In this document: positions 1 through 64,000 of the stretch, in pieces
Position numbering within the stretch: position 1 is the stretch's first letter
Layout: every line of letters begins with the position of its first letter
NCBI GenBank assembly: GCA_025350965.1
Contig: JANXWV010000025.1
Span: 1 to 64,000 of the forward strand
Source of the DNA: Rhizobacter sp.
Lineage (GTDB): Bacteria > Pseudomonadota > Gammaproteobacteria > Burkholderiales > Burkholderiaceae_C
DNA: 64,000 nucleotides
Direction of reading: 5' to 3'
Program-made: the position numbers and the translations under genes
Notes under the pieces: generated by a model
Seen by the model: the letters and a program-made list of their open reading frames with translations, nothing else
Told to the model about the DNA's origin: nothing
Databases searched by the model: none

Positions 1-756
1 AAGCCCGAGATTTACTGGAACATGCTGCAAACCGCCGAGCAAGTCGGCAAGCGTTACAAGGTCGCAAAAGACCGCATGGACCACTACGGCGCGGCCAGCC
101 AACAAAAGGCCTGCGCCGCGCAAGACGCCGGCTTGTTCGCCGCTGAAATGGTCAGTTGCACTGTGATGACCGGCGTGGCCGATGCCGTGATGGGTTTGCG
201 CACCAAAGAAATCACCATCAGCGCCGACGAAGGTTTGCGCAAAGGCACCACTTACGAGGCGGTGGCGGGCATCAAATCGGTGTTTCCCGGCGGTGTGGTC
301 TCGGCAGGCAATGCCAGCCAGTTCAGCGACGGCGGCGGTGCTTGCGTGTTGATGAATGAGACGCTGGCAGAGAAAAAAGGCCTGAAGCCATTGGGCCGGT
401 TTTTGGGTTTTGCCGTGGCCGGTTGCGAGCCTGACGAGATGGGCATAGGCCCTGTGTTCGCGGTGCCCAAAGTGTTGAAGCGCTTGGGGCTGAAGGTGTC
501 TGACATCGACCTGTGGGAATTGAACGAGGCCTTCGCCGTGCAAGTGCTTTACTGCGCCGACACGCTGGGCATCCCCATGGAAAAACTCAACGTCAACGGC
601 GGCGCGATTGCGGTCGGTCACCCTTACGGCGTCAGCGGCCAGCGCCTGACCGGCCACGCGCTGATTGAAGGCAAACGCCGAGGTGCCAAGTTGGTGTGCG
701 TGACCATGTGCATAGGCGGCGGCATGGGCGCGGCGGGTGTGTTTGAGGTGCTTTGA
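1..756 (+). CDS. Acetyl-CoA acyltransferase (thiolase), 3' part
   Basis: The window opens inside this gene; 251 residues are visible. Thiolases condense or cleave acyl-CoA thioesters in beta-oxidation and related pathways. Visible thiolase C-terminal motifs are [10 protein letters not shown] near residue 100, NEAFA near 175, [11 protein letters not shown] near 205 (catalytic His) and [10 protein letters not shown] close to the end (second catalytic Cys). The N-terminal half with the nucleophilic Cys is outside the window. An acyl-CoA dehydrogenase follows after 19 nt, so a fatty-acid or acid degradation operon is likely. Substrate chain length cannot be told from this part. Leu TTG is used often, as in the rest of the first 12 kb. 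Confidence 0.93.
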
Positions 757-775
757 TCTTTGAACACCGAACACC

Positions 776-2653
776 ATGAGCTACCGCCAAACCGCTGACT
801 TCTTGCTTTACCAATGGCTCAAGGTGGGTTCGTTGCAAACGCGCACGCGCTTTGCCGATCACTCGCGCGAAACCTTTGACAGCGTGCTCGACACCTGCGA
901 AAAAATCGCGCGTGAAAAGTTTGCGCCCTTCAACCGCTTGGGTGACACCGAAGAGCCTTGGTTTGACGGCGACAAGGTGCACTTGCCTGCGTCCAGCAAG
1001 GCAGCGGCTGATGCCTATGTTGAGTCGGGGATGATGGCGGCGGCACAGGACTACGACATCGGCGGCATGCAGTTGCCCTGCGTGCTGGAGATGGCGGCGA
1101 ACAGCTTTTTCTCTAAAGCGGCAATCGCTTTGGGTGGCGGCAACATGCTCACCAGCGGCAGCGCCAATCTGCTGATGGCGCACGGTTCGGCGTTGCAGAA
1201 GAAGGTGTTTGCTCAGCAGAATTTTTCGGGTCGGTTTGCGGGCACGATGTGTTTGAGCGAGCCGCAAGCCGGGTCGAGCTTGTCCGACATCGTGACGCGT
1301 GCGGTGCCTGATGGCGTTGAGTTTGAACACGACCCACTCGGCGCGCGCTACCGGCTGCGCGGCAACAAAATGTGGATCTCCAACGGTGAGCACGAGCTGA
1401 CAGAAAACATCGTCCATTTGGTGCTGGCAAAAATTCCTGGTGAAGACGGCAAGTTGATTGCAGGCACCAAAGGCATTTCGCTTTTCATCGTGCCTAAGAA
1501 ATTGGTGAACACCGAGGGCGAGCTCACTGGCGAGCGCAACGACGTGGCGCTGGCGGGCTTGAACCACAAGTTGGGTTATCGCGGCATGCCCAACACGCTG
1601 CTGAATTTTGGCGAGGGCAAATTCCCCGTCAGGGCCGACGCACACCACAACGGCGCCGGTGCCATCGGTTACTTGGTGGGTCAGCCCGGCGAAGGCTTGC
1701 GCTGCATGTTCCACATGATGAATGAGGCGCGCATCGCGGTGGGCTTGGGCGCGGCAATGTTGGGTTACGCCGGTTACGAAGCCAGCCTGGACTACGCCAA
1801 AACCCGGCCGCAGGGTCGCGCTGTCGTTTCAAACGACGCTGGCACTGGTGGCAAAGACCCCACACTGCCTCAAGTCGCCATCATTGAACACGCTGACATC
1901 AAGCGCATGTTGCTGGCGCAAAAAAGTTACTGCGAAGGCGCGTTGGCGCTGACTTTGTATTGCGCGCGCTTGGTGGATGAGTTGCACACCGGCGAAAACG
2001 CGGCTGCAAAGCAGGCGGGCTTGCTGTTGGAACTGCTCACACCGATTGCCAAAAGCTGGCCCAGTGAATGGTGTGTGGAAGCCAACAGTTTGGCCATACA
2101 GGTTTTGGGCGGCTACGGCTACACGCGCGACTTTCCGGTCGAGCAGTATTGGCGCGACAACCGCCTCAACATGATTCACGAAGGCACGCACGGTATTCAA
2201 GCGCTCGACCTGTTGGGCCGCAAGGTGGTGATGCAAGGCGGGGCCGGCTTCAAGCTGTTTGCTGACACCGTTACCGCCACCGCGCAGCGCGCCGCGGCCG
2301 TTCCGAGTTTGGCGCCGCATGCTGCCACGTTGATCGCCACATTGAGCGCCGTCCAACGCGCCACGCAAGCCGCTTGGGCCACCGGCGAACCTGTCGAAGC
2401 GCTCGCCAACGCCACGCCCTATTTGCAAGCCTTTGGCCACACCGTGTTGGCTTGGATGTGGTTGGACGTGGCGCTGTGCGCGCAAGCCGCATTGGCGTCA
2501 AGCGCCGACGCCACTGAGCGCCACGCCCTGCAAGGCAAGCTCGCTGCCACCACTTACTTTTTCAACTATGAATTGCCACGGGTTGCGGCTTGGTTGAGCG
2601 TGGTCACCACGCGCGATGACACCTGCCGCAGCATGGCGGTCGAGTGGTTCTGA
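776..2653 (+). CDS. Acyl-CoA dehydrogenase, large form
   Basis: A 625-residue flavoprotein predicted to oxidise an acyl-CoA to the enoyl-CoA. It is longer than the usual ~380-residue enzymes and fits the ~600-residue class that includes DmdC-like 3-methylmercaptopropionyl-CoA dehydrogenases. Visible signatures are an FAD-binding segment with MCLSEPQAGSS near residue 160, MWISNGEH near 200, and the C-terminal VLGGYGYTRDFPVEQYWRD followed by IHEGTHGIQ, where the Glu is the likely catalytic base. The ATG lies 19 nt after the thiolase stop. The true substrate is not evident; general fatty-acid beta-oxidation is the simplest reading. Confidence 0.93.
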   Translation: MSYRQTADFLLYQWLKVGSLQTRTRFADHSRETFDSVLDTCEKIAREKFAPFNRLGDTEEPWFDGDKVHLPASSKAAADAYVESGMMAAAQDYDIGGMQLPCVLEMAANSFFSKAAIALGGGNMLTSGSANLLMAHGSALQKKVFAQQNFSGRFAGTMCLSEPQAGSSLSDIVTRAVPDGVEFEHDPLGARYRLRGNKMWISNGEHELTENIVHLVLAKIPGEDGKLIAGTKGISLFIVPKKLVNTEGELTGERNDVALAGLNHKLGYRGMPNTLLNFGEGKFPVRADAHHNGAGAIGYLVGQPGEGLRCMFHMMNEARIAVGLGAAMLGYAGYEASLDYAKTRPQGRAVVSNDAGTGGKDPTLPQVAIIEHADIKRMLLAQKSYCEGALALTLYCARLVDELHTGENAAAKQAGLLLELLTPIAKSWPSEWCVEANSLAIQVLGGYGYTRDFPVEQYWRDNRLNMIHEGTHGIQALDLLGRKVVMQGGAGFKLFADTVTATAQRAAAVPSLAPHAATLIATLSAVQRATQAAWATGEPVEALANATPYLQAFGHTVLAWMWLDVALCAQAALASSADATERHALQGKLAATTYFFNYELPRVAAWLSVVTTRDDTCRSMAVEWF

Positions 2654-2672
2654 AAGCCATTTGCACATCGCA

Positions 2673-2873
2673 ATGCAGACCATGAGCAACACCACTCTAG
2701 GCAAGTTGATATGGGTGCTGATATTTGGCGGCTTGCTGCTGGCCGTGCTTGGTCTGGTCATACAAAAAACTGACACCAGCGTGGGCTGGCCCATGGCCGC
2801 AGCGGGTGCGGTGTTTGCGCTGGCCGGTGCAGTTTTGCTGGTTGTGCGTGCGCGCCGCGGGGATTCAACATGA
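2673..2873 (+). CDS. Small two-helix membrane protein
   Basis: A 66-residue protein (63 if the second ATG at 2682 is used) with two hydrophobic segments: roughly residues 10-28 (LIWVLIFGGLLLAVLGLVI) and 40-58 (AAAGAVFALAGAVLLVV). It ends in a basic tail. I do not recognise a family. It sits between the acyl-CoA dehydrogenase and a Dabb-domain gene. Its stop overlaps the next start in an ATGA junction, which supports real translation. An earlier in-frame start at 2616 would overlap the dehydrogenase and is not preferred. Confidence 0.6.
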   Translation: MQTMSNTTLGKLIWVLIFGGLLLAVLGLVIQKTDTSVGWPMAAAGAVFALAGAVLLVVRARRGDST

Positions 2874-3181
2874 CAAGCAACATGACAAGCAACATGATCC
2901 GCCACGTCGTCATGTGGAAGCTGCTGGATGCAGCCCATGCGCCCCGCTTCAAAACGCTGCTCGACACCTGCGCGGGCTTGGTGCCTGGCATGCTGGAATT
3001 TGAAGTGCACATCAAAACACCAGGGCTTGAGGCCAATGTGGACGTGATGTTGAACTCGCTGTTCGCCGATGCCGCCGCGCTCGACGCTTACCAAACACAT
3101 CCGCACCACAAAGCCGTCAGCGCCCAGTTGGGCCCGCTGCGTGAAACGCGCAGCGTGCTGGATCACGCAGTCACACCTTGA
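2870..3181 (+). CDS. Dabb-domain (stress-responsive A/B barrel) protein
   Basis: A 103-residue protein of the dimeric alpha-beta barrel (Dabb) type. The core is IRHVVMWKL, then an F-V-H strand segment, and a conserved end region with AYQTHPHHKAV. Dabb proteins are small, often of unknown role, some being cyclases or stress proteins. The first eight codons are a direct repeat (MTSN twice; 2870-2893), so translation could start at 2870, 2882 or 2894. The first is coupled to the upstream stop by ATGA overlap. No substrate can be inferred; the neighbours suggest lipid or acid metabolism. Confidence 0.8.
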   Translation: MTSNMTSNMIRHVVMWKLLDAAHAPRFKTLLDTCAGLVPGMLEFEVHIKTPGLEANVDVMLNSLFADAAALDAYQTHPHHKAVSAQLGPLRETRSVLDHAVTP

Positions 3182-3204
3182 ACGCCTCCACAGGAACCCC
3201 AGCC

Positions 3205-3996
3205 ATGAGCACCCCCATCAAGAACCTGTTCAACCTGACCGGCAAAACCGCCCTCATCACCGGCGGTTCGCGCGGCCTGGGTTTGCAAATTGCTGAAGCC
3301 CTGGGCGAAGCCGGTGCCAAGCTGCTGCTCACCTCACGCAAAGCGCCCGAATTGGAAGCGGCCGTGGCCCAACTTCAAGCCAAAGGCATTGATGCACGCT
3401 GGGTGGCGGCTGACGCCAGCGACGCCGCGCAAATCAAACACGTGGCGGATGAAGCCATGCAGCGCTTGGGCCGCGTTGACATCTTGGTCAACAACGCCGG
3501 TGCCACGTGGGGCGCACCCGCCGAAGACCATCCGCTGGAAGCGTGGGACAAGGTCATGAACATCAACATCCGCAGCATCTTTTTGATGAGCCAAGCCATC
3601 GGCAAGATGAGCATGATTCCCAGCGGCGGTGGCCGCATCATCAATGTCGCATCGATTGCGGGCTTGTCGGGTGCATCACCCGAAACACAGTTCATCGCCT
3701 ACGGCACCAGCAAGGGCGCGGTGGTCAATTTCACCCGCACGCTGGCCGGTGAATGGGGCCGCTACAACATCAATGTGAACGCCTTGGCCCCGGGCATGTT
3801 CCCCAGCAAGATGACGCGCGGCACGTTTGAGAAGTTGGGTGCTGACGCGATTGCGCGCACTGCGCCCTTGAACCGCGTGGGCGACGATGACGACTTGAAA
3901 GGCGCGGCCTTGCTGTTTGCGAGCGCAGCGGGCAAGCACATCACCGGCCAGATCCTCGCGATTGATGGCGGCGTGAGTGCGGTGCACGGGGTTTGA
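3205..3996 (+). CDS. Short-chain dehydrogenase/reductase
   Basis: A 263-residue classical SDR, probably an NAD(P)-dependent oxidoreductase of a hydroxyacyl or alcohol substrate. It shows the cofactor motif TGGSRGLG near residue 19, NNAGA near 95, and the catalytic Ser/Tyr/Lys set in the VASIAG...YGTSKG region near 150-175. The C-terminus ITGQILAIDGG is typical of FabG-like proteins. ATG at 3205 is preferred because an AGGA element lies about 10 nt upstream; a TTG at 3178 overlapping the previous stop is possible but less likely. It lies in the acyl-CoA cluster, consistent with a 3-hydroxyacyl role. Confidence 0.92.
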   Translation: MSTPIKNLFNLTGKTALITGGSRGLGLQIAEALGEAGAKLLLTSRKAPELEAAVAQLQAKGIDARWVAADASDAAQIKHVADEAMQRLGRVDILVNNAGATWGAPAEDHPLEAWDKVMNINIRSIFLMSQAIGKMSMIPSGGGRIINVASIAGLSGASPETQFIAYGTSKGAVVNFTRTLAGEWGRYNINVNALAPGMFPSKMTRGTFEKLGADAIARTAPLNRVGDDDDLKGAALLFASAAGKHITGQILAIDGGVSAVHGV

Positions 3997-4011
3997 CGGG
4001 CCCGCATCAAC

Positions 4012-4449
4012 ATGAAGTTTTCGGTTCACATTCCCTTCGCCGAGTTGCTGGGGTTTGAGCTCGTCAGCATGGGTGATGGGCAGGCGCAAATTGACGTGCC
4101 GCTGCGCGATGACTTGTGCAACTCATGGCAAATGGCGCACGGCGGCGTGACCATGACGCTGTTGGATGTGGTGATGGCGCACGCGGCTCGCAGCCCTGAA
4201 ATGCACCTGCCCGACGGCGGCCGCGGCGTGCTCACCATCGAGATGAAAACCAGCTTCATGCGACCCGCCACCGGCCGCCTTCGAGGCATGGGCAAGTTGC
4301 TGACCAGCACCTCCAGTTTGGCGTTTTGCGAAGGCTCGGTGTTTGATGAAAGTGACGTGCTGGTGGCCCACGCCACAGGCACTTTCAAGTTCTTGCGCAC
4401 TCTGGCCGTGGGCGGGCGTTTGGTTGAACGCCAGCTTGCGTCTAGTTGA
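4012..4449 (+). CDS. PaaI-type hotdog-fold thioesterase
   Basis: A 145-residue protein with the PaaI/YbgC hotdog fold. The HGGVTMTLLD motif near residue 43 matches the conserved active-site helix of acyl-CoA thioesterases, and the strands EMKTSFMRPA and GTFKFL fit the rest of the fold. It probably hydrolyses an acyl-CoA produced in the neighbouring pathway. It starts 15 nt after the SDR stop and is followed by a desaturase, so one operon is likely. The substrate is not identifiable. Confidence 0.88.
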   Translation: MKFSVHIPFAELLGFELVSMGDGQAQIDVPLRDDLCNSWQMAHGGVTMTLLDVVMAHAARSPEMHLPDGGRGVLTIEMKTSFMRPATGRLRGMGKLLTSTSSLAFCEGSVFDESDVLVAHATGTFKFLRTLAVGGRLVERQLASS

Positions 4450-4479
4450 TCGCGTCTGATTGACTGCGAAGGAGCCATC

Positions 4480-5661
4480 GTGAACATCCCTGAGGTCAAC
4501 GGCAACAGCAACAGCAACAGCAACATCGACAGCAACAGCAACAGCAACAGCAACACCCACAGCAGCGGCGAAGAGTTTCGCGACGACCTGCGGCCTCTTC
4601 ACGCGCCGACCATTTCATCGGCGGCGGGTTCGGGCAACGCTCAAGCGCGACGCGTACTGAGCGCGGCCGAACTCGCGCCGCTCACCCAATTGAACAACAC
4701 CCGCTCGGCGTTGGCTGTGTTGCAAACCTTGCTCATCATCGCGGCAGCCATGGCCACCGCGTTGTGGCTCGGCCCGGATTTGTGGGTGCTTGCCTGCGTG
4801 GTGGTGATCGGTGTGGCGCAACACGGCCTGTTCATCTTGGCGCATGAAGCGGCGCACTACCGGCTGTTCAGCCAACGCACTGCCAACGACGTGATCGGCC
4901 GCGTGGTGGGCATGCTGGGTGGCGTGTCGATGTGCACCTACCGCGTGACGCACCGACTGCATCACAACCACTTGTACACCTCCGAAGACCCCGACACCGC
5001 CATCCACGGTGGTTACCCGCGCGGCGTGAAATACCTGTGGAAGAAGCTGGCGCAAGACCTGATGGGTCTGAACGCCTACAAAACCTATGCCTACTTTTTT
5101 GGCGCACCGGCCTTGAACGCCGTCACCAACAAAGCGGCCCGCCCGCTCGACGACACCTCCGCGCAACTTCGTGCCACTGCCCGCACCGACCGCTGGTTTG
5201 TGGTGGTATTTCATGTGTGTGCGCCCTTGCTGTGCGCACTGGTTTGGGGCTGGCAAGGCTTGGCTTGGTATGCCGTGTTGTGGATCTTGCCTTTGCTGAC
5301 GGTGTTGCAGCCGGTGCTGCGTTTGCGTGCGATTTGCGAGCACGGTGCCACGACTGATTTTTCATCGCCGCTGACTGCCGCACGCACCAACCGAACTTGG
5401 GGCAGCGCGGGCAATTGGCTGGGCCGCATGTTGTTGTTCCCGCATCACGTGAACTATCACCTTGAACACCATTTGTACCCGGCGGTGCCGCATTACCACT
5501 TGCCTGAATTGCATCGCTTGTTGCTGAGCAAAGGTGCGCTGCAAGGTGCCGAAGTGCGCGACGTGGCAGACACCTTGCGTTTGATCTTTGCACCGCGCCT
5601 GTCCAAACCCCTGCCCGAACCCAAGCACGCGGATTCACCCCTGTCGAAAGCCTCTTCATGA
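4480..5661 (+). CDS. Membrane fatty-acid desaturase
   Basis: A 393-residue di-iron desaturase. Three histidine boxes are visible: HEAAH near residue 115, HRLHHNH near 158 and HVNYHLEHH near 325. Hydrophobic segments lie between them (for example around residues 78-110 and 245-275). It probably introduces a double bond into a membrane acyl chain. The GTG start has AAGGAG six bases upstream. The N-terminus is odd: about 25 residues of Asn-Ser repeats encoded by two (aacagc)n tracts at 4504-4554, probably a disordered tail. The last codon overlaps the next gene (ATGA). Confidence 0.92.
   Translation: MNIPEVNGNSNSNSNIDSNSNSNSNTHSSGEEFRDDLRPLHAPTISSAAGSGNAQARRVLSAAELAPLTQLNNTRSALAVLQTLLIIAAAMATALWLGPDLWVLACVVVIGVAQHGLFILAHEAAHYRLFSQRTANDVIGRVVGMLGGVSMCTYRVTHRLHHNHLYTSEDPDTAIHGGYPRGVKYLWKKLAQDLMGLNAYKTYAYFFGAPALNAVTNKAARPLDDTSAQLRATARTDRWFVVVFHVCAPLLCALVWGWQGLAWYAVLWILPLLTVLQPVLRLRAICEHGATTDFSSPLTAARTNRTWGSAGNWLGRMLLFPHHVNYHLEHHLYPAVPHYHLPELHRLLLSKGALQGAEVRDVADTLRLIFAPRLSKPLPEPKHADSPLSKASS
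4504..4554 (+). repeat. In-frame aacagc hexanucleotide repeat
   Basis: Two tracts of the 6-bp unit aacagc are separated by atcgac and encode alternating Asn-Ser within the N-terminus of the desaturase. Because the unit is a multiple of three, gain or loss of copies would change the length of the tail without shifting the frame. Confidence 0.9.
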
Positions 5662-6581
5662 AGAACTACCAAGGCGGCACCGCCGTCATCACCGGCGCGG
5701 CCTCGGGCTTTGGCCTGGAGGCTTCACGCATCGCCGCAAAGCGCGGCATGAACGTGGTCATGGCCGACGTGCAGCAAGACGCGTTGGACGTGGCTGCGGC
5801 TGAAATTGCAGGCATGGCTGCTTTGACGGGGAATCAAGTTTTGGCCTACCGGCTTGACATCTCCAAGTCAGACGAAGTCGAGGCTTTGGCCGCCGCCACG
5901 ATGGCGCGTTTTGGTGCTCCAAACTTTGTGTTCAACAACGCGGGTGTCGGCGCGGGCGGTCTGATTTGGGAGCACACGCTGAAAGATTGGGAGTGGGTGA
6001 TAGGCGTGAACCTGATGGGCGTGGCACACGGCGTTCGCGTGTTCACGCCGCTGATGCTGGCGGCGGCCCAAGCCAATCCAGCTTATGAAGGTCACATCGT
6101 CAACACCGCGTCGATGGCGGGCTTGTTGAACGCGCCCAACATGGGTGTTTACAACGTCACCAAGCATGCGGTGGTCTCGCTCAGTGAAACTTTGTACCAA
6201 GATTTGGCGCTGGTCACCGACCAAATTCATGCCTCGGTGTTGTGCCCTTACTTTGTGCCGACTGGCATCACGCAAAGCCATCGCAACCGACCTTCTGATT
6301 TGCGCGACCAAGGCGTCAAGCCCACACGCAGCCAGTTGATCGGTCAAGCCATGAGCGACAAGGCGGTCGGCAGCGGCAAGCGCACGGCTGCCGAGGTGGC
6401 GCAGTATGTTTTTGATGCGATGGATGAGAGGCGGTTTTACGTTTACAGCCACCCGAAAGCTTTGGGCAGTGTGCAAACGCGCTTGGATGATGTGATGCTG
6501 GGGCGCAATCCGACCGACCCGTTTTCGCACAAACCAGAGTTGGGGGCTGAACTTCGCGCCGCACTTCGGGCCGTCGATTGA
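5658..6581 (+). CDS. Short-chain dehydrogenase/reductase
   Basis: A 307-residue SDR with the cofactor motif TGAASGFG near residue 12, NNAGVGAGG near 93 and YNVTKHAVV with catalytic Tyr/Lys near 163. The ~50-residue C-terminal extension (VFDAMDERRFYVYSHPKAL region) is typical of the longer SDRs often found beside acyl-CoA genes. It is coupled to the desaturase by a 4-nt ATGA overlap, so the two probably act on related lipid substrates. The exact reaction is unknown. Confidence 0.9.
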   Translation: MKNYQGGTAVITGAASGFGLEASRIAAKRGMNVVMADVQQDALDVAAAEIAGMAALTGNQVLAYRLDISKSDEVEALAAATMARFGAPNFVFNNAGVGAGGLIWEHTLKDWEWVIGVNLMGVAHGVRVFTPLMLAAAQANPAYEGHIVNTASMAGLLNAPNMGVYNVTKHAVVSLSETLYQDLALVTDQIHASVLCPYFVPTGITQSHRNRPSDLRDQGVKPTRSQLIGQAMSDKAVGSGKRTAAEVAQYVFDAMDERRFYVYSHPKALGSVQTRLDDVMLGRNPTDPFSHKPELGAELRAALRAVD

Positions 6582-6643
6582 CTCGTTTATCTTCGCCGTT
6601 TTTTTGTGCCTGCGCTGACCGCGCCAACACAACAATCTTTCCC

Positions 6644-7447
6644 TCAACACCCTAACTTCAAAGCCTGCACCGGCCTGCCGGTGTCCGCATCCACCACCAC
6701 CAAATTGACCTGCCTTGCATGCTTGGGGTCACTCGCTGTGCTCGGTGTGAAGCTCAGAGTCGTTGGTGAATCCAGCTTGCCAGACCACGCCGAGACCGGC
6801 TTGTATTCGCGCACCACGAAGTCGTGTTTCAAGGTCACGCCTTCGTTTTCGCCGGCCTTCACTGAGGTGACGTGGTTCAGCTCGGTCACGGCCCAATACG
6901 CAGCCAAGCGCGTGGGGCCGCCTGCCACGGGTGCGACGTTGGCGCTGAACTGATTGCCCTCGCGGGTCAGGCTGATGTGCGCTTGCGCTGGCGCGGCGGC
7001 GCTCAGAGGCAAGCGTGTGTTGATCCAGTCTTTGTGGTCTTTGCCGTCCAGCACCACCTGCGGCGTGTAGCTGAACTTCGCGCCATTGCTGGCCTGTTGT
7101 TGCGATTGGCGTGCCGTGTAGGCGGGGCTGGCGAAGCGGTCTTTCCAACCCAGGCGGTCCCAGTAATCGACGTGAAATGCGAGTGCCACTGCGTTGCTGC
7201 GCGCGTCAACCTCAGGCGTCATGCGCGACAACCAGCGATCGGCTTGCGGGCAAGAGTTGCAGCCCTCGGAGGTGTACAGCTCCACCACGCGCGTCAGGGT
7301 GGCGGGGCTGCTGGCTTTGCAAGTGCCAGGCGGCGAATCGGCCGCTGTCGCCACCGGCAGGCTGATCGCCACGACCAAGCCTGCACACACACTTCGAAGG
7401 GCAGCGCTGGGCCAGACGGCGTCAAAGCGATTTGTATTCAAGCTCAT
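6644..7447 (-). CDS. DUF1223 family exported thioredoxin-like protein
   Basis: A 267-residue protein with an N-terminal hydrophobic signal (about residues 18-36, ending ATAADS). It has the DUF1223 hallmark ELYTSEGCNSCPQAD near residue 55, where a CxxC pair (C-N-S-C) sits in a thioredoxin-like position. FHVDYWDRLGWKDRF near 90 is also family-typical. The function of DUF1223 proteins is not established; a periplasmic redox role is an inference from the CxxC. It is transcribed convergently to the SDR and divergently from the next gene. GGAG lies eight bases before the ATG. Confidence 0.85.
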   Translation of the reverse strand: MSLNTNRFDAVWPSAALRSVCAGLVVAISLPVATAADSPPGTCKASSPATLTRVVELYTSEGCNSCPQADRWLSRMTPEVDARSNAVALAFHVDYWDRLGWKDRFASPAYTARQSQQQASNGAKFSYTPQVVLDGKDHKDWINTRLPLSAAAPAQAHISLTREGNQFSANVAPVAGGPTRLAAYWAVTELNHVTSVKAGENEGVTLKHDFVVREYKPVSAWSGKLDSPTTLSFTPSTASDPKHARQVNLVVVDADTGRPVQALKLGC

Positions 7448-7559
7448 GTGATTTCTCCAAAGTGGGCCGTGGGAAGTCGCCGCAGCGACGGCCTTCTTAC
7501 AGGCTTGGGGTGGTTACCATCCGCCTCCACACACTGTGCGCACTCGCATTTTCTTCTTC

Positions 7560-9203
7560 ATGTTTTCAAAGTTCCTCTCAAGTTTTTGCCGAATCAGATG
7601 GAGCTTCCGACCTGTGTTGATGCGATCAATTTGGGCTGCCGCCGCGTTGACATCAAGCAGCGCTTGGTCGCAAACAGCGCCTCCTGAAACAAGCACTGCA
7701 CCAGCGCTTTCTCTGCCACAAACTCAGCCACTAACTCAGCCACGAACTCAGCCAGGAACCGACAACCCGCACGATGTTGTCGGCTTGTCCACCTTGCCCT
7801 CGGTGGTGCGTGTCAACGCTGAACGCATACGCTTGCCGGGTCGCGAAAACATGGGGCTGCTTGGCACGTCTTACTTGCTGCAAGTGGCCCCCAACATTTA
7901 CGTCGGCCCTGCGGCTTATGGTGCTTTCACGGGCCAACGCGGTGGCTTTTTCACGGTGGGCGCAGAAGCCTCGGTGCGCCGTGCGGTCTCTGAATTCATG
8001 GACGTGGAGGTGGGTGTTTATGCAGGCGGTGGTGGTGGTGGCGCAGCGCCGGTGGGTGGCGGTTTGATGTTGCGCACCCATGCCGATTTGACGCGTGACT
8101 TTGGCAACTACCGCGCGGGCGTGTCGTTGTCACAAGTGCGTTTCCCCAACGGCCAAATTCGCAGCAACCAACTCGGCTTGGTGTGGAGCACTGGCACCGA
8201 TTTTCGTTATGTCTCGCGCAGCCAACTCACGGCGTCAGGTTCAAGCTCCAACGCCTCGGTCATAGGCCGCACCGGCATGGGCTTCGACCGCGTCCAAGCG
8301 GTGGTGGGTTTTTACAGCCCGCGCCCCGGCGTGACCCGCATCAGCGGTGGGCCTCTCGCTTCCAAAATCGGGCTGGTGGGTGCGCGCATGGAACGTGCAC
8401 TGACCGACAACAACTATTGGGGCATTGAAGCCGCAGGCGCGGGCAGCGGCGGCGTCGCAGGTTATGCCGAATACCTTGCCACTTTGGGCACCGAACGCGC
8501 CGTCTGGGCCGACCACTTGGTGTTGGGTGTGCGCGGTGCCGTGGGCATGGGCGGTGGCGGCGATGTGAGCGTAGGCGGCGGCCTGTTGCTCAAAGGCGCG
8601 GCCTACTGCGTTGTGCGCCTCGCGCGCGACGTGGGTCTGACTTTGGAAGGTGGATACACCACCGCGCCGCAGGGCAAGTTCCGCGCGCTGCACGCCACCG
8701 CCGCGCTCAACTTCATCTTGGACGACCCCTACGACACCTCCGCACCCGCGCGCACCACGCGCAGCGAATGGGTGGGCGGCGTGTCGCGCTACAAGGCTGC
8801 GCGCAAAGACGGCTCAGTGCGTGACCTCGACGCCGTCACGATGAAAGTCAACCGCTTTCTGGCCAACAATTTTTACGTCACTGGCCAAGCGCACAGCGCA
8901 TTTGCGGGTGGCGCGGGCGGCTATTCGGTGGGCTTTTTTGGTGTCGGCACGCAATGGCCAGTTTTTTCTCGAACCCGGGTAGGAGCAGAATTTTTGGCCG
9001 GAGCAGCAGGCGGCGGCGGTGTCGAAACTCGCGGCGGTGCGTTGACGCAGCCCATGGCCTATGTTGACTACGAACTCACCCATCAGCTGTCACTGCGCCT
9101 GAGTGGTGGCAAAGTGAAATCACTGCGCGGCCCATTCAGCAGCAACGCCGTCGACCTCAGCGTGGCATTCCCATTTGGGGTGACCAGCCATGCTTACCGC
9201 TGA
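7560..9203 (+). CDS. Glycine-rich exported protein, probable outer-membrane barrel
   Basis: I do not recognise a family. The start is uncertain: GTG 7536, ATG 7560 or ATG 7620 all read in frame. The last gives the shortest N-terminal signal (IWAAAALTSSSAWSQ). A Pro/Thr/Gln-rich linker with repeated TQP follows (7720-7762). The remaining ~480 residues are rich in Gly with alternating hydrophobic/polar stretches such as VGVYAGGGGGG, YSVGFFGVGTQW and LSLRLSGGK. They look like repeated beta-hairpins and end in DLSVAFPFGVTSHAYR. This suggests an outer-membrane beta-barrel or autotransporter-like surface protein; that is an inference. The 3' end overlaps the next gene by 14 nt. Confidence 0.65.
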   Translation: MFSKFLSSFCRIRWSFRPVLMRSIWAAAALTSSSAWSQTAPPETSTAPALSLPQTQPLTQPRTQPGTDNPHDVVGLSTLPSVVRVNAERIRLPGRENMGLLGTSYLLQVAPNIYVGPAAYGAFTGQRGGFFTVGAEASVRRAVSEFMDVEVGVYAGGGGGGAAPVGGGLMLRTHADLTRDFGNYRAGVSLSQVRFPNGQIRSNQLGLVWSTGTDFRYVSRSQLTASGSSSNASVIGRTGMGFDRVQAVVGFYSPRPGVTRISGGPLASKIGLVGARMERALTDNNYWGIEAAGAGSGGVAGYAEYLATLGTERAVWADHLVLGVRGAVGMGGGGDVSVGGGLLLKGAAYCVVRLARDVGLTLEGGYTTAPQGKFRALHATAALNFILDDPYDTSAPARTTRSEWVGGVSRYKAARKDGSVRDLDAVTMKVNRFLANNFYVTGQAHSAFAGGAGGYSVGFFGVGTQWPVFSRTRVGAEFLAGAAGGGGVETRGGALTQPMAYVDYELTHQLSLRLSGGKVKSLRGPFSSNAVDLSVAFPFGVTSHAYR

Positions 9204-10482
9204 ACCTGAGACTCAACTTTCCGCGTTATCGGTGCCACGTGTTGCTGTCATCGGCGGCGGCCCCGCAGGTTTGATGGCCGCTGAAGTGCTGGCGCTCGGC
9301 GGCGTTCAGGTCGATTTGTTCGATGCCATGCCGTCGGTGGGCCGCAAATTTTTGTTGGCAGGCAAGGGTGGGCTGAACCTCACGCATTCAGAAGCGTTTG
9401 AGCCCTTCGTTGAACGCTATGGCGCGCGCGCCGCGCCCATCGAAAGCATGCTGAAACGCTTTGGCCCGACCGAGCTGCGCGCCTGGGCGCAAGGCTTGGG
9501 CGTGCGCACCTTTGTGGGCAGCTCGGGCCGCGTGTTTCCCACCGACTTGAAGGCCGCGCCTTTGCTGCGCGGCTGGTTGCACAGGCTGCGCCAACAAGGC
9601 GTGCGTTTTCACATGCGCCATCGTTGGCTGGGTTGGAACGGCGCGGGTGCTTTGAATTTTGAAACGCCGCTGGGTGAGCGGTTTGAGCGTTTCGATGCGG
9701 TGTTGTTGGCCCTGGGCGGCGGCAGTTGGACGCGCTTGGGGTCGGACGGTGCATGGGTGCCGCTGCTGCGTCAACACGGCGTCGATGTGGCGGCGCTGCT
9801 GCCGTCCAACTGCGGCTTTGATGTGAAGTCGGCCGCTGCGAATTCAGGCTGGTCTGAGCACTTTCGCAGTCGCTTTGCCGGGCAGCCAGTGAAGAACGTC
9901 GCGCTGCGTTTTCAAGGTTTGAATGGGCGTGAGTTTCATCAAGCCGGTGAGTTCGTCATCACCGACAGCGGCGTCGAGGGCAACCTGATTTATGCCGCGT
10001 CCGGCCCGGTTCGCGATGCGCTGATTGAGCGCGGTGAGGCAGTGGTGCAAATCGACCTGTTGCCGCAACGAGATGCAAGCTTTGTGGCTGCTGAAGTGGC
10101 GCGCCCCCGCGGCTCGCGCAGCTTGGCCACCCATCTCAAAAGCCGCCTTGGCATCGACGGCGTGAAGGCATCAATGCTGCATGAATTGTTGCCACGCGAA
10201 GTGATGAACAGCGCCGCCGCATTGGCCGTGGCGATCAAAGCCTTGCCGTTGTCGTTGACGGCACCGCGACCGATAGACGAAGCCATCAGCAGCGCCGGTG
10301 GTGTGCGCTTTGAAGCACTCACAGATGGCCTGATGTTGCAAGCGCAATCTGGCGTTTTCTGCTGCGGTGAAATGCTGGACTGGGAAGCGCCCACTGGCGG
10401 CTATTTGCTCACCGCCTGCATGGCCAGCGGCGTGTGCGCCGGGCAGGGCGTGCTGGCCTTTTTGAATCAGCGCGTGGACTGA
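9190..10482 (+). CDS. HI0933/BaiN-like FAD-dependent oxidoreductase
   Basis: A 430-residue flavoprotein of the HI0933/BaiN superfamily (TIGR03862-like). An N-terminal Rossmann motif VIGGGPAGLMAAE near residue 18 binds FAD. The family signature GRKFLLAGKGGLNLTHSE lies near residue 50, and the C-terminal GGYLLTACMASG segment near 405 closes the FAD site. Members are putative NAD(P)/FAD oxidoreductases; the physiological substrate is unknown. The gene overlaps the 3' end of the preceding exported-protein gene by 14 nt, implying cotranscription. Confidence 0.88.
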   Translation: MLTAEPETQLSALSVPRVAVIGGGPAGLMAAEVLALGGVQVDLFDAMPSVGRKFLLAGKGGLNLTHSEAFEPFVERYGARAAPIESMLKRFGPTELRAWAQGLGVRTFVGSSGRVFPTDLKAAPLLRGWLHRLRQQGVRFHMRHRWLGWNGAGALNFETPLGERFERFDAVLLALGGGSWTRLGSDGAWVPLLRQHGVDVAALLPSNCGFDVKSAAANSGWSEHFRSRFAGQPVKNVALRFQGLNGREFHQAGEFVITDSGVEGNLIYAASGPVRDALIERGEAVVQIDLLPQRDASFVAAEVARPRGSRSLATHLKSRLGIDGVKASMLHELLPREVMNSAAALAVAIKALPLSLTAPRPIDEAISSAGGVRFEALTDGLMLQAQSGVFCCGEMLDWEAPTGGYLLTACMASGVCAGQGVLAFLNQRVD

Positions 10483-10553
10483 ATTTTTTGCACCGCGGGC
10501 TGGGTTGATTTCGACCGCTCACGGCCACCGATCTCGCGCTTCCATCTCACTTT

Positions 10554-12905
10554 TTGGACTATCCCGTTTTGAACAAAATTCTTCTGCAAATTGCCGCCGA
10601 GCTCAAGGTCAGGCCCGCCCAAGTGAACGCTGCGGTGGAGTTGCTTGACGGCGGGGCCACCGTCCCGTTTATTGCACGCTATCGCAAGGAAATCACCGGC
10701 GAGTTGGACGACACGCAACTGCGCGATTTGGAGGCGCGCTTGGGCTACTTGCGTGAGCTGGAAGAGCGCCGCGAGGCAGTGTTCAAAAGCATCCAAGACC
10801 AAGGCAAGTTGACACCCGAGTTGCGTGCGGCGGTGGACGCTGCTGCCACCAAGCAAGACCTGGAAGATGTGTACCTGCCCTACAAAGTGAAGCGCCGCAC
10901 CAAGGCCATGATGGCGCGTGAGGCGGGCATCGAGCCCTTGGCCGACAAGTTGTTTGCCGACCCGTCGCTCGACCCACTTTCACAGGCTGCGGACTTCGTC
11001 AATGTTGATGGCGGTTTCGCTGACGCACACGCGGTGCTCGACGGCGTGCGCGACATCTTGAGCGAGCGTTGGGCCGAAGATGCCGTGCTGGTGGGCAAGC
11101 TGCGCGAGTGGTTGTGGGGTGACGCGCTGTTCAAGTCCAAGTTGCTCGACGGCAAAGACGGCACGCATCCTGACGCCGCCAAATTTCGCGATTACTTTGA
11201 CTACGCCGAACCCATACGCACCGTGCCTTCGCACCGTGCGCTGGCGGTGTTTCGGGGTCGCACGTTGGAGTTTTTGGAAGCGAAGTTGGCGCTCGATGAA
11301 GAGGTCATTCCAGGAAAACCGTCTTTGGCTGAGGGCCACATTGCAGTGCATTTGCGTTGGAGCCACAGCAAGCGCCCCAGCGACGACCTCATCCGCAAAT
11401 GTGTGGCCTGGAGTTGGAAGGTCAAGCTGAGTTTGAGTTTGGAGCGCGATCTGTTCGGCCGCCTGCGCGAAGAAGCCGAACGCGTGGCCATCAAGGTGTT
11501 TGCCGAGAACCTGCGCGACCTGCTGCTGGCCGCGCCCGCCGGTCCGCGCGTCGTCATGGGTTTGGACCCTGGCATACGCACCGGCTGCAAAGTGGCGGTG
11601 GTGGACGCGACCGGCAAAGTGTTGGCACACAGCACCATTTATCCGCTGGAGCCGCGCCAAGATTGGGAGGGCTCGCTGCACACCTTGGGCCTGCTGTGCG
11701 CCACCCACGGCGTGAACCTCATTGCCATAGGCAACGGCACCGGCAGCCGTGAAACTGACAAGCTCGCTGCCGACCTCATCAAGCGCATACAGGCCCTGGC
11801 TCCCGGCACGCACATCGAGCGCGTGGTCGTCAGCGAAGCAGGTGCCTCGGTTTATTCCGCCAGTGAGTACGCCAGCAAAGAGCTGCCCGATTTGGACGTG
11901 ACCCTACGCGGCGCCGTCAGCATTGCGCGCCGCTTGCAAGACCCGCTGGCCGAGCTGGTGAAGATTGAACCCAAGAGCATCGGCGTGGGCCAATACCAGC
12001 ACGATGTGAACCAAGGCGATTTGATGCGCAGCCTGAACGCAGTGATCGAAGACTGCGTCAACTCGGTGGGTGTGGACTTGAACACCGCGTCCACGCCGCT
12101 GCTGTCGCGCGTGTCGGGTTTGAGTCCAGCGGTGGCCGGCAGCATCGTGCGTTGGCGTGATGCGAACGGCGCGTTTCAGAATCGACAACAACTGCTTCAG
12201 GTGAGCGGCTTGGGCCCCAAAACCTTCGAGCAAAGTGCTGGTTTTTTGCGCATACGCGGTGGCGACAACCCGCTGGACCAATCTGGCGTGCACCCTGAAA
12301 CCTACCCGCTGGTTGAGCGCATTTTGGGCGTGGTGAAGAAGCCCGCACGCGAGCTGATGGGCCACGCCGACGTGATTCGCACGCTTAAACCCGAGGCCTT
12401 TGCCGACGAAAAATTTGGTGCCATCACGGTGAAGGACGTCCTCACCGAATTGGAAAAACCCGCCCGTGATCCGAGGCCTGATTTCAAAGTGGCGCGCTTC
12501 AACGACGGCGTCGAAGACCTGAAGGACCTGCAGCCCGGCATGGTGCTCGAAGGCACGGTCAGCAACGTGGCGCAGTTCGGCGCGTTCATCGACCTGGGGG
12601 TGCACCAGGACGGCCTGGTGCACGTGAGCCAGCTCGCGAACAAGTTCGTGAACGATGCGCGCGAGGTCGTCAAGACCGGTGACATCGTGACGGTCAAGGT
12701 GCTCGAAGTGGACCTGGCACGCAAGCGCGTGTCGCTCACGATGAAGCTCGAAGCGACGCCCGTTTCCAAGGGCGGTGATGCGGCCGGCAATGCCTTCCGG
12801 CCGGCGCAGCGCCACGAGCGCCAGGGCGGCGGTGCGCGGCCGGCTGCGCCTCCGGTGTCATCGGCCATGGCCGATGCGTTCTCGAAGTTGCAGACGCGGC
12901 GCTGA
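10554..12905 (+). CDS. tex: Transcription accessory protein Tex
   Basis: A 783-residue Tex homologue (E. coli Tex is about 770). It is an RNA-binding protein linked to transcription and RNA handling. The order is Tex N-domain with FIARYRKEITGELDD near residue 38, YqgF/RNase H-like domain with GLDPGIRTGCKVAVVD near 335, helix-hairpin-helix with DLNTASTPLL near 505, and an S1 domain from about residue 660 (VLEGTVSNVAQFGAFIDLG). No ATG is available; TTG at 10554 or at 10569 (giving MNKILLQIAAEL) must be used. Codon usage changes abruptly near 12.5 kb, just before the S1 domain (see findings). Confidence 0.95.
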   Translation: MDYPVLNKILLQIAAELKVRPAQVNAAVELLDGGATVPFIARYRKEITGELDDTQLRDLEARLGYLRELEERREAVFKSIQDQGKLTPELRAAVDAAATKQDLEDVYLPYKVKRRTKAMMAREAGIEPLADKLFADPSLDPLSQAADFVNVDGGFADAHAVLDGVRDILSERWAEDAVLVGKLREWLWGDALFKSKLLDGKDGTHPDAAKFRDYFDYAEPIRTVPSHRALAVFRGRTLEFLEAKLALDEEVIPGKPSLAEGHIAVHLRWSHSKRPSDDLIRKCVAWSWKVKLSLSLERDLFGRLREEAERVAIKVFAENLRDLLLAAPAGPRVVMGLDPGIRTGCKVAVVDATGKVLAHSTIYPLEPRQDWEGSLHTLGLLCATHGVNLIAIGNGTGSRETDKLAADLIKRIQALAPGTHIERVVVSEAGASVYSASEYASKELPDLDVTLRGAVSIARRLQDPLAELVKIEPKSIGVGQYQHDVNQGDLMRSLNAVIEDCVNSVGVDLNTASTPLLSRVSGLSPAVAGSIVRWRDANGAFQNRQQLLQVSGLGPKTFEQSAGFLRIRGGDNPLDQSGVHPETYPLVERILGVVKKPARELMGHADVIRTLKPEAFADEKFGAITVKDVLTELEKPARDPRPDFKVARFNDGVEDLKDLQPGMVLEGTVSNVAQFGAFIDLGVHQDGLVHVSQLANKFVNDAREVVKTGDIVTVKVLEVDLARKRVSLTMKLEATPVSKGGDAAGNAFRPAQRHERQGGGARPAAPPVSSAMADAFSKLQTRR
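12440..12540. other. Codon-usage discontinuity inside tex
   Basis: Left of this stretch, genes use many Leu TTG, Phe TTT and Lys AAA codons. To the right these nearly vanish in favour of CTG/CTC, TTC and AAG. Within tex itself, Phe codons between 12,160 and 12,480 are mostly TTT, while all six I can read from 12,500 to the stop are TTC. The protein reads through without interruption. A chimeric join or homologous recombination point is suspected. Confidence 0.6.
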
Positions 12906-12978
12906 CACCGTGGCCCGGTCGGGTTGAGCGTGCCGCCGTGACGCCGCTGCGGCGGGTGGGCCGAAAGGACTGGCGCTG

Positions 12979-13419
12979 GTGCCGCTCGACCAGTTCATCT
13001 CGGCGAGTGGCTGGCCAGCACAAGCCACACGGTGCACCTTCTCGGCGCTCGCGCTGAGCGTTCTCGCGAGCTGCTCGATCCCGTATTGGCTCGACGCCGT
13101 TCACGACATTCCCGGCGCGCCAAAGGGTGCGCATGTGGACGCCGGTATCACCGGTTGGCTCGACAACTTCTTCCCGCACCGGCACCGTGCGACCGCGATG
13201 CTTGCCAACGTGGTGGTGTTGTCGCCGACCCCGGCGTGGGTGGCCCAACTTCCCGGCGGTGAGCTGCCCGACCGCGACGACTTCAGGCGCTACGGCGACG
13301 ACACGGCCGCACGCATCAGCGCCTGGACGCGGACCGTGCGCGAGTGCGAACGCCTGCGCGATGCCTTCGCAGCCATGGTCGCCGCCGGACCTGCGCTGGA
13401 CGTTCAGCCGCTGGGGTAG
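12979..13419 (+). CDS. Hypothetical protein, doubtful
   Basis: A 146-codon open frame from GTG. It contains a short hydrophobic stretch (SALALSVLASC) near residue 25 and a moderately charged C-terminal half (RDDFRRYGDDTAARISAW). I recognise no domain and there is no clear ribosome-binding site. If it is not real, 12906-13587 (682 nt) holds no gene that I can support. A longer frame on the other strand over the same stretch looks like a GC-driven shadow. The protein-like composition of the second half is the only support. Confidence 0.35.
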   Translation: MPLDQFISASGWPAQATRCTFSALALSVLASCSIPYWLDAVHDIPGAPKGAHVDAGITGWLDNFFPHRHRATAMLANVVVLSPTPAWVAQLPGGELPDRDDFRRYGDDTAARISAWTRTVRECERLRDAFAAMVAAGPALDVQPLG

Positions 13420-13587
13420 TTCGCCGCGGCTCCCCGCAGGCTGCGGGTGACAACTCTTTACACAGAGATGCATCCGTTCGCCCGAGCCCCGCGTACTGGC
13501 CTTCAGACGCACGAACCGCGTCGTGACCCGTCGGCAACCGGCATACCCCGGGGGCTGTTGCGAACCCCAACCCGAGAGGATGACACC

Positions 13588-15159
13588 ATGAAATCACCGC
13601 GTCTGAACCCCAGCCGCCTGGCCCCGCTGGCAGCGGCCGTCTGTGCGCTCTGCGGCCTGGCCGCCCTGCCGGCACAGGCATCGAGCCACCGCGAGGCACC
13701 GTCGATCACCGGCACGCCGAAGGTCGATGCGACCGACTTCTACATGTTCAACAGCTACGAGGCTGGCCGCGCCGGCTTCGTCACGCTGATCGCGAATTAC
13801 CTGCCGCTGCAAGACGCTTACGGCGGCCCGAACTACTTCAAGCTTGACCCGAACGCGCTGTATGAAATCCATGTGGACAACAACGGCGACGCGAAGGAAG
13901 ACATCACCTTCCAGTTCCGTTTCAAGAACACCTCGAAGGGCAAGACGCTCAGCATCGACGGCAAGGACGTGGGCATTCCGCTGACCCAGTTCGGCGGCGT
14001 GACCGACCCGACCGGCGCGAACCTCAACGTGACCGAGAGCTTCACGCTCGACGTGGTGCGCGGTGACCGCCGCACCGGCACCAAGGGCTCTGTCACCAAC
14101 GCCAGCGGCGGCAGCGCAACTTTCGCGAAGCCGTCCGACAACATCGGCACCAAGACGATCCCGAACTACGCCAACTACGCAGGTCAGTTCGTCTACAGCG
14201 TGAACATTCCGGGCTGCGCCACGCCGGGCAAGGTGTTCGTGGGCCAGCGCAAAGACCCGTTCGCGGTGAACCTGGGCGTGATCTTTGACCTGGTCAACGT
14301 GCCGAGCGCAGCCTTCCTGCTGAACAACGCCAACAAGGATGTCGGCGCCGATTCGCTCGCCGACAAGAACGTGACGAGCCTTGCCGTCGAAGTGCCGACG
14401 AGTTGCCTGCTCGCCACCGGCTCTGCCGACACGGTGATCGGCGGGTGGACTACCGCCAGCGTGCGCCAGGGCAGCCTGTTCAGCGCCGCACCGAAGCCGG
14501 GTTACGGCACGGCCGCCATCAGCGGTGGCGCATGGACGCAGGTGTCCCGCCTGGGCATGCCGCTGGTCAACGAGGTGGTGATCGGCATCAACGACAAGGA
14601 CAAGTTCAACGCCTCCAAGCCCAAGGACGACGGCCAGTTCGCCACCTATGTGACGAACCCGACGCTGCCCAAGTTGCTGGAGATCGCACTGGCCACGCCG
14701 AACATTTCGCCGACCAACTTCCCGCGCCTCGACCTGGTCACGACCTTCCTGACCGGCATCAAGGGCGTGAACCAGCCGGCGACCGTGGTGGCCTCTGAAA
14801 TGCTGCGCCTGAACACCGCGATTCCTGCAGTGGCGTATGCGAATCAGAACCGCCTCGGTCTGCTCGGCGGCCTGCTGTCGGGTGACGGTGACCTGGCCGG
14901 TTACCCGAACGGTCGCCGCCCGAACGACGACGTGGTCGACATCTCGCTCGTCGCGGTGATGGGCGGCCTGTGCGTGGCCAATGGCAACGCCGACACCTAC
15001 AAGTTCGGTGCTGCGTGCAAGCCGAGCGCGGTGCCCTTGGGCACCTCGGCCTACAGCCTGCACGACGGGGTCGACCAGGCGGGGCCGAAGGTCAAGGCAG
15101 CAGGCCCGTTGCTGGCCGGCTTCCCGTATGTGGGCACGCCGCTGCCCGGCGCGCAGTAA
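13588..15159 (+). CDS. DUF4331 exported protein
   Basis: A 523-residue exported protein of the DUF4331 family. A signal peptide of about 31 residues ends PAQA before SSHREAPSI; the SHREAP start of the mature protein is the family hallmark. Further family-like segments are DATDFYMFNSYEAGR and VHVDNNGD-type acidic stretches. The C-terminal region has NGRRPNDDVVDISL. The ATG at 13588 is preferred over upstream in-frame starts because of GAGAGGA about 6-12 nt upstream and the immediate signal sequence. The role of DUF4331 is not known. It heads a four-gene envelope operon: a lipoprotein follows after 10 nt, then a TPR protein and a HupE-like membrane protein. Confidence 0.9.
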   Translation: MKSPRLNPSRLAPLAAAVCALCGLAALPAQASSHREAPSITGTPKVDATDFYMFNSYEAGRAGFVTLIANYLPLQDAYGGPNYFKLDPNALYEIHVDNNGDAKEDITFQFRFKNTSKGKTLSIDGKDVGIPLTQFGGVTDPTGANLNVTESFTLDVVRGDRRTGTKGSVTNASGGSATFAKPSDNIGTKTIPNYANYAGQFVYSVNIPGCATPGKVFVGQRKDPFAVNLGVIFDLVNVPSAAFLLNNANKDVGADSLADKNVTSLAVEVPTSCLLATGSADTVIGGWTTASVRQGSLFSAAPKPGYGTAAISGGAWTQVSRLGMPLVNEVVIGINDKDKFNASKPKDDGQFATYVTNPTLPKLLEIALATPNISPTNFPRLDLVTTFLTGIKGVNQPATVVASEMLRLNTAIPAVAYANQNRLGLLGGLLSGDGDLAGYPNGRRPNDDVVDISLVAVMGGLCVANGNADTYKFGAACKPSAVPLGTSAYSLHDGVDQAGPKVKAAGPLLAGFPYVGTPLPGAQ

Positions 15160-15169
15160 GGAGATCACC

Positions 15170-15427
15170 ATGAAGAAGACCTGGCTGATGACCCTGGGCG
15201 CCGTGAGCATGGCGGCCGTTCTGAGCGCCTGCGGGGGCGGTGACGACACGCCGGCGCCCCCGCCGGTGACGAGTGAAGTGCCTGCGAGCGCAAGTGCTTC
15301 CAGTGGTGGTTTCATTGACTACCTGAAGCAGCTTGTTGCGTCGGCGGCCGACACGTTCGAGCCAGTCGATGTGAGCGCGGTGACGCCGCCGACGTCGGAG
15401 ACGGCAGAGCCTGACGTCGTAGACTGA
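15170..15427 (+). CDS. Small lipoprotein
   Basis: An 85-residue predicted lipoprotein. MKKTWLMTLG begins a signal sequence with lipobox L-S-A-C, Cys at residue 21. The mature part starts CGGGDD, followed by a Pro-rich and Ser/Ala-rich linker and a segment with FIDYLKQLVASAADTFEPVDVS near residue 50. It follows the DUF4331 gene after 10 nt with AAGGAG before the ATG, so the two are cotranscribed. No family is recognised. Partnership with the DUF4331 protein at the membrane is an inference from position. Confidence 0.8.
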   Translation: MKKTWLMTLGAVSMAAVLSACGGGDDTPAPPPVTSEVPASASASSGGFIDYLKQLVASAADTFEPVDVSAVTPPTSETAEPDVVD

Positions 15428-15442
15428 ACGTCAGACCGATCA

Positions 15443-15482
15443 GGGGGCGGGTCTGTGAAAACGGGCCCGCCCCCACTATTTT
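15443..15482 (+). terminator. Terminator-like hairpin after the lipoprotein gene
   Basis: A 9-bp GC stem (GGGGGCGGG at 15443-15451 with CCCGCCCCC at 15466-15474) is followed by actatttt. It lies between the lipoprotein and TPR genes and could reduce read-through within the operon. Confidence 0.7.
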
Positions 15483-15512
15483 GTTCGACACCCACGGCAA
15501 TACCTCGGCACC

Positions 15513-16679
15513 ATGGCAACGCCCACAACCCTGCGACTGCTCGCCCTGGCGCTGTGCATTTCGGCCTTCGCCGCTATCGCCACCCCGATCACCCCGACCC
15601 GTGACGATGAAGTCATCGAGGTCCTTCCTGCCGTTGCCAGCAGTCGCGCTGAAGAGCGCCGCCTGCGCAAGCAATTGGCCCAGCAACCGCGTGACGCCAA
15701 GCTAGCACTCGGCGTGGCCCAGGGCTACCTCGATCAAGCGCACGAACTTGGCGACCCGCGCTTCGTGGGCCTTGCGATGGCGGCTATCTCCGGCTGGACC
15801 GACGAGGCCACCATGCCCGACGCGGTGCTCATGATGCGCGCCGTGTTGCAGCAGTACCTGCACGACTTCGATGCCTCGGCCGCAAGCCTGAAGCGCCTGT
15901 TGGCGCGACCGGGTGCCGCGCCCCGGCCGCAGGCCTGGCTCACGCTGGCCACGGTGCGGCGCGTGCAGGGCCGCTACGGCGAATCAGACGCCGCATGCAA
16001 GCAAGTGGCGGCCGCAGGCGCCGCGCTGCACGGCAACGCCTGCCTGGCCGAAAACGCTGCGCTGCGCGGCGAGGTGGACCGGGCCCGCGCTGTCTTCAGC
16101 GGCTTGCTCGCCACACAGCGCAATGCCGCGCCGTCCACCCTGGCCTGGTTGCGCACGAGCCTGGCCGAACTGGAGCAACGCGCCGGCAAGGCGGCGGCGG
16201 CCGACGCCGAGTTCAAGGCCGTGTTGAAGTTGGACGCCGACCCCTACGCCACGCTCGCGTACGCCGACTTCCTAATCGAACAGAAGCGGCCGGCCGAGGC
16301 GTTGGCCTTGCTCAAGGGCCAGGTGCGCAGCGACGCGGTCTTGCTGCGCCTGGCCATTGCCGGCGTGCAGGCCAAGGCGCCCACCGCCAAGGCCGATGGC
16401 GACGAGATGCGCGAGCGCATCGCGCTGGCCAACCAGCGGCCGGATGCGAAGGTGGCGCATGGCCGCGAGCAGTCGATGTTCGCGCTGCAGGTGGACGGCC
16501 AACCCACGCGCGCGCTCGAGCTGGCGCGCGGCAACGTGGCACAGCAGCGCGAGCCGCTTGACCTGCTCGTGTTTGCCCAGGCAGCGCGAGCCAGCGCCGA
16601 CCCGGCTGCCCTGGCCGAGGTGCGCAAGCTGACCCTGGAGATGGGCTTGCGCGACCAGCGTGTCGAGACTTTGCTGTAA
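15513..16679 (+). CDS. Exported TPR-repeat protein
   Basis: A 388-residue protein with an N-terminal signal-like stretch (LRLLALALCISAFAAIA) followed by alpha-helical repeats of TPR type. Readable repeats include AWLTLATVRRVQGRYGESDAA near residue 140 and ATLAYADFLIEQKRPAEALAL near 250. TPR proteins act as protein-binding scaffolds. Its place between the DUF4331/lipoprotein genes and the HupE-like gene (5 nt apart) suggests a periplasmic assembly or adaptor role in this operon; this is inference. Confidence 0.82.
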   Translation: MATPTTLRLLALALCISAFAAIATPITPTRDDEVIEVLPAVASSRAEERRLRKQLAQQPRDAKLALGVAQGYLDQAHELGDPRFVGLAMAAISGWTDEATMPDAVLMMRAVLQQYLHDFDASAASLKRLLARPGAAPRPQAWLTLATVRRVQGRYGESDAACKQVAAAGAALHGNACLAENAALRGEVDRARAVFSGLLATQRNAAPSTLAWLRTSLAELEQRAGKAAAADAEFKAVLKLDADPYATLAYADFLIEQKRPAEALALLKGQVRSDAVLLRLAIAGVQAKAPTAKADGDEMRERIALANQRPDAKVAHGREQSMFALQVDGQPTRALELARGNVAQQREPLDLLVFAQAARASADPAALAEVRKLTLEMGLRDQRVETLL

Positions 16680-16683
16680 CGCC

Positions 16684-17853
16684 ATGGCGCACCATTCCTG
16701 GTGGAAGGCACTGGTGGGGGCGACGCTGCTGTCGATGGCCACCCTGGCCAGCGCGCACAAGGCGAGCGACGCCTACCTGCAGATCGACGCCACCGCGCAA
16801 GGCACGACCGTGCGCCTGGACATCGCGCTGCGTGACCTCGAAGCCGCACTCGACATCGACACCGATCAGGACGGCAAGCTGACCTGGGCCGAGGTCAAGG
16901 CGGCGTGGCCGGCCATCGAACAATACGCGCTGGCGGGCTTGACCATCGCGGGTTGCCCGCTGCGAGCGGAAGGGCGCGGGCTCGAACGCCGCAACGACGG
17001 CGCGTATGCCGTGCTGATGCTGTCGTCGCCCTGCGCGCTGCCGGCTGCGCCCGCGATCCGCTACACGCTGCTGCGCGAAGTCGACCCGACGCACCGGGGC
17101 ATCGTGAAGCTGCAGCGGCCCGGCCAACCGGTGGTGTTGATGCTGCTTGACCCGACGCAAGCCGCGGCTTTGGGTACGAGTGAAAGAGAGGCTGCAGGCG
17201 CATCGGGTGCAGGCGCTGCCGACGCGCCGACAGCGACGACCGCATCGGCGTGGGGGTTCCTTCGCGACGGCATCCACCACATCGTGACCGGCTATGACCA
17301 CGTGCTGTTCCTGCTGTGCCTGCTGCTGCCATCGGTGATGCGGCGCACCCCCCAAGGTTGGCGCCCGGTGGAGCGGTTCTCGCAGGCGGTGCTGCCGGTG
17401 GTGGGCATCGTCTCGGCTTTCACCGTGGCGCACTCGATCACGCTGGCGCTTGCCGCACTGAAGGTGATCTCTCTGTCGCCGGCGTTCATCGAGCCGGCGA
17501 TTGCGGTGACGATCATCCTCGCGGCGCTCGACAACATCTGGCCCATCTTCCCGGTGCGCCGCGTGGTCGTGACCTTCTTCTTCGGGCTGATCCACGGCTT
17601 CGGCTTTGCCAACGTGCTGAGCGAATTGAACCTGCCCACGTCGCAGTTCGTGTGGGCGCTGCTCGAATTCAACATCGGCCTGGAACTCGGGCAATTGATG
17701 ATCGTGAGCGGAGTGACGGCCTTACTGTTCGGCTTGCGCCAGCGCCGAAGCTACCCGGCATGGGTGATCCGCGGCGGCTCGTTTGCAGCGATCGTGGTGG
17801 GCATGTTGTGGCTGATCGAACGCACCGCGAACGTGTCGCTCCTGCCGATATGA
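16684..17853 (+). CDS. HupE/UreJ-like membrane protein with EF-hand loop
   Basis: A 389-residue membrane protein. A signal sequence (about residues 1-24, ending LASA before HKASD) is followed by a ~190-residue exported domain. That domain contains a canonical calcium-binding EF-hand loop at residues 59-70 (DTDQDGKLTWAE). The C-terminal half has about six to seven membrane segments and the HupE/UreJ-type motif HHIVTGYDHVLFLLCLL near residue 200, plus FGLIHGFGFANVL near 300. HupE/UreJ proteins are associated with nickel or cobalt uptake in other bacteria, but no hydrogenase or urease gene is present here. ATG is 5 nt after the TPR stop. Confidence 0.85.
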   Translation: MAHHSWWKALVGATLLSMATLASAHKASDAYLQIDATAQGTTVRLDIALRDLEAALDIDTDQDGKLTWAEVKAAWPAIEQYALAGLTIAGCPLRAEGRGLERRNDGAYAVLMLSSPCALPAAPAIRYTLLREVDPTHRGIVKLQRPGQPVVLMLLDPTQAAALGTSEREAAGASGAGAADAPTATTASAWGFLRDGIHHIVTGYDHVLFLLCLLLPSVMRRTPQGWRPVERFSQAVLPVVGIVSAFTVAHSITLALAALKVISLSPAFIEPAIAVTIILAALDNIWPIFPVRRVVVTFFFGLIHGFGFANVLSELNLPTSQFVWALLEFNIGLELGQLMIVSGVTALLFGLRQRRSYPAWVIRGGSFAAIVVGMLWLIERTANVSLLPI

Positions 17854-17860
17854 ACGGGAT

Positions 17861-17891
17861 CTGACCGCGACCTGAGCCGCCCCACTACAAT
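17861..17891 (+). promoter_or_regulatory. Probable thrS leader promoter
   Basis: A good -10 element TACAAT (17886-17891) has a weaker -35 candidate CTGACC (17861-17866) 19 nt upstream. A start of transcription near 17898 would place the leader peptide about 25 nt downstream. The -10 is clear, the -35 is tentative. Confidence 0.5.
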
Positions 17892-17922
17892 CGTCGTTTT
17901 CAACGACAAGGGCGAGAAAGGC

Positions 17923-17997
17923 ATGATGGTTATGACACCGCGAACTACCACCTTCGGCCTGAAGGTTCGGTCCGCCGCGCGCATCGACCTGCCTTAA
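17923..17997 (+). CDS. Threonine leader peptide of thrS
   Basis: A 24-codon frame reading [15 protein letters not shown] followed by RSAARIDLP and TAA. Three consecutive Thr codons (17944-17952) plus one four codons earlier (17935) are the pattern of an attenuation leader. AAGG at 17918-17921 precedes the ATG cluster; starts at 17926 or 17932 would have better spacing. It ends 23 nt before a terminator hairpin and 68 nt before thrS. Ribosome stalling on Thr codons when charged tRNA-Thr is low would favour thrS read-through. The mechanism is inferred from layout; the frame and hairpin are directly visible. Confidence 0.75.
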
Positions 17998-18019
17998 CTC
18001 ATTCCCTGATCGTTCAAAC

Positions 18020-18051
18020 AAGGCGCGGCTCAGTCCGCGCCTTTGTCATTT
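18020..18051 (+). terminator. thrS attenuator terminator
   Basis: A perfect 9-bp stem AAGGCGCGG (18020-18028) / CCGCGCCTT (18035-18043), loop ctcagt, is followed by tgtcattt. The 5' arm plus one loop base (GCGCGGC, 18023-18029) can alternatively pair with GCCGCGC at 17974-17980 in the leader frame, giving an antiterminator. Confidence 0.78.
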
Positions 18052-18064
18052 CTGGAGCAACAAG

Positions 18065-19984
18065 ATGGTCTCGATTCAACTGCCCGATGGTTCGAAACGC
18101 GAGTTCCCCGGCCCGGTCACGGTGGCCGAAGTGGCCGCCTCCATCGGCGCGGGTCTCGCGAAGGCGGCGCTCGCCGGCCGCATCGGGCAGGGCGCTGATG
18201 CACGGGTGGTCGACACCAGCTTCGTCATCGAGCACGACGCACAACTCGCCGTCATCACCGACAAGGACACCGCCGGTCTCGACGTGATCCGCCACTCGAC
18301 GGCGCACCTGCTGGCGTATGCGGTCAAAGAGCTGTTTCCCGATGCTCAGGTGACGATCGGCCCGGTCATCGAGAACGGCTTCTTCTACGACTTCTCGTAC
18401 AAGCGCCCGTTCACGCCGGACGACCTGGCGGCCATCGAAGCAAAGATGACCGAACTGGCGCGCAAGGACGAGAAGGTCCAGCGCCGCGTGCTGCCGCGCG
18501 ACGAGGCCGTCGCGTACTTCAAGGGCCTGGGTGAGCACTACAAGGCCGAGATCATCGCCAGCATCCCGGCCGGTGAGGACGTGTCGCTCTACCGCGAAGG
18601 CGCGTTCGAAGACCTGTGCCGAGGCCCGCACGTGCCGAGCACCGGCAAGCTCAAGCACTTCAAGCTGATGAAGCTCGCCGGTGCCTACTGGCGCGGCGAC
18701 CACCGCAACGAGATGCTGCAGCGCATCTACGGCACGGCGTGGGCCACGAAGGACGAGTTGGCGCAGTACCTGCACATGCTGGGAGAAGCCGAGAAGCGCG
18801 ATCACCGCAAGCTCGGTCGCGAACTCGACCTGTTCCACATCGACGAACACGCGCCGGGCCTGGTGTTCTGGCACCCGAAGGGCTGGACGGTGTGGCAGCA
18901 AGTCGAGCAGTACATGCGCGCGGTCTACCGCGACAACGGCTACCAGGAAGTGAAGGGCCCGCAGCTGTTGGACCAGGGCTTGTGGGAGAAGACGGGTCAC
19001 TGGGACAAGTACCGCGAGAACATGTTCACGACCGAATCGGAGAAGCGCGACTACGCGCTCAAGCCGATGAACTGCCCGGGTCACATCCTGATCTACAAGC
19101 AGGGCATCAAGAGCTACCGCGACCTGCCGCTGCGCTACGGTGAGTTCGGCCAGTGCCACCGCAACGAGCCCACCGGCGGGCTGCACGGCATCATGCGCGT
19201 GCGCGGCTTCACGCAGGACGATGGTCACATCTTCTGCCTCGAAGACCAGATCCTCGACGAGTGCGTGGCGTACACAACGCTGCTGCAAAAGGTCTATGCC
19301 GACTTCGGCTTCGACAAGATCATCTACAAGGTCGCAACACGTCCGGACGCGCGCATCGGCACCGACGACAGCTGGGACAAGGCCGAGCATGCCTTGATCG
19401 AAAGCCTGCGGCGTTCGAACTGCGAGTTCGAGATCGCGCCGGGCGATGGCGCTTTCTACGGCCCGAAGATCGAGTACACGCTGAAAGACGCGCTCGGCCG
19501 GCAGTGGCAGTGCGGAACGATGCAGGTCGATTTCTCGATGCCCGAGCGGCTGGGTGCCGAGTACGTGGCCGAGAGCGGCGAGCGCCATGCGCCGGTGATG
19601 CTGCACCGCGCGATCGTCGGCAGCCTGGAGCGCTTCATCGGCATCCTGATCGAACAGCACGCCGGCGCGCTGCCTGCCTGGCTCGCGCCGCTGCAGGTGA
19701 GTGTGCTCAACATCACCGAAGCGCAGGCCGAATACGCCCGGGACGTCGTCAAAACGCTGCAAAAACAAGGACTTAGAGTGGCGTCTGATTTGCGCAACGA
19801 GAAAATTAACTATAAAATCCGCGAGCATTCAATGCAGAAGGTTCCGTACATCCTTGTCGTGGGTGACAAGGAAAAGGCAAACGGAACCGTTGCGGTGCGC
19901 GCCCGGGGCAACCAAGACCTGGGTGTGATGCCTCTGGCCGACTTCACACTGAAGATCGCCGCAGACATCGCCCAAAAAGTCTGA
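18065..19984 (+). CDS. thrS: Threonyl-tRNA synthetase
   Basis: A 639-residue class II synthetase that charges tRNA-Thr in the cytoplasm. The full domain order is present: an N-terminal TGS domain (residues 1-60), editing domain with [12 protein letters not shown] near 77, a catalytic core with [11 protein letters not shown] (zinc-ligand Cys) near 335, [14 protein letters not shown] near 362 and [13 protein letters not shown] near 512, then an anticodon-binding domain to residue 639. The length matches E. coli ThrRS (642). It heads the translation-gene block and is preceded by a Thr leader peptide and terminator. Confidence 0.98.
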
Positions 19985-20046
19985 AGTACAAACCGCCGCC
20001 CGCGTGGGTGGCCGGTTGAACCCAGGCGCGCTTCGAATGATTGTTG

Positions 20047-20066
20047 GGCCCCTGTGCCTTGGGGCC
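20047..20066 (+). other. Hairpin upstream of infC
   Basis: A 6-bp GC stem GGCCCC (20047-20052) / GGGGCC (20061-20066) with an 8-nt loop lies in the thrS-infC gap. It ends six bases before the infC ribosome-binding site. It may act in translation control or as a weak terminator. Confidence 0.4.
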
Positions 20067-20084
20067 TGTTGAAAGGTATGAACC

Positions 20085-20633
20085 ATCGCTACTTTTGCTG
20101 ACCGCCGTACTCCGAACGCAGAGCGCAAGCACCGCCTGAACCGCGAGATCATGGCACCGGAAGTCCGGCTGAACGGGCCCGAGAACGAACCGCTGGGCGT
20201 CATGAGCATCACCGAGGCTTTGCGCCTGGCGGGCGAGCAGGACGTCGATCTGGTCGAGATCGTCGCCCAGGCCGACCCCCCGGTGTGCCGCCTCATGGAC
20301 TACGGCAAGTTCAAGTACCAGGAGCAGAAGAAGGCTGCCGAGGCGAAGAGCAAGCAGAAGGTCATCGAGATCAAGGAAGTCAAGTTCCGCCCCGGTACCG
20401 ACGAAGGCGACTACGCGATCAAGATGCGCAATTTGCGCCGCTTCATTGCCGAAGACGGTGACAAGGGCAAGGTCACTCTGCGATACCGGGGCCGCGAGAT
20501 CACGCACCAGGACATCGGCATGCGCTTGCTCGAGCGCATTCGCGACGAGCTGGCCGATGTGGCGGTGGTCGAGAACATGCCGAAGCTCGAAGGGCGCCAG
20601 ATGATCATGGTGCTCGGGCCGAAGCGAAAGTAA
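20085..20633 (+). CDS. infC: Translation initiation factor IF-3
   Basis: A 182-residue IF-3, which prevents premature subunit joining and checks the start codon. The natural start is the rare codon ATC at 20085, with AAGG eight bases upstream, giving [20 protein letters not shown]. Rare ATT/ATC/ATA starts underlie infC autoregulation in bacteria. Starting at the ATG 20151 would remove the first 22 residues of the N-domain. Family motifs include [27 protein letters not shown] in the N-domain and linker, and [19 protein letters not shown] starting the C-domain. An out-of-frame ATG mini-frame (20078-20101) overlaps the start. Confidence 0.95.
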
Positions 20634-20702
20634 CAGCGCGCTGAAAGAGCGCGCCCAGGGTTCAGCGCCACGGTCTGGTCACCGCGGCGCTGTCACAAGC
20701 GG

Positions 20703-20745
20703 CTTCAGGCTTACAAGACGGCAAGTGTTTTGCCGGCGCCTGAAG
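20703..20745 (+). promoter_or_regulatory. Two-part hairpin before rpmI, possible L20/L35 operator
   Basis: An outer stem CTTCAGGC (20703-20710) / GCCTGAAG (20738-20745) encloses an inner stem CGGCAA (20719-20724) / TTGCCG (20730-20735). It ends 12 nt before the rpmI ribosome-binding site. L20 represses its own operon through leader RNA structures in E. coli and Bacillus; whether this is such a site is an inference. Confidence 0.5.
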
Positions 20746-20767
20746 TAGCAACAAAGAAGGAGCAGTG

Positions 20768-20971
20768 ATGCCCAAAATGAAGACCAAGAGCGGCGCGAAA
20801 AAACGTTTTCGCGTTCGTCCAGGCGGTACCGTCAAGCGGGGCCAGGCGTTCAAGCGCCACATCCTCACCAAGAAGACCACGAAGAACAAGCGCCATTTGC
20901 GTGGCTCTGTCTCCGTGCACGAGACCGACAAGGGGCGCATCAAGCAGATGTTGCCCACTGCTGGCCTCTAA
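20768..20971 (+). CDS. rpmI: 50S ribosomal protein L35
   Basis: A 67-residue basic ribosomal protein. [14 protein letters not shown] and the [18 protein letters not shown] segment are diagnostic for L35. The ATG at 20768 has AAGGAG seven bases upstream; a GTG immediately before it is not needed. It lies between infC and rplT as in most bacteria. The upstream hairpin may couple its expression to free L20. Confidence 0.98.
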
Positions 20972-20992
20972 CCCTTCCGAAGGAGAAACCAA

Positions 20993-21349
20993 ATGCCTCG
21001 CGTCAAACGTGGTGTAACCGCCCGTGCTCGTCACAAGAAAATTCTCGCGCTCGCCAAGGGTTACCGTGGCCGCCGCAAGAACGTATTTCGCATTGCCAAG
21101 CAAGCAGTCATGCGTGCCGGGCAGTACGCGTACCGTGACCGCCGTACCAAGAAGCGTGTCTTCCGTCACCTGTGGATCGCGCGTATCAACGCCGGCAGCC
21201 GCAGCCATGGCGTGACCTACAGCAAATTCATGGCCGGCTTGAAGAAGCTGTCGATCGAGATCGACCGCAAGGTTCTCGCCGACATGGCTGTGAACGACCC
21301 TGCGGCCTTCGGCAGCATCGTCGACAAGGTGAAGGCCCAGCTCGCTTGA
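20993..21349 (+). CDS. rplT: 50S ribosomal protein L20
   Basis: A 118-residue ribosomal assembly protein with the basic N-terminal helix [18 protein letters not shown] and the conserved [18 protein letters not shown] segment. It binds 23S rRNA early in 50S assembly and is the known feedback repressor of the infC-rpmI-rplT operon in other bacteria. GGAG precedes the ATG. It starts 21 nt after rpmI. Confidence 0.98.
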
Positions 21350-21360
21350 ATGTCGTGACT

Positions 21361-21386
21361 CTGCGGTGCGTTCACCCGCACCGCAG
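21361..21386 (+). other. Stable hairpin in the rplT-pheS gap
   Basis: A perfect 10-bp stem CTGCGGTGCG (21361-21370) / CGCACCGCAG (21377-21386) with loop ttcacc. There is no U-run after it. It precedes an intrinsic terminator by 45 nt and may be part of a pheST leader control element. Confidence 0.5.
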
Positions 21387-21431
21387 CACGGCGGGCACCC
21401 AGCGCAGCAATGCGCCAGGTGCAAGCTTCCC

Positions 21432-21459
21432 AAGGCCGACCTCGTGTGCGGCCTTTTTT
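21432..21459 (+). terminator. Terminator/attenuator upstream of pheS
   Basis: A 7-bp stem AAGGCCG (21432-21438) / CGGCCTT (21449-21455) is followed by TTTTG. It ends 20 nt before the pheS ATG, so it may either end the rplT transcript or attenuate pheST. No Phe-rich leader peptide is visible before it. Confidence 0.75.
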
Positions 21460-21479
21460 GTTGATTTACGCACAAACCG

Positions 21480-22526
21480 ATGACCGATCTCCTACCGCTG
21501 GTGCACGAAGCTCAGGCCGATTTCGCGCAGGCTGTGACGCCCGCCGACCTCGAGAACGCCAAGGCGCGCTACCTCGGCAAGGCCGGGCGGATCACCGACC
21601 AGCTCAAGGGCCTTGCGGCACTGCCCATTGACGAGAAGAAGGCCCGCGGCGCACTCATCAACGAGGCCAAGCAGCAGATTGAGGCAGCTTTGAACGCGAG
21701 GCGCGATGCCCTGGCGTTGACCGAGTTGCTGGCGCAACTGAAGAGCGAATCGCTGGACGTGTCCCTGCCCGGCCGCAGGCGCGGCAACGGCGTCGGCTTG
21801 CACCCGATTTCGCGCGCCCGCGAACGCATCGAGGCCATCTTCACGTCGATGGGCTTCGATGTGGCCGACGGCCCGGAGATCGAGACCGACTGGTACAGCT
21901 TCACCGCCCTGAACAACCCCGAGAACCACCCCGCGCGTTCGATGCAGGACACGTTCTACGTCGACGTGAAAGACGAGCACGGCGCGTGGTTGAACTTGCG
22001 CCCGCACACCTCGCCGATGCAGGTGCGCTACGCGAAGGCGCACGCCTTGAAATATGCCGGCCAGGCGGCGATGCCCGACATTCGCGTGATCGTGCCGGGC
22101 CGCACCTACCGCGTCGACAACGATGCCACGCATTCGCCGATGTTTCATCAGGTCGAAGGCTTGTGGATCGGCGAGAACGTCAGCTTCAAGGACCTGAAGG
22201 TGATGTACCTCGGCTTCATCCGCGCGTTCTTCGAGACAGACGACGTGAAACTGCGTTTTCGGCCGAGCTACTTTCCGTTCACCGAGCCGAGCGCGGAGAT
22301 CGACATCATGTTCGAGAGTGGCCCGCTGCAGGGCAAGTGGCTTGAAGTCTCGGGTTCGGGCCAGGTGCACCCGCAGGTGGTCCGCAACATGGGGCTGGAT
22401 GCAGAGCGCTACATCGGCTTTGCGTTCGGCTCGGGCATCGACCGGCTGGCGATGCTTCGCTACGGCGTGACCGACTTGCGCCTGTTCTTCGAAGGCGACC
22501 TGCGCTTCCTTGCGCAGTTCACCTGA
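21480..22526 (+). CDS. pheS: Phenylalanyl-tRNA synthetase alpha subunit
   Basis: A 348-residue alpha subunit. The N-terminal coiled-coil (residues 1-90) is followed by the class II catalytic domain with motif 2 region [20 protein letters not shown] near residue 205 and motif 3 [17 protein letters not shown] near 320. The heterotetramer with PheT charges tRNA-Phe. Length is normal (E. coli 327). pheT follows after 17 nt. Confidence 0.98.
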
Positions 22527-22543
22527 ACCCACGAGCCTACGAG

Positions 22544-24961
22544 ATGCAATTCCCCGAGTCCTGGTTGCGCGAATTCTGCAACCCACCAATCAACACTGGA
22601 GCGCTGATCGACCTGCTCACCATGTCCGGCATGGAGGTCGAAGACGCACGCCCAGCCGCGCCGCCGTTCAGGCAGGTGGTGGTGGCCCACGTGCTGTCGG
22701 TCGAGCGCCACCCGAATGCCGACCGCTTGAACGTGTGTCAGGTCGATGCCGGCACAGGCAACCTGCTCAGCATCGTCTGCGGTGCGCCCAATGTGCGCGT
22801 GGGCGTCAAGGTGCCTTGTGCGCTGGTCGGCGCCGAATTGCCCGCAGCCGACGATAACGGAGCGCCGTTCCTAATCAAGCTTGGAAAGCTGCGCGGCGTC
22901 GAAAGCCAGGGCATGCTGTGTTCTGCGCGCGAACTCAAGCTTTCGGAAGACCACGGCGGTCTGCTCGTGCTGGCGGACGACGCCGTGATCGGTCAGGACA
23001 TTCGCGAGCATCTGCGCCTCGACGACACGCTGCTCACGCTCAAGCTCACGCCGAACCTCGGGCATTGCCTGAGCGTCTACGGCATCGCCCGCGAGGTTTC
23101 GGCGCTGACCGGCGCGCCTTTGGTGAAGCCTTCGCCTGCAGCGGCCACGGTGGTGCAGACCGACACCCTGCCAGTGAAGATCGAAGCGCCCGACCTGTGC
23201 GGCCGGTTCTCGGGCCGCATCATTCGCAACGTCGACACGAAGGCCGCCACGCCGGGGTGGATGGTGGAGCGTTTGGCGCGCTGCGGCCAGCGCTCTGTCA
23301 CTGCACTCGTCGACATCTCGAACTACGTGATGTTCGAGGCCGGCCAGCCCTCACACATCTTCGACCTTGACAAGATCGACGGCGAGTTGGTGGTGCGCTG
23401 GGGCCGGGCGGGTGAATCCCTCAAGCTGCTCAATGGCAACACCGTTGCGGTGGACGCCGACGTGGGTGTCATTGCCGACCGAAGCGCGGTCGAGTCGCTC
23501 GCCGGCATCATGGGCGGCGATGCCACGGCGGTGTCCGACGACACCCGAAACGTCTACGTCGAGGCTGCGTTCTGGTGGCCGGAAGCCGTAGCAGGCCGGT
23601 CGCGGCGCTTCAACTTCACAACCGACGCTGGCCACCGGTTCGAGCGCGGAGTCGACCCCGCAACGACCGTTTCGCAGCTCGAACGCATCACGCAACTCAT
23701 CGTCGACATCTGTGGCGGCGAGCCCGGCCCGGTGAGCGACCAGGTGCCTAACATGCCGCTGCGCCAGCCCGTCGCGCTGCGCGTGGCGCGCGCTGCGAAG
23801 GTCATCGGCATGCCGTTGACCCAGACGCAATGCGAAGCCGTGATGCAGCGGCTCGGCCTGCGGTTCGAAAGCGGCCCGGGCGTCGTGACCGTCACGCCGC
23901 CGAGTTGGCGCTTCGACCTGCAGAGCGAGGAAGACCTGATCGAAGAAGTGATCCGGGTTCTCGGCTACCACCTGCTGCCCGACACGGCGCCGCAGGCGTC
24001 TCTGGTGGCCAAGGTGCGCAGCGAGCGCAGCCGGCCACTCGACACCCTGCGCCACCAACTGGCGGCGCTCGATTACCAGGAGACGGTGAACTTCGGTTTC
24101 GTGGATGAGCGCTGGGAGCGCGAACTTGCCGGCAACCCGCAGCCCGTGCGTCTGGTCAACCCGATGGCGAGCCACCTCGCAGTGATGAGGTCCAGTTTGC
24201 TCGGCAGCCTCGTGGGCGTGCTGCGCCACAACCTGGCGCGCAAGGCAAACCGGGTTCGCGTGTTCGAGGCCGGGCGGGTGTTTGTCCGCGACGCCACTGG
24301 GGTCAGCAGCCCGGTCAGCGTGGCCGGTGTGCGGCAGCCGATGCGCGTCGCGGGGCTCGCGTACGGCAGTGTCGATGCGAGTCAGTGGGGCACCCGGGAG
24401 CGGGGCGTCGACTTCTTCGACGTGAAAGGCGATATCGAGGCCTTGCTGGCCCCACGCGTGGCCCGCTTCGTCAGCGCTGACCACCCCGCCATGCACCCCG
24501 GGCGCAGCGCGCGCATCGAAGTGGACGGGCAGGCCATTGGCCATGTCGGCGAGTTGCACCCGCAGTGGCGGCAAGCCTATGAACTTCCGGCGGCGGCTGT
24601 CCTGTTTGAGATCGACGCCGACGCGCTGTGCGAGCGCGAGATGCCTGTTTTCAAGGCGGTTCAGCGGCACCAATCGGTTTGGCGCGACCTGTCCTTGATC
24701 GCCGGTGAAAACGTTTCACACGATGCCTTGATCGGCACGATCAACCGTGTTGCCACAGACGTTCTGCGAAGCGCGAGGTTGTTCGATGTCTACAAACCGG
24801 CCGCAGCGACGGCCGACCTGCAACCAGGCCAGCGAAGCCTCAGCGTCCGCCTGGAACTGCTGGACGATGACCAGATGCTCACCGACGAGCGCATCGACTC
24901 GGTCATTGCCGTTGTGATGTCGGCGCTGCGGGACAGCCTGGGGGTGCGCCTGCGTGGTTGA
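22544..24961 (+). CDS. pheT: Phenylalanyl-tRNA synthetase beta subunit
   Basis: An 805-residue beta subunit with an N-terminal tRNA-binding EMAP-like domain ([20 protein letters not shown] near residue 45), B3/B4 editing domain ([24 protein letters not shown] near 240), B5 domain, the inactive catalytic-like core and the C-terminal ferredoxin-like anticodon-binding domain ([20 protein letters not shown] near 705). It forms the alpha2beta2 enzyme with PheS. The last 8 nt overlap the ihfA start, indicating one transcript. Confidence 0.98.
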
Positions 24962-25394
24962 CTCAGTGACCAACCCCGACCTGCCCGATGGCGCACCAGA
25001 AGACCCAGGTCGCCAACACAGTGCCGAGCAGGCGGCCGCCCGCGCGCTGGCGGCGAGCCGCGTACAACTCCCGACCTTGGAGACGCCGACGCTGACCAAG
25101 GCCGAGTTGGCAGAACTGCTGTTTGAACGCCTGGGGCTGAACAAGCGCGAGTCAAAAGACATGGTCGAGGCCTTTTTCGACCTGATCCACGGCACGCTGG
25201 TGGCGGGCGCCGATGTGAAGATGTCGGGCTTCGGCAACTTCAACATTCGCCGCAAGGCCCCCCGGCCCGGGCGCAACCCGCGCACCGGCGAGTCGATCCC
25301 GATCAAGGCGCGCAATGTGGTCACCTTTCATGCCAGTCACAAACTCAAAGGTGTCGTGCAAGGCGACATACCGCTGGAGGAGGACTTCGAGTAA
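24954..25394 (+). CDS. ihfA: Integration host factor alpha subunit
   Basis: A 146-residue DNA-bending protein of the HU/IHF family. The core from [21 protein letters not shown] is IHF-alpha-like; the DNA-wrapping arm [19 protein letters not shown] and [11 protein letters not shown] are intact. With GTG 24954 there is a ~45-residue acidic, Ala-rich N-terminal extension. A TTG at 25077 would give the normal ~105-residue form, and GTG 24966 is also possible. The overlap with pheT favours an early start. IHF shapes promoters and recombination sites together with IhfB. Confidence 0.93.
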
Positions 25395-25429
25395 AGTCTT
25401 AGGTCCCTATACCGAACCCATTGATTTTC

Positions 25430-25897
25430 ATGGAGAAAGCGCTTCCATCGATTCCGGCTAAGCGCTACTTCACGATCGGTGAGGTCAGTGAGCTTTGCGG
25501 TGTGAAGCCCTACGTGCTGCGGTATTGGGAACAGGAATTCACGCAGCTCAAGCCGATGAAACGGCGTGGCAATCGGCGCTACTACCAGCACCACGAAGTG
25601 CTGCTGATCCGTCGCATCCGCGAACTGCTCTATGAACAGGGTTTCACCATCAGCGGTGCGCGCAACCGCCTGACGGAATCGGGCCCGATCCGCGCTGTGG
25701 CCGTGACACCTGACACCGATACCGGCCCCGAGTCTGACTTCGACCTACCGGACCTTGACCAGTTGTTTGATGGAAATTCTTCGGAGCCAGACGGGCAACC
25801 CGGTGATCTCCCGAATCCTGAAGTGAATACGCTGAGCTTGTCGACCGCGCAGATGCGCCAGGAGTTGCTGTCGATCAGGGGTCTCCTGGCGCTCTAA
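25430..25897 (+). CDS. MerR-family transcriptional regulator
   Basis: A 155-residue regulator with an N-terminal winged helix: [25 protein letters not shown] near residue 12, then [27 protein letters not shown]. The C-terminal part is acidic and low-complexity ([21 protein letters not shown]) and lacks metal-binding Cys. A MerR gene directly after ihfA is a common arrangement in beta- and gammaproteobacteria; its target is generally not known. ATG 25430 is preferred to TTG 25421. Confidence 0.9.
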
Positions 25898-25921
25898 GCC
25901 GCGCGATTTGGACCCTATAAT
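25893..25921 (+). promoter_or_regulatory. tRNA-Pro promoter
   Basis: A perfect -10 element TATAAT (25916-25921) lies 11 nt before the tRNA-Pro 5' end. The -35 at 25893-25898 (TCTAAG) is poor. Confidence 0.6.
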
Positions 25922-25931
25922 ATTGATTGAA

Positions 25932-26009
<78 letters not shown>

Positions 26010-26014
26010 GAGTC

Positions 26015-26058
26015 AGTACAAGGGTTAGCAGGTCGATGCCTGCTGACCCTTTCGTACT
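26015..26058 (+). terminator. Hairpin terminator after tRNA-Pro
   Basis: A 13-bp stem (26020-26032 with 26039-26051, one G-U pair) has loop tcgatg. It is extended by a further AGTAC/GTACT pairing at 26015-26019 and 26054-26058. It has only a short T-run, but stem strength and position support a terminator. Confidence 0.65.
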
Positions 26059-26091
26059 TCTGAGCCAAATGTTTGCGCGAAGGGGACGCCA

Positions 26092-27231
26092 ATGGCGCTG
26101 ATCCAGTACCTCACCCACATCAACATTGAGTTCGGCGCACGACGGCTGTTGGCGGCCGAGTGTGAACGCATCGGCATCAAGAAGCCGCTGATCGTGACCG
26201 ACGCCGGCGTCAAGGCGGCCGGTGTGCTGGCGTTGGTGTTGTCGGCCTTGCCTGACTCATTGCATGGCCCGGTGTTCGACGGCACGCCATCGAACCCGAC
26301 CGAAGCTGCGGTGCGCGAAGCGACGTCGATGTTCAATGAGCAAGGCTGCGACGGCATCATCGCCATCGGTGGCGGCTCGTCGCTGGACTGTGCCAAGGGC
26401 GTGGCGATCGCTGCGCGCCACGCGGGCCCGCTGAAGACCTACGCAACCATTGAAGGCGGCAGTGCCTTGATTACCGAGGCGGCCGTGCCGCTGATCGCGG
26501 TGCCCACCACGTCAGGTACCGGCAGCGAGGTGGCGCGCGGTGCGATCGTCATCGTCGACGATGGCCGCAAGCTCGGCTTTCACTCTTGGCACCTGATGCC
26601 GCGCGCTGCAATTTGCGACCCCGAGCTCACCCTCGGCCTGCCGCCCGGCCTGACAGCTGCGACCGGCATGGACGCCATCGCGCATTGCATGGAAACCTTC
26701 ATGGCAGCGCCCTTCAACCCGCCGGCCGATGGCATTGCGCTCGACGGCCTGGCGCGGGGATGGGCTCACATTGAAAGGGCAACACGGGATGGGCAGGACC
26801 GCGATGCACGGTTGAACATGATGAGCACCTCTGTCCAGGGTGCGATGGCGTTCCAGAAGGGCCTGGGTTGCGTGCATTCGCTGAGCCACTCTCTTGGCGG
26901 CAAGAACCCGCGTTTGCACCATGGCACCTTGAATGCCGTCTTCCTGCCCGCCGTGGTTCGCTTCAACGCGAGTGCAGCCACCGTCGTCAACGAACATCGG
27001 CTCGACCGCATGGCCGGGGCGATGGGTCTTGCCAGCGGCGGTGACATTCCCGAGGCGATCAAAGCCATGAATGCGCGTCTCGGCCTGCCTTCCGGATTGA
27101 CCGAGATGCAGGTGCCCGCTGATTGGTTCGACCGCATCATCGACGGCGCCTTGGCCGATCATTGCCACAAGACAAACCCGCGCATTGCAAGTGCCGACGA
27201 GTACCGCCAACTGCTGAACGAGTCGATGTAG
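26092..27231 (+). CDS. Iron-type (group III) alcohol dehydrogenase
   Basis: A 379-residue Fe-ADH family enzyme that interconverts alcohols and aldehydes with NAD(P). Visible are the nucleotide motif IAIGGGSSLDCAKG near residue 95, PTTSGTGSEV near 140, and metal-site residues D and H in TGMDAIAHCMETF near 195, H in SLSHSLGG near 265 and H in LHHG near 278. It lies alone between tRNA-Pro and a bidirectional terminator. The substrate is unknown; family members include butanol, propanediol and lactaldehyde enzymes. Confidence 0.92.
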   Translation: MALIQYLTHINIEFGARRLLAAECERIGIKKPLIVTDAGVKAAGVLALVLSALPDSLHGPVFDGTPSNPTEAAVREATSMFNEQGCDGIIAIGGGSSLDCAKGVAIAARHAGPLKTYATIEGGSALITEAAVPLIAVPTTSGTGSEVARGAIVIVDDGRKLGFHSWHLMPRAAICDPELTLGLPPGLTAATGMDAIAHCMETFMAAPFNPPADGIALDGLARGWAHIERATRDGQDRDARLNMMSTSVQGAMAFQKGLGCVHSLSHSLGGKNPRLHHGTLNAVFLPAVVRFNASAATVVNEHRLDRMAGAMGLASGGDIPEAIKAMNARLGLPSGLTEMQVPADWFDRIIDGALADHCHKTNPRIASADEYRQLLNESM

Positions 27232-27243
27232 ACGCGGCGACCC

Positions 27244-27285
27244 ATGAAGAAAGCCCGGTTCCGCAAGGAACCGGGCTTTCTTCAT
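27244..27285. terminator. Bidirectional terminator between Fe-ADH and hppA
   Basis: A perfect 19-bp inverted repeat (27244-27262 with 27267-27285, loop gcaa). The GC core AAGCCCGGTTCC is flanked by A-rich and T-rich arms (GAAGAAA / TTTCTTC). It can terminate both converging genes. Confidence 0.92.
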
Positions 27286-27299
27286 GAACGAGGCGCTGC

Positions 27300-29741
27300 T
27301 TACTGCACCGACACCTCGACGCGGCGGGCTTCGGCGTTGCCCCCCGAGCCGGTCAGCACTTCGGGCTTGCGCAGTTCGATCTTGTCTTCAGCGACGCCGG
27401 CAGCCTTCAGCGCAACGCTGACGGCCGTTGCGCGCTCTTTGGCGAGCGCTTCGTTGACGGCAGCGTCGCCGGTGGCGTCCGTAAAGCCACTGACCACGGC
27501 CTTCTTGCCCGCTGCAACGCCCTTGGCTACGTCGGCCAGCGCATCGTTGGCGCCGCCGGCGAGCTCGGCCCTGCCGCTGGCGAAATAGAACTTCACCACG
27601 CCACCTTCGACCTTGAACGATGCGCCTTCGGCCAAGGTGGCCTTCGCCGCCACGGCGGCCGGCGCTACGGTGCTGGCGGCAGACGCAGCGTGTGTCGGGC
27701 CTGCGCTCGGGAGCAGCGGCACGATCAGCAAGGCCACGATGTTGATGATCTTGATCAACGGGTTGACGGCCGGGCCCGCAGTGTCTTTGTACGGGTCACC
27801 GACGGTGTCGCCAGTCACTGCAGCTTTGTGTGCTTCGCTGCCCTTGCCGCCGTGGTGGCCATCTTCGATGTACTTCTTGGCGTTGTCCCACGCACCGCCG
27901 CCGGTGCACATGCTGATGGCCACGAACAGGCCGGTCACGATGGTGCCCATCAGCAAGCCGCCGAGCGCCGCTGGCCCGAGCAACAGGCCGACGATGATCG
28001 GCACGATCACCGGCAGCAGGCTGGGCACCACCATTTCCTTGATGGCAGCAGTGGTCAGCATGTCAACGGCTGCGCTGTAGTCGGGCTTGCGTTTGCCGGC
28101 CATGATGGCGCCGTCTGCGAACTGGCGCCGCACCTCGACCACCACGCTGCCTGCAGCGCGGCCCACCGCCTCCATCGCCATCGCGCCGAAGAGGTAGGGG
28201 ATCAGGCCGCCGATGAACAGGCCGACGATGACTTTCGGGTCCGAGAGGTCGAAACTCACGCTCATGCCGCGCGCTTCGAGCGAGTGTGTGTAGTCAGCGA
28301 ACAGCACCAGTGCCGCGAGGCCGGCTGAGCCGATGGCATAACCCTTGGTGACGGCCTTCGTCGTGTTTCCCACCGCATCGAGCGGGTCGGTCACGTCACG
28401 CACGCTCTTGGGCAACTCGGCCATCTCGGCAATGCCGCCAGCGTTGTCGGTGATAGGGCCGTAGGCGTCGAGCGCCACCACGATACCGGCCATGCTCAGC
28501 ATCGAGGTTGCAGCAATGGCGATGCCGTACAGCCCCGCCATGCTGTAGGAAGCCAGGATTGCGGCGCACACGAAGATCACCGGCCACGCGGTCGAGCGCA
28601 TCGACACACCCAGACCTGCAATGATGTTGGTGCCGTGCCCGGTGGTCGATGCCTGCGCGATGTGCTGCACCGGCTTGTACTGTGTGCCGGTGTAGAACTC
28701 GGTGATCCAGACCAGCGCAGCTGTCAGCACCAGGCCAACCGCACAGGTGCCGAACAACTTCATGTGCGTGCCGGCACCGAGCGCATCGGCGGGCATGAAC
28801 AGGGTGGTGACGAAGTAAAACGCGATCAACGACAACACGCCCGCCACGGCCAGGCCCTTGTACAGCGCCGGCATCACGTTCTTCATGCCCGGCGAGGCCT
28901 TGACGAACGAGCAGCCGATGATGGACGCGATGATCGACACCGCACCCAGCAGCAGCGGGTAGACGACGGCGGCGGTCGGTGCTGCCGTGACCACGAGTGC
29001 GCCCAGCGCCATGGTCGCGATCAGCGTCACCGCATAGGTCTCGAACAGGTCGGCGGCCATGCCGGCACAGTCGCCGACGTTGTCGCCGACGTTGTCGGCG
29101 ATCACCGCCGGGTTGCGCGGGTCGTCTTCCGGGATGCCGGCTTCGACCTTGCCCACGAGGTCGGCGCCGACGTCAGCACCCTTTGTGAAGATGCCCCCAC
29201 CGAGCCGCGCGAAGATTGAGATCAGCGACGAGCCGAATGCGAAGCCGAGCAACGGCTTCAGCGTGGCCGGGTCGACCTTCGTGCCGCCGCTGAGGAAGTA
29301 GAAGAACAAGGTGACACCGAGCAGGCCCAGGCCCACCACCAGCATGCCAGTGATGGCGCCGCCCTTGAACGCCACGTTCAGCGCCGGACCGATGCCTTGC
29401 GTGGCAGCCTGTGCGGTGCGCACGTTGGCCTTCACCGAGACATTCATGCCGATGAAGCCGCAGGCTCCCGACAGGAATGCACCCAGCACGAAGCCGATGG
29501 CCGAGGTGGTGTCGAGGAAGATGGCGATCAGAACCGCCAACACCACGCCGACGATCGCGATGGTCTTGTATTGGCGCGCAAGGTATGCGGCGGCGCCTTG
29601 CTGAATCGCAGCGGCGATCTCCTGCATGCGTGCATTGCCGGCACTCTGGCTAAGAATCCAGCTTCGTTGTGCAAAGCCGTAGATGACTGCGGCCAAGCCG
29701 CAGGCCAGCGCAAAGTAGAGCGCCATGGTGGTGCTGATCAA
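27300..29741 (-). CDS. hppA: Membrane proton-pumping pyrophosphatase with C-terminal OmpA-like domain
   Basis: An 813-residue integral pyrophosphatase that couples PPi hydrolysis to cation export. The substrate motif [20 protein letters not shown] and [19 protein letters not shown] are intact. Lys in [10 protein letters not shown] is the marker of K+-independent H+ pumps. About 16 membrane segments end near residue 670. A linker and an OmpA-like domain follow (about 700-813), with [28 protein letters not shown] and the end RRVEVSV. TTG 29741 is chosen because AGGAGG lies eight bases upstream; ATG 29726 would be 23 nt from it. It is divergent from soluble ppa. Confidence 0.93.
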
Positions 29742-29985
29742 AGGGAGTTCCTCCTCGTCGAATGCTGTTATCGATGCTGACAGGCTGGCGCCTGCGCTCG
29801 TCCCGTTGGCTTTCCAAGCCACGCGGGATGCTAAGGGAACAGGTGTGACAAGGCAACGCTGAAGGCATGGTGTTTTCCAGCGGAAAAAGCGGTCGACAGG
29901 GCGCAGCGGTGCGGCTTCACTGCGTCAGGTGGGCGTCAAGGCCTGCAGCATAAAATGGAGTTTTGAAAGCGTATCGAACAACACC

Positions 29986-30516
29986 ATGAGCCTGCAAAAA
30001 GTCACCCCTGGCACGAAGGCGCCCGATGAGTTCAACGTGATCATCGAGATCCCGATGAACGCCGACCCGATCAAGTACGAGGTCGACAAGGCCAGCGGCG
30101 CGTTGTTCGTGGACCGTTTCATGACCACGGCCATGCACTACCCGTGCAACTATGGCTACATCCCGCAAACGCTGTCGGACGACGGCGACCCGGTCGATGT
30201 TCTGGTGATCACGCCGTTCGCGCTGTCGCCGGGCGTCGTCGTGACCTGTCGCGCGGTGGGCGTGCTGCAGATGGAAGACGAAGCCGGTGGCGACAGCAAG
30301 GTGCTGGCGGTGCCGATCGACAAGATCCTGCCGATCTACACCCATTGGCAGAAGCCCGAAGACATCAACCAGATGCGCTTGAAGGCGATCCAGCACTTCT
30401 TCGAGCACTACAAAGATCTCGAGGCCGGCAAGTGGGTCAAGATCAAAGGTTGGGAAGGGCCTGAAGAAGCCAAGGAAGAGATCCGCCAGGGCATTGCGGC
30501 CTACCGTCCGGCCTGA
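29986..30516 (+). CDS. ppa: Inorganic pyrophosphatase (soluble)
   Basis: A 176-residue family I pyrophosphatase that hydrolyses PPi to phosphate in the cytoplasm. Family features: [15 protein letters not shown] near residue 20, the active-site DGDPVDVLV near 65, [12 protein letters not shown] and [15 protein letters not shown] near 140. The ATG at 29986 (MSLQKV) is preferred over an upstream GTG-type extension. It is divergent from hppA, with 244 nt between the start codons; the pair puts both PPi-consuming enzymes side by side. Confidence 0.96.
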
Positions 30517-30643
30517 GCATTGCTCGGGCGTGGCTGCCGCGCGGCGGCCACATGGCACCGCATGCGAGGGCATGCCACCGCAGGCCGGCAGGGCATACGA
30601 GCGCGCCTACACTTCGCGCTTCCCACTCTGCCCGGCTTGCCCC

Positions 30644-33370
30644 ATGCTGAAGATTTTCCGCGCCCTCGCACTGCCTTTGTCGCTGGTCGCGAGCGTGGCG
30701 AGTGCGCCAGCGCACGCACAGCCCTTGCCTGCGGGCATCTCGGCAGTGAGGTCGGTCGAAGGCATCGATGAGTACCGGCTGGCCAATGGCCTGCAAGTGC
30801 TGCTGATCCCGGACGATTCGAAGCCAACGACCACTGTCACCATCACGTACAAGGTCGGTTCGCGCCACGAGAACTACGGCGAAACTGGCATGGCGCACCT
30901 GCTGGAGCACATGCTCTTCAAAGGCACGCCAAAGACACCGGAGCCGAAGGCCGATCTCGCGTCGCGCGGCCTGGCCTTCAACGGCACGACCTCGAACGAC
31001 CGCACCAACTACTTCGCGAGCTTCGCGGCGAATGATGCGAACCTGCAGTGGTACATCGGTTGGCTGGCCGACTCGATGGTGAACAGCTTCGTCGCGCGAA
31101 AGGACCTCGACACCGAGATGACGGTCGTGCGCAACGAAATGGAGCGCGGTGAGAACAGCCCGAGCCGCATCCTCTCGCAGCGCATCTTTGCGGCCATGTT
31201 CGATTGGCACAACTACGGGCACAGCACGATTGGTGCGCGCTCCGACGTCGAGAACGTCGACATCCCCCGCCTCCAGGCTTTCTACCGAACCTACTACCAA
31301 CCCGACAACGCCACACTGACCGTCTCGGGAAAGTTCGAGCCTGGCGCTGTCCTGAAGTGGACAAGCGAATCATTCGGCAAGCTTTCGAAGCCCGCGCGTG
31401 CACTGTCAACGCTCTACACGCTGGACCCGACCCAGGACGGCGAGCGAAGCGTCACGCTGCGCCGCATCGGTGGCGCGCCGTTGGTCTATGCGGCCTATCA
31501 CGTGCCCGCCGCAGCCACGCCCGATTTCGCCGCGCTGGAGTTGCTTGAACTGATCCTCGGTGATGTGCCGGCAGGCCGACTGCACAAGCGTTTGACGCAG
31601 GCCCAACTCGTGTCCGGCGCATTCGCGGGCGCGTGGGAACTGGCCGACCCAGGCGTATTCATTGCCGGCGCCCAACTCGCGCCCGGGCAGGACGTCGACA
31701 AGGCGCGCGCCGAACTTTTGGCAACGCTCGAGTCGATCGGCCGCGAGCCCATCACTGCCGATGAACTGGCGCGTGCCCGCCTGCAATGGCTCAACGCGTG
31801 GGACAAGGCCTTCACCAACCCGGAATCGGTCGGAGTGGCACTTTCGGGCTACATCGGTCGCGGCGACTGGCGGCTCCTGTTCCTGTCGCGCGACTGGGTG
31901 CGGACCGTTGAACTTGCCGATGTGCAACGTGTCGCCGAGCAATACCTGCTGCCGGCCAATCGCACGCTCGGCACCTACCTGCCCACCGACAAGCCGGTGC
32001 GTGCGCCGGCTCCCGCGCGGGCCGATCTGGCCCAGGCACTGCAAGGCTTCAAGCCGCAGGCGGCTGCCGCGAAGGTCGAGTCGTTCGAGGCCACGCCCGC
32101 CAACATCGATGCGCGCACGCAGCTCGTCAGCTTGGGCGGTGTGAAGGCGGCGCTGCTGCCCAAGGGCACGCGTGGCGGTGCAGTGCAAGCGGTTCTCACC
32201 CTGCGCTTCGGCGATGAAGCCAGCCTGGTTGGTCAAGGCGATGTGGCGGCAGCCGTTGCGCAGATGCTCACTAAGGGCAGCAAGACACTCAGCCGCGAAC
32301 AAGTGCAAGACCGCCTCGACGAACTGAAGACCGATCTCAGCGTCAGCAGTTCGGTGGGTGCGGTGACCCTGGCCATGAGTTCGCGCCGTGACACTTTGCC
32401 GGCCGCCATCGCCCTCCTGGGTGACCTGCTGCGAAACCCGGTCTTCCCACCTGCCGCGCTGGACGAGTACAAGCGGCAATTGCTGACCAGCATCGAGCAG
32501 CAGCGCAAGGAGCCGGGTGCCGTCGTGGGCAACGCGCTGGCCCGCCTGGGCAACCCCTACCCGCGCGGCGATGTGCGCTATGTGCGCACCTTCGACGAGC
32601 GCACTGACGACGCCACGCGCCTGAACATCGACGCTGTGCGCGCCTTGCACGGCCGCTTCTATGGGGCATCGCAAATCGAGTTCGCTGCCGTGGGCGACCT
32701 CGACTCGGCGGCAGTGAAGACCGCGCTGCAAGCCGCACTGGGCGACTGGAATGCGGGCCTGCCTTTCAAGCGCGTCCCACAGCCGCTGGTTGCCGTGGCG
32801 CCGCAAACGTTGATGCTCGCCACGCCCGACCAGCAGAACGCGACGATGTTGGTCCGCCTTGCCGTGCCGATGGCCGAACTCGACCCGGATTACGCCGCAT
32901 TGACGATGGCCAACTACCTGCTCGGCGCGGGAAGCAGCTCGCGCCTGTGGAAGCGCGTGCGCGACGCTGACGGCCTGTCTTACGATGTGCGCAGTTCCAT
33001 CGAGTGGAACAGCCTCGACGCCAACTCGCTCTGGCAAGGCAGCGCCATCTTCGCGCCGCAGAACCGGGCGCGCGTCGATGCTGCGTTTCGCGAGGAGGTA
33101 GCGCGGGCACGCGCCGACGGGTTCACATCGAAGGAACTGGCCGAAGGGCAGGCCAGCCTGTTGAACTTCAGGAAGTTGGGGCGCGCCCAGGATGCTGGTG
33201 TGGCCAATGCGTGGACGACCAACCTCTACCTGGGACGGACCTTTGCGGTGTCGGCCAAGGTCGACGCTGAACTGGCTGCGCTCACGCTCGACCAGGTCAA
33301 TGCAGCGCTGCGGAAGTACGTCATACCCGACTCTTTCGTGTGGGGTTTCGCTGGCGACTTCAAGCCGTGA
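30644..33370 (+). CDS. M16-family zinc peptidase, two-domain
   Basis: A 908-residue protein with a signal peptide (about residues 1-26, ending PAHA) and two tandem M16 halves. The zinc motif HLLEH is in MAHLLEHMLFKGT near residue 80. A downstream Glu in RNEMERGENSPS near 155 is the third ligand candidate. The second half (from about 480) lacks HxxEH and is probably the structural partner domain. It is most likely a periplasmic pitrilysin-type protease; the substrate is unknown. It converges on a minus-strand gene with a 27-nt gap. Confidence 0.93.
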   Translation: MLKIFRALALPLSLVASVASAPAHAQPLPAGISAVRSVEGIDEYRLANGLQVLLIPDDSKPTTTVTITYKVGSRHENYGETGMAHLLEHMLFKGTPKTPEPKADLASRGLAFNGTTSNDRTNYFASFAANDANLQWYIGWLADSMVNSFVARKDLDTEMTVVRNEMERGENSPSRILSQRIFAAMFDWHNYGHSTIGARSDVENVDIPRLQAFYRTYYQPDNATLTVSGKFEPGAVLKWTSESFGKLSKPARALSTLYTLDPTQDGERSVTLRRIGGAPLVYAAYHVPAAATPDFAALELLELILGDVPAGRLHKRLTQAQLVSGAFAGAWELADPGVFIAGAQLAPGQDVDKARAELLATLESIGREPITADELARARLQWLNAWDKAFTNPESVGVALSGYIGRGDWRLLFLSRDWVRTVELADVQRVAEQYLLPANRTLGTYLPTDKPVRAPAPARADLAQALQGFKPQAAAAKVESFEATPANIDARTQLVSLGGVKAALLPKGTRGGAVQAVLTLRFGDEASLVGQGDVAAAVAQMLTKGSKTLSREQVQDRLDELKTDLSVSSSVGAVTLAMSSRRDTLPAAIALLGDLLRNPVFPPAALDEYKRQLLTSIEQQRKEPGAVVGNALARLGNPYPRGDVRYVRTFDERTDDATRLNIDAVRALHGRFYGASQIEFAAVGDLDSAAVKTALQAALGDWNAGLPFKRVPQPLVAVAPQTLMLATPDQQNATMLVRLAVPMAELDPDYAALTMANYLLGAGSSSRLWKRVRDADGLSYDVRSSIEWNSLDANSLWQGSAIFAPQNRARVDAAFREEVARARADGFTSKELAEGQASLLNFRKLGRAQDAGVANAWTTNLYLGRTFAVSAKVDAELAALTLDQVNAALRKYVIPDSFVWGFAGDFKP

Positions 33371-33397
33371 ATGGGCTGGGTTGCGGACCTTGACGCG

Positions 33398-34612
33398 CTA
33401 CGCCGCGTCGAGCGGCGGCAGGGCGTTGGCCTTGAACGGCCGGCGCTCGTTCAGGTCGTTGATGTAGTTTGCGACACCCGCGCCTTCGCGGTCCAGAAAG
33501 TCGGCCACGGCCTGCGCGAACTGCGGGTGCGCAAGCCAGTGTGCCGACCAGGTCTGCACCGGCAGCAGGCCCCGCGCCATCTTGTGCTCACCTTGCGCAC
33601 CGCCTTCGAAACGCGTGTAGCCGTGCTCGATGCACCAAGCCAGTGGCTGGTAATAGCAGGCCTCGAAGTGCAGGCAGGGCACGTGTTCGACGGCACCCCA
33701 GTAGCGGCCGAACGCGACGCGGCTTGATGGGTCGATGCAGATCAGCGACGCGGCGACGCGCTGGCCGCCACGGCTGGCGATGAAGAGCAGCCAGTTGTCC
33801 GGCAAGGTGTCGCCCATGCGAGCAAAGAAGTCGCGCGTGAGGTAGGGCGTCGAGTGGTGTTCGCGGTAGGTCTGGCAATAGCAGCGGTAGAAGAAGTCCC
33901 AGTCGTGGGTGGTGATCGACGCGCCTTGCAGCGTACTGAACGTGACGGCAGCGTCGACTACTTTGCGCCGTTCCTGCTGGATCTTCTTGCGCTTCTCGCG
34001 CTGCAGGCTGGCCAGGAAGTCGGCGAAGTCTGCGTAAGGGGTCGGCTCGCGGTTCGTCCAGTGGAACTGCACGGTGCTGCGCATCATCCAGCCCTCGGCG
34101 CGTGTGGCGTCGGCGTCGGCATCGTTCAGGAACAGCAGATGCGCGGACGACAGCTTGGCCTCGCGTGCGAACTGCTGCATCGCACGCAGGAGCAGGCGCC
34201 GCCCGACAATGTCTCGCGCCAGCAAGCGCGGGCCTGGCACGGGCGTGAAGGGTACGGCGTCGAGCAGCTTCGGGTAGTACGCGAGGCCATGGCGCTGGTA
34301 GGCGTCGGCCCAGGCCCAGTCGAAGACGTACTCGCCGTAGGAGTGGTCCTTCAGGTAGAGCGGGCAGGCCGCGATCAGCTCGTCGCCTTGAAGTACCGCG
34401 ATGAACTGGGCGGCCCAGCCTGCTGTGGGCACCGCGCTGCCGGATGAGTGCAGCGCCGCAAGGTAGGCGTGGTGCATGAACGGGTTCGCATCGGCCTGGC
34501 CTGCCAGCAGACGATCCCACTGTTGTGGATCGAGCTGAGTCGGGTCATCGAAGACCCGAATGACATAATCGGCAGAGGCCAAATCCAGGGCTGTGTTCGC
34601 GTCGTTCCGCAT
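33398..34612 (-). CDS. COG3146-type GNAT/FemAB-like acyltransferase
   Basis: A 404-residue protein of the DUF482/COG3146 group (predicted N-acyltransferases). Characteristic segments are NPFMHHAYLAALHSSGSA near residue 45, FDWAWADAYQRHGLAYYPKLL near 105, LQREKRKKIQQERRKV near 215 and a GNAT-like C-terminal part with FEGGAQGEHKMARG near 345. The acceptor is unknown. ATG 34612 is used; a GTG at 34624 is an alternative. It is divergent from nadE (42 nt between starts). Confidence 0.88.
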   Translation of the reverse strand: MRNDANTALDLASADYVIRVFDDPTQLDPQQWDRLLAGQADANPFMHHAYLAALHSSGSAVPTAGWAAQFIAVLQGDELIAACPLYLKDHSYGEYVFDWAWADAYQRHGLAYYPKLLDAVPFTPVPGPRLLARDIVGRRLLLRAMQQFAREAKLSSAHLLFLNDADADATRAEGWMMRSTVQFHWTNREPTPYADFADFLASLQREKRKKIQQERRKVVDAAVTFSTLQGASITTHDWDFFYRCYCQTYREHHSTPYLTRDFFARMGDTLPDNWLLFIASRGGQRVAASLICIDPSSRVAFGRYWGAVEHVPCLHFEACYYQPLAWCIEHGYTRFEGGAQGEHKMARGLLPVQTWSAHWLAHPQFAQAVADFLDREGAGVANYINDLNERRPFKANALPPLDAA

Positions 34613-34654
34613 GGCTTGTAGCACCTCTTTTCACATCAATTTCCGCACCGATCC

Positions 34655-36343
34655 GTGGCCTCAATCGATCAACCTGTGGTGACCGTGGCGCTAGCGCAGA
34701 TCAATGCCACGGTGGGCGACTTGCCCGGCAACGTTCGCAAGATCACCATCGCAGCACGGCAGGCGTTTGCCCAAGGCGCGCGTCTCGTGCTCACCCCTGA
34801 ACTCGGCCTGTGCGGCTACCCGCCCGAAGACCTTTTGCTGCGCCCCGCATTCATGGAGGCCTGTGCGCAAGCTTTGCTGGACTGTGCTCGGCAACTGGCC
34901 GATTGCGAAGGTCTCGCCGTGGTGGTCGGTCATCCGCATCAGTTCGGCGGCCAGGGGGATGTTAGGTCGAACTCGGTTTCGGTGCCGCTGCGCTTCAATG
35001 CGGCCTCCGTATTGACCGGCGGGCGCGTGACCGCGACCTATTGCAAGCGCGAACTGCCCAACTACCAAGTGTTCGACGAGCGGCGTTACTTCGCCTCGGG
35101 GCGCGATGCAGGCCAGCCGCCGGTGGTGTTCGAAGTGCAAGGCCTGCGCTTCGGCCTCAACATCTGCGAAGACGCATGGTTCGACGAACCCGGTCTGGCG
35201 GCCAAGGGCGCCGGCGCACAGGTTCTCTGTGTGCTCAACGCGTCACCGTTTCACCTGGGCAAGCTGGCCGAGCGCGAAGCGCGCATGGCTGCGCGCGCGC
35301 GCTCGTTGCAGATGCCACTGCTCTATGCGCACCTGACCGGCGGGCAGGACGAAGTGGTGTTCGACGGCGCATCGTTCGCACTCGACGCGACCGGTACGGT
35401 CACGGCGCGCGCGCCGATGTTCGACGAGGCGTTGACACTCGTGCAGTTCAACGGCGAGGCGCCACGAGGCCCGGTGGCCCCGATGCCGTCCTTCGAGGCG
35501 CAGGCCTGGGCCGCGTTGGTGGTCGGCGTGCGTGACTACATCGGCAAGAACGGCTTTCCGAGCATCATCATCGGGCTCAGCGGGGGTATTGATTCAGCGC
35601 TGGTGCTTGCGATCGCGGTCGACGCACTCGGCGCCGACCGCGTGCGAACGGTGATGATGCCGTCGCCCTACACCGCCGACATTTCCTGGATCGACGCGCG
35701 TGACATGGCGAAGCGTCTGGGCGTGCGCTATGACGAGATCTCCATCGTGCCGATGTTCGAGGCGTTCCTGCAAAGCCTGGCCAGCGAGTTCGCAGGACTG
35801 AAGGAAGACGCAACCGAAGAGAACATCCAGGCGCGCATTCGCGGCACCTTGCTGATGGCCTTGTCGAACAAGTTCGGCTCGATCGTGCTGACCACCGGCA
35901 ACAAGAGCGAAATGGCGACCGGCTACTGCACGCTGTATGGCGACATGGCGGGTGGCTTCGCCGTGATCAAAGACGTGGCCAAGACGCTGGTCTACCGGCT
36001 GGCCGACTGGCGCAACGCGCAATGCACACCGGGCTTAGAAGTGATCCCGCAGCGCATCATCACGCGGCCGCCATCGGCCGAGTTGCGGTCCGACCAGACC
36101 GACCAGGACAGCTTGCCGCCGTACGAAGTGCTGGACGCGATCCTGGCGCGCTACATGGAGGGCGACCAAGGCATCGAGGCGATCATTGCCGAAGGTTTCG
36201 ACCGCGCTGATGTCGAGCGTGTGACGCGCCTGATCAAGGTCAACGAATACAAGCGCCGCCAGTCGCCGGTGGGCATTCGAATTACCCATCGCGCGTTCGG
36301 GCGTGACTGGCGCTACCCCATCACCTCGAAGTTCCGCGCGTAA
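34655..36343 (+). CDS. nadE: Glutamine-hydrolysing NAD+ synthetase
   Basis: A 562-residue two-domain enzyme making NAD+ from nicotinate adenine dinucleotide, ATP and glutamine. The N-terminal nitrilase-like glutaminase has the Glu/Lys/Cys triad in PELGLCGYPPEDLL (near 47), YCKRELPNY (near 130) and LNICEDAWF (near 170). The C-terminal synthetase has the PP-loop GLSGGIDSAL near 305. The start is GTG at 34655. The PII gene follows after 33 nt, an arrangement known from Burkholderiales that links NAD synthesis with nitrogen status. Confidence 0.96.
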   Translation: MASIDQPVVTVALAQINATVGDLPGNVRKITIAARQAFAQGARLVLTPELGLCGYPPEDLLLRPAFMEACAQALLDCARQLADCEGLAVVVGHPHQFGGQGDVRSNSVSVPLRFNAASVLTGGRVTATYCKRELPNYQVFDERRYFASGRDAGQPPVVFEVQGLRFGLNICEDAWFDEPGLAAKGAGAQVLCVLNASPFHLGKLAEREARMAARARSLQMPLLYAHLTGGQDEVVFDGASFALDATGTVTARAPMFDEALTLVQFNGEAPRGPVAPMPSFEAQAWAALVVGVRDYIGKNGFPSIIIGLSGGIDSALVLAIAVDALGADRVRTVMMPSPYTADISWIDARDMAKRLGVRYDEISIVPMFEAFLQSLASEFAGLKEDATEENIQARIRGTLLMALSNKFGSIVLTTGNKSEMATGYCTLYGDMAGGFAVIKDVAKTLVYRLADWRNAQCTPGLEVIPQRIITRPPSAELRSDQTDQDSLPPYEVLDAILARYMEGDQGIEAIIAEGFDRADVERVTRLIKVNEYKRRQSPVGIRITHRAFGRDWRYPITSKFRA

Positions 36344-36715
<372 letters not shown>

Positions 36716-36735
36716 GTCGCCGCTTGCCTGAATTC

Positions 36736-36766
36736 GAAGCCCGCCTCGAGCGGGCTTCTTGCTTTT
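36736..36766. terminator. Terminator after glnB, convergent with LOG gene
   Basis: A 9-bp stem GAAGCCCGC (36736-36744) / GCGGGCTTC (36750-36758), loop ctcga, is followed by ttgctttt. It lies between the glnB stop and the stop of the minus-strand gene. Confidence 0.9.
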
Positions 36767-36776
36767 GCGCGGCGGC

Positions 36777-37361
36777 TCAGATGCGTCGGTAGTCGTTGGG
36801 TTTGGTCGCCCGTGGTGCCATCTCGGCGATACGCGCGAGCAAGACCTGCGGGTCGTCCGAGACCTGAAGAAGATCGATCTGCGCAGCGGACATGAAGCCC
36901 TGTTCGCGGCTGCTGTTCAGGAACGCCAGCAGCGCGTCGTAGTAGCTGGCCACGTTGAGAAGGCCGAGCGGCTTGTCGTGGTAGCCGAGTTGCCGCCATG
37001 ACCAGATTTCGAACAACTCCTCGAAGGTGCCGATGCCCCCCGGCAACGCCAGGAATGCATCGCTGCGCTCAGCCATGAGCATTTTGCGTTGATGCATGGT
37101 CTCGACCACGTGCAGTTCGCTCAAGCCCCGGTGCCCGAGTTCGCGGCCCATCAGCGACTCCGGAATCACGCCGACAACGGTTGCTCCGGCTGCAAGCGCG
37201 GCGTCGGCCACGATGCCCATCAAGCCTGCGCGCCCGCCGCCATAGACAAGTTGCCAGCCCTGTTGCCCGACGAAGGTGCCGACGTGGTGGGCAGCGTCTG
37301 CATATGCGGCCAGTTCGCCCGGGCGCGAACCGCAATAGACACAGACTGAAAAGCTTGCCAT
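36777..37361 (-). CDS. LOG-family (TIGR00730) nucleotide phosphoribohydrolase-like protein
   Basis: A 194-residue protein of the LOG family, often annotated as cytokinin riboside 5'-monophosphate phosphoribohydrolase or 'lysine decarboxylase'. It shows VCVYCGSRPG near residue 6, LVYGGGRAGLMG near 38 and the signature LPGGIGTFEE near 107. The bacterial role is probably nucleotide monophosphate hydrolysis. ATG 37361 begins right at the family N-terminus. dgkA lies 11 nt upstream on the same strand. Confidence 0.93.
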   Translation of the reverse strand: MASFSVCVYCGSRPGELAAYADAAHHVGTFVGQQGWQLVYGGGRAGLMGIVADAALAAGATVVGVIPESLMGRELGHRGLSELHVVETMHQRKMLMAERSDAFLALPGGIGTFEELFEIWSWRQLGYHDKPLGLLNVASYYDALLAFLNSSREQGFMSAAQIDLLQVSDDPQVLLARIAEMAPRATKPNDYRRI

Positions 37362-37372
37362 CTGTAAACCTT

Positions 37373-37753
37373 TCAAACGAGCCAACGCTGCCAGAGCGCC
37401 GCAGCCCAGACGCCGGCGCAAAGCAGCAATGCCAGCAACACCGCCGCGCTGCCGATGTCCTTGGCGCGCTTCGACAGGTCGTGTACCTCGAACGAAATTC
37501 GGTCGATGGCCGCCTCGACGGCTGTGTTCAGCAGTTCAACGATCAACACGAGCAACACCGAGCCGCCCAGCAATGCGGTCTCGACCCAGGTGCGGCCAAC
37601 CCAAAGCGAGAATGGCAGCATGACGACCGCGAGCCAGAACTCCTGCCGGAACGCGCTCTCGTGCCGATATGCGGCGCGAAGGCCTTGCATCGAGTAGCCG
37701 GTCGCGCGCACCACGCGGTCGACGCCGGTGCGGCCTTTGTGGGGGTTCGTCAT
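37373..37753 (-). CDS. dgkA: Diacylglycerol kinase
   Basis: A 126-residue small membrane kinase phosphorylating diacylglycerol to phosphatidate. DgkA features: AYRHESAFRQE near residue 30, three hydrophobic helices, and the active-site region VELLNTAVEAAIDRIS...DLSKRAKDIGSAAV near 75-105. The start is uncertain: a TTG at 37780 would overlap the RDD stop (TTGA), while ATG 37753 (MTNPHKG) is the first ATG. It recycles diacylglycerol from phospholipid-dependent envelope reactions. Confidence 0.93.
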   Translation of the reverse strand: MTNPHKGRTGVDRVVRATGYSMQGLRAAYRHESAFRQEFWLAVVMLPFSLWVGRTWVETALLGGSVLLVLIVELLNTAVEAAIDRISFEVHDLSKRAKDIGSAAVLLALLLCAGVWAAALWQRWLV

Positions 37754-37776
37754 GCGCGCCGATTTTGCCCGCAGAC

Positions 37777-38307
37777 TCAAGCCGTGGCCGCTGGCTTCGC
37801 GTCAACGATTCGGGTGCCGCACAACGCGTCGTGCCAGAACTGGCGCTGCGGGTGGAGAAGCGCCAGCATCGCGTAGGCGACGACCCCGATCGCAGCTGCT
37901 CCGAGCCCTTGCCAACCCTTCCATCCGTTCAGGGCACTGAGCAGCGCCGCCGGCGCAAACCAGGCACAGCTGGCGACAAAACGCATCAACGCTCGCACTT
38001 GAGACAAGCGTTGCCCTTGCGTCGTGACAACGCGCAGGTGCCACGTCTTCATCGGCAAGGTCTGGCCCGTGCCAGACCAGAACCAGGTGAAATAGACCGC
38101 GTAGATCAACAGCGTGATGATGCGCAGGGAGGCGTCGCTCTGCAGCAGGTGGCGGTGGCCTGTGAGCGCGACGAAGAGCGCGCCGATCACGCCCGGAATC
38201 AGACCGATGCCAAAGAGCAGCAAGCCTTCGTAGATGAACGATGCCATGCGCCGATTCAATCCCGGCGCCTGATGCGCACCGGCCACCATGACGGCCGACG
38301 CCGTCAT
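37777..38307 (-). CDS. RDD-family membrane protein
   Basis: A 176-residue RDD protein with three to four hydrophobic helices (about residues 25-47, 62-80, 108-125, 135-150). The family region includes an early Arg in LNRRMASFIYE and the late Asp of FWHDALCGT. Function is unknown; some RDD proteins act as ion exchangers. Its ATG overlaps the DUF3106 stop (ATGA), so it belongs to the sigma factor/DUF3619/DUF3106 block. Confidence 0.88.
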   Translation of the reverse strand: MTASAVMVAGAHQAPGLNRRMASFIYEGLLLFGIGLIPGVIGALFVALTGHRHLLQSDASLRIITLLIYAVYFTWFWSGTGQTLPMKTWHLRVVTTQGQRLSQVRALMRFVASCAWFAPAALLSALNGWKGWQGLGAAAIGVVAYAMLALLHPQRQFWHDALCGTRIVDAKPAATA

Positions 38308-39164
38308 GGTTGTTTCGGCGGGACGGGTTGGCTGGCCGACGCGGACCGGTTGGCCGCGCCTTGCGGCCCACGTTGCGGAAGCAGCGTGGCCTTGTCGACG
38401 AATTCTGGCGTCGCAGCGATCTTGGGCAACCCGGTTTGCTGGTGCGGTGGCGGATTCGGGCGCTTGGTCATCACCGTCGTCGTGGCGCCCGGGCCGGCTT
38501 GTACGATCGTCGGCGAAATGGGCTTCGGCGCTGCGGACGACGCGGGATTTGGCACAAGGTTCGATTTCGACTGCGGCAACTCACGACCGGACTTGTCGGT
38601 TCGAACGGCCGCTGCGGTGGTCGCAGTCTTGGGGCCTGCCTCGGCGCCGGCGCGCGGTGCCAGCGGCGCTGCTCGCGCAGCCAGTTCTCGCTTTTGCTCG
38701 TCCGGCAGCCTCTGATAAGCGTCCCATCGGGACTGCCGGTCTTGCGCGGGCAATTGTTTGGCTTCCTGAAAATTGACCCGGGCCTGGCCGCGCTCTTGCG
38801 GGGTCAGCTTGGTCCACTCGACCATGCGCGCTTGTACACGGCCTTGCTCGGTGGGCGACATCTTCGGGAAGCGCGCTGCCAGTTCCAACCACTTCTGTTT
38901 GCGCGGCGAGTCGATGGCCGACCAGTCGCCTTGCAGCGGTTGCAAGATGCTCTGTTGTGGCGGCTTCAGGTCGCCCCAGCGCACACCTTGTTCCGCAGCC
39001 GGCGGCCTGGCAGATGCGCGCGGTGCCGACGGCGCCTGCGCCTTTGATTGGAGTGGGAGTGCCAGCAGCGCGGCGCTGGCCAACACGGCGAACCAGAAAC
39101 TGCAGCCGAGCCTGGTGCCGAGCAGGTTGCAGGCGCGCTCGGAGGTCATCGACCGACAACTCAC
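38304..39164 (-). CDS. DUF3106 exported protein
   Basis: A 286-residue protein with a hydrophobic N-terminal segment (about residues 22-42, FWFAVLASAALLALPLQSKA) and a helical DUF3106 region. There, repeats such as WLELAARFPKMSPTEQGRVQ, WTKLTPQERGQARVNFQEAK and RWDAYQRLPDEQKRELAAR follow one another. The C-terminal 120 residues are Pro/Ala/Thr-rich and low in complexity. It resembles in style the LTxxQ helices of Spy/CpxP-like periplasmic proteins, but that is only a likeness. The start is GTG at 39164, overlapping the DUF3619 stop (GTGA). Confidence 0.85.
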   Translation of the reverse strand: MSCRSMTSERACNLLGTRLGCSFWFAVLASAALLALPLQSKAQAPSAPRASARPPAAEQGVRWGDLKPPQQSILQPLQGDWSAIDSPRKQKWLELAARFPKMSPTEQGRVQARMVEWTKLTPQERGQARVNFQEAKQLPAQDRQSRWDAYQRLPDEQKRELAARAAPLAPRAGAEAGPKTATTAAAVRTDKSGRELPQSKSNLVPNPASSAAPKPISPTIVQAGPGATTTVMTKRPNPPPHQQTGLPKIAATPEFVDKATLLPQRGPQGAANRSASASQPVPPKQP

Positions 39165-39601
39165 TCGTGCGGCGTCTTCAGGAATTCGGCGAAGCCGGCG
39201 TCGCTGTAGGCCGTCGGCGGCAGGTCGTCGGCCAGCAGTGCGGCGTCGATCTCAGCGGCTACGGAAATTTGTGCCTTGTCTTGCCACGTTTGAATCAGGA
39301 ACAAACCTGCCACAAGCGCAAAGGCCGGTACAACGGCGCCAATGCGCATCCACCAACCCCACCCGCCGCGACCCAGAACTGCAGCACCGGACGAACTGAC
39401 AACGATGGCTTGGGGCGAGTGAGCGACGCGGGCTGCGCGGCCGCGCTCAAGTGCCTTTTCGCGAGCGAATCGCAAACGCTCACCGAGGTCGGCCGCGAGT
39501 GAATCGGAGCGTTCGGTCAGATGCGCCGCCACACGAAACGCAAACCGAGCCTGGAGAGCGTCAACTGCGCTGGGCGAAGGAATATTGCTAGATTGATTCA
39601 T
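39161..39601 (-). CDS. DUF3619 membrane protein, candidate anti-sigma factor
   Basis: A 146-residue protein: a helical, charged N-terminal ~80 residues, one membrane helix at about 84-105 (WWMRIGAVVPAFALVAGLF region) and a short acidic C-terminal tail. The ATG overlaps the sigma-factor stop (ATGA). A single-pass protein coupled to an ECF-type sigma gene fits an anti-sigma factor, but the family has no proven function; this role is inferred. Confidence 0.82.
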   Translation of the reverse strand: MNQSSNIPSPSAVDALQARFAFRVAAHLTERSDSLAADLGERLRFAREKALERGRAARVAHSPQAIVVSSSGAAVLGRGGWGWWMRIGAVVPAFALVAGLFLIQTWQDKAQISVAAEIDAALLADDLPPTAYSDAGFAEFLKTPHE

Positions 39602-40164
39602 AGTGTGATCCCCTTCGCTTGCAACGCCTTGGCCAACGCATGCACTGCCCTGGAGCAGTGCGTCTTGACGCTGCCCTCAGAGCACCCCATGGCAGCGGCA
39701 GTTTCGGCAACGTCAAGTTCCTCCCAGTAACGCAGCAGGAAGGCTTCGCGTTGACGGCCCGGCAACTCGGCCACTTGCGCTTCAATCGCTAGCAAGATTT
39801 GCTCCCGCGACACGGAGTCTGCGGCACTCTCCGAAGCCATGGAGCCGCCCAGGGCTTCCAGGGTCTCCAGGATGTCGAAGTCTCCGTCGCTTCCAGCGGA
39901 TTCGAAGTCGGAGAAGTTCCGAACGACTGCGTTGCGCACCTTCTGGCGTCGGAACCAATCCATGGTGGCGTTCGACAAAATACGCTGGAACAGCAGCGGC
40001 AATTCCGCAGCCGGCCGATCAGCATACTTTTCGGAAAGCCGGATCATCGTGTCTTGAACGATGTCCAGAGCGGCATCCTCGTCGCGAACGGCATACACCG
40101 CGCGCTTGAAAGCACGCTTTTCGACGCTCTTGAGGAAGTCGGAGAGTTCTTTGTCGGAAGCCAA
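39598..40164 (-). CDS. RNA polymerase sigma factor, ECF-like
   Basis: A 188-residue sigma-70 family factor with region 2 (VRDEDAALDIVQDTMIRLSEKY, then RILSNATMDWFRRQKVR near 65) and region 4 (LPGRQREAFLLRYWEELDVAETAAAMGCSEGSVKTHCSRA near 140). There is no region 1 or 3. It starts at TTG 40164; no suitable ATG exists before region 2. It heads a minus-strand series with overlapping stops and starts into DUF3619, DUF3106 and RDD. It is divergent from ilvB with 244 nt between. Confidence 0.92.
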   Translation of the reverse strand: MASDKELSDFLKSVEKRAFKRAVYAVRDEDAALDIVQDTMIRLSEKYADRPAAELPLLFQRILSNATMDWFRRQKVRNAVVRNFSDFESAGSDGDFDILETLEALGGSMASESAADSVSREQILLAIEAQVAELPGRQREAFLLRYWEELDVAETAAAMGCSEGSVKTHCSRAVHALAKALQAKGITL

Positions 40165-40293
40165 GTGATGTGGGGTCGCAGGGCGCCAAGACCCGGCGCG
40201 ATTTCGATTATCTCATTCGCCCGACAGTGCGGCCGGCTCGTCTTCCGGCAATGACATAATCGCAGGTTGCACAACAGTTTTGGTCGAAAGCTT

Positions 40294-40312
40294 CACACCC
40301 AACCGGGGTGTG
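40294..40312 (+). other. Hairpin in the ilvB leader
   Basis: A 7-bp stem CACACCC (40294-40300) / GGGTGTG (40306-40312), loop aaccg, lies 97 nt before ilvB. It has no U-run. I found no Ile/Val/Leu-rich leader peptide in the 244-nt gap, so classical attenuation is not supported here. Confidence 0.35.
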
Positions 40313-40408
40313 CCGTGACTCGACCCTCAGGCACCACAACCGTCTCACGAGGACGCGCAGAGGTGCACCGATGGTTTTTCGTCAGAGAAATTCACAAAGG
40401 TTCCCGAC

Positions 40409-42181
40409 ATGGAATTTTCAACCGCAGAAGTCAAGCGGGCCGCATCGGCCCAAACCACCGCACCTGGCATTGAACCGAATGGTTCAGAGATCCTGGTTCG
40501 CAGCCTGCAGGCCGAGGGTGTCAAGTTCCTCTGGGGCTACCCCGGCGGAGCGGTTCTGTACATTTACGACGCGCTTTACAAGCAAGACACGATCGAGCAT
40601 GTGCTCGTGCGGCACGAGCAGGCCGCCGTGCACGCCGCCGATGGCTATGCGCGCGCCACCGGCGAAGTGGGCGTTGCGCTGGTCACCTCCGGCCCTGGTG
40701 TCACGAATGCGGTGACCGGCATTGCGACTGCCTACATGGACTCGATCCCGATGGTCATCATCACCGGGCAGGTTCCGACGGCAGCCATCGGCCTGGATGC
40801 TTTCCAGGAGTGCGACACCGTCGGCATCACGCGGCCCATCGTCAAGCACAACTTCCTCGTGAAAGACGTGCGCGATCTTGCCGTGACGATGAAGAAGGCA
40901 TTCCACATTGCCCGCACGGGCCGCCCTGGCCCGGTGGTCGTGGACGTGCCAAAGGACGTATCGCTCAAGACCGCGCCGTTTCACTACCCCGACCGGGTCG
41001 AGATGCGCTCGTACAACCCGGTTCGCAAGGGTCACGGGGGGCAGATCCGCAAGGCGGTGCAATTGCTGCTGGCTGCAAAGCGCCCGTACATCTACACCGG
41101 CGGCGGCGTGGTTCTCGGCAATGCGTCGGCCGAGTTGCGCGAACTCGCTGACATGTTGGGCTTCCCTTGCACCAACACGCTCATGGGCCTGGGTGCCATT
41201 GCGGCGAGCGACCCCAAATTCCTGGGCATGCTGGGCATGCACGGCACGTTCGAAGCCAACATGACAATGCAGAACTGCGACGTTCTGCTGGCCGTCGGTG
41301 CGCGCTTCGATGACCGCGTGATCGGCAACCCGCAGCACTTTGCTTCGGTGGAACGAAAGATCATCCACGTCGACATCGACCCGTCGTCGATTTCGAAGCG
41401 CGTGCGGGTCGACATTCCCATCGTCGGTGACGTGAAGGACGTGCTGGTCGAACTGATTGCGCAACTCCGCGAAGCGCACGCCAAGCCCGACGTCAAGGCC
41501 ATGTCGACCTGGTGGAGCCAGATCAACGAATGGCGCAAGAAGGATTGCCTGAAGTTCACGAACAGCACCGAGGTGATCAAGCCGCAGTACGTGGTTGAAA
41601 CGCTCTGGGAACTCACCAAGGACAGCGATGCCTACATCACGTCCGACGTGGGCCAGCACCAGATGTGGGCGGCGCAGTACTACCGCTTCGATCAGCCTCG
41701 GCGCTGGATCAACTCCGGTGGTCTTGGCACGATGGGCGTCGGCTTGCCGTACGCCATGGGCATCAAGCTCGCGAAGCCAGATGCGGATGTGTTCTGCATT
41801 ACCGGCGAAGGCTCGATCCAGATGTGCATCCAGGAGTTGTCGACCTGCCTCCAGTACAAGACCCCGGTGAAGATCATTTCTTTGAACAACCGTTATCTGG
41901 GCATGGTGCGGCAGTGGCAGCAAATCGACTACGGCGGCCGCTACTCGCACAGCTACATGGACGCATTGCCTGACTTCGTGAAACTCGCAGAGGCCTATGG
42001 TCACGTCGGCCTGAAAATCGAGAAGCCGTCGGACGTGGAAGGCGCGTTGCGCGAGGCGATCCGCCTGAAGGATCGCACGGTGTTCCTCGACATCCGCACC
42101 GACCCGACCGAGAACGTCTGGCCGATGGTCAAGGCGGGCAAGGGAATCTCCGAAATGCTGCTGGGTTCCGAAGACCTGTGA
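40409..42181 (+). CDS. ilvB: Acetolactate synthase large subunit
   Basis: A 590-residue ThDP enzyme starting valine, leucine and isoleucine synthesis. The PYR domain carries the catalytic Glu in VLVRHEQAAVHAADGYAR near residue 65. A central FAD-binding domain follows, then the PP domain with the GEGSIQMCIQELSTC...NNRYLGMVRQWQ metal/ThDP segment near 470-500. ilvN and ilvC follow. AAAGG lies eight bases before the ATG. A non-standard ~25-residue polar N-terminal tail precedes the PYR domain. Confidence 0.96.
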   Translation: MEFSTAEVKRAASAQTTAPGIEPNGSEILVRSLQAEGVKFLWGYPGGAVLYIYDALYKQDTIEHVLVRHEQAAVHAADGYARATGEVGVALVTSGPGVTNAVTGIATAYMDSIPMVIITGQVPTAAIGLDAFQECDTVGITRPIVKHNFLVKDVRDLAVTMKKAFHIARTGRPGPVVVDVPKDVSLKTAPFHYPDRVEMRSYNPVRKGHGGQIRKAVQLLLAAKRPYIYTGGGVVLGNASAELRELADMLGFPCTNTLMGLGAIAASDPKFLGMLGMHGTFEANMTMQNCDVLLAVGARFDDRVIGNPQHFASVERKIIHVDIDPSSISKRVRVDIPIVGDVKDVLVELIAQLREAHAKPDVKAMSTWWSQINEWRKKDCLKFTNSTEVIKPQYVVETLWELTKDSDAYITSDVGQHQMWAAQYYRFDQPRRWINSGGLGTMGVGLPYAMGIKLAKPDADVFCITGEGSIQMCIQELSTCLQYKTPVKIISLNNRYLGMVRQWQQIDYGGRYSHSYMDALPDFVKLAEAYGHVGLKIEKPSDVEGALREAIRLKDRTVFLDIRTDPTENVWPMVKAGKGISEMLLGSEDL

Positions 42182-42339
42182 TGCGCTGAACGCGGTGGTG
42201 GGGCAGGGCGTTACCGCGCCCGGCCGTGCCGGATGCGGAATGCGCCGATCAACTTCGGCGAATCGACTCAACTCACTCACAGCGTGGCCACGGGCCGCCG
42301 GTTACCGCCGTCGGCCTCAAGAGCACGCTTCACATCACC

Positions 42340-42831
42340 ATGAAACACATCATTGCCCTGCTGCTCGAAAACGAGCCCGGCGCGCTGTCGCGCGTGGTCG
42401 GCCTGTTCTCGGCCCGTGGTTACAACATCGAAAGCCTGACAGTCGCGCCGACCGAAGACGCATCGCTGTCGCGCATGACCATCGTCACGACCGGCTCGGA
42501 CGAGGTCATCGAGCAGATCACCAAGCACCTGAACCGCCTGATCGAAGTCGTGAAGGTTGTCGACCTGACCGAAGGTTCGTTCACCGAACGTGAGCTGATG
42601 CTCATCAAAGTGCGCGCGGTCGGCAAGGAACGCGACGAGATGAAGCGCATGGCCGACATCTTCCGCGGCCGCATCATTGACGTGACCGAGAAAAGCTACA
42701 CGATCGAGCTGACAGGCGACGCCAGCAAGCTCGATGCATTCCTGGTGGCCATCGACCGCGCTGCCATTCTTGAAACCGTGCGCACCGGCACCAGCGGGAT
42801 CGGTCGCGGCGAGCGGATCCTCCGCGTCTAG
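42340..42831 (+). CDS. ilvN: Acetolactate synthase small (regulatory) subunit
   Basis: A 163-residue regulatory subunit with an N-terminal ACT domain (MKHIIALLLENEPGALSRVVGLFSARGYNIESL) and a C-terminal ALS-small domain (ELMLIKVRAVGKERDE). It raises IlvB activity and confers valine feedback inhibition. ATG 42340 is the proper start; upstream in-frame extensions lack the fold. It lies 158 nt after ilvB; I see no gene in that gap. Confidence 0.97.
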   Translation: MKHIIALLLENEPGALSRVVGLFSARGYNIESLTVAPTEDASLSRMTIVTTGSDEVIEQITKHLNRLIEVVKVVDLTEGSFTERELMLIKVRAVGKERDEMKRMADIFRGRIIDVTEKSYTIELTGDASKLDAFLVAIDRAAILETVRTGTSGIGRGERILRV

Positions 42832-43887
<1,056 letters not shown>

Positions 43888-43929
43888 TTCGACGGTGCAC
43901 ACAGCGGGCGCAGGACTATCCTCGGCACC

Positions 43930-44757
43930 ATGAACGACGCTCCATTGCATGAGGACGAGCCTGCGCTCGCGGTTGAAAATCGCCCGCGCCGCAAGGGCGT
44001 CTATGTGTTGCCGAACGCCATCACGCTGGCGGCGCTGTTCTCGGGTTTTTACGCCATCGTGATGGCCATCAATGGGCGCTTCGAGGTGTCGTGCATCGCT
44101 GTGTTCTGCTCGGCGGTGCTCGACAGTCTTGACGGGCGCGTGGCACGCATGACGAACTCGCAAAGCGCTTTCGGTGAGCAGATGGACAGCTTGTCCGACA
44201 TGGTGAGCTTCGGCGCTGCGCCGGCCCTCATCGTTTACATCTGGGCGCTGAAAGACCTGGGCAAGGCGGGCTGGATTCCGGCGTTCGTGTACATCGCCGG
44301 CGCGGCACTGCGGCTCGCGCGGTTCAACGTGAACATCGGCGTGGTCGACAAGCGCTTCTTTCAGGGCTTGCCGAGCCCGGCGGCTGCGGCCATCGTGATC
44401 GGTCTGGTTTGGGTGGTGGACGACTCCGGCTACAAGGGCGTCTCGCAGATACCGCTGTTTGCCTGGACGGCTTTTGCCGTGACGCTGTTCGCCGGCCTGT
44501 CGATGGTGACCAATGCACCGTTTTACAGCTTCAAGGTCGTGGGTTCGCGGCGCACCGTGCCGTTCATCGTGATCGTGGCCATTGCGCTGGGCATTGCAGT
44601 CGTGGCGTTGGACCCGCCGCATGTGCTGTTCGCAGTGTTTTGCGCCTATGGTTTGTCGGGCTACGTGGTCTATGGCTGGCGCAAGATGAAGGGCAAGCGC
44701 ACCAGCGTGATCGTCACGTCGACCGACGACCCCGACGAACAGAGCCTGCACCGCTGA
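43930..44757 (+). CDS. pssA: CDP-diacylglycerol-serine O-phosphatidyltransferase
   Basis: A 275-residue membrane enzyme for phosphatidylserine, the precursor of phosphatidylethanolamine. The CDP-alcohol phosphotransferase motif D-G-x2-A-R-x8-G-x3-D-x3-D is complete in DSLDGRVARMTNSQS followed by AFGEQMDSLSD (near residues 65-90). About eight membrane segments span the rest. The ilvC-pssA-leuA order is known from Burkholderiales. The leucine leader starts 34 nt after its stop. Confidence 0.95.
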   Translation: MNDAPLHEDEPALAVENRPRRKGVYVLPNAITLAALFSGFYAIVMAINGRFEVSCIAVFCSAVLDSLDGRVARMTNSQSAFGEQMDSLSDMVSFGAAPALIVYIWALKDLGKAGWIPAFVYIAGAALRLARFNVNIGVVDKRFFQGLPSPAAAAIVIGLVWVVDDSGYKGVSQIPLFAWTAFAVTLFAGLSMVTNAPFYSFKVVGSRRTVPFIVIVAIALGIAVVALDPPHVLFAVFCAYGLSGYVVYGWRKMKGKRTSVIVTSTDDPDEQSLHR

Positions 44758-44778
44758 GGTGCTCCCGTTTGCCCGTGC

Positions 44779-44784
44779 TACATT
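44779..44784 (+). promoter_or_regulatory. Candidate -10 element of the leuA leader
   Basis: TACATT lies 8 nt before the leader-peptide ATG, so the transcript would begin at or very near that ATG. No good -35 is visible (TGAGGT at 44755-44760, 18 nt away). Confidence 0.4.
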
Positions 44785-44791
44785 CCGCCCC

Positions 44792-44848
44792 ATGACGTTC
44801 TCGGCCTGCTCAACGCTGCTACTCCTAGGAGACCTTCGGGCTCGCTAG
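44792..44848 (+). CDS. Leucine leader peptide of leuA
   Basis: An 18-residue frame reading MTFSACSTLLLLGDLRAR. Four consecutive Leu codons (CTG CTA CTC CTA at 44816-44827), two of them the rare CTA, are typical of leu attenuation leaders. It is followed by a terminator hairpin and then leuA. No Shine-Dalgarno sequence precedes the ATG, and a -10-like TACATT ends 7 nt upstream, so translation may be leaderless. The role is inferred from the pattern. Confidence 0.72.
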   Translation: MTFSACSTLLLLGDLRAR

Positions 44849-44874
44849 TCGATCACGTCCACACGTTTTCCGAT

Positions 44875-44917
44875 CAAACGGCCCGTATGCAACCTGCAGC
44901 GGGCCGTTTGCCATTTC
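44875..44917 (+). terminator. leuA attenuator terminator
   Basis: An 11-bp perfect stem CAAACGGCCCG (44875-44885) / CGGGCCGTTTG (44900-44910) is followed by ccatttc, a weak U-tract. The 5' arm (GGCCCG, 44880-44885) can alternatively pair with CGGGCT at 44837-44842 at the end of the leader frame, a possible antiterminator. Confidence 0.72.
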
Positions 44918-44959
44918 AGAAGCTGCAGTTTGCGAACCCGACTCACCGGAGCCATCGAG

Positions 44960-46669
44960 ATGTTGAAGCAACCTGCCCACAAGTACCGCGCCTTCGCGCC
45001 CATTGCTTTGCCCGATCGCACGTGGCCCGATGCCATGCTGAAGCGTGCACCCATCTGGCTCAGCACCGACCTGCGGGACGGCAACCAGGCGCTGATCGAG
45101 CCGATGGACAGCGAACGCAAGCTGCGCATGTTCGAGATGCTGGTACGGATCGGCTTCAAGGAAATCGAGGTCGGTTTTCCGTCGGCGTCGCAAACCGACT
45201 TCGACTTCGTGCGACTGCTGATCGAGCGCGACCTGATCCCCGCGGACGTGACGATTCAGGTGCTCACCCAAGCCCGAGCAGCGCTGATCGAACGCACCTT
45301 CGAATCGGTGCGCGGCGCGCGCCGCGTAATCGTGCACCTGTACAACGCCGTGGCGCCGGTGATGCGGCGGGTGGTACTCGGCATGAACGATGACGAGATC
45401 GTCGAACTCGCGGTCACGCACACGCGCATGATCCGCACGCTCGCGGCCACGCAGTCCGGCACCGAGTTCGGCTTCGAATACTCGCCGGAGATGTTCTCCG
45501 GCACCGAACTCGCGTTCTCGAAGCGCGTGGTCGATGCGGTCACTGCCGCATGGGGCGCGACGCCGGCCCGACCTTGCATCATCAACCTGCCTGCCACGGT
45601 GGAGCATTCCACGCCGAACATCTTCGCCGACATGATCGAATGGATGCACCGGCACCTCGAACGGCGCGACGCCATCGTCTTGTCGGTGCACCCGCACAAC
45701 GACCGAGGCACCGGCACCGCAGCCGGGGAGTTCGCATTGATGGCTGGGGCTGACCGCATCGAAGGTTGCCTCTTCGGCAACGGCGAGCGCACCGGCAACG
45801 TCGACCTGGTGAACATCGCACTCAACCTCTATACGCAGGGCGTCTCGCCAGGGCTGGACTTTTCCGACATCGACGAGGTGCGACGCTGCGTCGAGCACTG
45901 CAACCAGTTGCCGGTGCACCCACGCCACCCGTATGCCGGCGACCTGGTCTACACCTCTTTCTCGGGCTCTCACCAGGACGCGATAAAGAAGGCCTTCGCC
46001 GCGCGCCAGGAAGGTGGCAAAGACGGCGACGTGTGGGACATGCCCTACCTGCCCATCGACCCGAAAGACGTGGGGCGCAGCTACGATGCAGTGATCCGCG
46101 TGAACAGCCAGTCGGGCAAGGGCGGCATCTCGTACCTCCTGGAGGCCGAATACGGCGTGGAACTGCCGCGCAGGCTGCAGATCGAGTTCAGCCAGGTCGT
46201 GCAGGCCGTGCTCGACGACAGCGGCAGGGAACTGATCGCCGCCGACCTTTGGCGCATCTTCGAGCACGAATACGGCATCGATGCGCAGGCGACGGCGCGA
46301 GTCGGCCACCCGGTGGTCAGCGAAGACAGTAGCGGCGTGTCATCGCTGCGAACGCAGGCCGTGCTCAGTGACAGGCGCCTCGACATTGTCGGTTCGGGCA
46401 GCGGGCCGATCGATGCCTTCGTGAACGGGCTGAACCGGCACCTGGACGCCGGCGTGCGCGTGCTCGACTACCACGAGCATTCCATCGGCAGTGGGGCCGA
46501 CGCGCGCGCCGTGGCCTACCTGGAACTGCGCTTTGGCGACGCGCTGACGCTCTTCGGTGTGGGCATCGACACCAACATCGTCTCGGCATCGCTCAAAGCC
46601 ATCACCGGCGGCGTGCAACGCGCCGCCGCGCGCGGGGCCATTCGCATCGTCAGCCCGGCGCTCGCCTAG
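44960..46669 (+). CDS. leuA: 2-Isopropylmalate synthase, long type
   Basis: A 569-residue alpha-IPMS of the long, actinobacterial/beta-proteobacterial type, with N-terminal [20 protein letters not shown]. The HMGL-like TIM barrel has the metal motif [12 protein letters not shown] near residue 37 and [16 protein letters not shown] near 250. The C-terminal LeuA regulatory domain spans about 440-560. It commits 2-oxoisovalerate and acetyl-CoA to leucine. ATG 44960 is used with GGAG nine bases before. A second, different leuA follows 60 nt downstream. Confidence 0.95.
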
Positions 46670-46729
46670 ACTCGCGCGCCAAGCGCGCGCTGCAACACTC
46701 GTTTCATCCCGTCCACCAGGAGCACCCTC

Positions 46730-48271
46730 ATGTCCGACAAGCTCATCATCTTCGACACGACCCTTCGTGACGGCGAACAGTCGCCCGGCGCCTCGATGAC
46801 CAAGGACGAAAAGCTGCGCATCGCACGCCAGCTCGAACGGCTGAAGGTCGACGTGATCGAGGCCGGGTTCGCAGCCTCGTCGAACGGTGACTTCGAAGCC
46901 GTGAGGGCTATCGCCCACGCCATCAAGGACAGCACGGTGTGCTCGCTGGCCCGCGCCAACGACCGCGACATCTCGCGGGCCGCCGAGGCCTTGCAAGGCG
47001 GTGCGTCGACACGCATTCACCTGTTCCTGGCGACGAGTGCGTTGCACATGGAGAAGAAGTTGCGCATGACGCCCGACCAGGTGTTCGAGCAGGCGCGATT
47101 GGCCACGCGCTTTGCGCGCAACTTGTCCGGCGACGTGGAGTTCTCGCCCGAAGACGGCTACCGCTCCGACCCCGACTTCCTGTGCCGCGTGCTGGAGGCC
47201 GTGATCAACGAAGGCGCAACCACGATCAACGTGCCGGACACCGTCGGCTACGCCATCCCCGAGCTGTACGGCAACTTTCTGCGCGTGCTGCGCGAACGCA
47301 TCCCGAATTCGGACAAGGCCGTGTGGTCGGTGCATTGCCACAACGACCTGGGCATGGCCGTGGCCAACTCGCTGGCCGGCGTGACGATTGGCGGAGCGCG
47401 GCAAGTGGAGTGCACGATCAACGGCCTCGGTGAGCGCGCTGGAAACTGCTCGCTTGAAGAAGTGGTGATGGCTGTGAAGACGCGGCACGACTACTTCGGG
47501 CTGACGGTCGGAATCGACACCTCGCAGATCGTGCCTGCCTCTCGGCTGGTCGCGCAGACGACCGGCTTCGTCGTTCAGCCGAACAAGGCAGTGGTCGGTG
47601 CGAACGCATTCGCACACGCGTCGGGCATTCACCAGGACGGCGTGCTCAAGGCGCGCGACACCTATGAAATCATGCGGGCGGAAGACGTTGGCTGGGCCGC
47701 CAACAAGATCGTGCTGGGCAAGCTGTCGGGGCGCAATGCGTTCAAGCAGCGCTTGAAGGAACTGGGCATCGAGCTCGAGTCTGAAACCGAGATCAATGCA
47801 GCGTTCGCCAAGTTCAAGGAACTTGCCGACCGCAAGAGCGACATCTTCGACGAAGACATCCTCGCGCTCGTGATGGACGAGTCCGTGACCGCCGAGCATG
47901 AACACTATCGGCTGCTGTCGCTTGCGCAGCGCTCCGAGACCGGAGAGCGGCCGCATGCGCGCGTGGCGTTCGCCGCCGGTGACGTGGAGCACCACGCGGA
48001 AAGCGATGGCAACGGCCCGGTCGACGCGAGCCTGAAGGCCATCGAATCGCGTGTGCAAAGTGGGGCGGAAATGCTGCTGTATTCGGTCAATGCGATTACG
48101 TCGGGCAGCACAGAATCGCAAGGCGAAGTGACGGTGAGGCTGCAGCTCGGCGGGCGGGTGGTGAACGGGGTCGGCGCCGACCCGGACATCGTGGTGGCAT
48201 CGGCCAAAGCGTACTTGTCGGCGTTGAACAAGCTGCACAGCAAGGTCGAACGCGTGGCCGCGCAAGGTTGA
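46730..48271 (+). CDS. leuA: 2-Isopropylmalate synthase, classical type
   Basis: A 513-residue IPMS of the E. coli type (523 residues) with [15 protein letters not shown] near residue 10, the metal motif [15 protein letters not shown] near 200, [17 protein letters not shown] near 232 and a C-terminal regulatory domain (about 385-510). An AGGAGCACC element precedes the ATG. It is only about a quarter identical by eye to the tandem upstream gene, so this is not a recent duplication. Both genes would be read from the leucine leader transcript. Confidence 0.95.
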
Positions 48272-48312
48272 CCGTTTCAAGCATTTGTCACGATCGCAGA
48301 CCGCACTTGAGG

Positions 48313-48348
48313 AAAAGCACGTAAGTTTCTGATCTTGTGTGCTTTTTT
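48313..48348 (+). terminator. Terminator after the second leuA
   Basis: An 8-bp stem AAAAGCAC (48313-48320) / GTGCTTTT (48339-48346) has an 18-nt loop and extends into a T-run. Its 3' arm overlaps the -35 region of the next promoter. Confidence 0.75.
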
Positions 48349-48363
48349 GCTTTGACCTACACT
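48335..48363 (+). promoter_or_regulatory. Promoter of the pbpG-like gene
   Basis: TTGTGT (48335-48340), 17-nt spacer, TACACT (48358-48363); the GTG start is 27 nt downstream with AAAAGGGA between. Confidence 0.55.
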
Positions 48364-48390
48364 CCGCAGACTGGGCGAAAAGGGACTCTC

Positions 48391-49485
48391 GTGGCATCAC
48401 TGAAAAAGTTGGTTACAACCACGCTGCTGGCCCTTGTCGCGACAGTGTCCATGACGCTGCCGACGCATTCCGATGCGGCACAACGAACGACGGCGAAGAA
48501 GAAGGCGGTCGCGCATCAGAAGCACGTGAAGGTGGCGGCAAGTGACCACGTGGCGGGCCGAACGGCCAGCCGAACCAGCAGCCGAGTGGTGGTTGGCGGT
48601 GGCAAGCGCGTAGTCGTTCGTCAGGCCGTGAGGCTGGTTCATTTCGAGCCGGCCCGGCCGTCGTTCGGCCAGCTTTACGGCTTGCACAATACGGCGGATT
48701 CCCTGGAGTTGAAGTCCAGCGTGGCGCTGGTCGTCGACCAGGACACGAATGAGGTGCTGTTCAGTAAGAACTCGCAGGCCGTGTTGCCGATCGCGTCGCT
48801 GACGAAGTTGATGACGGCAGTCGTGGTCACCGAAGCTCACCTGCCGCTCAACGAGACGCTGACGGTCAGCGAAGAAGACATCGACACTGAGAAAGGCAGC
48901 CGCTCGCGGCTCAAGGTTGGCACGCAGTTGACGCGTGAAGAGATGTTGCACCTGGCGTTGATGTCGTCCGAGAACCGCGCTGCCCACGTGCTGGGGCGGT
49001 ACTACCCTGGCGGTATCGACGCATTCGTTGGTGCGATGAACCGCAAGGCCCACGAACTCGGCATGAACGACACCCACTACGTCGAGCCGACCGGTCTGTC
49101 GAGCCGCAACCAGTCGAGCGCGCGTGACCTGGCCACGCTGGTCAACGCGGCGCATCAGCATCAGATCATCCGTGAGTTGTCCACGTCTCCCGAGTACCAG
49201 GTCGAGGTGGGCAACCGGCCGTTGCAGTTCCGCAATACCAATGGCCTGGTGCGCAGCCCGTCGTGGGACATCGGCCTGCAGAAAACCGGCTACATCACCG
49301 AGGCGGGCCGTTGTCTGGTGATGCAGGCCCGCATGGCTGGCCGCAAGCTCATCATGGTGTTCCTCGATTCGGCAGGCAAATACTCGCGCATCGGTGATGC
49401 CGAGCGAGTGCGGCGCTGGGTCACCGAGTTGCCGGTGCATGCCGTGCCGGCGGTTGCTGCAGGCGTCGTCAAGGCAACGTCCTGA
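48391..49485 (+). CDS. pbpG: D-alanyl-D-alanine endopeptidase (PBP7 type)
   Basis: A 364-residue exported S11-family enzyme that cuts peptidoglycan cross-links. GTG 48391 gives a signal sequence (ASLKKLVTTTLLALVATVSM). A basic, Lys/Arg-rich linker of ~60 residues precedes the catalytic domain. SxxK is SLTK near residue 138, SxN is SSENRAAHV near 195 and the KTG motif is LQKTGYIT near 300. There is no C-terminal amphipathic anchor of PBP5 type. It is convergent with the IclR gene. Confidence 0.93.
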   Translation: MASLKKLVTTTLLALVATVSMTLPTHSDAAQRTTAKKKAVAHQKHVKVAASDHVAGRTASRTSSRVVVGGGKRVVVRQAVRLVHFEPARPSFGQLYGLHNTADSLELKSSVALVVDQDTNEVLFSKNSQAVLPIASLTKLMTAVVVTEAHLPLNETLTVSEEDIDTEKGSRSRLKVGTQLTREEMLHLALMSSENRAAHVLGRYYPGGIDAFVGAMNRKAHELGMNDTHYVEPTGLSSRNQSSARDLATLVNAAHQHQIIRELSTSPEYQVEVGNRPLQFRNTNGLVRSPSWDIGLQKTGYITEAGRCLVMQARMAGRKLIMVFLDSAGKYSRIGDAERVRRWVTELPVHAVPAVAAGVVKATS

Positions 49486-49542
49486 TGTTGGCCATCCGGC
49501 TCTGATGTCCTGAGATCAACGAAGCGCCCCTGTGGCGCAGTG

Positions 49543-50319
49543 TCACGCAGCCACGTTGCGATGCCCGAGTGATGCAGAAATTTGTGCAGCCGTGTCCTTG
49601 AGCCGCTGCAACCAGGCCTCTTCCAGGCGGTCTGCAGGAGCCGAGATCGAGAGCCCGGCGATCAGCTTGCCCTGGTCGTCCAGAATGCCCGCCGCCATGC
49701 AGCGCACCCCAAGTTCCAGTTCTTCGTCGTCACGCGCCGTGCCGCCCTGGTTGACGTGTGCGAGTTCGCGTTCCAGTGCGGCCAATTCCGTGATGCTGTT
49801 GCGCGTGTGCCCGGCCAGGCCGGTGCGCGTGGCATAGGCGCGCACGCGCGAGGGATCGTCATGAGCCAGGAACAGCTTGCCGACCGAGGTGAGGTGCAGC
49901 GGCGCCCGCCCACCGATGGCGCGAACCACCTGCATGCCCGAGCGTTCGCTGTAGGTGCGCTCGATGTAGACGATCTCGTCGCCCTGGCGCATCGACAAGT
50001 TCACCGGCTGGTGCGTGATGCGATGCAACTCCCGCATCGGCCCCATCGCGGCCTCGCGCACATCAAGCCGCGCTTTGACGAGGTTGCCCAGCTCCAGCAT
50101 GCGCATCCCCAGCCGGTAGCTGCCCGCTTCGGGGCGATCAACGAAGCGGCCGATGACCAAATCGTTCAGGATGCGGTGCGCGGTGGACGGGTGCAGGCCC
50201 GTCAGTTCGCTGATGTGCTTCAGCGACACCGGGTCGGGGAAAGACGCCAGCACGTCCAGCAAGCCGAACGCACGCTCGAGCACCTGGATGGTGGGCGTCT
50301 TGTTGTCAGTCTTTGCCAT
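49543..50319 (-). CDS. IclR-family transcriptional regulator
   Basis: A 258-residue regulator with an N-terminal winged helix-turn-helix (VLERAFGLLDVLASF and HISELTGLHPSTAHRILNDL near 14-55) and a C-terminal effector-binding GAF-like domain (LHLTSVGKLFLAHDD near 145, GVRCMAAGILDDQGKLIAGLSIS near 203). Members respond to aromatic, glyoxylate or acetate-related effectors. The target is not evident: the divergent TIGR03790 gene starts 47 nt away and may be under its control. Confidence 0.93.
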   Translation of the reverse strand: MAKTDNKTPTIQVLERAFGLLDVLASFPDPVSLKHISELTGLHPSTAHRILNDLVIGRFVDRPEAGSYRLGMRMLELGNLVKARLDVREAAMGPMRELHRITHQPVNLSMRQGDEIVYIERTYSERSGMQVVRAIGGRAPLHLTSVGKLFLAHDDPSRVRAYATRTGLAGHTRNSITELAALERELAHVNQGGTARDDEELELGVRCMAAGILDDQGKLIAGLSISAPADRLEEAWLQRLKDTAAQISASLGHRNVAA

Positions 50320-50366
50320 GGGCTCGATTGTCGCTCAGTGGTGTCGAATTTTTGTATGGCGAAACG

Positions 50367-51527
50367 ATGAGCCGATATCTTGCACCGACGGTGCCCCCGC
50401 CAGCACACTCAGTTGGCCGACAGCTCGCGAACCTGCTCGGGGTGCTGGCCGCCGCTTGCGCCATGTCTGCGTTTGCGGAACTGCAGGAACGGCCTCCAGC
50501 CGGTGCCGCTATCGAAGCGGTTGGCGCGCCTGTTCCCGCGTGGGTGGCCGTGCCGAAAGTTTTTGGCCGCATCACCGCACGGGAACTCGGCATCGTGATC
50601 AACACCGCAGACCCCACTTCACGGGCGATCGGCGAGGCCTACATCAAGGCGCGCGCGATCCCGGCGGCGCAGGTTCTCAGGCTCGCACTGCCGGTCAAGC
50701 CGACCTTGTCGCCGGAAGAGTTCGCGTCTGTCGATGCGCGGGTGAGGGCGTTCTTCAAGCCAAACGTCCAGGCCTTGGCGCTGGCCTGGACGGCGCCCTA
50801 CGCGGTGGGATGCAACTCGATCACGAGCGCCTTGACGCTGGGCTACGACGCCACGGCATGCGTCACGGCCTGCCAACGCGGCAAGACATCGCGGTACTTC
50901 AACGCCGCGACCTCACGGCCTTTCACCGACCTGAAGCTGCGCCCGACCATGCTGCTGGCAGCGCCGGACCTGGCTGCCGCAACGGCGTTGTTCCAGCGTG
51001 GCGTGGCAGCGGACCGCAGCCTGGGGTGGCGCGGCGCACCGCCGGCCAACGCGTACTTCGTGCACACGTCCGATGTGGCCCGCAGCGTGCGCTTTCGCCT
51101 GTTTCCGCCGCCCGGGCTGGTGGCGCGTGTGGGCGTCGATGTGCACGTGCAGGAGAGCGACTCGGTGCAGCCGGCGGGCAGGGTGCTGCTCTACGAAACC
51201 GGGCTGGCGCGCGTCGAGGGCATCGGCGCGCTGCGCTGGGTGCCGGGCGCGCTGGCCGATCACCTGACCTCGTTCGGTGGCCAGCTGCAAGCGCCTGCCG
51301 CTGGCCAGATGTCGGCACTCGAATGGATCGCGGCGGGCGCAACGGCCAGCTATGGCACCGTCTCCGAGCCTTGCAACCACCTGCAGAAATTCCCGCACCC
51401 GCAGGTGCTCTTGCTTCACTATGTGCAAGGCGCCAGCGCGCTGGAAGCGTATTGGAAGAGCGTTGCTTGGCCGCAGCAAGGGGTCTTCATCGGCGAGCCA
51501 CTCGCGGCTCCGTTTGCGCGCCGCTGA
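50367..51527 (+). CDS. TIGR03790-family exported protein
   Basis: A 386-residue protein with a hydrophobic N-terminal segment (about residues 19-38, LANLLGVLAAACAMSAFA). The TIGR03790 core is ARELGIVINTADPTSRAIGEAYIKARAIPAAQVL near residue 70 and YGTVSEPCNHLQKFPHPQVLLLHYVQGASALEAYW near 335. The function of this family is not known to me. The ATG at 50367 gives the signal-like N-terminus. It is divergent from the IclR gene, convergent with hpnE. Confidence 0.85.
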   Translation: MSRYLAPTVPPPAHSVGRQLANLLGVLAAACAMSAFAELQERPPAGAAIEAVGAPVPAWVAVPKVFGRITARELGIVINTADPTSRAIGEAYIKARAIPAAQVLRLALPVKPTLSPEEFASVDARVRAFFKPNVQALALAWTAPYAVGCNSITSALTLGYDATACVTACQRGKTSRYFNAATSRPFTDLKLRPTMLLAAPDLAAATALFQRGVAADRSLGWRGAPPANAYFVHTSDVARSVRFRLFPPPGLVARVGVDVHVQESDSVQPAGRVLLYETGLARVEGIGALRWVPGALADHLTSFGGQLQAPAAGQMSALEWIAAGATASYGTVSEPCNHLQKFPHPQVLLLHYVQGASALEAYWKSVAWPQQGVFIGEPLAAPFARR

Positions 51528-51583
51528 ACGTTGCTGAACATCGCTAAACGTCGCTAAACGTCGATGAGCGCCGCGAGGCAGTG

Positions 51584-52879
51584 TCACCCCGCTGCCGCTG
51601 CCGCCGCCACGCCGCTGCGCACCGCGCCCTCCAGCGTTGCAGGGTAGGGGCCGGCCACATAGTCGCCGGCGGCATGCAAGCCCAGGGCGACGAACGCTGC
51701 GGGCCGGGCCAGGCCAGGCGTGCAGGCGAATGTGGCGCGCTTGTCGACCAGTACTTGCACCGGCTCCAGTGCAGCGCTCAAGTGCGGGCCGAGGTCTGTT
51801 CGCGCCTGGGCGATGGTCGCGTCCAAGACCGCTTGCTGGCCCCGCGCCACCCACTCGGCAGCGCCGCTCACGACGAATGCGAGCAGCCCGGGCGCGCCGC
51901 CGAGCTGGCCGCGGTCGAACACAAACTGCGCGGGCGCCGACGCGCCAGCGCGCAAGGCCAGCATCGGTTCCGGCAAACGCGCGCCGGCGCAGCGCAGGTA
52001 GACCGTCACGATCGGCTCGTAGCGCATGGCCCGCGCGGTGCGCGCCCAATCGGTCGCGTGGGGTTCGACGAGTCGCGCTGCCTCCGTCGCGGTGGTGGCC
52101 AGCACCACGTGATCGAACTCTTCGCCGTCGACTTGCCACCTCGCCGTGCCCATTTCAACGGCCTGCACGCGGTGCCCGACGCGGACCATCGCACCCGCTT
52201 GCGTGAGCCAGCGCAAAGCCGGGTCGGGCAGCAACCGGCTCAAGTCGCTGCGAGGCAACAACAGGTCGGCTGAGCCGGCGCCCGAGAACAGCGCGTCTTT
52301 CAGTACGCGCAGGAAGACAGCTGCGCTGGCGGCTTCCGCGGGCGTGTTCAACGCAGCCACACAGAGCGGGTCGATCAGGTCACGTCGCACGGTGTCGGGA
52401 AGGGCGGCAGTCAAGCGCGCAACCGTCCATTGTGGGTCGCACTGGAAGCCACTCATGGCCCATCGCGCGGCTGCCCAGAGCAGTGCGCACCGGTCTTGCC
52501 AGGGCCACGCGCGCAGGCGCAACACAGCCCATGCGAACTGCGGCACCGCCCCGCCCGCTTCCAGCAACAAGCCGGATCCGTCAGGGTAGGCCAGACGCAG
52601 CGGCAACCGCAACAGCGTGTGCTCTGGCGCAACTCCCACCGTGCGCATCAACGCCAGTGTGGCGCTGTACGCGCCGATCAGGATGTGCTGGCCGTTGTCG
52701 AGCGTCACGCCTGCCGAGCTCACGGCGCGGGCGCGGCCGCCGGGCTGTGCGGCCATCTCGAACAGCGTCACGTGGTGACCGCGCCGGGTGCCTTCCACGG
52801 CGGCGGCCAAGCCGGCCCAGCCGCCGCCCACCACGGCCACCCGCAGCGCTGGCGCGCGGGCACCGCCCTGGCGGTTCAT
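51584..52879 (-). CDS. hpnE: Hydroxysqualene dehydroxylase HpnE
   Basis: A 431-residue FAD-dependent enzyme of the squalene-associated desaturase type. The FAD motif VVGGGWAGLAAAVE lies near residue 15, and the substrate-side motif AAQPGGRARAVSSAG with DNGQHILIGAY follows near 43-68. In the HpnCDE pathway it reduces hydroxysqualene to squalene. The ATG overlaps the hpnD stop (ATGA), the last gene of the hpnC-D-E operon. Confidence 0.93.
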   Translation of the reverse strand: MNRQGGARAPALRVAVVGGGWAGLAAAVEGTRRGHHVTLFEMAAQPGGRARAVSSAGVTLDNGQHILIGAYSATLALMRTVGVAPEHTLLRLPLRLAYPDGSGLLLEAGGAVPQFAWAVLRLRAWPWQDRCALLWAAARWAMSGFQCDPQWTVARLTAALPDTVRRDLIDPLCVAALNTPAEAASAAVFLRVLKDALFSGAGSADLLLPRSDLSRLLPDPALRWLTQAGAMVRVGHRVQAVEMGTARWQVDGEEFDHVVLATTATEAARLVEPHATDWARTARAMRYEPIVTVYLRCAGARLPEPMLALRAGASAPAQFVFDRGQLGGAPGLLAFVVSGAAEWVARGQQAVLDATIAQARTDLGPHLSAALEPVQVLVDKRATFACTPGLARPAAFVALGLHAAGDYVAGPYPATLEGAVRSGVAAAAAAG

Positions 52880-53712
52880 CGCCCGCGCCAGTTCGTCCGC
52901 ATCGCGATCCAGAGCTTGCGCAGCGGCGTGAGCGACGTTCGCTGGTGCAGCACCTGAAAGTCATCGGCCTCTATTTCGCGCAGCAGCGTGCGGTAGATGT
53001 TGGCCATCATCAGGCCCGGCTTCTGGGCTGCGCGGTCGGCCTCGGGCAAGAGCGCGAAGGCCTCGTTGTAAAGGCGGTGAGCGCGCTCTGCCTGGAACTT
53101 CATCAGTGCCGTGAAGCGCTCGGAGTAGCCGCGGTTCAGCACCTCGCTGGCTTTCACGTCGAACTGCTTCAGCTCCGACATCGGCAGGTAGATGCGGCCG
53201 CGCCGAGCGTCGTCGCCGACGTCGCGGATGATGTTGGTGAGCTGCATCGCCCGGCCCAGCCGGTGCGCGTAGGCGGTGGTCGCATCGCTGCTGCGGCCGA
53301 AGATGCCGGCCGCCACTTCGCCGACCACGCCGGCAACGAGGTGGCAGTAGCGTTCCAGGCCCGGATAGTCGAGATAGCGCGATTGGTCCAGGTCCATCTG
53401 GCAGCCATCGATCACCGCCATGAGGTGGTCGACGCGAATGCCGTAGTCATTGCGGTGCGGCAGCAGCGCCTTCATCACGGGGTGGGTCGGCTGGCCAATG
53501 AATGCCGACGCCACTTCCTTGCGCCACCACGCGAGCTTGGTGGCGGCCACGCCGGGGTCGGCCACTTCATCGACAACGTCGTCCACCTCGCGGCAGAAGG
53601 CATAGAAGGCTGTGATGGCAGCACGCCGGGGTGGCGCGAGGAACAGGAACGCGTAATAGAAGCTCGAGCCGCTCCTTGCGGCCTTGTCCTGAACGTATTG
53701 CTCGGGCGTCAT
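52876..53712 (-). CDS. hpnD: Presqualene diphosphate synthase HpnD
   Basis: A 278-residue head-to-head prenyl synthase making presqualene diphosphate from two farnesyl diphosphates. Asp-rich motifs are EVDDVVDEV near residue 41 and NIIRDVGDDARRGRIYLP near 160. The start is ATG 53712 (MTPEQYVQ), overlapping the hpnC stop; a longer in-frame start at 53760 lies inside hpnC and is not preferred. Confidence 0.93.
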   Translation of the reverse strand: MTPEQYVQDKAARSGSSFYYAFLFLAPPRRAAITAFYAFCREVDDVVDEVADPGVAATKLAWWRKEVASAFIGQPTHPVMKALLPHRNDYGIRVDHLMAVIDGCQMDLDQSRYLDYPGLERYCHLVAGVVGEVAAGIFGRSSDATTAYAHRLGRAMQLTNIIRDVGDDARRGRIYLPMSELKQFDVKASEVLNRGYSERFTALMKFQAERAHRLYNEAFALLPEADRAAQKPGLMMANIYRTLLREIEADDFQVLHQRTSLTPLRKLWIAMRTNWRGR

Positions 53713-54560
53713 GCGAGGCTCACGTGCGCGAGTGGCCGCCGCATCCACAGCGCGCGCCACAGCATCACCGGTGCGTCGAACCAGCGCAGCACGGGGCGCC
53801 GCTGCAGGCTCGTGAAGCCGCCGGCCTCGATCTTGTCGAGAATGCGCAGCCCGCCCTGAACCACGAGCCGCAACTCCCAGCCGGCACGGCCGTGTACAGC
53901 GTGCACGAGGGGGGCGCCTTCGATCATCAGCCCGCGCGCCCAGGCCACGAGGTCGGCGACCAGCGCGCGGCTTTGCGGGCTGTCAGCGCGAGCCAGCACG
54001 GCGCGGGTGTCGAGCCCGTGATCGGCGCAGTCTTCCGCCGGGGCATACAGGCGGCCCCGTGCCGTGTCGACGCTCAGGTCTTGCCAGAAGTTGGCGAGTT
54101 GCAGCGCCGTGCAGATGGCGTCGGACTGGCGCAGGGCTTGAGCGCCATGCACGCCGTACAGGTGCAGCAGCAGCCGGCCGACGGGGTTCGCGGAGCGGCG
54201 GCAATAGTCGAGCAGTTCAGCGCGCGTGGCGTAGGCGTTCCTGACCACGTCTTGCTCGAATGCGCTCAGCAGATCGGTCAGCAGCGACTGCGGCAAGGCG
54301 TGCTGCGCGAGCGCGGCGCGCAACGGGCCGAAGACGTGGGGCCAACGTGGCGCCAGCGGTCCGCCGGCCCGGGTTGCGGTGGCCAACTCAGTGCGGTACT
54401 CGGCAAGGTCCGCGAGCCGCACCGGGCCGGGCACATCACCCTCGTCGGCCAGATCGTCGGCGGTCCGCGCGAACCAGTAGATGGCGGCCACTGCCGGCCG
54501 CAGTGGCGGCGGGCACAGGAAAGATGCGACGGGAAAGTTCTCGTAGTGGTCGATGCTCAC
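53709..54560 (-). CDS. hpnC: Hydroxysqualene synthase HpnC
   Basis: A 283-residue squalene/phytoene-synthase family enzyme converting presqualene diphosphate to hydroxysqualene. Asp-rich motifs are ARTADDLADEG near residue 30 and ANFWQDLSVDTARGRLY near 150. GTG 54560 gives the family N-terminus MSIDHYENFPVASFL. It is the first gene of hpnC-D-E, which supplies squalene for hopanoids. No shc cyclase is in the window. Confidence 0.92.
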   Translation of the reverse strand: MSIDHYENFPVASFLCPPPLRPAVAAIYWFARTADDLADEGDVPGPVRLADLAEYRTELATATRAGGPLAPRWPHVFGPLRAALAQHALPQSLLTDLLSAFEQDVVRNAYATRAELLDYCRRSANPVGRLLLHLYGVHGAQALRQSDAICTALQLANFWQDLSVDTARGRLYAPAEDCADHGLDTRAVLARADSPQSRALVADLVAWARGLMIEGAPLVHAVHGRAGWELRLVVQGGLRILDKIEAGGFTSLQRRPVLRWFDAPVMLWRALWMRRPLAHVSLA

Positions 54561-54643
54561 GGCGGCGATTGTCCATGTTGCGCGGCCCGATACAGCGCAT
54601 GCGTTCCTTTGGCGTGAGGGATTGCCCGCGCGGGCGGTTAGGT

Positions 54644-54672
54644 TTGACAGCGCACAGGGCCACCCATATATT
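54644..54672 (+). promoter_or_regulatory. Strong promoter of the RND efflux operon
   Basis: A consensus -35 TTGACA (54644-54649), a 17-nt spacer and -10 TATATT (54667-54672) stand 84 nt before the membrane-fusion gene. The transcription start would fall inside the adjoining palindrome. Confidence 0.88.
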
Positions 54673-54686
54673 ACTGACCGGTCAGT
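54673..54686 (+). promoter_or_regulatory. Perfect 14-bp palindrome, TetR-type operator
   Basis: ACTGACCGGTCAGT is a perfect inverted repeat directly after the -10. It has the form of TetR-family operators at efflux promoters; binding here would block transcription. No TetR gene lies in the window, so the repressor would be encoded elsewhere. Confidence 0.75.
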
Positions 54687-54756
54687 CATTTAAATCACTG
54701 GTTGCCGAACCAGGCCGTGTCACAAGCCTGCGGCGCGCGGCCACAAGGACCCCTCC

Positions 54757-55890
54757 ATGCGTCACCTCGTGTTCATCGCTCTCGTCGGAATGGGAGCGCT
54801 TGCAGCCTGCTCCAAGCCCGAACCGGTCGCCGACCCGGTACGCGCCGTCCGTACCCAAACCGTGACCGCGCAGAGCGCCGGTGGCGTGACGGAATACGCG
54901 GCAGAAGTGCGCGCCCGTACCGAGTCGCGCTTGAGCTTCCGAGTCGGTGGAAAGATGCTCCGCAGGGCTGTGGATCTGGGCGACGTGGTGAAGGCAGGCC
55001 AAATGCTGGCACAACTCGACCCTCAAGACCTCAAGCTCGGCCAGGACGCGGCGCTGGCCACGGTGGCCGTGGCGCGCGTGAACCTCGATCAGGCCGCCGC
55101 CGACTTCAAGCGCTACAAGGATCTGCGCGATCAGGGCTTCATCAGCTCGGCCGACCTGGAGCGGCGCGAGACGACTGTCAAGTCGGCCCAGGCGCAAGTT
55201 GATCAGGCTCGTGCGCAGGCGAACGTGCAGGGCAATCAAGCCCGCTATGCATCGCTCCTGGCCGACGCTGCGGGCGTGGTCACCGGCGTGGACGTGGAGC
55301 CCGGCATGGTGGTTTCCGCCGGTACGCCCGTGCTCAGGCTGGCGCATGACGGCCCGCGCGACGTGGTGTTCGCGGTGCCCGAAGACAAGGTCGGCCTGAT
55401 CACGGCGCTGGCAGCGCAGCCGGGTCGGTTCAAGGTGCGACTGTGGGGCGCGACCGCCGAGCCGCTGACTGCCACGATCCGCGAAGTCGCCGCAGCCGCC
55501 GACCCGGTGACACGCACCTTCCTGGTCAAGGCCGACGTCGGCACGGGTGTGGCGAACGGCGTGCGCCTGGGGCAGACGGCGACCGTGCTGGTCGAGTTGC
55601 CGCAGGCCGCCGGTGTGACGAAGCTGCCGTTGTCCGCGCTTCGCGAAGAGCAGGGCCGAACGACCGTGTGGCTCGTGGACCGCACGACCATGACGGTCAA
55701 GGTGCAACCCGTTCAACTCGCCGGCGCCGACGGCAATGACGCCGTGATCACCGCAGGGCTGGCGCCCGGCATGGTGGTGGTGACCGCCGGCGTTCACGTG
55801 CTCACGCCCGGACAGAAGGTCAAGTTCTACGTCGACCCCGGCGCGCCGCCCGCGTCGGCGGCGAGCGGCACACCGGTCAGCGTCAAGTGA
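54757..55890 (+). CDS. RND efflux periplasmic adaptor (membrane fusion) lipoprotein
   Basis: A 377-residue adaptor with lipobox L-A-A-C (Cys18). Biotinyl-lipoyl half-motifs lie at GKMLRRAVDLGDVVKAGQML near residue 65 and ADAAGVVTGVDVEPGMVVSAG near 170, flanking a coiled-coil hairpin (about 100-160). Beta-barrel and membrane-proximal domains follow. It links an RND pump to an outer-membrane channel; no channel gene is present here. Its last codon overlaps the RND start (GTGA). A strong promoter and palindrome lie upstream. Confidence 0.93.
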   Translation: MRHLVFIALVGMGALAACSKPEPVADPVRAVRTQTVTAQSAGGVTEYAAEVRARTESRLSFRVGGKMLRRAVDLGDVVKAGQMLAQLDPQDLKLGQDAALATVAVARVNLDQAAADFKRYKDLRDQGFISSADLERRETTVKSAQAQVDQARAQANVQGNQARYASLLADAAGVVTGVDVEPGMVVSAGTPVLRLAHDGPRDVVFAVPEDKVGLITALAAQPGRFKVRLWGATAEPLTATIREVAAAADPVTRTFLVKADVGTGVANGVRLGQTATVLVELPQAAGVTKLPLSALREEQGRTTVWLVDRTTMTVKVQPVQLAGADGNDAVITAGLAPGMVVVTAGVHVLTPGQKVKFYVDPGAPPASAASGTPVSVK

Positions 55891-58800
55891 GCGCGCCGGC
55901 GGACGAGGCAGCCGACGCTGCCGAAAAGCCGAAAGGCTTCAACATCTCGAAGTGGGCGCTGGAGCACACGGCGCTCACACGCTACTTGCTGATCGTGTTG
56001 ATGGTGCTTGGCGTGGCGTCGTATTTCCAGCTCGGGCAGGACGAAGACCCGCCGTTCACCTTCCGCGCGATGGCAATGCGCGTGTTCTGGCCTGGCGCCA
56101 CGGCCCAACAGGTGGCCGAGCAGGTCACCGACAAGCTGGAGAAGACGCTCCAGGAAGTGCCCTACGCCGACAAGATCCGCAGCTACTCGAAGCCGGGCGA
56201 AGCGCTGATCATCTTCCAGGTCAAGGACTCGTCGCCGCCGAAGGAGATGGCGCAGATCTGGTACACCGTGCGCAAGAAGGTGGGTGACATGCGCGCCACG
56301 CTGCCGGGCGGCGTGGTCGGGCCGTTCTTCAACGACGAGTTCGGTGACGTGTATGGCTCGATATACGCGCTGTCGAGCGACGGCTTCAGTTACCGGGAGC
56401 TGAAGGACCAGGCCGACCGGGTGCGCCAGCGGCTGTTGAAGGTGAAAGACGTCAACAAGGTGGCGCTGTTCGGTGCGCAGGATGAAAAGCTCTTCGTCGA
56501 GATCTCGCAAAAGCGCCTGGCGCAGTTGGGCCTGGACTTCAACACCGTGCTCGCGCAACTCGGGCAGCAGAACGCCGTCGAGTCGGCCGGCACCATCAAT
56601 TCGCCGACCGACTTCATTCAGGTGCGGGTCGGAGGGCAATTCAACACGGTGGACGAGCTGAAGGCGTTCTCGATCCGCGCCGCAGGCAGCAGCTTCCGGC
56701 TCGGCGACATCGCCGACATCCGCCTCGCCTATGTGGACCCGCCGCAGGTCAAGGTGCGCAACCAGGGCCGCGAAGTCATCGCGTTGGGTATTTCGATGGC
56801 CAAGGGCGGGGACATCATTCAGCTCGGCAAGTCGCTGCAGGTGGCGGCCGATGCCATTCGCGCCGACCTGCCGGCAGGCATCCAGATGGCGCAATTCCAG
56901 AACCAGTCGAGCGTGGTGTCACGCTCGGTGAACGAGTTCGTGGGCACCTTGATCGAGGCGGTGCTGATCGTGCTGGCGGTGAGCTTCATCAGCCTGGGCC
57001 TGCACTTCAAGCCCGGTTCATGGAAGTTCACGCTCGACTGGCGGCCGGGGCTGGTCGTGGGCATCACGATCCCGCTGGTGCTTGCGATCACGTTCGTGAC
57101 CATGTACTACTGGGGCGTGGGGCTGCACAAGATCTCGCTGGGCTCGTTGATCATCGCGCTCGGCCTGCTTGTGGACGACGCGATCATCGCGGTCGAGATG
57201 ATGGTGCGCAAGCTCGAGGAGGGCTACGACAAGGTGAGGGCCGCGACCTTCGCGTACGAGGCGACCGCGATGCCGATGCTCACCGGCACGCTCATCACGG
57301 CGGTCGGCTTCCTGCCGATCGGGCTGGCTCAATCGACAGTCGGCGAATACACCTTTGCCATCTTCGCCGTCACGGCGGCGGCGCTGCTGATCTCGTGGCT
57401 GGTATCGGTGTATTTCGTGCCTTACCTGGGCACCATCTTCTTGAAGGAAAAGCAGCAGGGCGCGGGTGCGGCTCCCGAGCACCACGAGGTGTTCGACACA
57501 AAGTTCTACGGCCGCTTCCGCGCTACCGTGAACTGGTGCGTGCAGCACCGCTGGGTCACGATTGCACTGACCATCGGAACACTGGTGCTCGGCCTGGTGG
57601 GCATGGGCAAGGTGCAGCAGCAGTTCTTCCCCGATTCGATCCGCCTGGAGGTGATGATCGACCTGTGGTATCCGGAAGGCAGTTCGTTCGCAACCAACGA
57701 GGAAGTCACCAAGCGGGTCGAGGCGCGCGTAATGAAGATCGACGGCGTGACCAACGTCACCACATGGGTGGGCAGCGGCGTGGAGCGCTTCGTGCTCACG
57801 CTCGACCAGGTGTTTTCGCAGAGCAACGTGAGCCAGTTGATCGTGCTGACCCGGGACAACGCCGCGCGCGAGCGCATTCGCAAGCTGTTGCCGGAGGTGT
57901 TGGCCACCGAGTTCCCGGAAGTGCGGGCGCGCGCGAAAGTGTTTCCGAATGGGCCGCCGGTGCCGTACCCGGTGCAGTTCCGCGTGGTCGGGCCGGATGC
58001 CGCCAAGGTGCGCATTTACGCTGACGAAGTCAAGGCGATCATGCGCGGCAACGCGAACATGCGCGGCATCAACGACAACTGGAACGAGTCGGTGAAAGCC
58101 TTGCGGTTGGACATCGATCAAGACAAGGCCCGCGCGCTGGGCGTGTCGAGCCAGTCCATCGCGCAGGCCGCGCGCACCATCAACAGCGGCACCAATGTGG
58201 GCCAGTACCGCGACGGCGACAAGCTCATCGACATCGTGCTTCGCCAGCCGCTGGACGAGCGCAACGCGATCACCGATCTGGGCAACGCCTACGTGCCCAC
58301 CACGACCGGCCGAAGCATCCCGCTCGCGCAGATCGCCAAGGCCAATTTCGTGTGGGAGCCGGGGGTGCTGTGGCGCGAGGGGCGCGACTATGCCGCCACG
58401 GTGCAAGGCGACATCGTCGAGGGCCTGCAAGGTGCCACTGTCACCTCGCAACTGAACCCGCTGTTCGAGCCGCTGCGCGCGAAGATGCTGCCGGGCTACC
58501 GCATCGACGTGGCCGGCGCGGTGGAAGAAAGCAGCAAAGGGCAGGGCTCGATCGCGGCCGGCGCACCGTTGATGCTTTTCATCATGTTCACGCTGTTGAT
58601 GCTGCAATTGCACAGCTTCAGCCGCGCCGTGCTGGTGTTCTTGACCGCGCCTCTTGGCATCGCCGGCGTGGCCGGTGCGTTGCTGCTGTTGAACCGGCCG
58701 TTCGGCTTCGTGGCGCTGCTGGGTGTGATCGCGCTGGCCGGCATGATCATGCGCAACTCGGTGATCCTGATCGACCAGATCGAGCAGGACCGCTCGCGTG

Positions 58801-59045
58801 GTGTGCCGGCGTGGGATGCCATCGTCGAGGCCGCCGTGCGGCGCTTCCGGCCCATTGTGCTGACGGCCGCGGCGGCGGTGCTGGCGATGATCCCCTTGTC
58901 GCGCAGCGTGTTCTGGGGCCCGATGGCGGTGGCTATCATGGGGGGGCTGGCGGTAGCCACGGTGCTCACGCTGTTGGCGTTGCCGGCGATGTATGCGGCC
59001 TGGTTCCGTGTGAAGCTGCCAGAGCGCGCCGCAGCATCAAGCTAA
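55887..59045 (+). CDS. RND efflux permease, HAE1-like
   Basis: A 1052-residue inner-membrane pump. The N-terminal helix (LLIVLMVLGVASYFQLG), porter loops and 12 predicted helices are in order. The proton-relay Asp pair is in LIIALGLLVDDAIIAVEMM near residue 425. The C-terminal segments GVIALAGMIMRNSVILIDQIEQ and FWGPMAVAIMGGLAVATVL are conserved. The substrate is unknown, probably hydrophobic drugs or solvents. The start is GTG at 55887. Confidence 0.94.
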   Translation: MSAPADEAADAAEKPKGFNISKWALEHTALTRYLLIVLMVLGVASYFQLGQDEDPPFTFRAMAMRVFWPGATAQQVAEQVTDKLEKTLQEVPYADKIRSYSKPGEALIIFQVKDSSPPKEMAQIWYTVRKKVGDMRATLPGGVVGPFFNDEFGDVYGSIYALSSDGFSYRELKDQADRVRQRLLKVKDVNKVALFGAQDEKLFVEISQKRLAQLGLDFNTVLAQLGQQNAVESAGTINSPTDFIQVRVGGQFNTVDELKAFSIRAAGSSFRLGDIADIRLAYVDPPQVKVRNQGREVIALGISMAKGGDIIQLGKSLQVAADAIRADLPAGIQMAQFQNQSSVVSRSVNEFVGTLIEAVLIVLAVSFISLGLHFKPGSWKFTLDWRPGLVVGITIPLVLAITFVTMYYWGVGLHKISLGSLIIALGLLVDDAIIAVEMMVRKLEEGYDKVRAATFAYEATAMPMLTGTLITAVGFLPIGLAQSTVGEYTFAIFAVTAAALLISWLVSVYFVPYLGTIFLKEKQQGAGAAPEHHEVFDTKFYGRFRATVNWCVQHRWVTIALTIGTLVLGLVGMGKVQQQFFPDSIRLEVMIDLWYPEGSSFATNEEVTKRVEARVMKIDGVTNVTTWVGSGVERFVLTLDQVFSQSNVSQLIVLTRDNAARERIRKLLPEVLATEFPEVRARAKVFPNGPPVPYPVQFRVVGPDAAKVRIYADEVKAIMRGNANMRGINDNWNESVKALRLDIDQDKARALGVSSQSIAQAARTINSGTNVGQYRDGDKLIDIVLRQPLDERNAITDLGNAYVPTTTGRSIPLAQIAKANFVWEPGVLWREGRDYAATVQGDIVEGLQGATVTSQLNPLFEPLRAKMLPGYRIDVAGAVEESSKGQGSIAAGAPLMLFIMFTLLMLQLHSFSRAVLVFLTAPLGIAGVAGALLLLNRPFGFVALLGVIALAGMIMRNSVILIDQIEQDRSRGVPAWDAIVEAAVRRFRPIVLTAAAAVLAMIPLSRSVFWGPMAVAIMGGLAVATVLTLLALPAMYAAWFRVKLPERAAASS

Positions 59046-59082
59046 AATCTTGAGCTTGCCAAAAAGCAGCCCAAAAACAGAA

Positions 59083-59101
59083 GGGGTCGCAAAGCGACCC
59101 C
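59083..59101 (+). other. Hairpin between the RND gene and tRNA-Leu
   Basis: An 8-bp stem GGGGTCGC (59083-59090) / GCGACCCC (59094-59101) with loop aaa. There is no T-run, so termination is doubtful; it may be a processing or pausing hairpin. Confidence 0.5.
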
Positions 59102-59120
59102 GCCGTCCTGTTGACATTCC

Positions 59121-59207
59121 GCGCGGGTGGCGAAATTGGTAGACGCACCAGGTTTAGGTCCTGACGCCAGCGATGGTGTGGGGGTTCGAGTCCCCCCCCG
59201 CGCACCA
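59121..59207 (+). tRNA. tRNA-Leu (UAG anticodon)
   Basis: An 87-nt class II tRNA with acceptor GCGCGGG / CCCGCGC, D-arm with TGGCGAAATTGGTAGACGCA, anticodon loop TTTAGGT (anticodon TAG, reading Leu CUN), a variable arm, T-arm GGTTCGAGTCC and an encoded CCA. The anticodon stem CCAGG/CCTGA has a C-A mismatch at its outer pair, unlike the E. coli leuW stem. It precedes tig. Confidence 0.97.
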
Positions 59208-59232
59208 GCAATCGAGAAAGAGCCCTTTCATC

Positions 59233-60540
59233 ATGTCCGTTCACGTCGAAACCCTTGAGAAGCTCGAGCGCCGCATCACGCTCACGCTGCCCACCACCAC
59301 CATCAATACCGAAGTCGAGTCGCGTCTGAAGCGCCTGTCGCGCACGGTCAAAGCCGATGGCTTTCGCCCCGGCAAGGTGCCGATGAGCGTCGTCGCGCAG
59401 CGCTACGGCTACTCGGTGCACTACGAGGTGATGAACGACAAGGTCGGGCAGGTCTTCTCCGAGGCGGTGAACGAAGCCAAGCTGCGTGTCGCTGGCGCCC
59501 CCCGCATCACCGAGAAGGAAGGCGCGCCCGAAGGGCAGGTGTCGTTCGACGCCACGTTTGAGGTGTACCCCGACGTCAAGCTCGGCGACTTGGCAGGCGC
59601 CGATGTGGAGCGCGTCGCAACCGAGGTGACTGAGGCCGCGATCGACAAGACCGTCGACATCCTGCGCAAGCAGCGGCGCACATTCGCGCAACGCCCGGCC
59701 TCCGAAGGGGCTGCGGTCAGCGACCGCGTGACGATCGACTTCGAAGGCAAGATCGATGGCGTGCCGTTCGATGGCGGCAAGGCCGAGGCCTTCCAGTTCA
59801 TCATCGGCGAAGGCCAGATGCTCGAGCAATTCGACAGCGCCGTGCGCGGCATGAAGTCGGGTGAGTCGAAGACCTTCCCGCTGCAGTTCCCGGCCGACTA
59901 CCAAGGCAAGGACGTGGCAGGCAAGGAAGCCGACTTTCTCGTCACGTTGAAGAAGATCGAGGCGCAGCACCTGCCGGAAGTTAACGAGGCATTCGCCAAG
60001 TCATTGGGCATTGCCGACGCCACCGTTGAAGGGCTGCGTGCCGACGTCAAGAAGAACCTGGAGCGTGAAGTCAAGTTCCGCGTTCTGGCCCGCAACAAGG
60101 CCAGCGTGATGGACGCGTTGGTGAAGGTCGCGGAACTCGACGTGCCCAAAGCACTGGTGGCCGGCGAGACCGAACGCATGGTCGAGGCCGCTCGCGCCGA
60201 CCTGAAGAAGCGCGGCGTGAAGGATGCTGAGACGGCGCCGATCCCGGCCGAAATTTTCCAGCCGCAAGCAGAGAAGCGCGTGCGCCTCGGGCTCGTGGTG
60301 GGCGAACTGGTGCGCTCCAACAACCTGCAGGCCAAGCCCGACCAACTTCAGGCGCACATCGAGGAGATGGCGCAAAGCTACGAGAAGCCTTCCGAGGTGG
60401 TGCGCTGGTACCTGGGTGACCGCCAGCGCATGGCCGAGGTCGAAGCCGTCGTGGTCGAGAACAACGTGGCCGAATTCGTGCTGAGCAAAGCCAAGGTGGC
60501 CGACAAGCTGCTGCCCTTTGACGAGCTGATGGCCGGCTGA
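59233..60540 (+). CDS. tig: Trigger factor
   Basis: A 435-residue ribosome-associated chaperone and prolyl isomerase. The N-terminal ribosome-binding signature region [12 protein letters not shown] lies near residue 44. An FKBP-like PPIase domain spans about 150-245 ([17 protein letters not shown] near 172), and the C-terminal arms follow. ATG 59233 is used; an in-frame extension into the tRNA-Leu is not real. tig-clpP-clpX-lon is a standard order. Confidence 0.97.
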
Positions 60541-60560
60541 AAGACTGCCTGATCGAGCCA

Positions 60561-60590
60561 GGGCGCCGCCGCGAGGTGAGCGCCCTTTTT
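60561..60590 (+). terminator. Terminator after tig
   Basis: A 6-bp stem GGGCGC (60561-60566) / GCGCCC (60580-60585) is followed by TTTTT (60586-60590). It separates tig from clpP. Confidence 0.78.
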
Positions 60591-60686
60591 CAATGCGGCG
60601 GGTCATTGGGAAACGCGTCAGGTGCGGCACCTTGTAGCGACATAATCAGCCCCAAGATCTCGTTCAACATCATCGTAAGGAGTGCC

Positions 60687-61310
60687 ATGAGCGCGCTGGA
60701 TACAAACGGCCTGGGGCTGGTTCCCATGGTCATCGAAACCTCGGGTCGCGGTGAACGCGCCTATGACATCTACAGCCGGTTGCTGCGCGAGCGCATCATC
60801 TTTCTGGTTGGGCCGGTGAACGACCAGTCTGCCAGCGTGGTGGTGGCGCAGCTTCTCTTTCTCGAGAGCGAGAATCCGGACAAGGACATCCACTTCTACA
60901 TCAACTCACCGGGCGGCTCGGTAAGCGCCGGCATGTCGATCTTCGACACGATGCAGTTCATCAAGCCCGATGTGTCGACGATGTGCGTGGGCCTCGCCGC
61001 AAGCATGGGTTCGTTCCTGTTGATGGCGGGTGCCAAGGGCAAGAGGTTCTCTCTGCCCAACTCGCGAGTCATGATCCACCAGCCATCAGGTGGCGCGCAG
61101 GGTCAGGCCACCGACATCGAGATCCATGCGCGCGAGATCCTCAAGACCCGCGAGCAGTTGAACAAGATCTATGCCGAACGCACGGGGCAGCCGCTGGAGA
61201 AGATCCGCGCCGACATGGAGCGCGACTTCTTTATGGACCCTGAAGAGTCGAAAGCCTACGGCCTGATTGACCAGGTGTTGACGCAGCGCGCTGCTCCCCC
61301 CGGCGCGTGA
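60687..61310 (+). CDS. clpP: ATP-dependent Clp protease proteolytic subunit
   Basis: A 207-residue serine peptidase forming tetradecameric barrels with ClpX or ClpA. The active-site Ser is in [11 protein letters not shown] near residue 107, His in [11 protein letters not shown] near 132 and Asp near 180. The N-terminal stretch [19 protein letters not shown] is typical. TAAGGAG lies five bases before the ATG. Upstream in-frame codons from 60576 are not part of the protein. Confidence 0.98.
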
Positions 61311-61353
61311 CCACCGGTGCGCCAAAGCGCGCCGGCGCAACAACACGCCAAAT

Positions 61354-61389
61354 GGGGCCTTTCTTGCAGCAAAGGCCCCGTTTTCTTTT
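61354..61389 (+). terminator. Terminator between clpP and clpX
   Basis: A 9-bp stem GGGGCCTTT (61354-61362) / AAAGGCCCC (61371-61379) is followed by GTTTTCTTTT. This is a strong intrinsic terminator, so clpX likely has its own promoter downstream. Confidence 0.93.
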
Positions 61390-61439
61390 GAACTATCATT
61401 GGTTCACACATTCATTGCGCCTCTAGAAAAGCGACGTCC

Positions 61440-62705
61440 ATGGCCGACAAGAAAGGCTCTTCGAGCGAGAAAGTCCTCTACTGCTCCTTCTGCGGAAAGA
61501 GCCAGCACGAGGTGAAAAAGCTCATCGCTGGCCCGTCGGTGTTCATCTGCGACGAGTGCATTGAGCTGTGCAACGACATCATTCGCGACGAAGTGCCGGC
61601 CGAGAACGCAGATGCGAAAGCGGCCAAGTCTGACTTGCCGATGCCCAGCGAGATCAAGGCGAGCCTCGACCAGTACGTCATCGGTCAGGACGTGGCGAAA
61701 CGTACGTTGTCGGTCGCGGTCTATAACCACTACAAGCGGCTCAAGCACATGAGCCGAACCAAGGACGAGATCGAACTCTCGAAGAGCAACATACTGCTCA
61801 TTGGCCCGACCGGTTCGGGCAAGACCTTGCTTGCCCAGACGCTCGCGCGCTTGCTCAACGTGCCATTCGTGATCGCCGACGCCACGACCCTCACAGAAGC
61901 GGGTTATGTGGGCGAGGACGTCGAGAACATCATCCAGAAGCTGTTGCAGAACTGCGGCTACGACGTCGAGAAAGCGCAGCGCGGCATTGTCTACATCGAC
62001 GAGATCGACAAGATCAGCCGCAAGGCCGACAACCCGTCCATCACGCGCGACGTGTCGGGCGAGGGCGTGCAACAGGCACTGCTCAAGCTCGTCGAAGGCA
62101 CGATGGCCTCGGTGCCTCCGCAGGGCGGGCGCAAACATCCGAACCAGGACTTCTTGCAGATTGACACGACAAACATCCTGTTCATCTGCGGCGGCGCATT
62201 CGACGGGCTGGAGAAGGTCATTCAGAACCGTTCCGAGAAGTCGGGCATCGGCTTCGGCGCCACGGTGCACACCAAGAGCGAGAAGCGCGTGTCCGAGGTG
62301 TTCCGCGACGTGGAGCCGGAAGACCTGATCAAGTTCGGCCTGATCCCCGAGCTGGTTGGCCGCCTGCCAGTCGTGGCGACGCTGGGTGAACTGACCGACG
62401 ATGCGCTCGTGCGCATACTGACCGAGCCGAAGAACGCGCTCGTCAAGCAGTACCAGAAGCTGTTCGCGATGGACGGTGTGGAACTCGAGATCCGCCCCTC
62501 CGCTCTGCAGGCGATTGCCCGCAAGGCGCTCAAGCGAAAGATCGGCGCTCGCGGCTTGCGCTCGATCATGGAGCAGTCACTCATCGACACGATGTTCGAG
62601 TTGCCCACGCTGGACGCTGTGGCCAAGGTCGTGCTCGATGAGCACACCATCGAAGACGAAGCGAAGCCGCTGCTCGTTTACCGCGATCAGAAGGCAAGCG
62701 CCTGA
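61440..62705 (+). CDS. clpX: Clp protease ATP-binding subunit ClpX
   Basis: A 421-residue AAA+ unfoldase. The zinc-binding domain is CSFCGK...CDEC (residues 15-40), Walker A is GPTGSGKT near 122, Walker B is [10 protein letters not shown] near 182, with sensor and C-terminal domains to the end. It delivers substrates to ClpP. The length matches E. coli ClpX (424). lon follows after 100 nt. Confidence 0.98.
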
Positions 62706-62765
62706 AGAGGCGACAGTCCGGTATCAGCCGAGGGCCGAGCGCCCGAGGGCACCTTGCAATTGACC

Positions 62766-62790
62766 TCTCAAGCCTTAAATCGACTTGAGA
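62766..62790 (+). other. Inverted repeat upstream of lon
   Basis: TCTCAAG (62766-62772) and CTTGAGA (62784-62790) form a 7-bp inverted repeat with an 11-nt spacer, 15 nt before the lon ATG. It could be an operator or a 5' UTR hairpin. I could not place a clear heat-shock promoter. Confidence 0.4.
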
Positions 62791-62805
62791 CTGAAAGGGT
62801 TCACT

Positions 62806-64000
62806 ATGTCCGGACATCCCGTTTTACCTGCTGAACAGATCACCCTGCCGCTCCTGCCGCTGCGTGACGTGGTCGTCTTTCCTCACATGGTGATCCCATT
62901 GTTCGTGGGCCGCCCGAAGTCGATCAAGGCTCTTGAAGTGGCCATGGAAGCTGGACGCCAGATCATGCTGGTCGCGCAGAAGGCCGCGGGGAAAGATGAA
63001 CCCAAGCCTGACGACATGTTCGAGGTCGGTTGCGTCTCCAGCATCCTGCAGATGCTCAAGTTGCCTGATGGCACGGTCAAGGTGCTGGTCGAAGGCATTC
63101 AGCGTGCCAATACCCACAGCATCACTGACAACGGTGAGTATTTCGTCGCCGATCTGACGCCGGTGCCGCCCGAGACCGATACGAAGCCCGAGATCGAAGC
63201 CTTGCGTCGTGCCGTGACGCAGCAGTTCGATCAGTACGTCAAACTCAACAAGAAGATCCCGCCGGAGATCCTCACCTCCATCGCCGGCATCGACGACGCC
63301 GGCAGGCTGGCGGACACGATCGCGGCGCATTTGCCTCTGAAGCTCGAGAACAAGCAGTCGGTACTCGACCTGTACGCCGTCGACAAGCGTCTGGAGAAAT
63401 TGCTCGAACAACTGGAGCATGAAGTTGACATTCTTCAGGTGGAAAAGCGCATCCGTGGTCGCGTGAAGCGCCAGATGGAGAAGAGCCAGCGCGAGTACTA
63501 CCTCAACGAGCAGGTCAAGGCGATCCAGAAGGAACTCGGTGATGGCGAAGAAGGCGCCGACATGGAGGAACTCGAGAAGAAGATCGTCGCCGCGAAAATG
63601 CCGAAGGACGCTCGCAAGAAGGTCGATGCCGAATTCAAGAAGCTGAAGCTGATGTCACCGATGTCGGCGGAAGCGACGGTGGTTCGCAACTACATCGATA
63701 CGCTCGTGAATCTGCCCTGGTCGAAGAAGACGAAGATCAAGCACGACCTCGCCTTTGCCGCCGCGGTGCTCGATGAAGACCACTACGGGCTCGACAAGGT
63801 CAAGGATCGCATCCTTGAGTATCTCGCTGTGCAGCAGCGAGTCGAGAAGGTCAAGTCGCCCATCCTGTGCCTGGTCGGCCCTCCGGGTGTGGGCAAGACC
63901 TCGCTCGGCCAGAGCGTGGCCCGCGCGACCGGCCGCAAGTTCGTGCGCATGGCGCTCGGCGGCGTACGTGACGAGGCCGAGATTCGAGGGCACCGCCGCA
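62806..64000 (+). CDS. lon: ATP-dependent protease Lon, 5' part
   Basis: The first 398 residues of Lon are visible; the gene runs off the right edge. The N-terminal LON domain (LPLRDVVVFPHMVIPLFVGR near residue 15), the coiled region (QREYYLNEQVKAIQKELG near 230) and the Walker A GPPGVGKT near 360 are present. The catalytic Ser-Lys domain lies outside the window. It is a cytoplasmic quality-control protease. AAAGG lies eight bases before the ATG. Confidence 0.97.
   Translation, partial: MSGHPVLPAEQITLPLLPLRDVVVFPHMVIPLFVGRPKSIKALEVAMEAGRQIMLVAQKAAGKDEPKPDDMFEVGCVSSILQMLKLPDGTVKVLVEGIQRANTHSITDNGEYFVADLTPVPPETDTKPEIEALRRAVTQQFDQYVKLNKKIPPEILTSIAGIDDAGRLADTIAAHLPLKLENKQSVLDLYAVDKRLEKLLEQLEHEVDILQVEKRIRGRVKRQMEKSQREYYLNEQVKAIQKELGDGEEGADMEELEKKIVAAKMPKDARKKVDAEFKKLKLMSPMSAEATVVRNYIDTLVNLPWSKKTKIKHDLAFAAAVLDEDHYGLDKVKDRILEYLAVQQRVEKVKSPILCLVGPPGVGKTSLGQSVARATGRKFVRMALGGVRDEAEIRGHRR

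Follow-up and report, generated by a model that had tools for sequence, protein, structure and literature searches.

In Escherichia coli, the thrL attenuator controls the thrABC operon by reading Thr and Ile codons, and the pheM attenuator controls pheST by reading Phe codons. The E. coli gene for threonyl-tRNA synthetase (ThrRS), thrS, is governed by a translational operator, in which ThrRS binds through tRNA-like arms over the ribosome-binding site. Leader peptides in front of synthetase genes have been described in other bacteria: the uORFC-8-2 motif, a Cys leader before cysS in Rhodobacterales, is described as ribosome-mediated attenuation (PMC8632094), and a His leader precedes hisS* and hisZ in bacilli (PMC2965389). 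Judging by the portions of these papers available to us, the cysS leader of Rhodobacterales is the closest published synthetase case that we found.

The window (the whole stretch of DNA that we analysed, 64,000 nt from Rhizobacter sp.) contains a candidate leader of this kind before thrS. As far as uORFC-8-2 is described in the available part of its report, the two are alike in having tandem codons for the synthetase's own amino acid, a terminator and presumed ribosome-mediated attenuation before an aminoacyl-tRNA synthetase gene. Whereas uORFC-8-2 has Cys codons 14–15 before cysS in Alphaproteobacteria, the window has Thr codons 2 and 5–7 before thrS in Burkholderiales, and the likeness drawn here is between described features. 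On a similarly partial view of its source, the bacilli leader is also a peptide attenuator, placed before a synthetase paralogue, but it belongs to Firmicutes and uses His codons. With thrL and pheM the leader would share its mechanism, thrL sensing Thr and pheM controlling a synthetase; unlike thrL, which serves biosynthesis genes and also reads Ile codons, and unlike pheM, which reads Phe, it would read Thr for thrS. The E. coli operator also acts on thrS, according to the supply of ThrRS; unlike that operator, the window has a peptide gene and a terminator, with only 21 nt between the terminator stem and the thrS start.

Rfam, which includes a T-box model and a threonine operon leader family, gave no family match for 17840–18120 up to E 5, and we accordingly rejected both of these as descriptions of the region; searches with 16 relatives returned three tRNAs and three weak matches under gathering scores only. 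Our searches of open-access papers turned up no account of a leader peptide for thrS, nor did Rfam, and the available portions of PMC11109978, PMC4833913 and PMC10219788 contained nothing on thrS. The kind of mechanism is already known; as far as could be seen, thrS as its target is new.

All parts of the leader lie on the forward strand, as does thrS (18065–19984; TIGR00418, 720 bits), which is followed by infC, rplT, pheS and pheT. A HupE/UreJ_2 gene (16660–17853) and a DUF4331 gene (13447–15159) lie upstream of the leader. A −10-like TACAAT at 17886–17891 marks a probable dedicated promoter. This box is conserved in relatives, with TANAAT found 30–75 nt 5′ of the leader ATG in 77 of 92 as against 2 of 92 in one base shuffle; a sigma-70 scan of 17600–20800 found no promoters. 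There follows a conserved purine-rich block, AAGGGCGAGAAAGG (17908–17921), recognized in alignment A1 and in the leaders of the family, with a Shine–Dalgarno-like GAGAAAGG that ends 10 nt before the leader ATG at 17932. The block is well conserved over its full length, seemingly beyond what a Shine–Dalgarno sequence needs.

The leader peptide gene (17932–17997) encodes 21 residues and ends with TAA at 17995–17997. It contains the tandem Thr codons ACT ACC ACC (codons 5–7, 17944–17952), identified as control codons from the sequence, codon counts and Thr enrichment. By duplex energies, segment 1 (CCGCGAACTAC, 17938–17948) can pair with segment 2 (GCCGCGC, 17974–17980), although in the window that duplex has a z of only −0.3 and only CGCG pairs. 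Complementarity, covariation and folding mark segment 2 as the 5′ arm of a putative antiterminator. The intrinsic terminator (18020–18043), supported by a terminator scan and covariation, has a 9-bp stem, a 6-nt loop and an energy of −16.4 kcal/mol; its 5′ arm contains segment 3 (18023–18029), and a T-rich tail extends over 18042–18051. It is the scan's only forward-strand match in 17600–20800, where the terminator count on both strands, 3 against 3.3 expected, is not unusual. That count is no more than chance; the case for a leader rests on comparison. Only 1 of 200 shuffles of the leader region folded equally well (z −2.73). Further downstream, between rplT and pheS, a hairpin of AAGGCCG...CGGCCTT followed by T's stands at 21432–21459, about 20 nt before pheS, and no Phe-rich frame was seen near it by eye.

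The first-pass annotation had described a 24-codon frame with Thr codons at 17935 and 17944–17952, ending 23 nt before a perfect 9-bp terminator, and had matched GCCGCGC at 17974–17980 to GCGCGGC at 18023–18029. That frame (17923–17997, 24 residues), its Thr codons, the perfect terminator and the exact complementarity within it are all present; the gap is 22 nt, not 23, and the conserved start is ATG 17932, which gives the shorter, 21-residue peptide. Conservation makes this ATG the most likely start. In-frame ATGs stand at the place of 17923 in 15 and at the place of 17926 in 21 of 93 relatives, a set in which the ATG of 17932 is fixed by the search pattern itself; neither upstream ATG is thus conserved across the family, although the same-genus L094–L097 have both. 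Two relatives (L311 and L312), each with the leader before thrS, have GTG at the place of 17932, which marks this position as the start.

The stop has changed in the window. All five same-genus relatives that were read (L094–L097 and L099; a sixth genome, G156, was left out for its split thrS) stop with TAG directly before segment 2. The window has CGG at that site (17968–17970), and its frame runs nine codons further, through segment 2, to TAA 17995. By ribosome footprint sizes, on which we base the coverage of segment 2 by a ribosome at the stop or at the Thr codons, a ribosome on the stop at 17995 would reach only the 3′ part of segment 2, because the window lost the earlier stop. The proposal that such a ribosome covers 17974–17980 therefore needs correction: the window's stop lies 3′ of segment 2, and only the 3′ part would be covered. 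Long frames also occur in other relatives, for example L098, L019, L100 and L149, and the lost stop may stem from an assembly error, the draft genome consisting of 155 contigs at 88% completeness.

Named relatives were taken from a ThrRS scan of genome contigs as the best 80 loci, of which 79 have sequence before thrS (L050 was excluded). A frame fitting MTPRT was found in 41 of these 79 (42 with the window), and an MTPRT-type or diverged leader, labelled by hand-reading, in 56. Leader-bearing genera include Acidovorax, Comamonas, Rhodoferax, Roseateles, Massilia, Ralstonia, Achromobacter, Bordetella and Pandoraea; a 38-residue stretch in Ralstonia and MFFPLARTTTRNFRPMSR in Achromobacter are examples of the peptides. 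In Ralstonia L058, L065 and L071 the terminator lies about 190 nt before thrS, with a long extra leader. By hand assignment, 23 of the 79 loci are without a leader, 15 of them keeping a terminator before thrS (G+C-rich and 37–107 nt from the gene), several soon after a TAAAAT box. One locus, L023 of Polaromonas sp. KJH.2, has ATA at the leader start and no tandem Thr codons and retains the terminator, the picture of a decaying leader.

We also surveyed 150 genomes of the family, covering 141 genera and including the window's own, with the pattern GGTTATGACNCCNCGNACNAC, degenerate at third positions. It matched 91 of the 150, the window included, in one copy each, and its reversed control matched in one; with up to three mismatches, 122 of the 150 genomes matched, some by chance. 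The window's genome holds one exact copy of the motif. The short core CGAACTACNACC, with 3 matches against 8 for the reversed control, is not specific. The 93 leaders that were read (90 pattern matches besides the window, together with the same-genus L094, L096 and L097) all sit 121–204 nt before the thrS start, with a terminator between in 92, and 8 of 8 further variant leaders that were fetched also precede thrS.

In other families of the order, tblastn placed 57 loci; in 40 of them a terminator lies no more than 200 nt from thrS. Of these 40, 12 have, in the 130 nt before the terminator, an ATG frame with three or more Thr in eight residues, as against 0.61 ± 0.80 in shuffles (maximum 4 in 200) and 6 for the best other amino acid in the same test; one of the 12, L248, is doubtful, since it probably overlaps a tRNA. 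The peptides, such as MFKRTTTTRISR and MQLNRTTTTS, have little in common with MTPRTTT beyond the Arg–Thr run. Several loci of the order, among them L251, L256 and L258, have a tRNA gene ahead of the leader or thrS (three by Rfam, with tRNA-like flags on many loci). Beyond the order but within the class, a ThrRS match was present in 104 genomes, 61 of which were examined; 24 had a terminator and 2 a Thr-rich frame, which, with a shuffle mean of 0.20 and maximum of 2, we take as chance.

The antiterminator was compared across 141 distinct leaders. With segment 2 anchored by sequence and position only, a 5-nt core was resolved in 126, a segment 2 or segment 3 core match being absent in 15; a 6-nt core scan for segment 2 resolved 93 of the 141, with 65 paired against 39.7 expected. 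Among the 126, the inner flanking pair forms in 91, as against 57.6 expected if the two sides were independent (U:A 30, G:C 49), and in 41 against 58.3 expected when slid by one. The outer flank pair shows little excess (91 against 84.3 expected), and the second flanks show none. In alignment A1 (54 rows), 81.2% of antiterminator cells are paired and 28 are changed on both sides, compared with 12.2 ± 2.4 in shuffled and 3–6 in slid versions; 126 of 500 shuffles reach the observed 3 pairs with changes on both sides, and 63 of 500 reach the number of pair types, which is unexceptional. In permutations, which like the other permutation tests of pairing ignore relatedness, 0 of 2,000 permuted arms paired as well as the leaders' own terminator arms; row by row against swapped arms, the own arm was above the median in only 65%. 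The terminator covaries too, with pair 169:198 as GC in 35, AU in 14 and GU in 4 of 54 rows. Correction for the tree (ThrRS tree, 45 rows) left 2–4 supported independent pairs at p 0.5–1, too few events. The excess of antiterminator energy over shuffles is modest: a mean z of −1.2, with p<0.05 in 16 of 56 leaders (a set that includes L015 and L063, otherwise counted as leaderless), and a z of −1.7 in the window. The comparison among relatives that the first-pass annotation had put forward as a check came out in its favour, with the Thr-rich frame and both pairings conserved through pairing-keeping changes whose independence on the tree is unproven.

In 107 of 126 leaders the segment 2 core starts at a distance of 3–20 nt from the stop's first base; for the middle half it starts 31–40 nt after the first tandem Thr codon, and it lies inside the frame in 15 of the 126, the window among them. 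A geometry in which stalling would free segment 2 and the stop would cover it fits 107 of the 126 leaders; the window's stop falls beyond segment 2. Folding of the window's RNA left free 3′ of a stalled ribosome gave the antiterminator a pair probability of 0.96 as long as segment 4 had not yet been transcribed. Once segment 4 is there, equilibrium favours the terminator (antiterminator probability 0.003), which means that the switch has to be kinetic, working during transcription.

We consider it likely, at a probability of about 0.8, that thrS is controlled here by a transcription attenuator of the ribosome-mediated type, with charged tRNA-Thr as the sensed signal, and the earlier proposal of peptide-based Thr attenuation remains the best-fitting reading. 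The anatomy is plain to see and agrees with such a device: a short frame with a putative ribosome-binding site (the conserved start and the purine block) lies upstream of thrS, its Thr codons match the regulated gene (some variants having only two), an intrinsic terminator stands before the structural gene, and a predicted, mutually exclusive antiterminator shares an arm with that terminator. That the ribosome stalls, that the terminator acts in vivo and that the system responds to Thr we infer, as follows. Transcription would begin near 17898 and translation at ATG 17932. Given sufficient Thr-tRNA, the ribosome would pass the Thr codons and reach the stop, segment 2 would be covered or paired with segment 1, the terminator at 18020–18043 would form and transcription would end before thrS. 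With Thr-tRNA short, the ribosome would stall on codons 5–7 (17944–17952), leaving segment 2, about 30 nt downstream, free to pair with segment 3 before segment 4 is made, and thrS would be transcribed.

Codons 2–5 are frozen at synonymous sites. In the 93 leaders, codon 2 (17935–17937 in the window) is ACA in 93, codon 3 is CCG in 93, codon 4 (17941–17943, abutting the Thr run on its 5′ side) is CGA in 89 and CGG in the rest, and codon 5 is ACT in 89 and ACG in the rest. Three of the four are rare synonyms, CCG being the commonest Pro codon: in the thrS genes of leader-bearing named loci, ACA and ACT make up 4.1% and 5.2% of Thr codons and CGA 2.8% of Arg codons. Base-pairing between CGAAC and GUUCG or GUCCG further downstream was rejected as the full cause of the freezing, since the 64 leaders that have no such partner keep CGA in 60 cases and ACT in 61, and ACT is kept in 19 of 19 where C would face the partner; the way the named rows were selected itself determined codon 2 and some of codon 3, and these conclusions are limited to CGA and ACT.

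One alternative is that the frozen block ACA CCG CGA ACT is itself the real sensor, as a stall or slow-decoding site or as a nascent-peptide or ThrRS-binding signal, with the extra Thr residues helping; we regard this as unlikely. In its favour are the freezing even where the GTTCG or GTCCG partner is missing and the finding that 8 of 13 far-relative leaders (a set that excludes the misread L229 frame) have a Thr codon immediately preceded by CGA, including L108, L109, L256, L258 and L264, whose peptides are otherwise unrelated; the other five (L105, L230, L234, L240 and L251) lack CGA there, which tells against it. Variation in Thr content cuts both ways. There are 26 family matches with up to three mismatches that keep ACACCGCG(A/G)AC without Thr at codon 6, and of seven such leaders fetched, all before thrS, five (L312 and L315–L318) contain no Thr other than the fixed ones of codons 2 and 5. 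Against this, Thr as an amino acid is strongly enriched past residue 5: among 42 leaders anchored solely on codons 1–5 (41 named loci from the best 80, and the window), it accounts for 44.6% of residues 6–9, compared with 4.5% in ThrRS, with Thr at position 6 in 35 of 42 and at position 7 in 21 of 42. Exceptions are the 7 of 42 without Thr at residue 6 and the 6 of 42 with fewer than three Thr in the first eight residues. Codon choice at position 6 is free (ACG 43, ACC 27, ACA 19 and ACT 4 among the 93 leaders), which rules out a general selection for rare Thr codons, and enrichment with free codon choice means that a Thr-specific reading is needed. Five residues, moreover, cannot extend far into the exit tunnel, which also tells against this alternative.

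A slow-decoding site before a Thr codon is one idea for why these codons are frozen within a Thr-reading attenuator. CGA codons form an inosine–adenine wobble in the P site. We tentatively raise the possibility, doubtful as it is, that the rare Arg codon CGA before ACT (or ACG) acts as a sensitivity amplifier that slows Thr decoding, making the dicodon, and not just the Thr run, the conserved sensor. A small drop in charged tRNA-Thr would then stall the ribosome at the CGA-preceded Thr codon. If true, this would explain both the survival of the dicodon through changes of the peptide and the leaders that have only two Thr codons.

The attenuator reading was also weighed against a plain terminator that ends an upstream transcript and has a small frame in front of it by accident. 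The upstream gene does end at 17853 on the same strand, and terminators persist in most of the leaderless named loci among the best 80 (the 15 of 23 above), but a promoter-like box separates that gene from the leader, and conservation takes in the start, the purine block, the Thr codons and segment 2 together as one unit, an observation that makes this explanation very improbable. We give still less credence to action of the terminated leader RNA or peptide in trans as a small regulator, in the manner of the trp leader peptide of Sinorhizobium meliloti, peTrpL, for which the available part of the report states a trans role (PMC7298713), because most sequence outside the start block, Thr codons and pairing segments varies and every leader read, the 93 and the further 8, stood next to thrS.

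Taken as an attenuator, the leader makes thrS, like cysS in Rhodobacterales before it, a synthetase gene whose proteobacterial leader peptide is broadly conserved. The thrS of a large bacterial group would thus be served by a peptide attenuator and that of E. coli by a protein–RNA operator, the same need answered by different means. The roughly 140 distinct natural variants (141), lost stops included, offer material for studying how such a switch evolves, and the frozen rare codons supply a testable idea about codon choice in attenuators. For the organisms that carry it, comparison of these sequences suggests that the thrS leader very probably raises enzyme output when charged threonine tRNA runs short.
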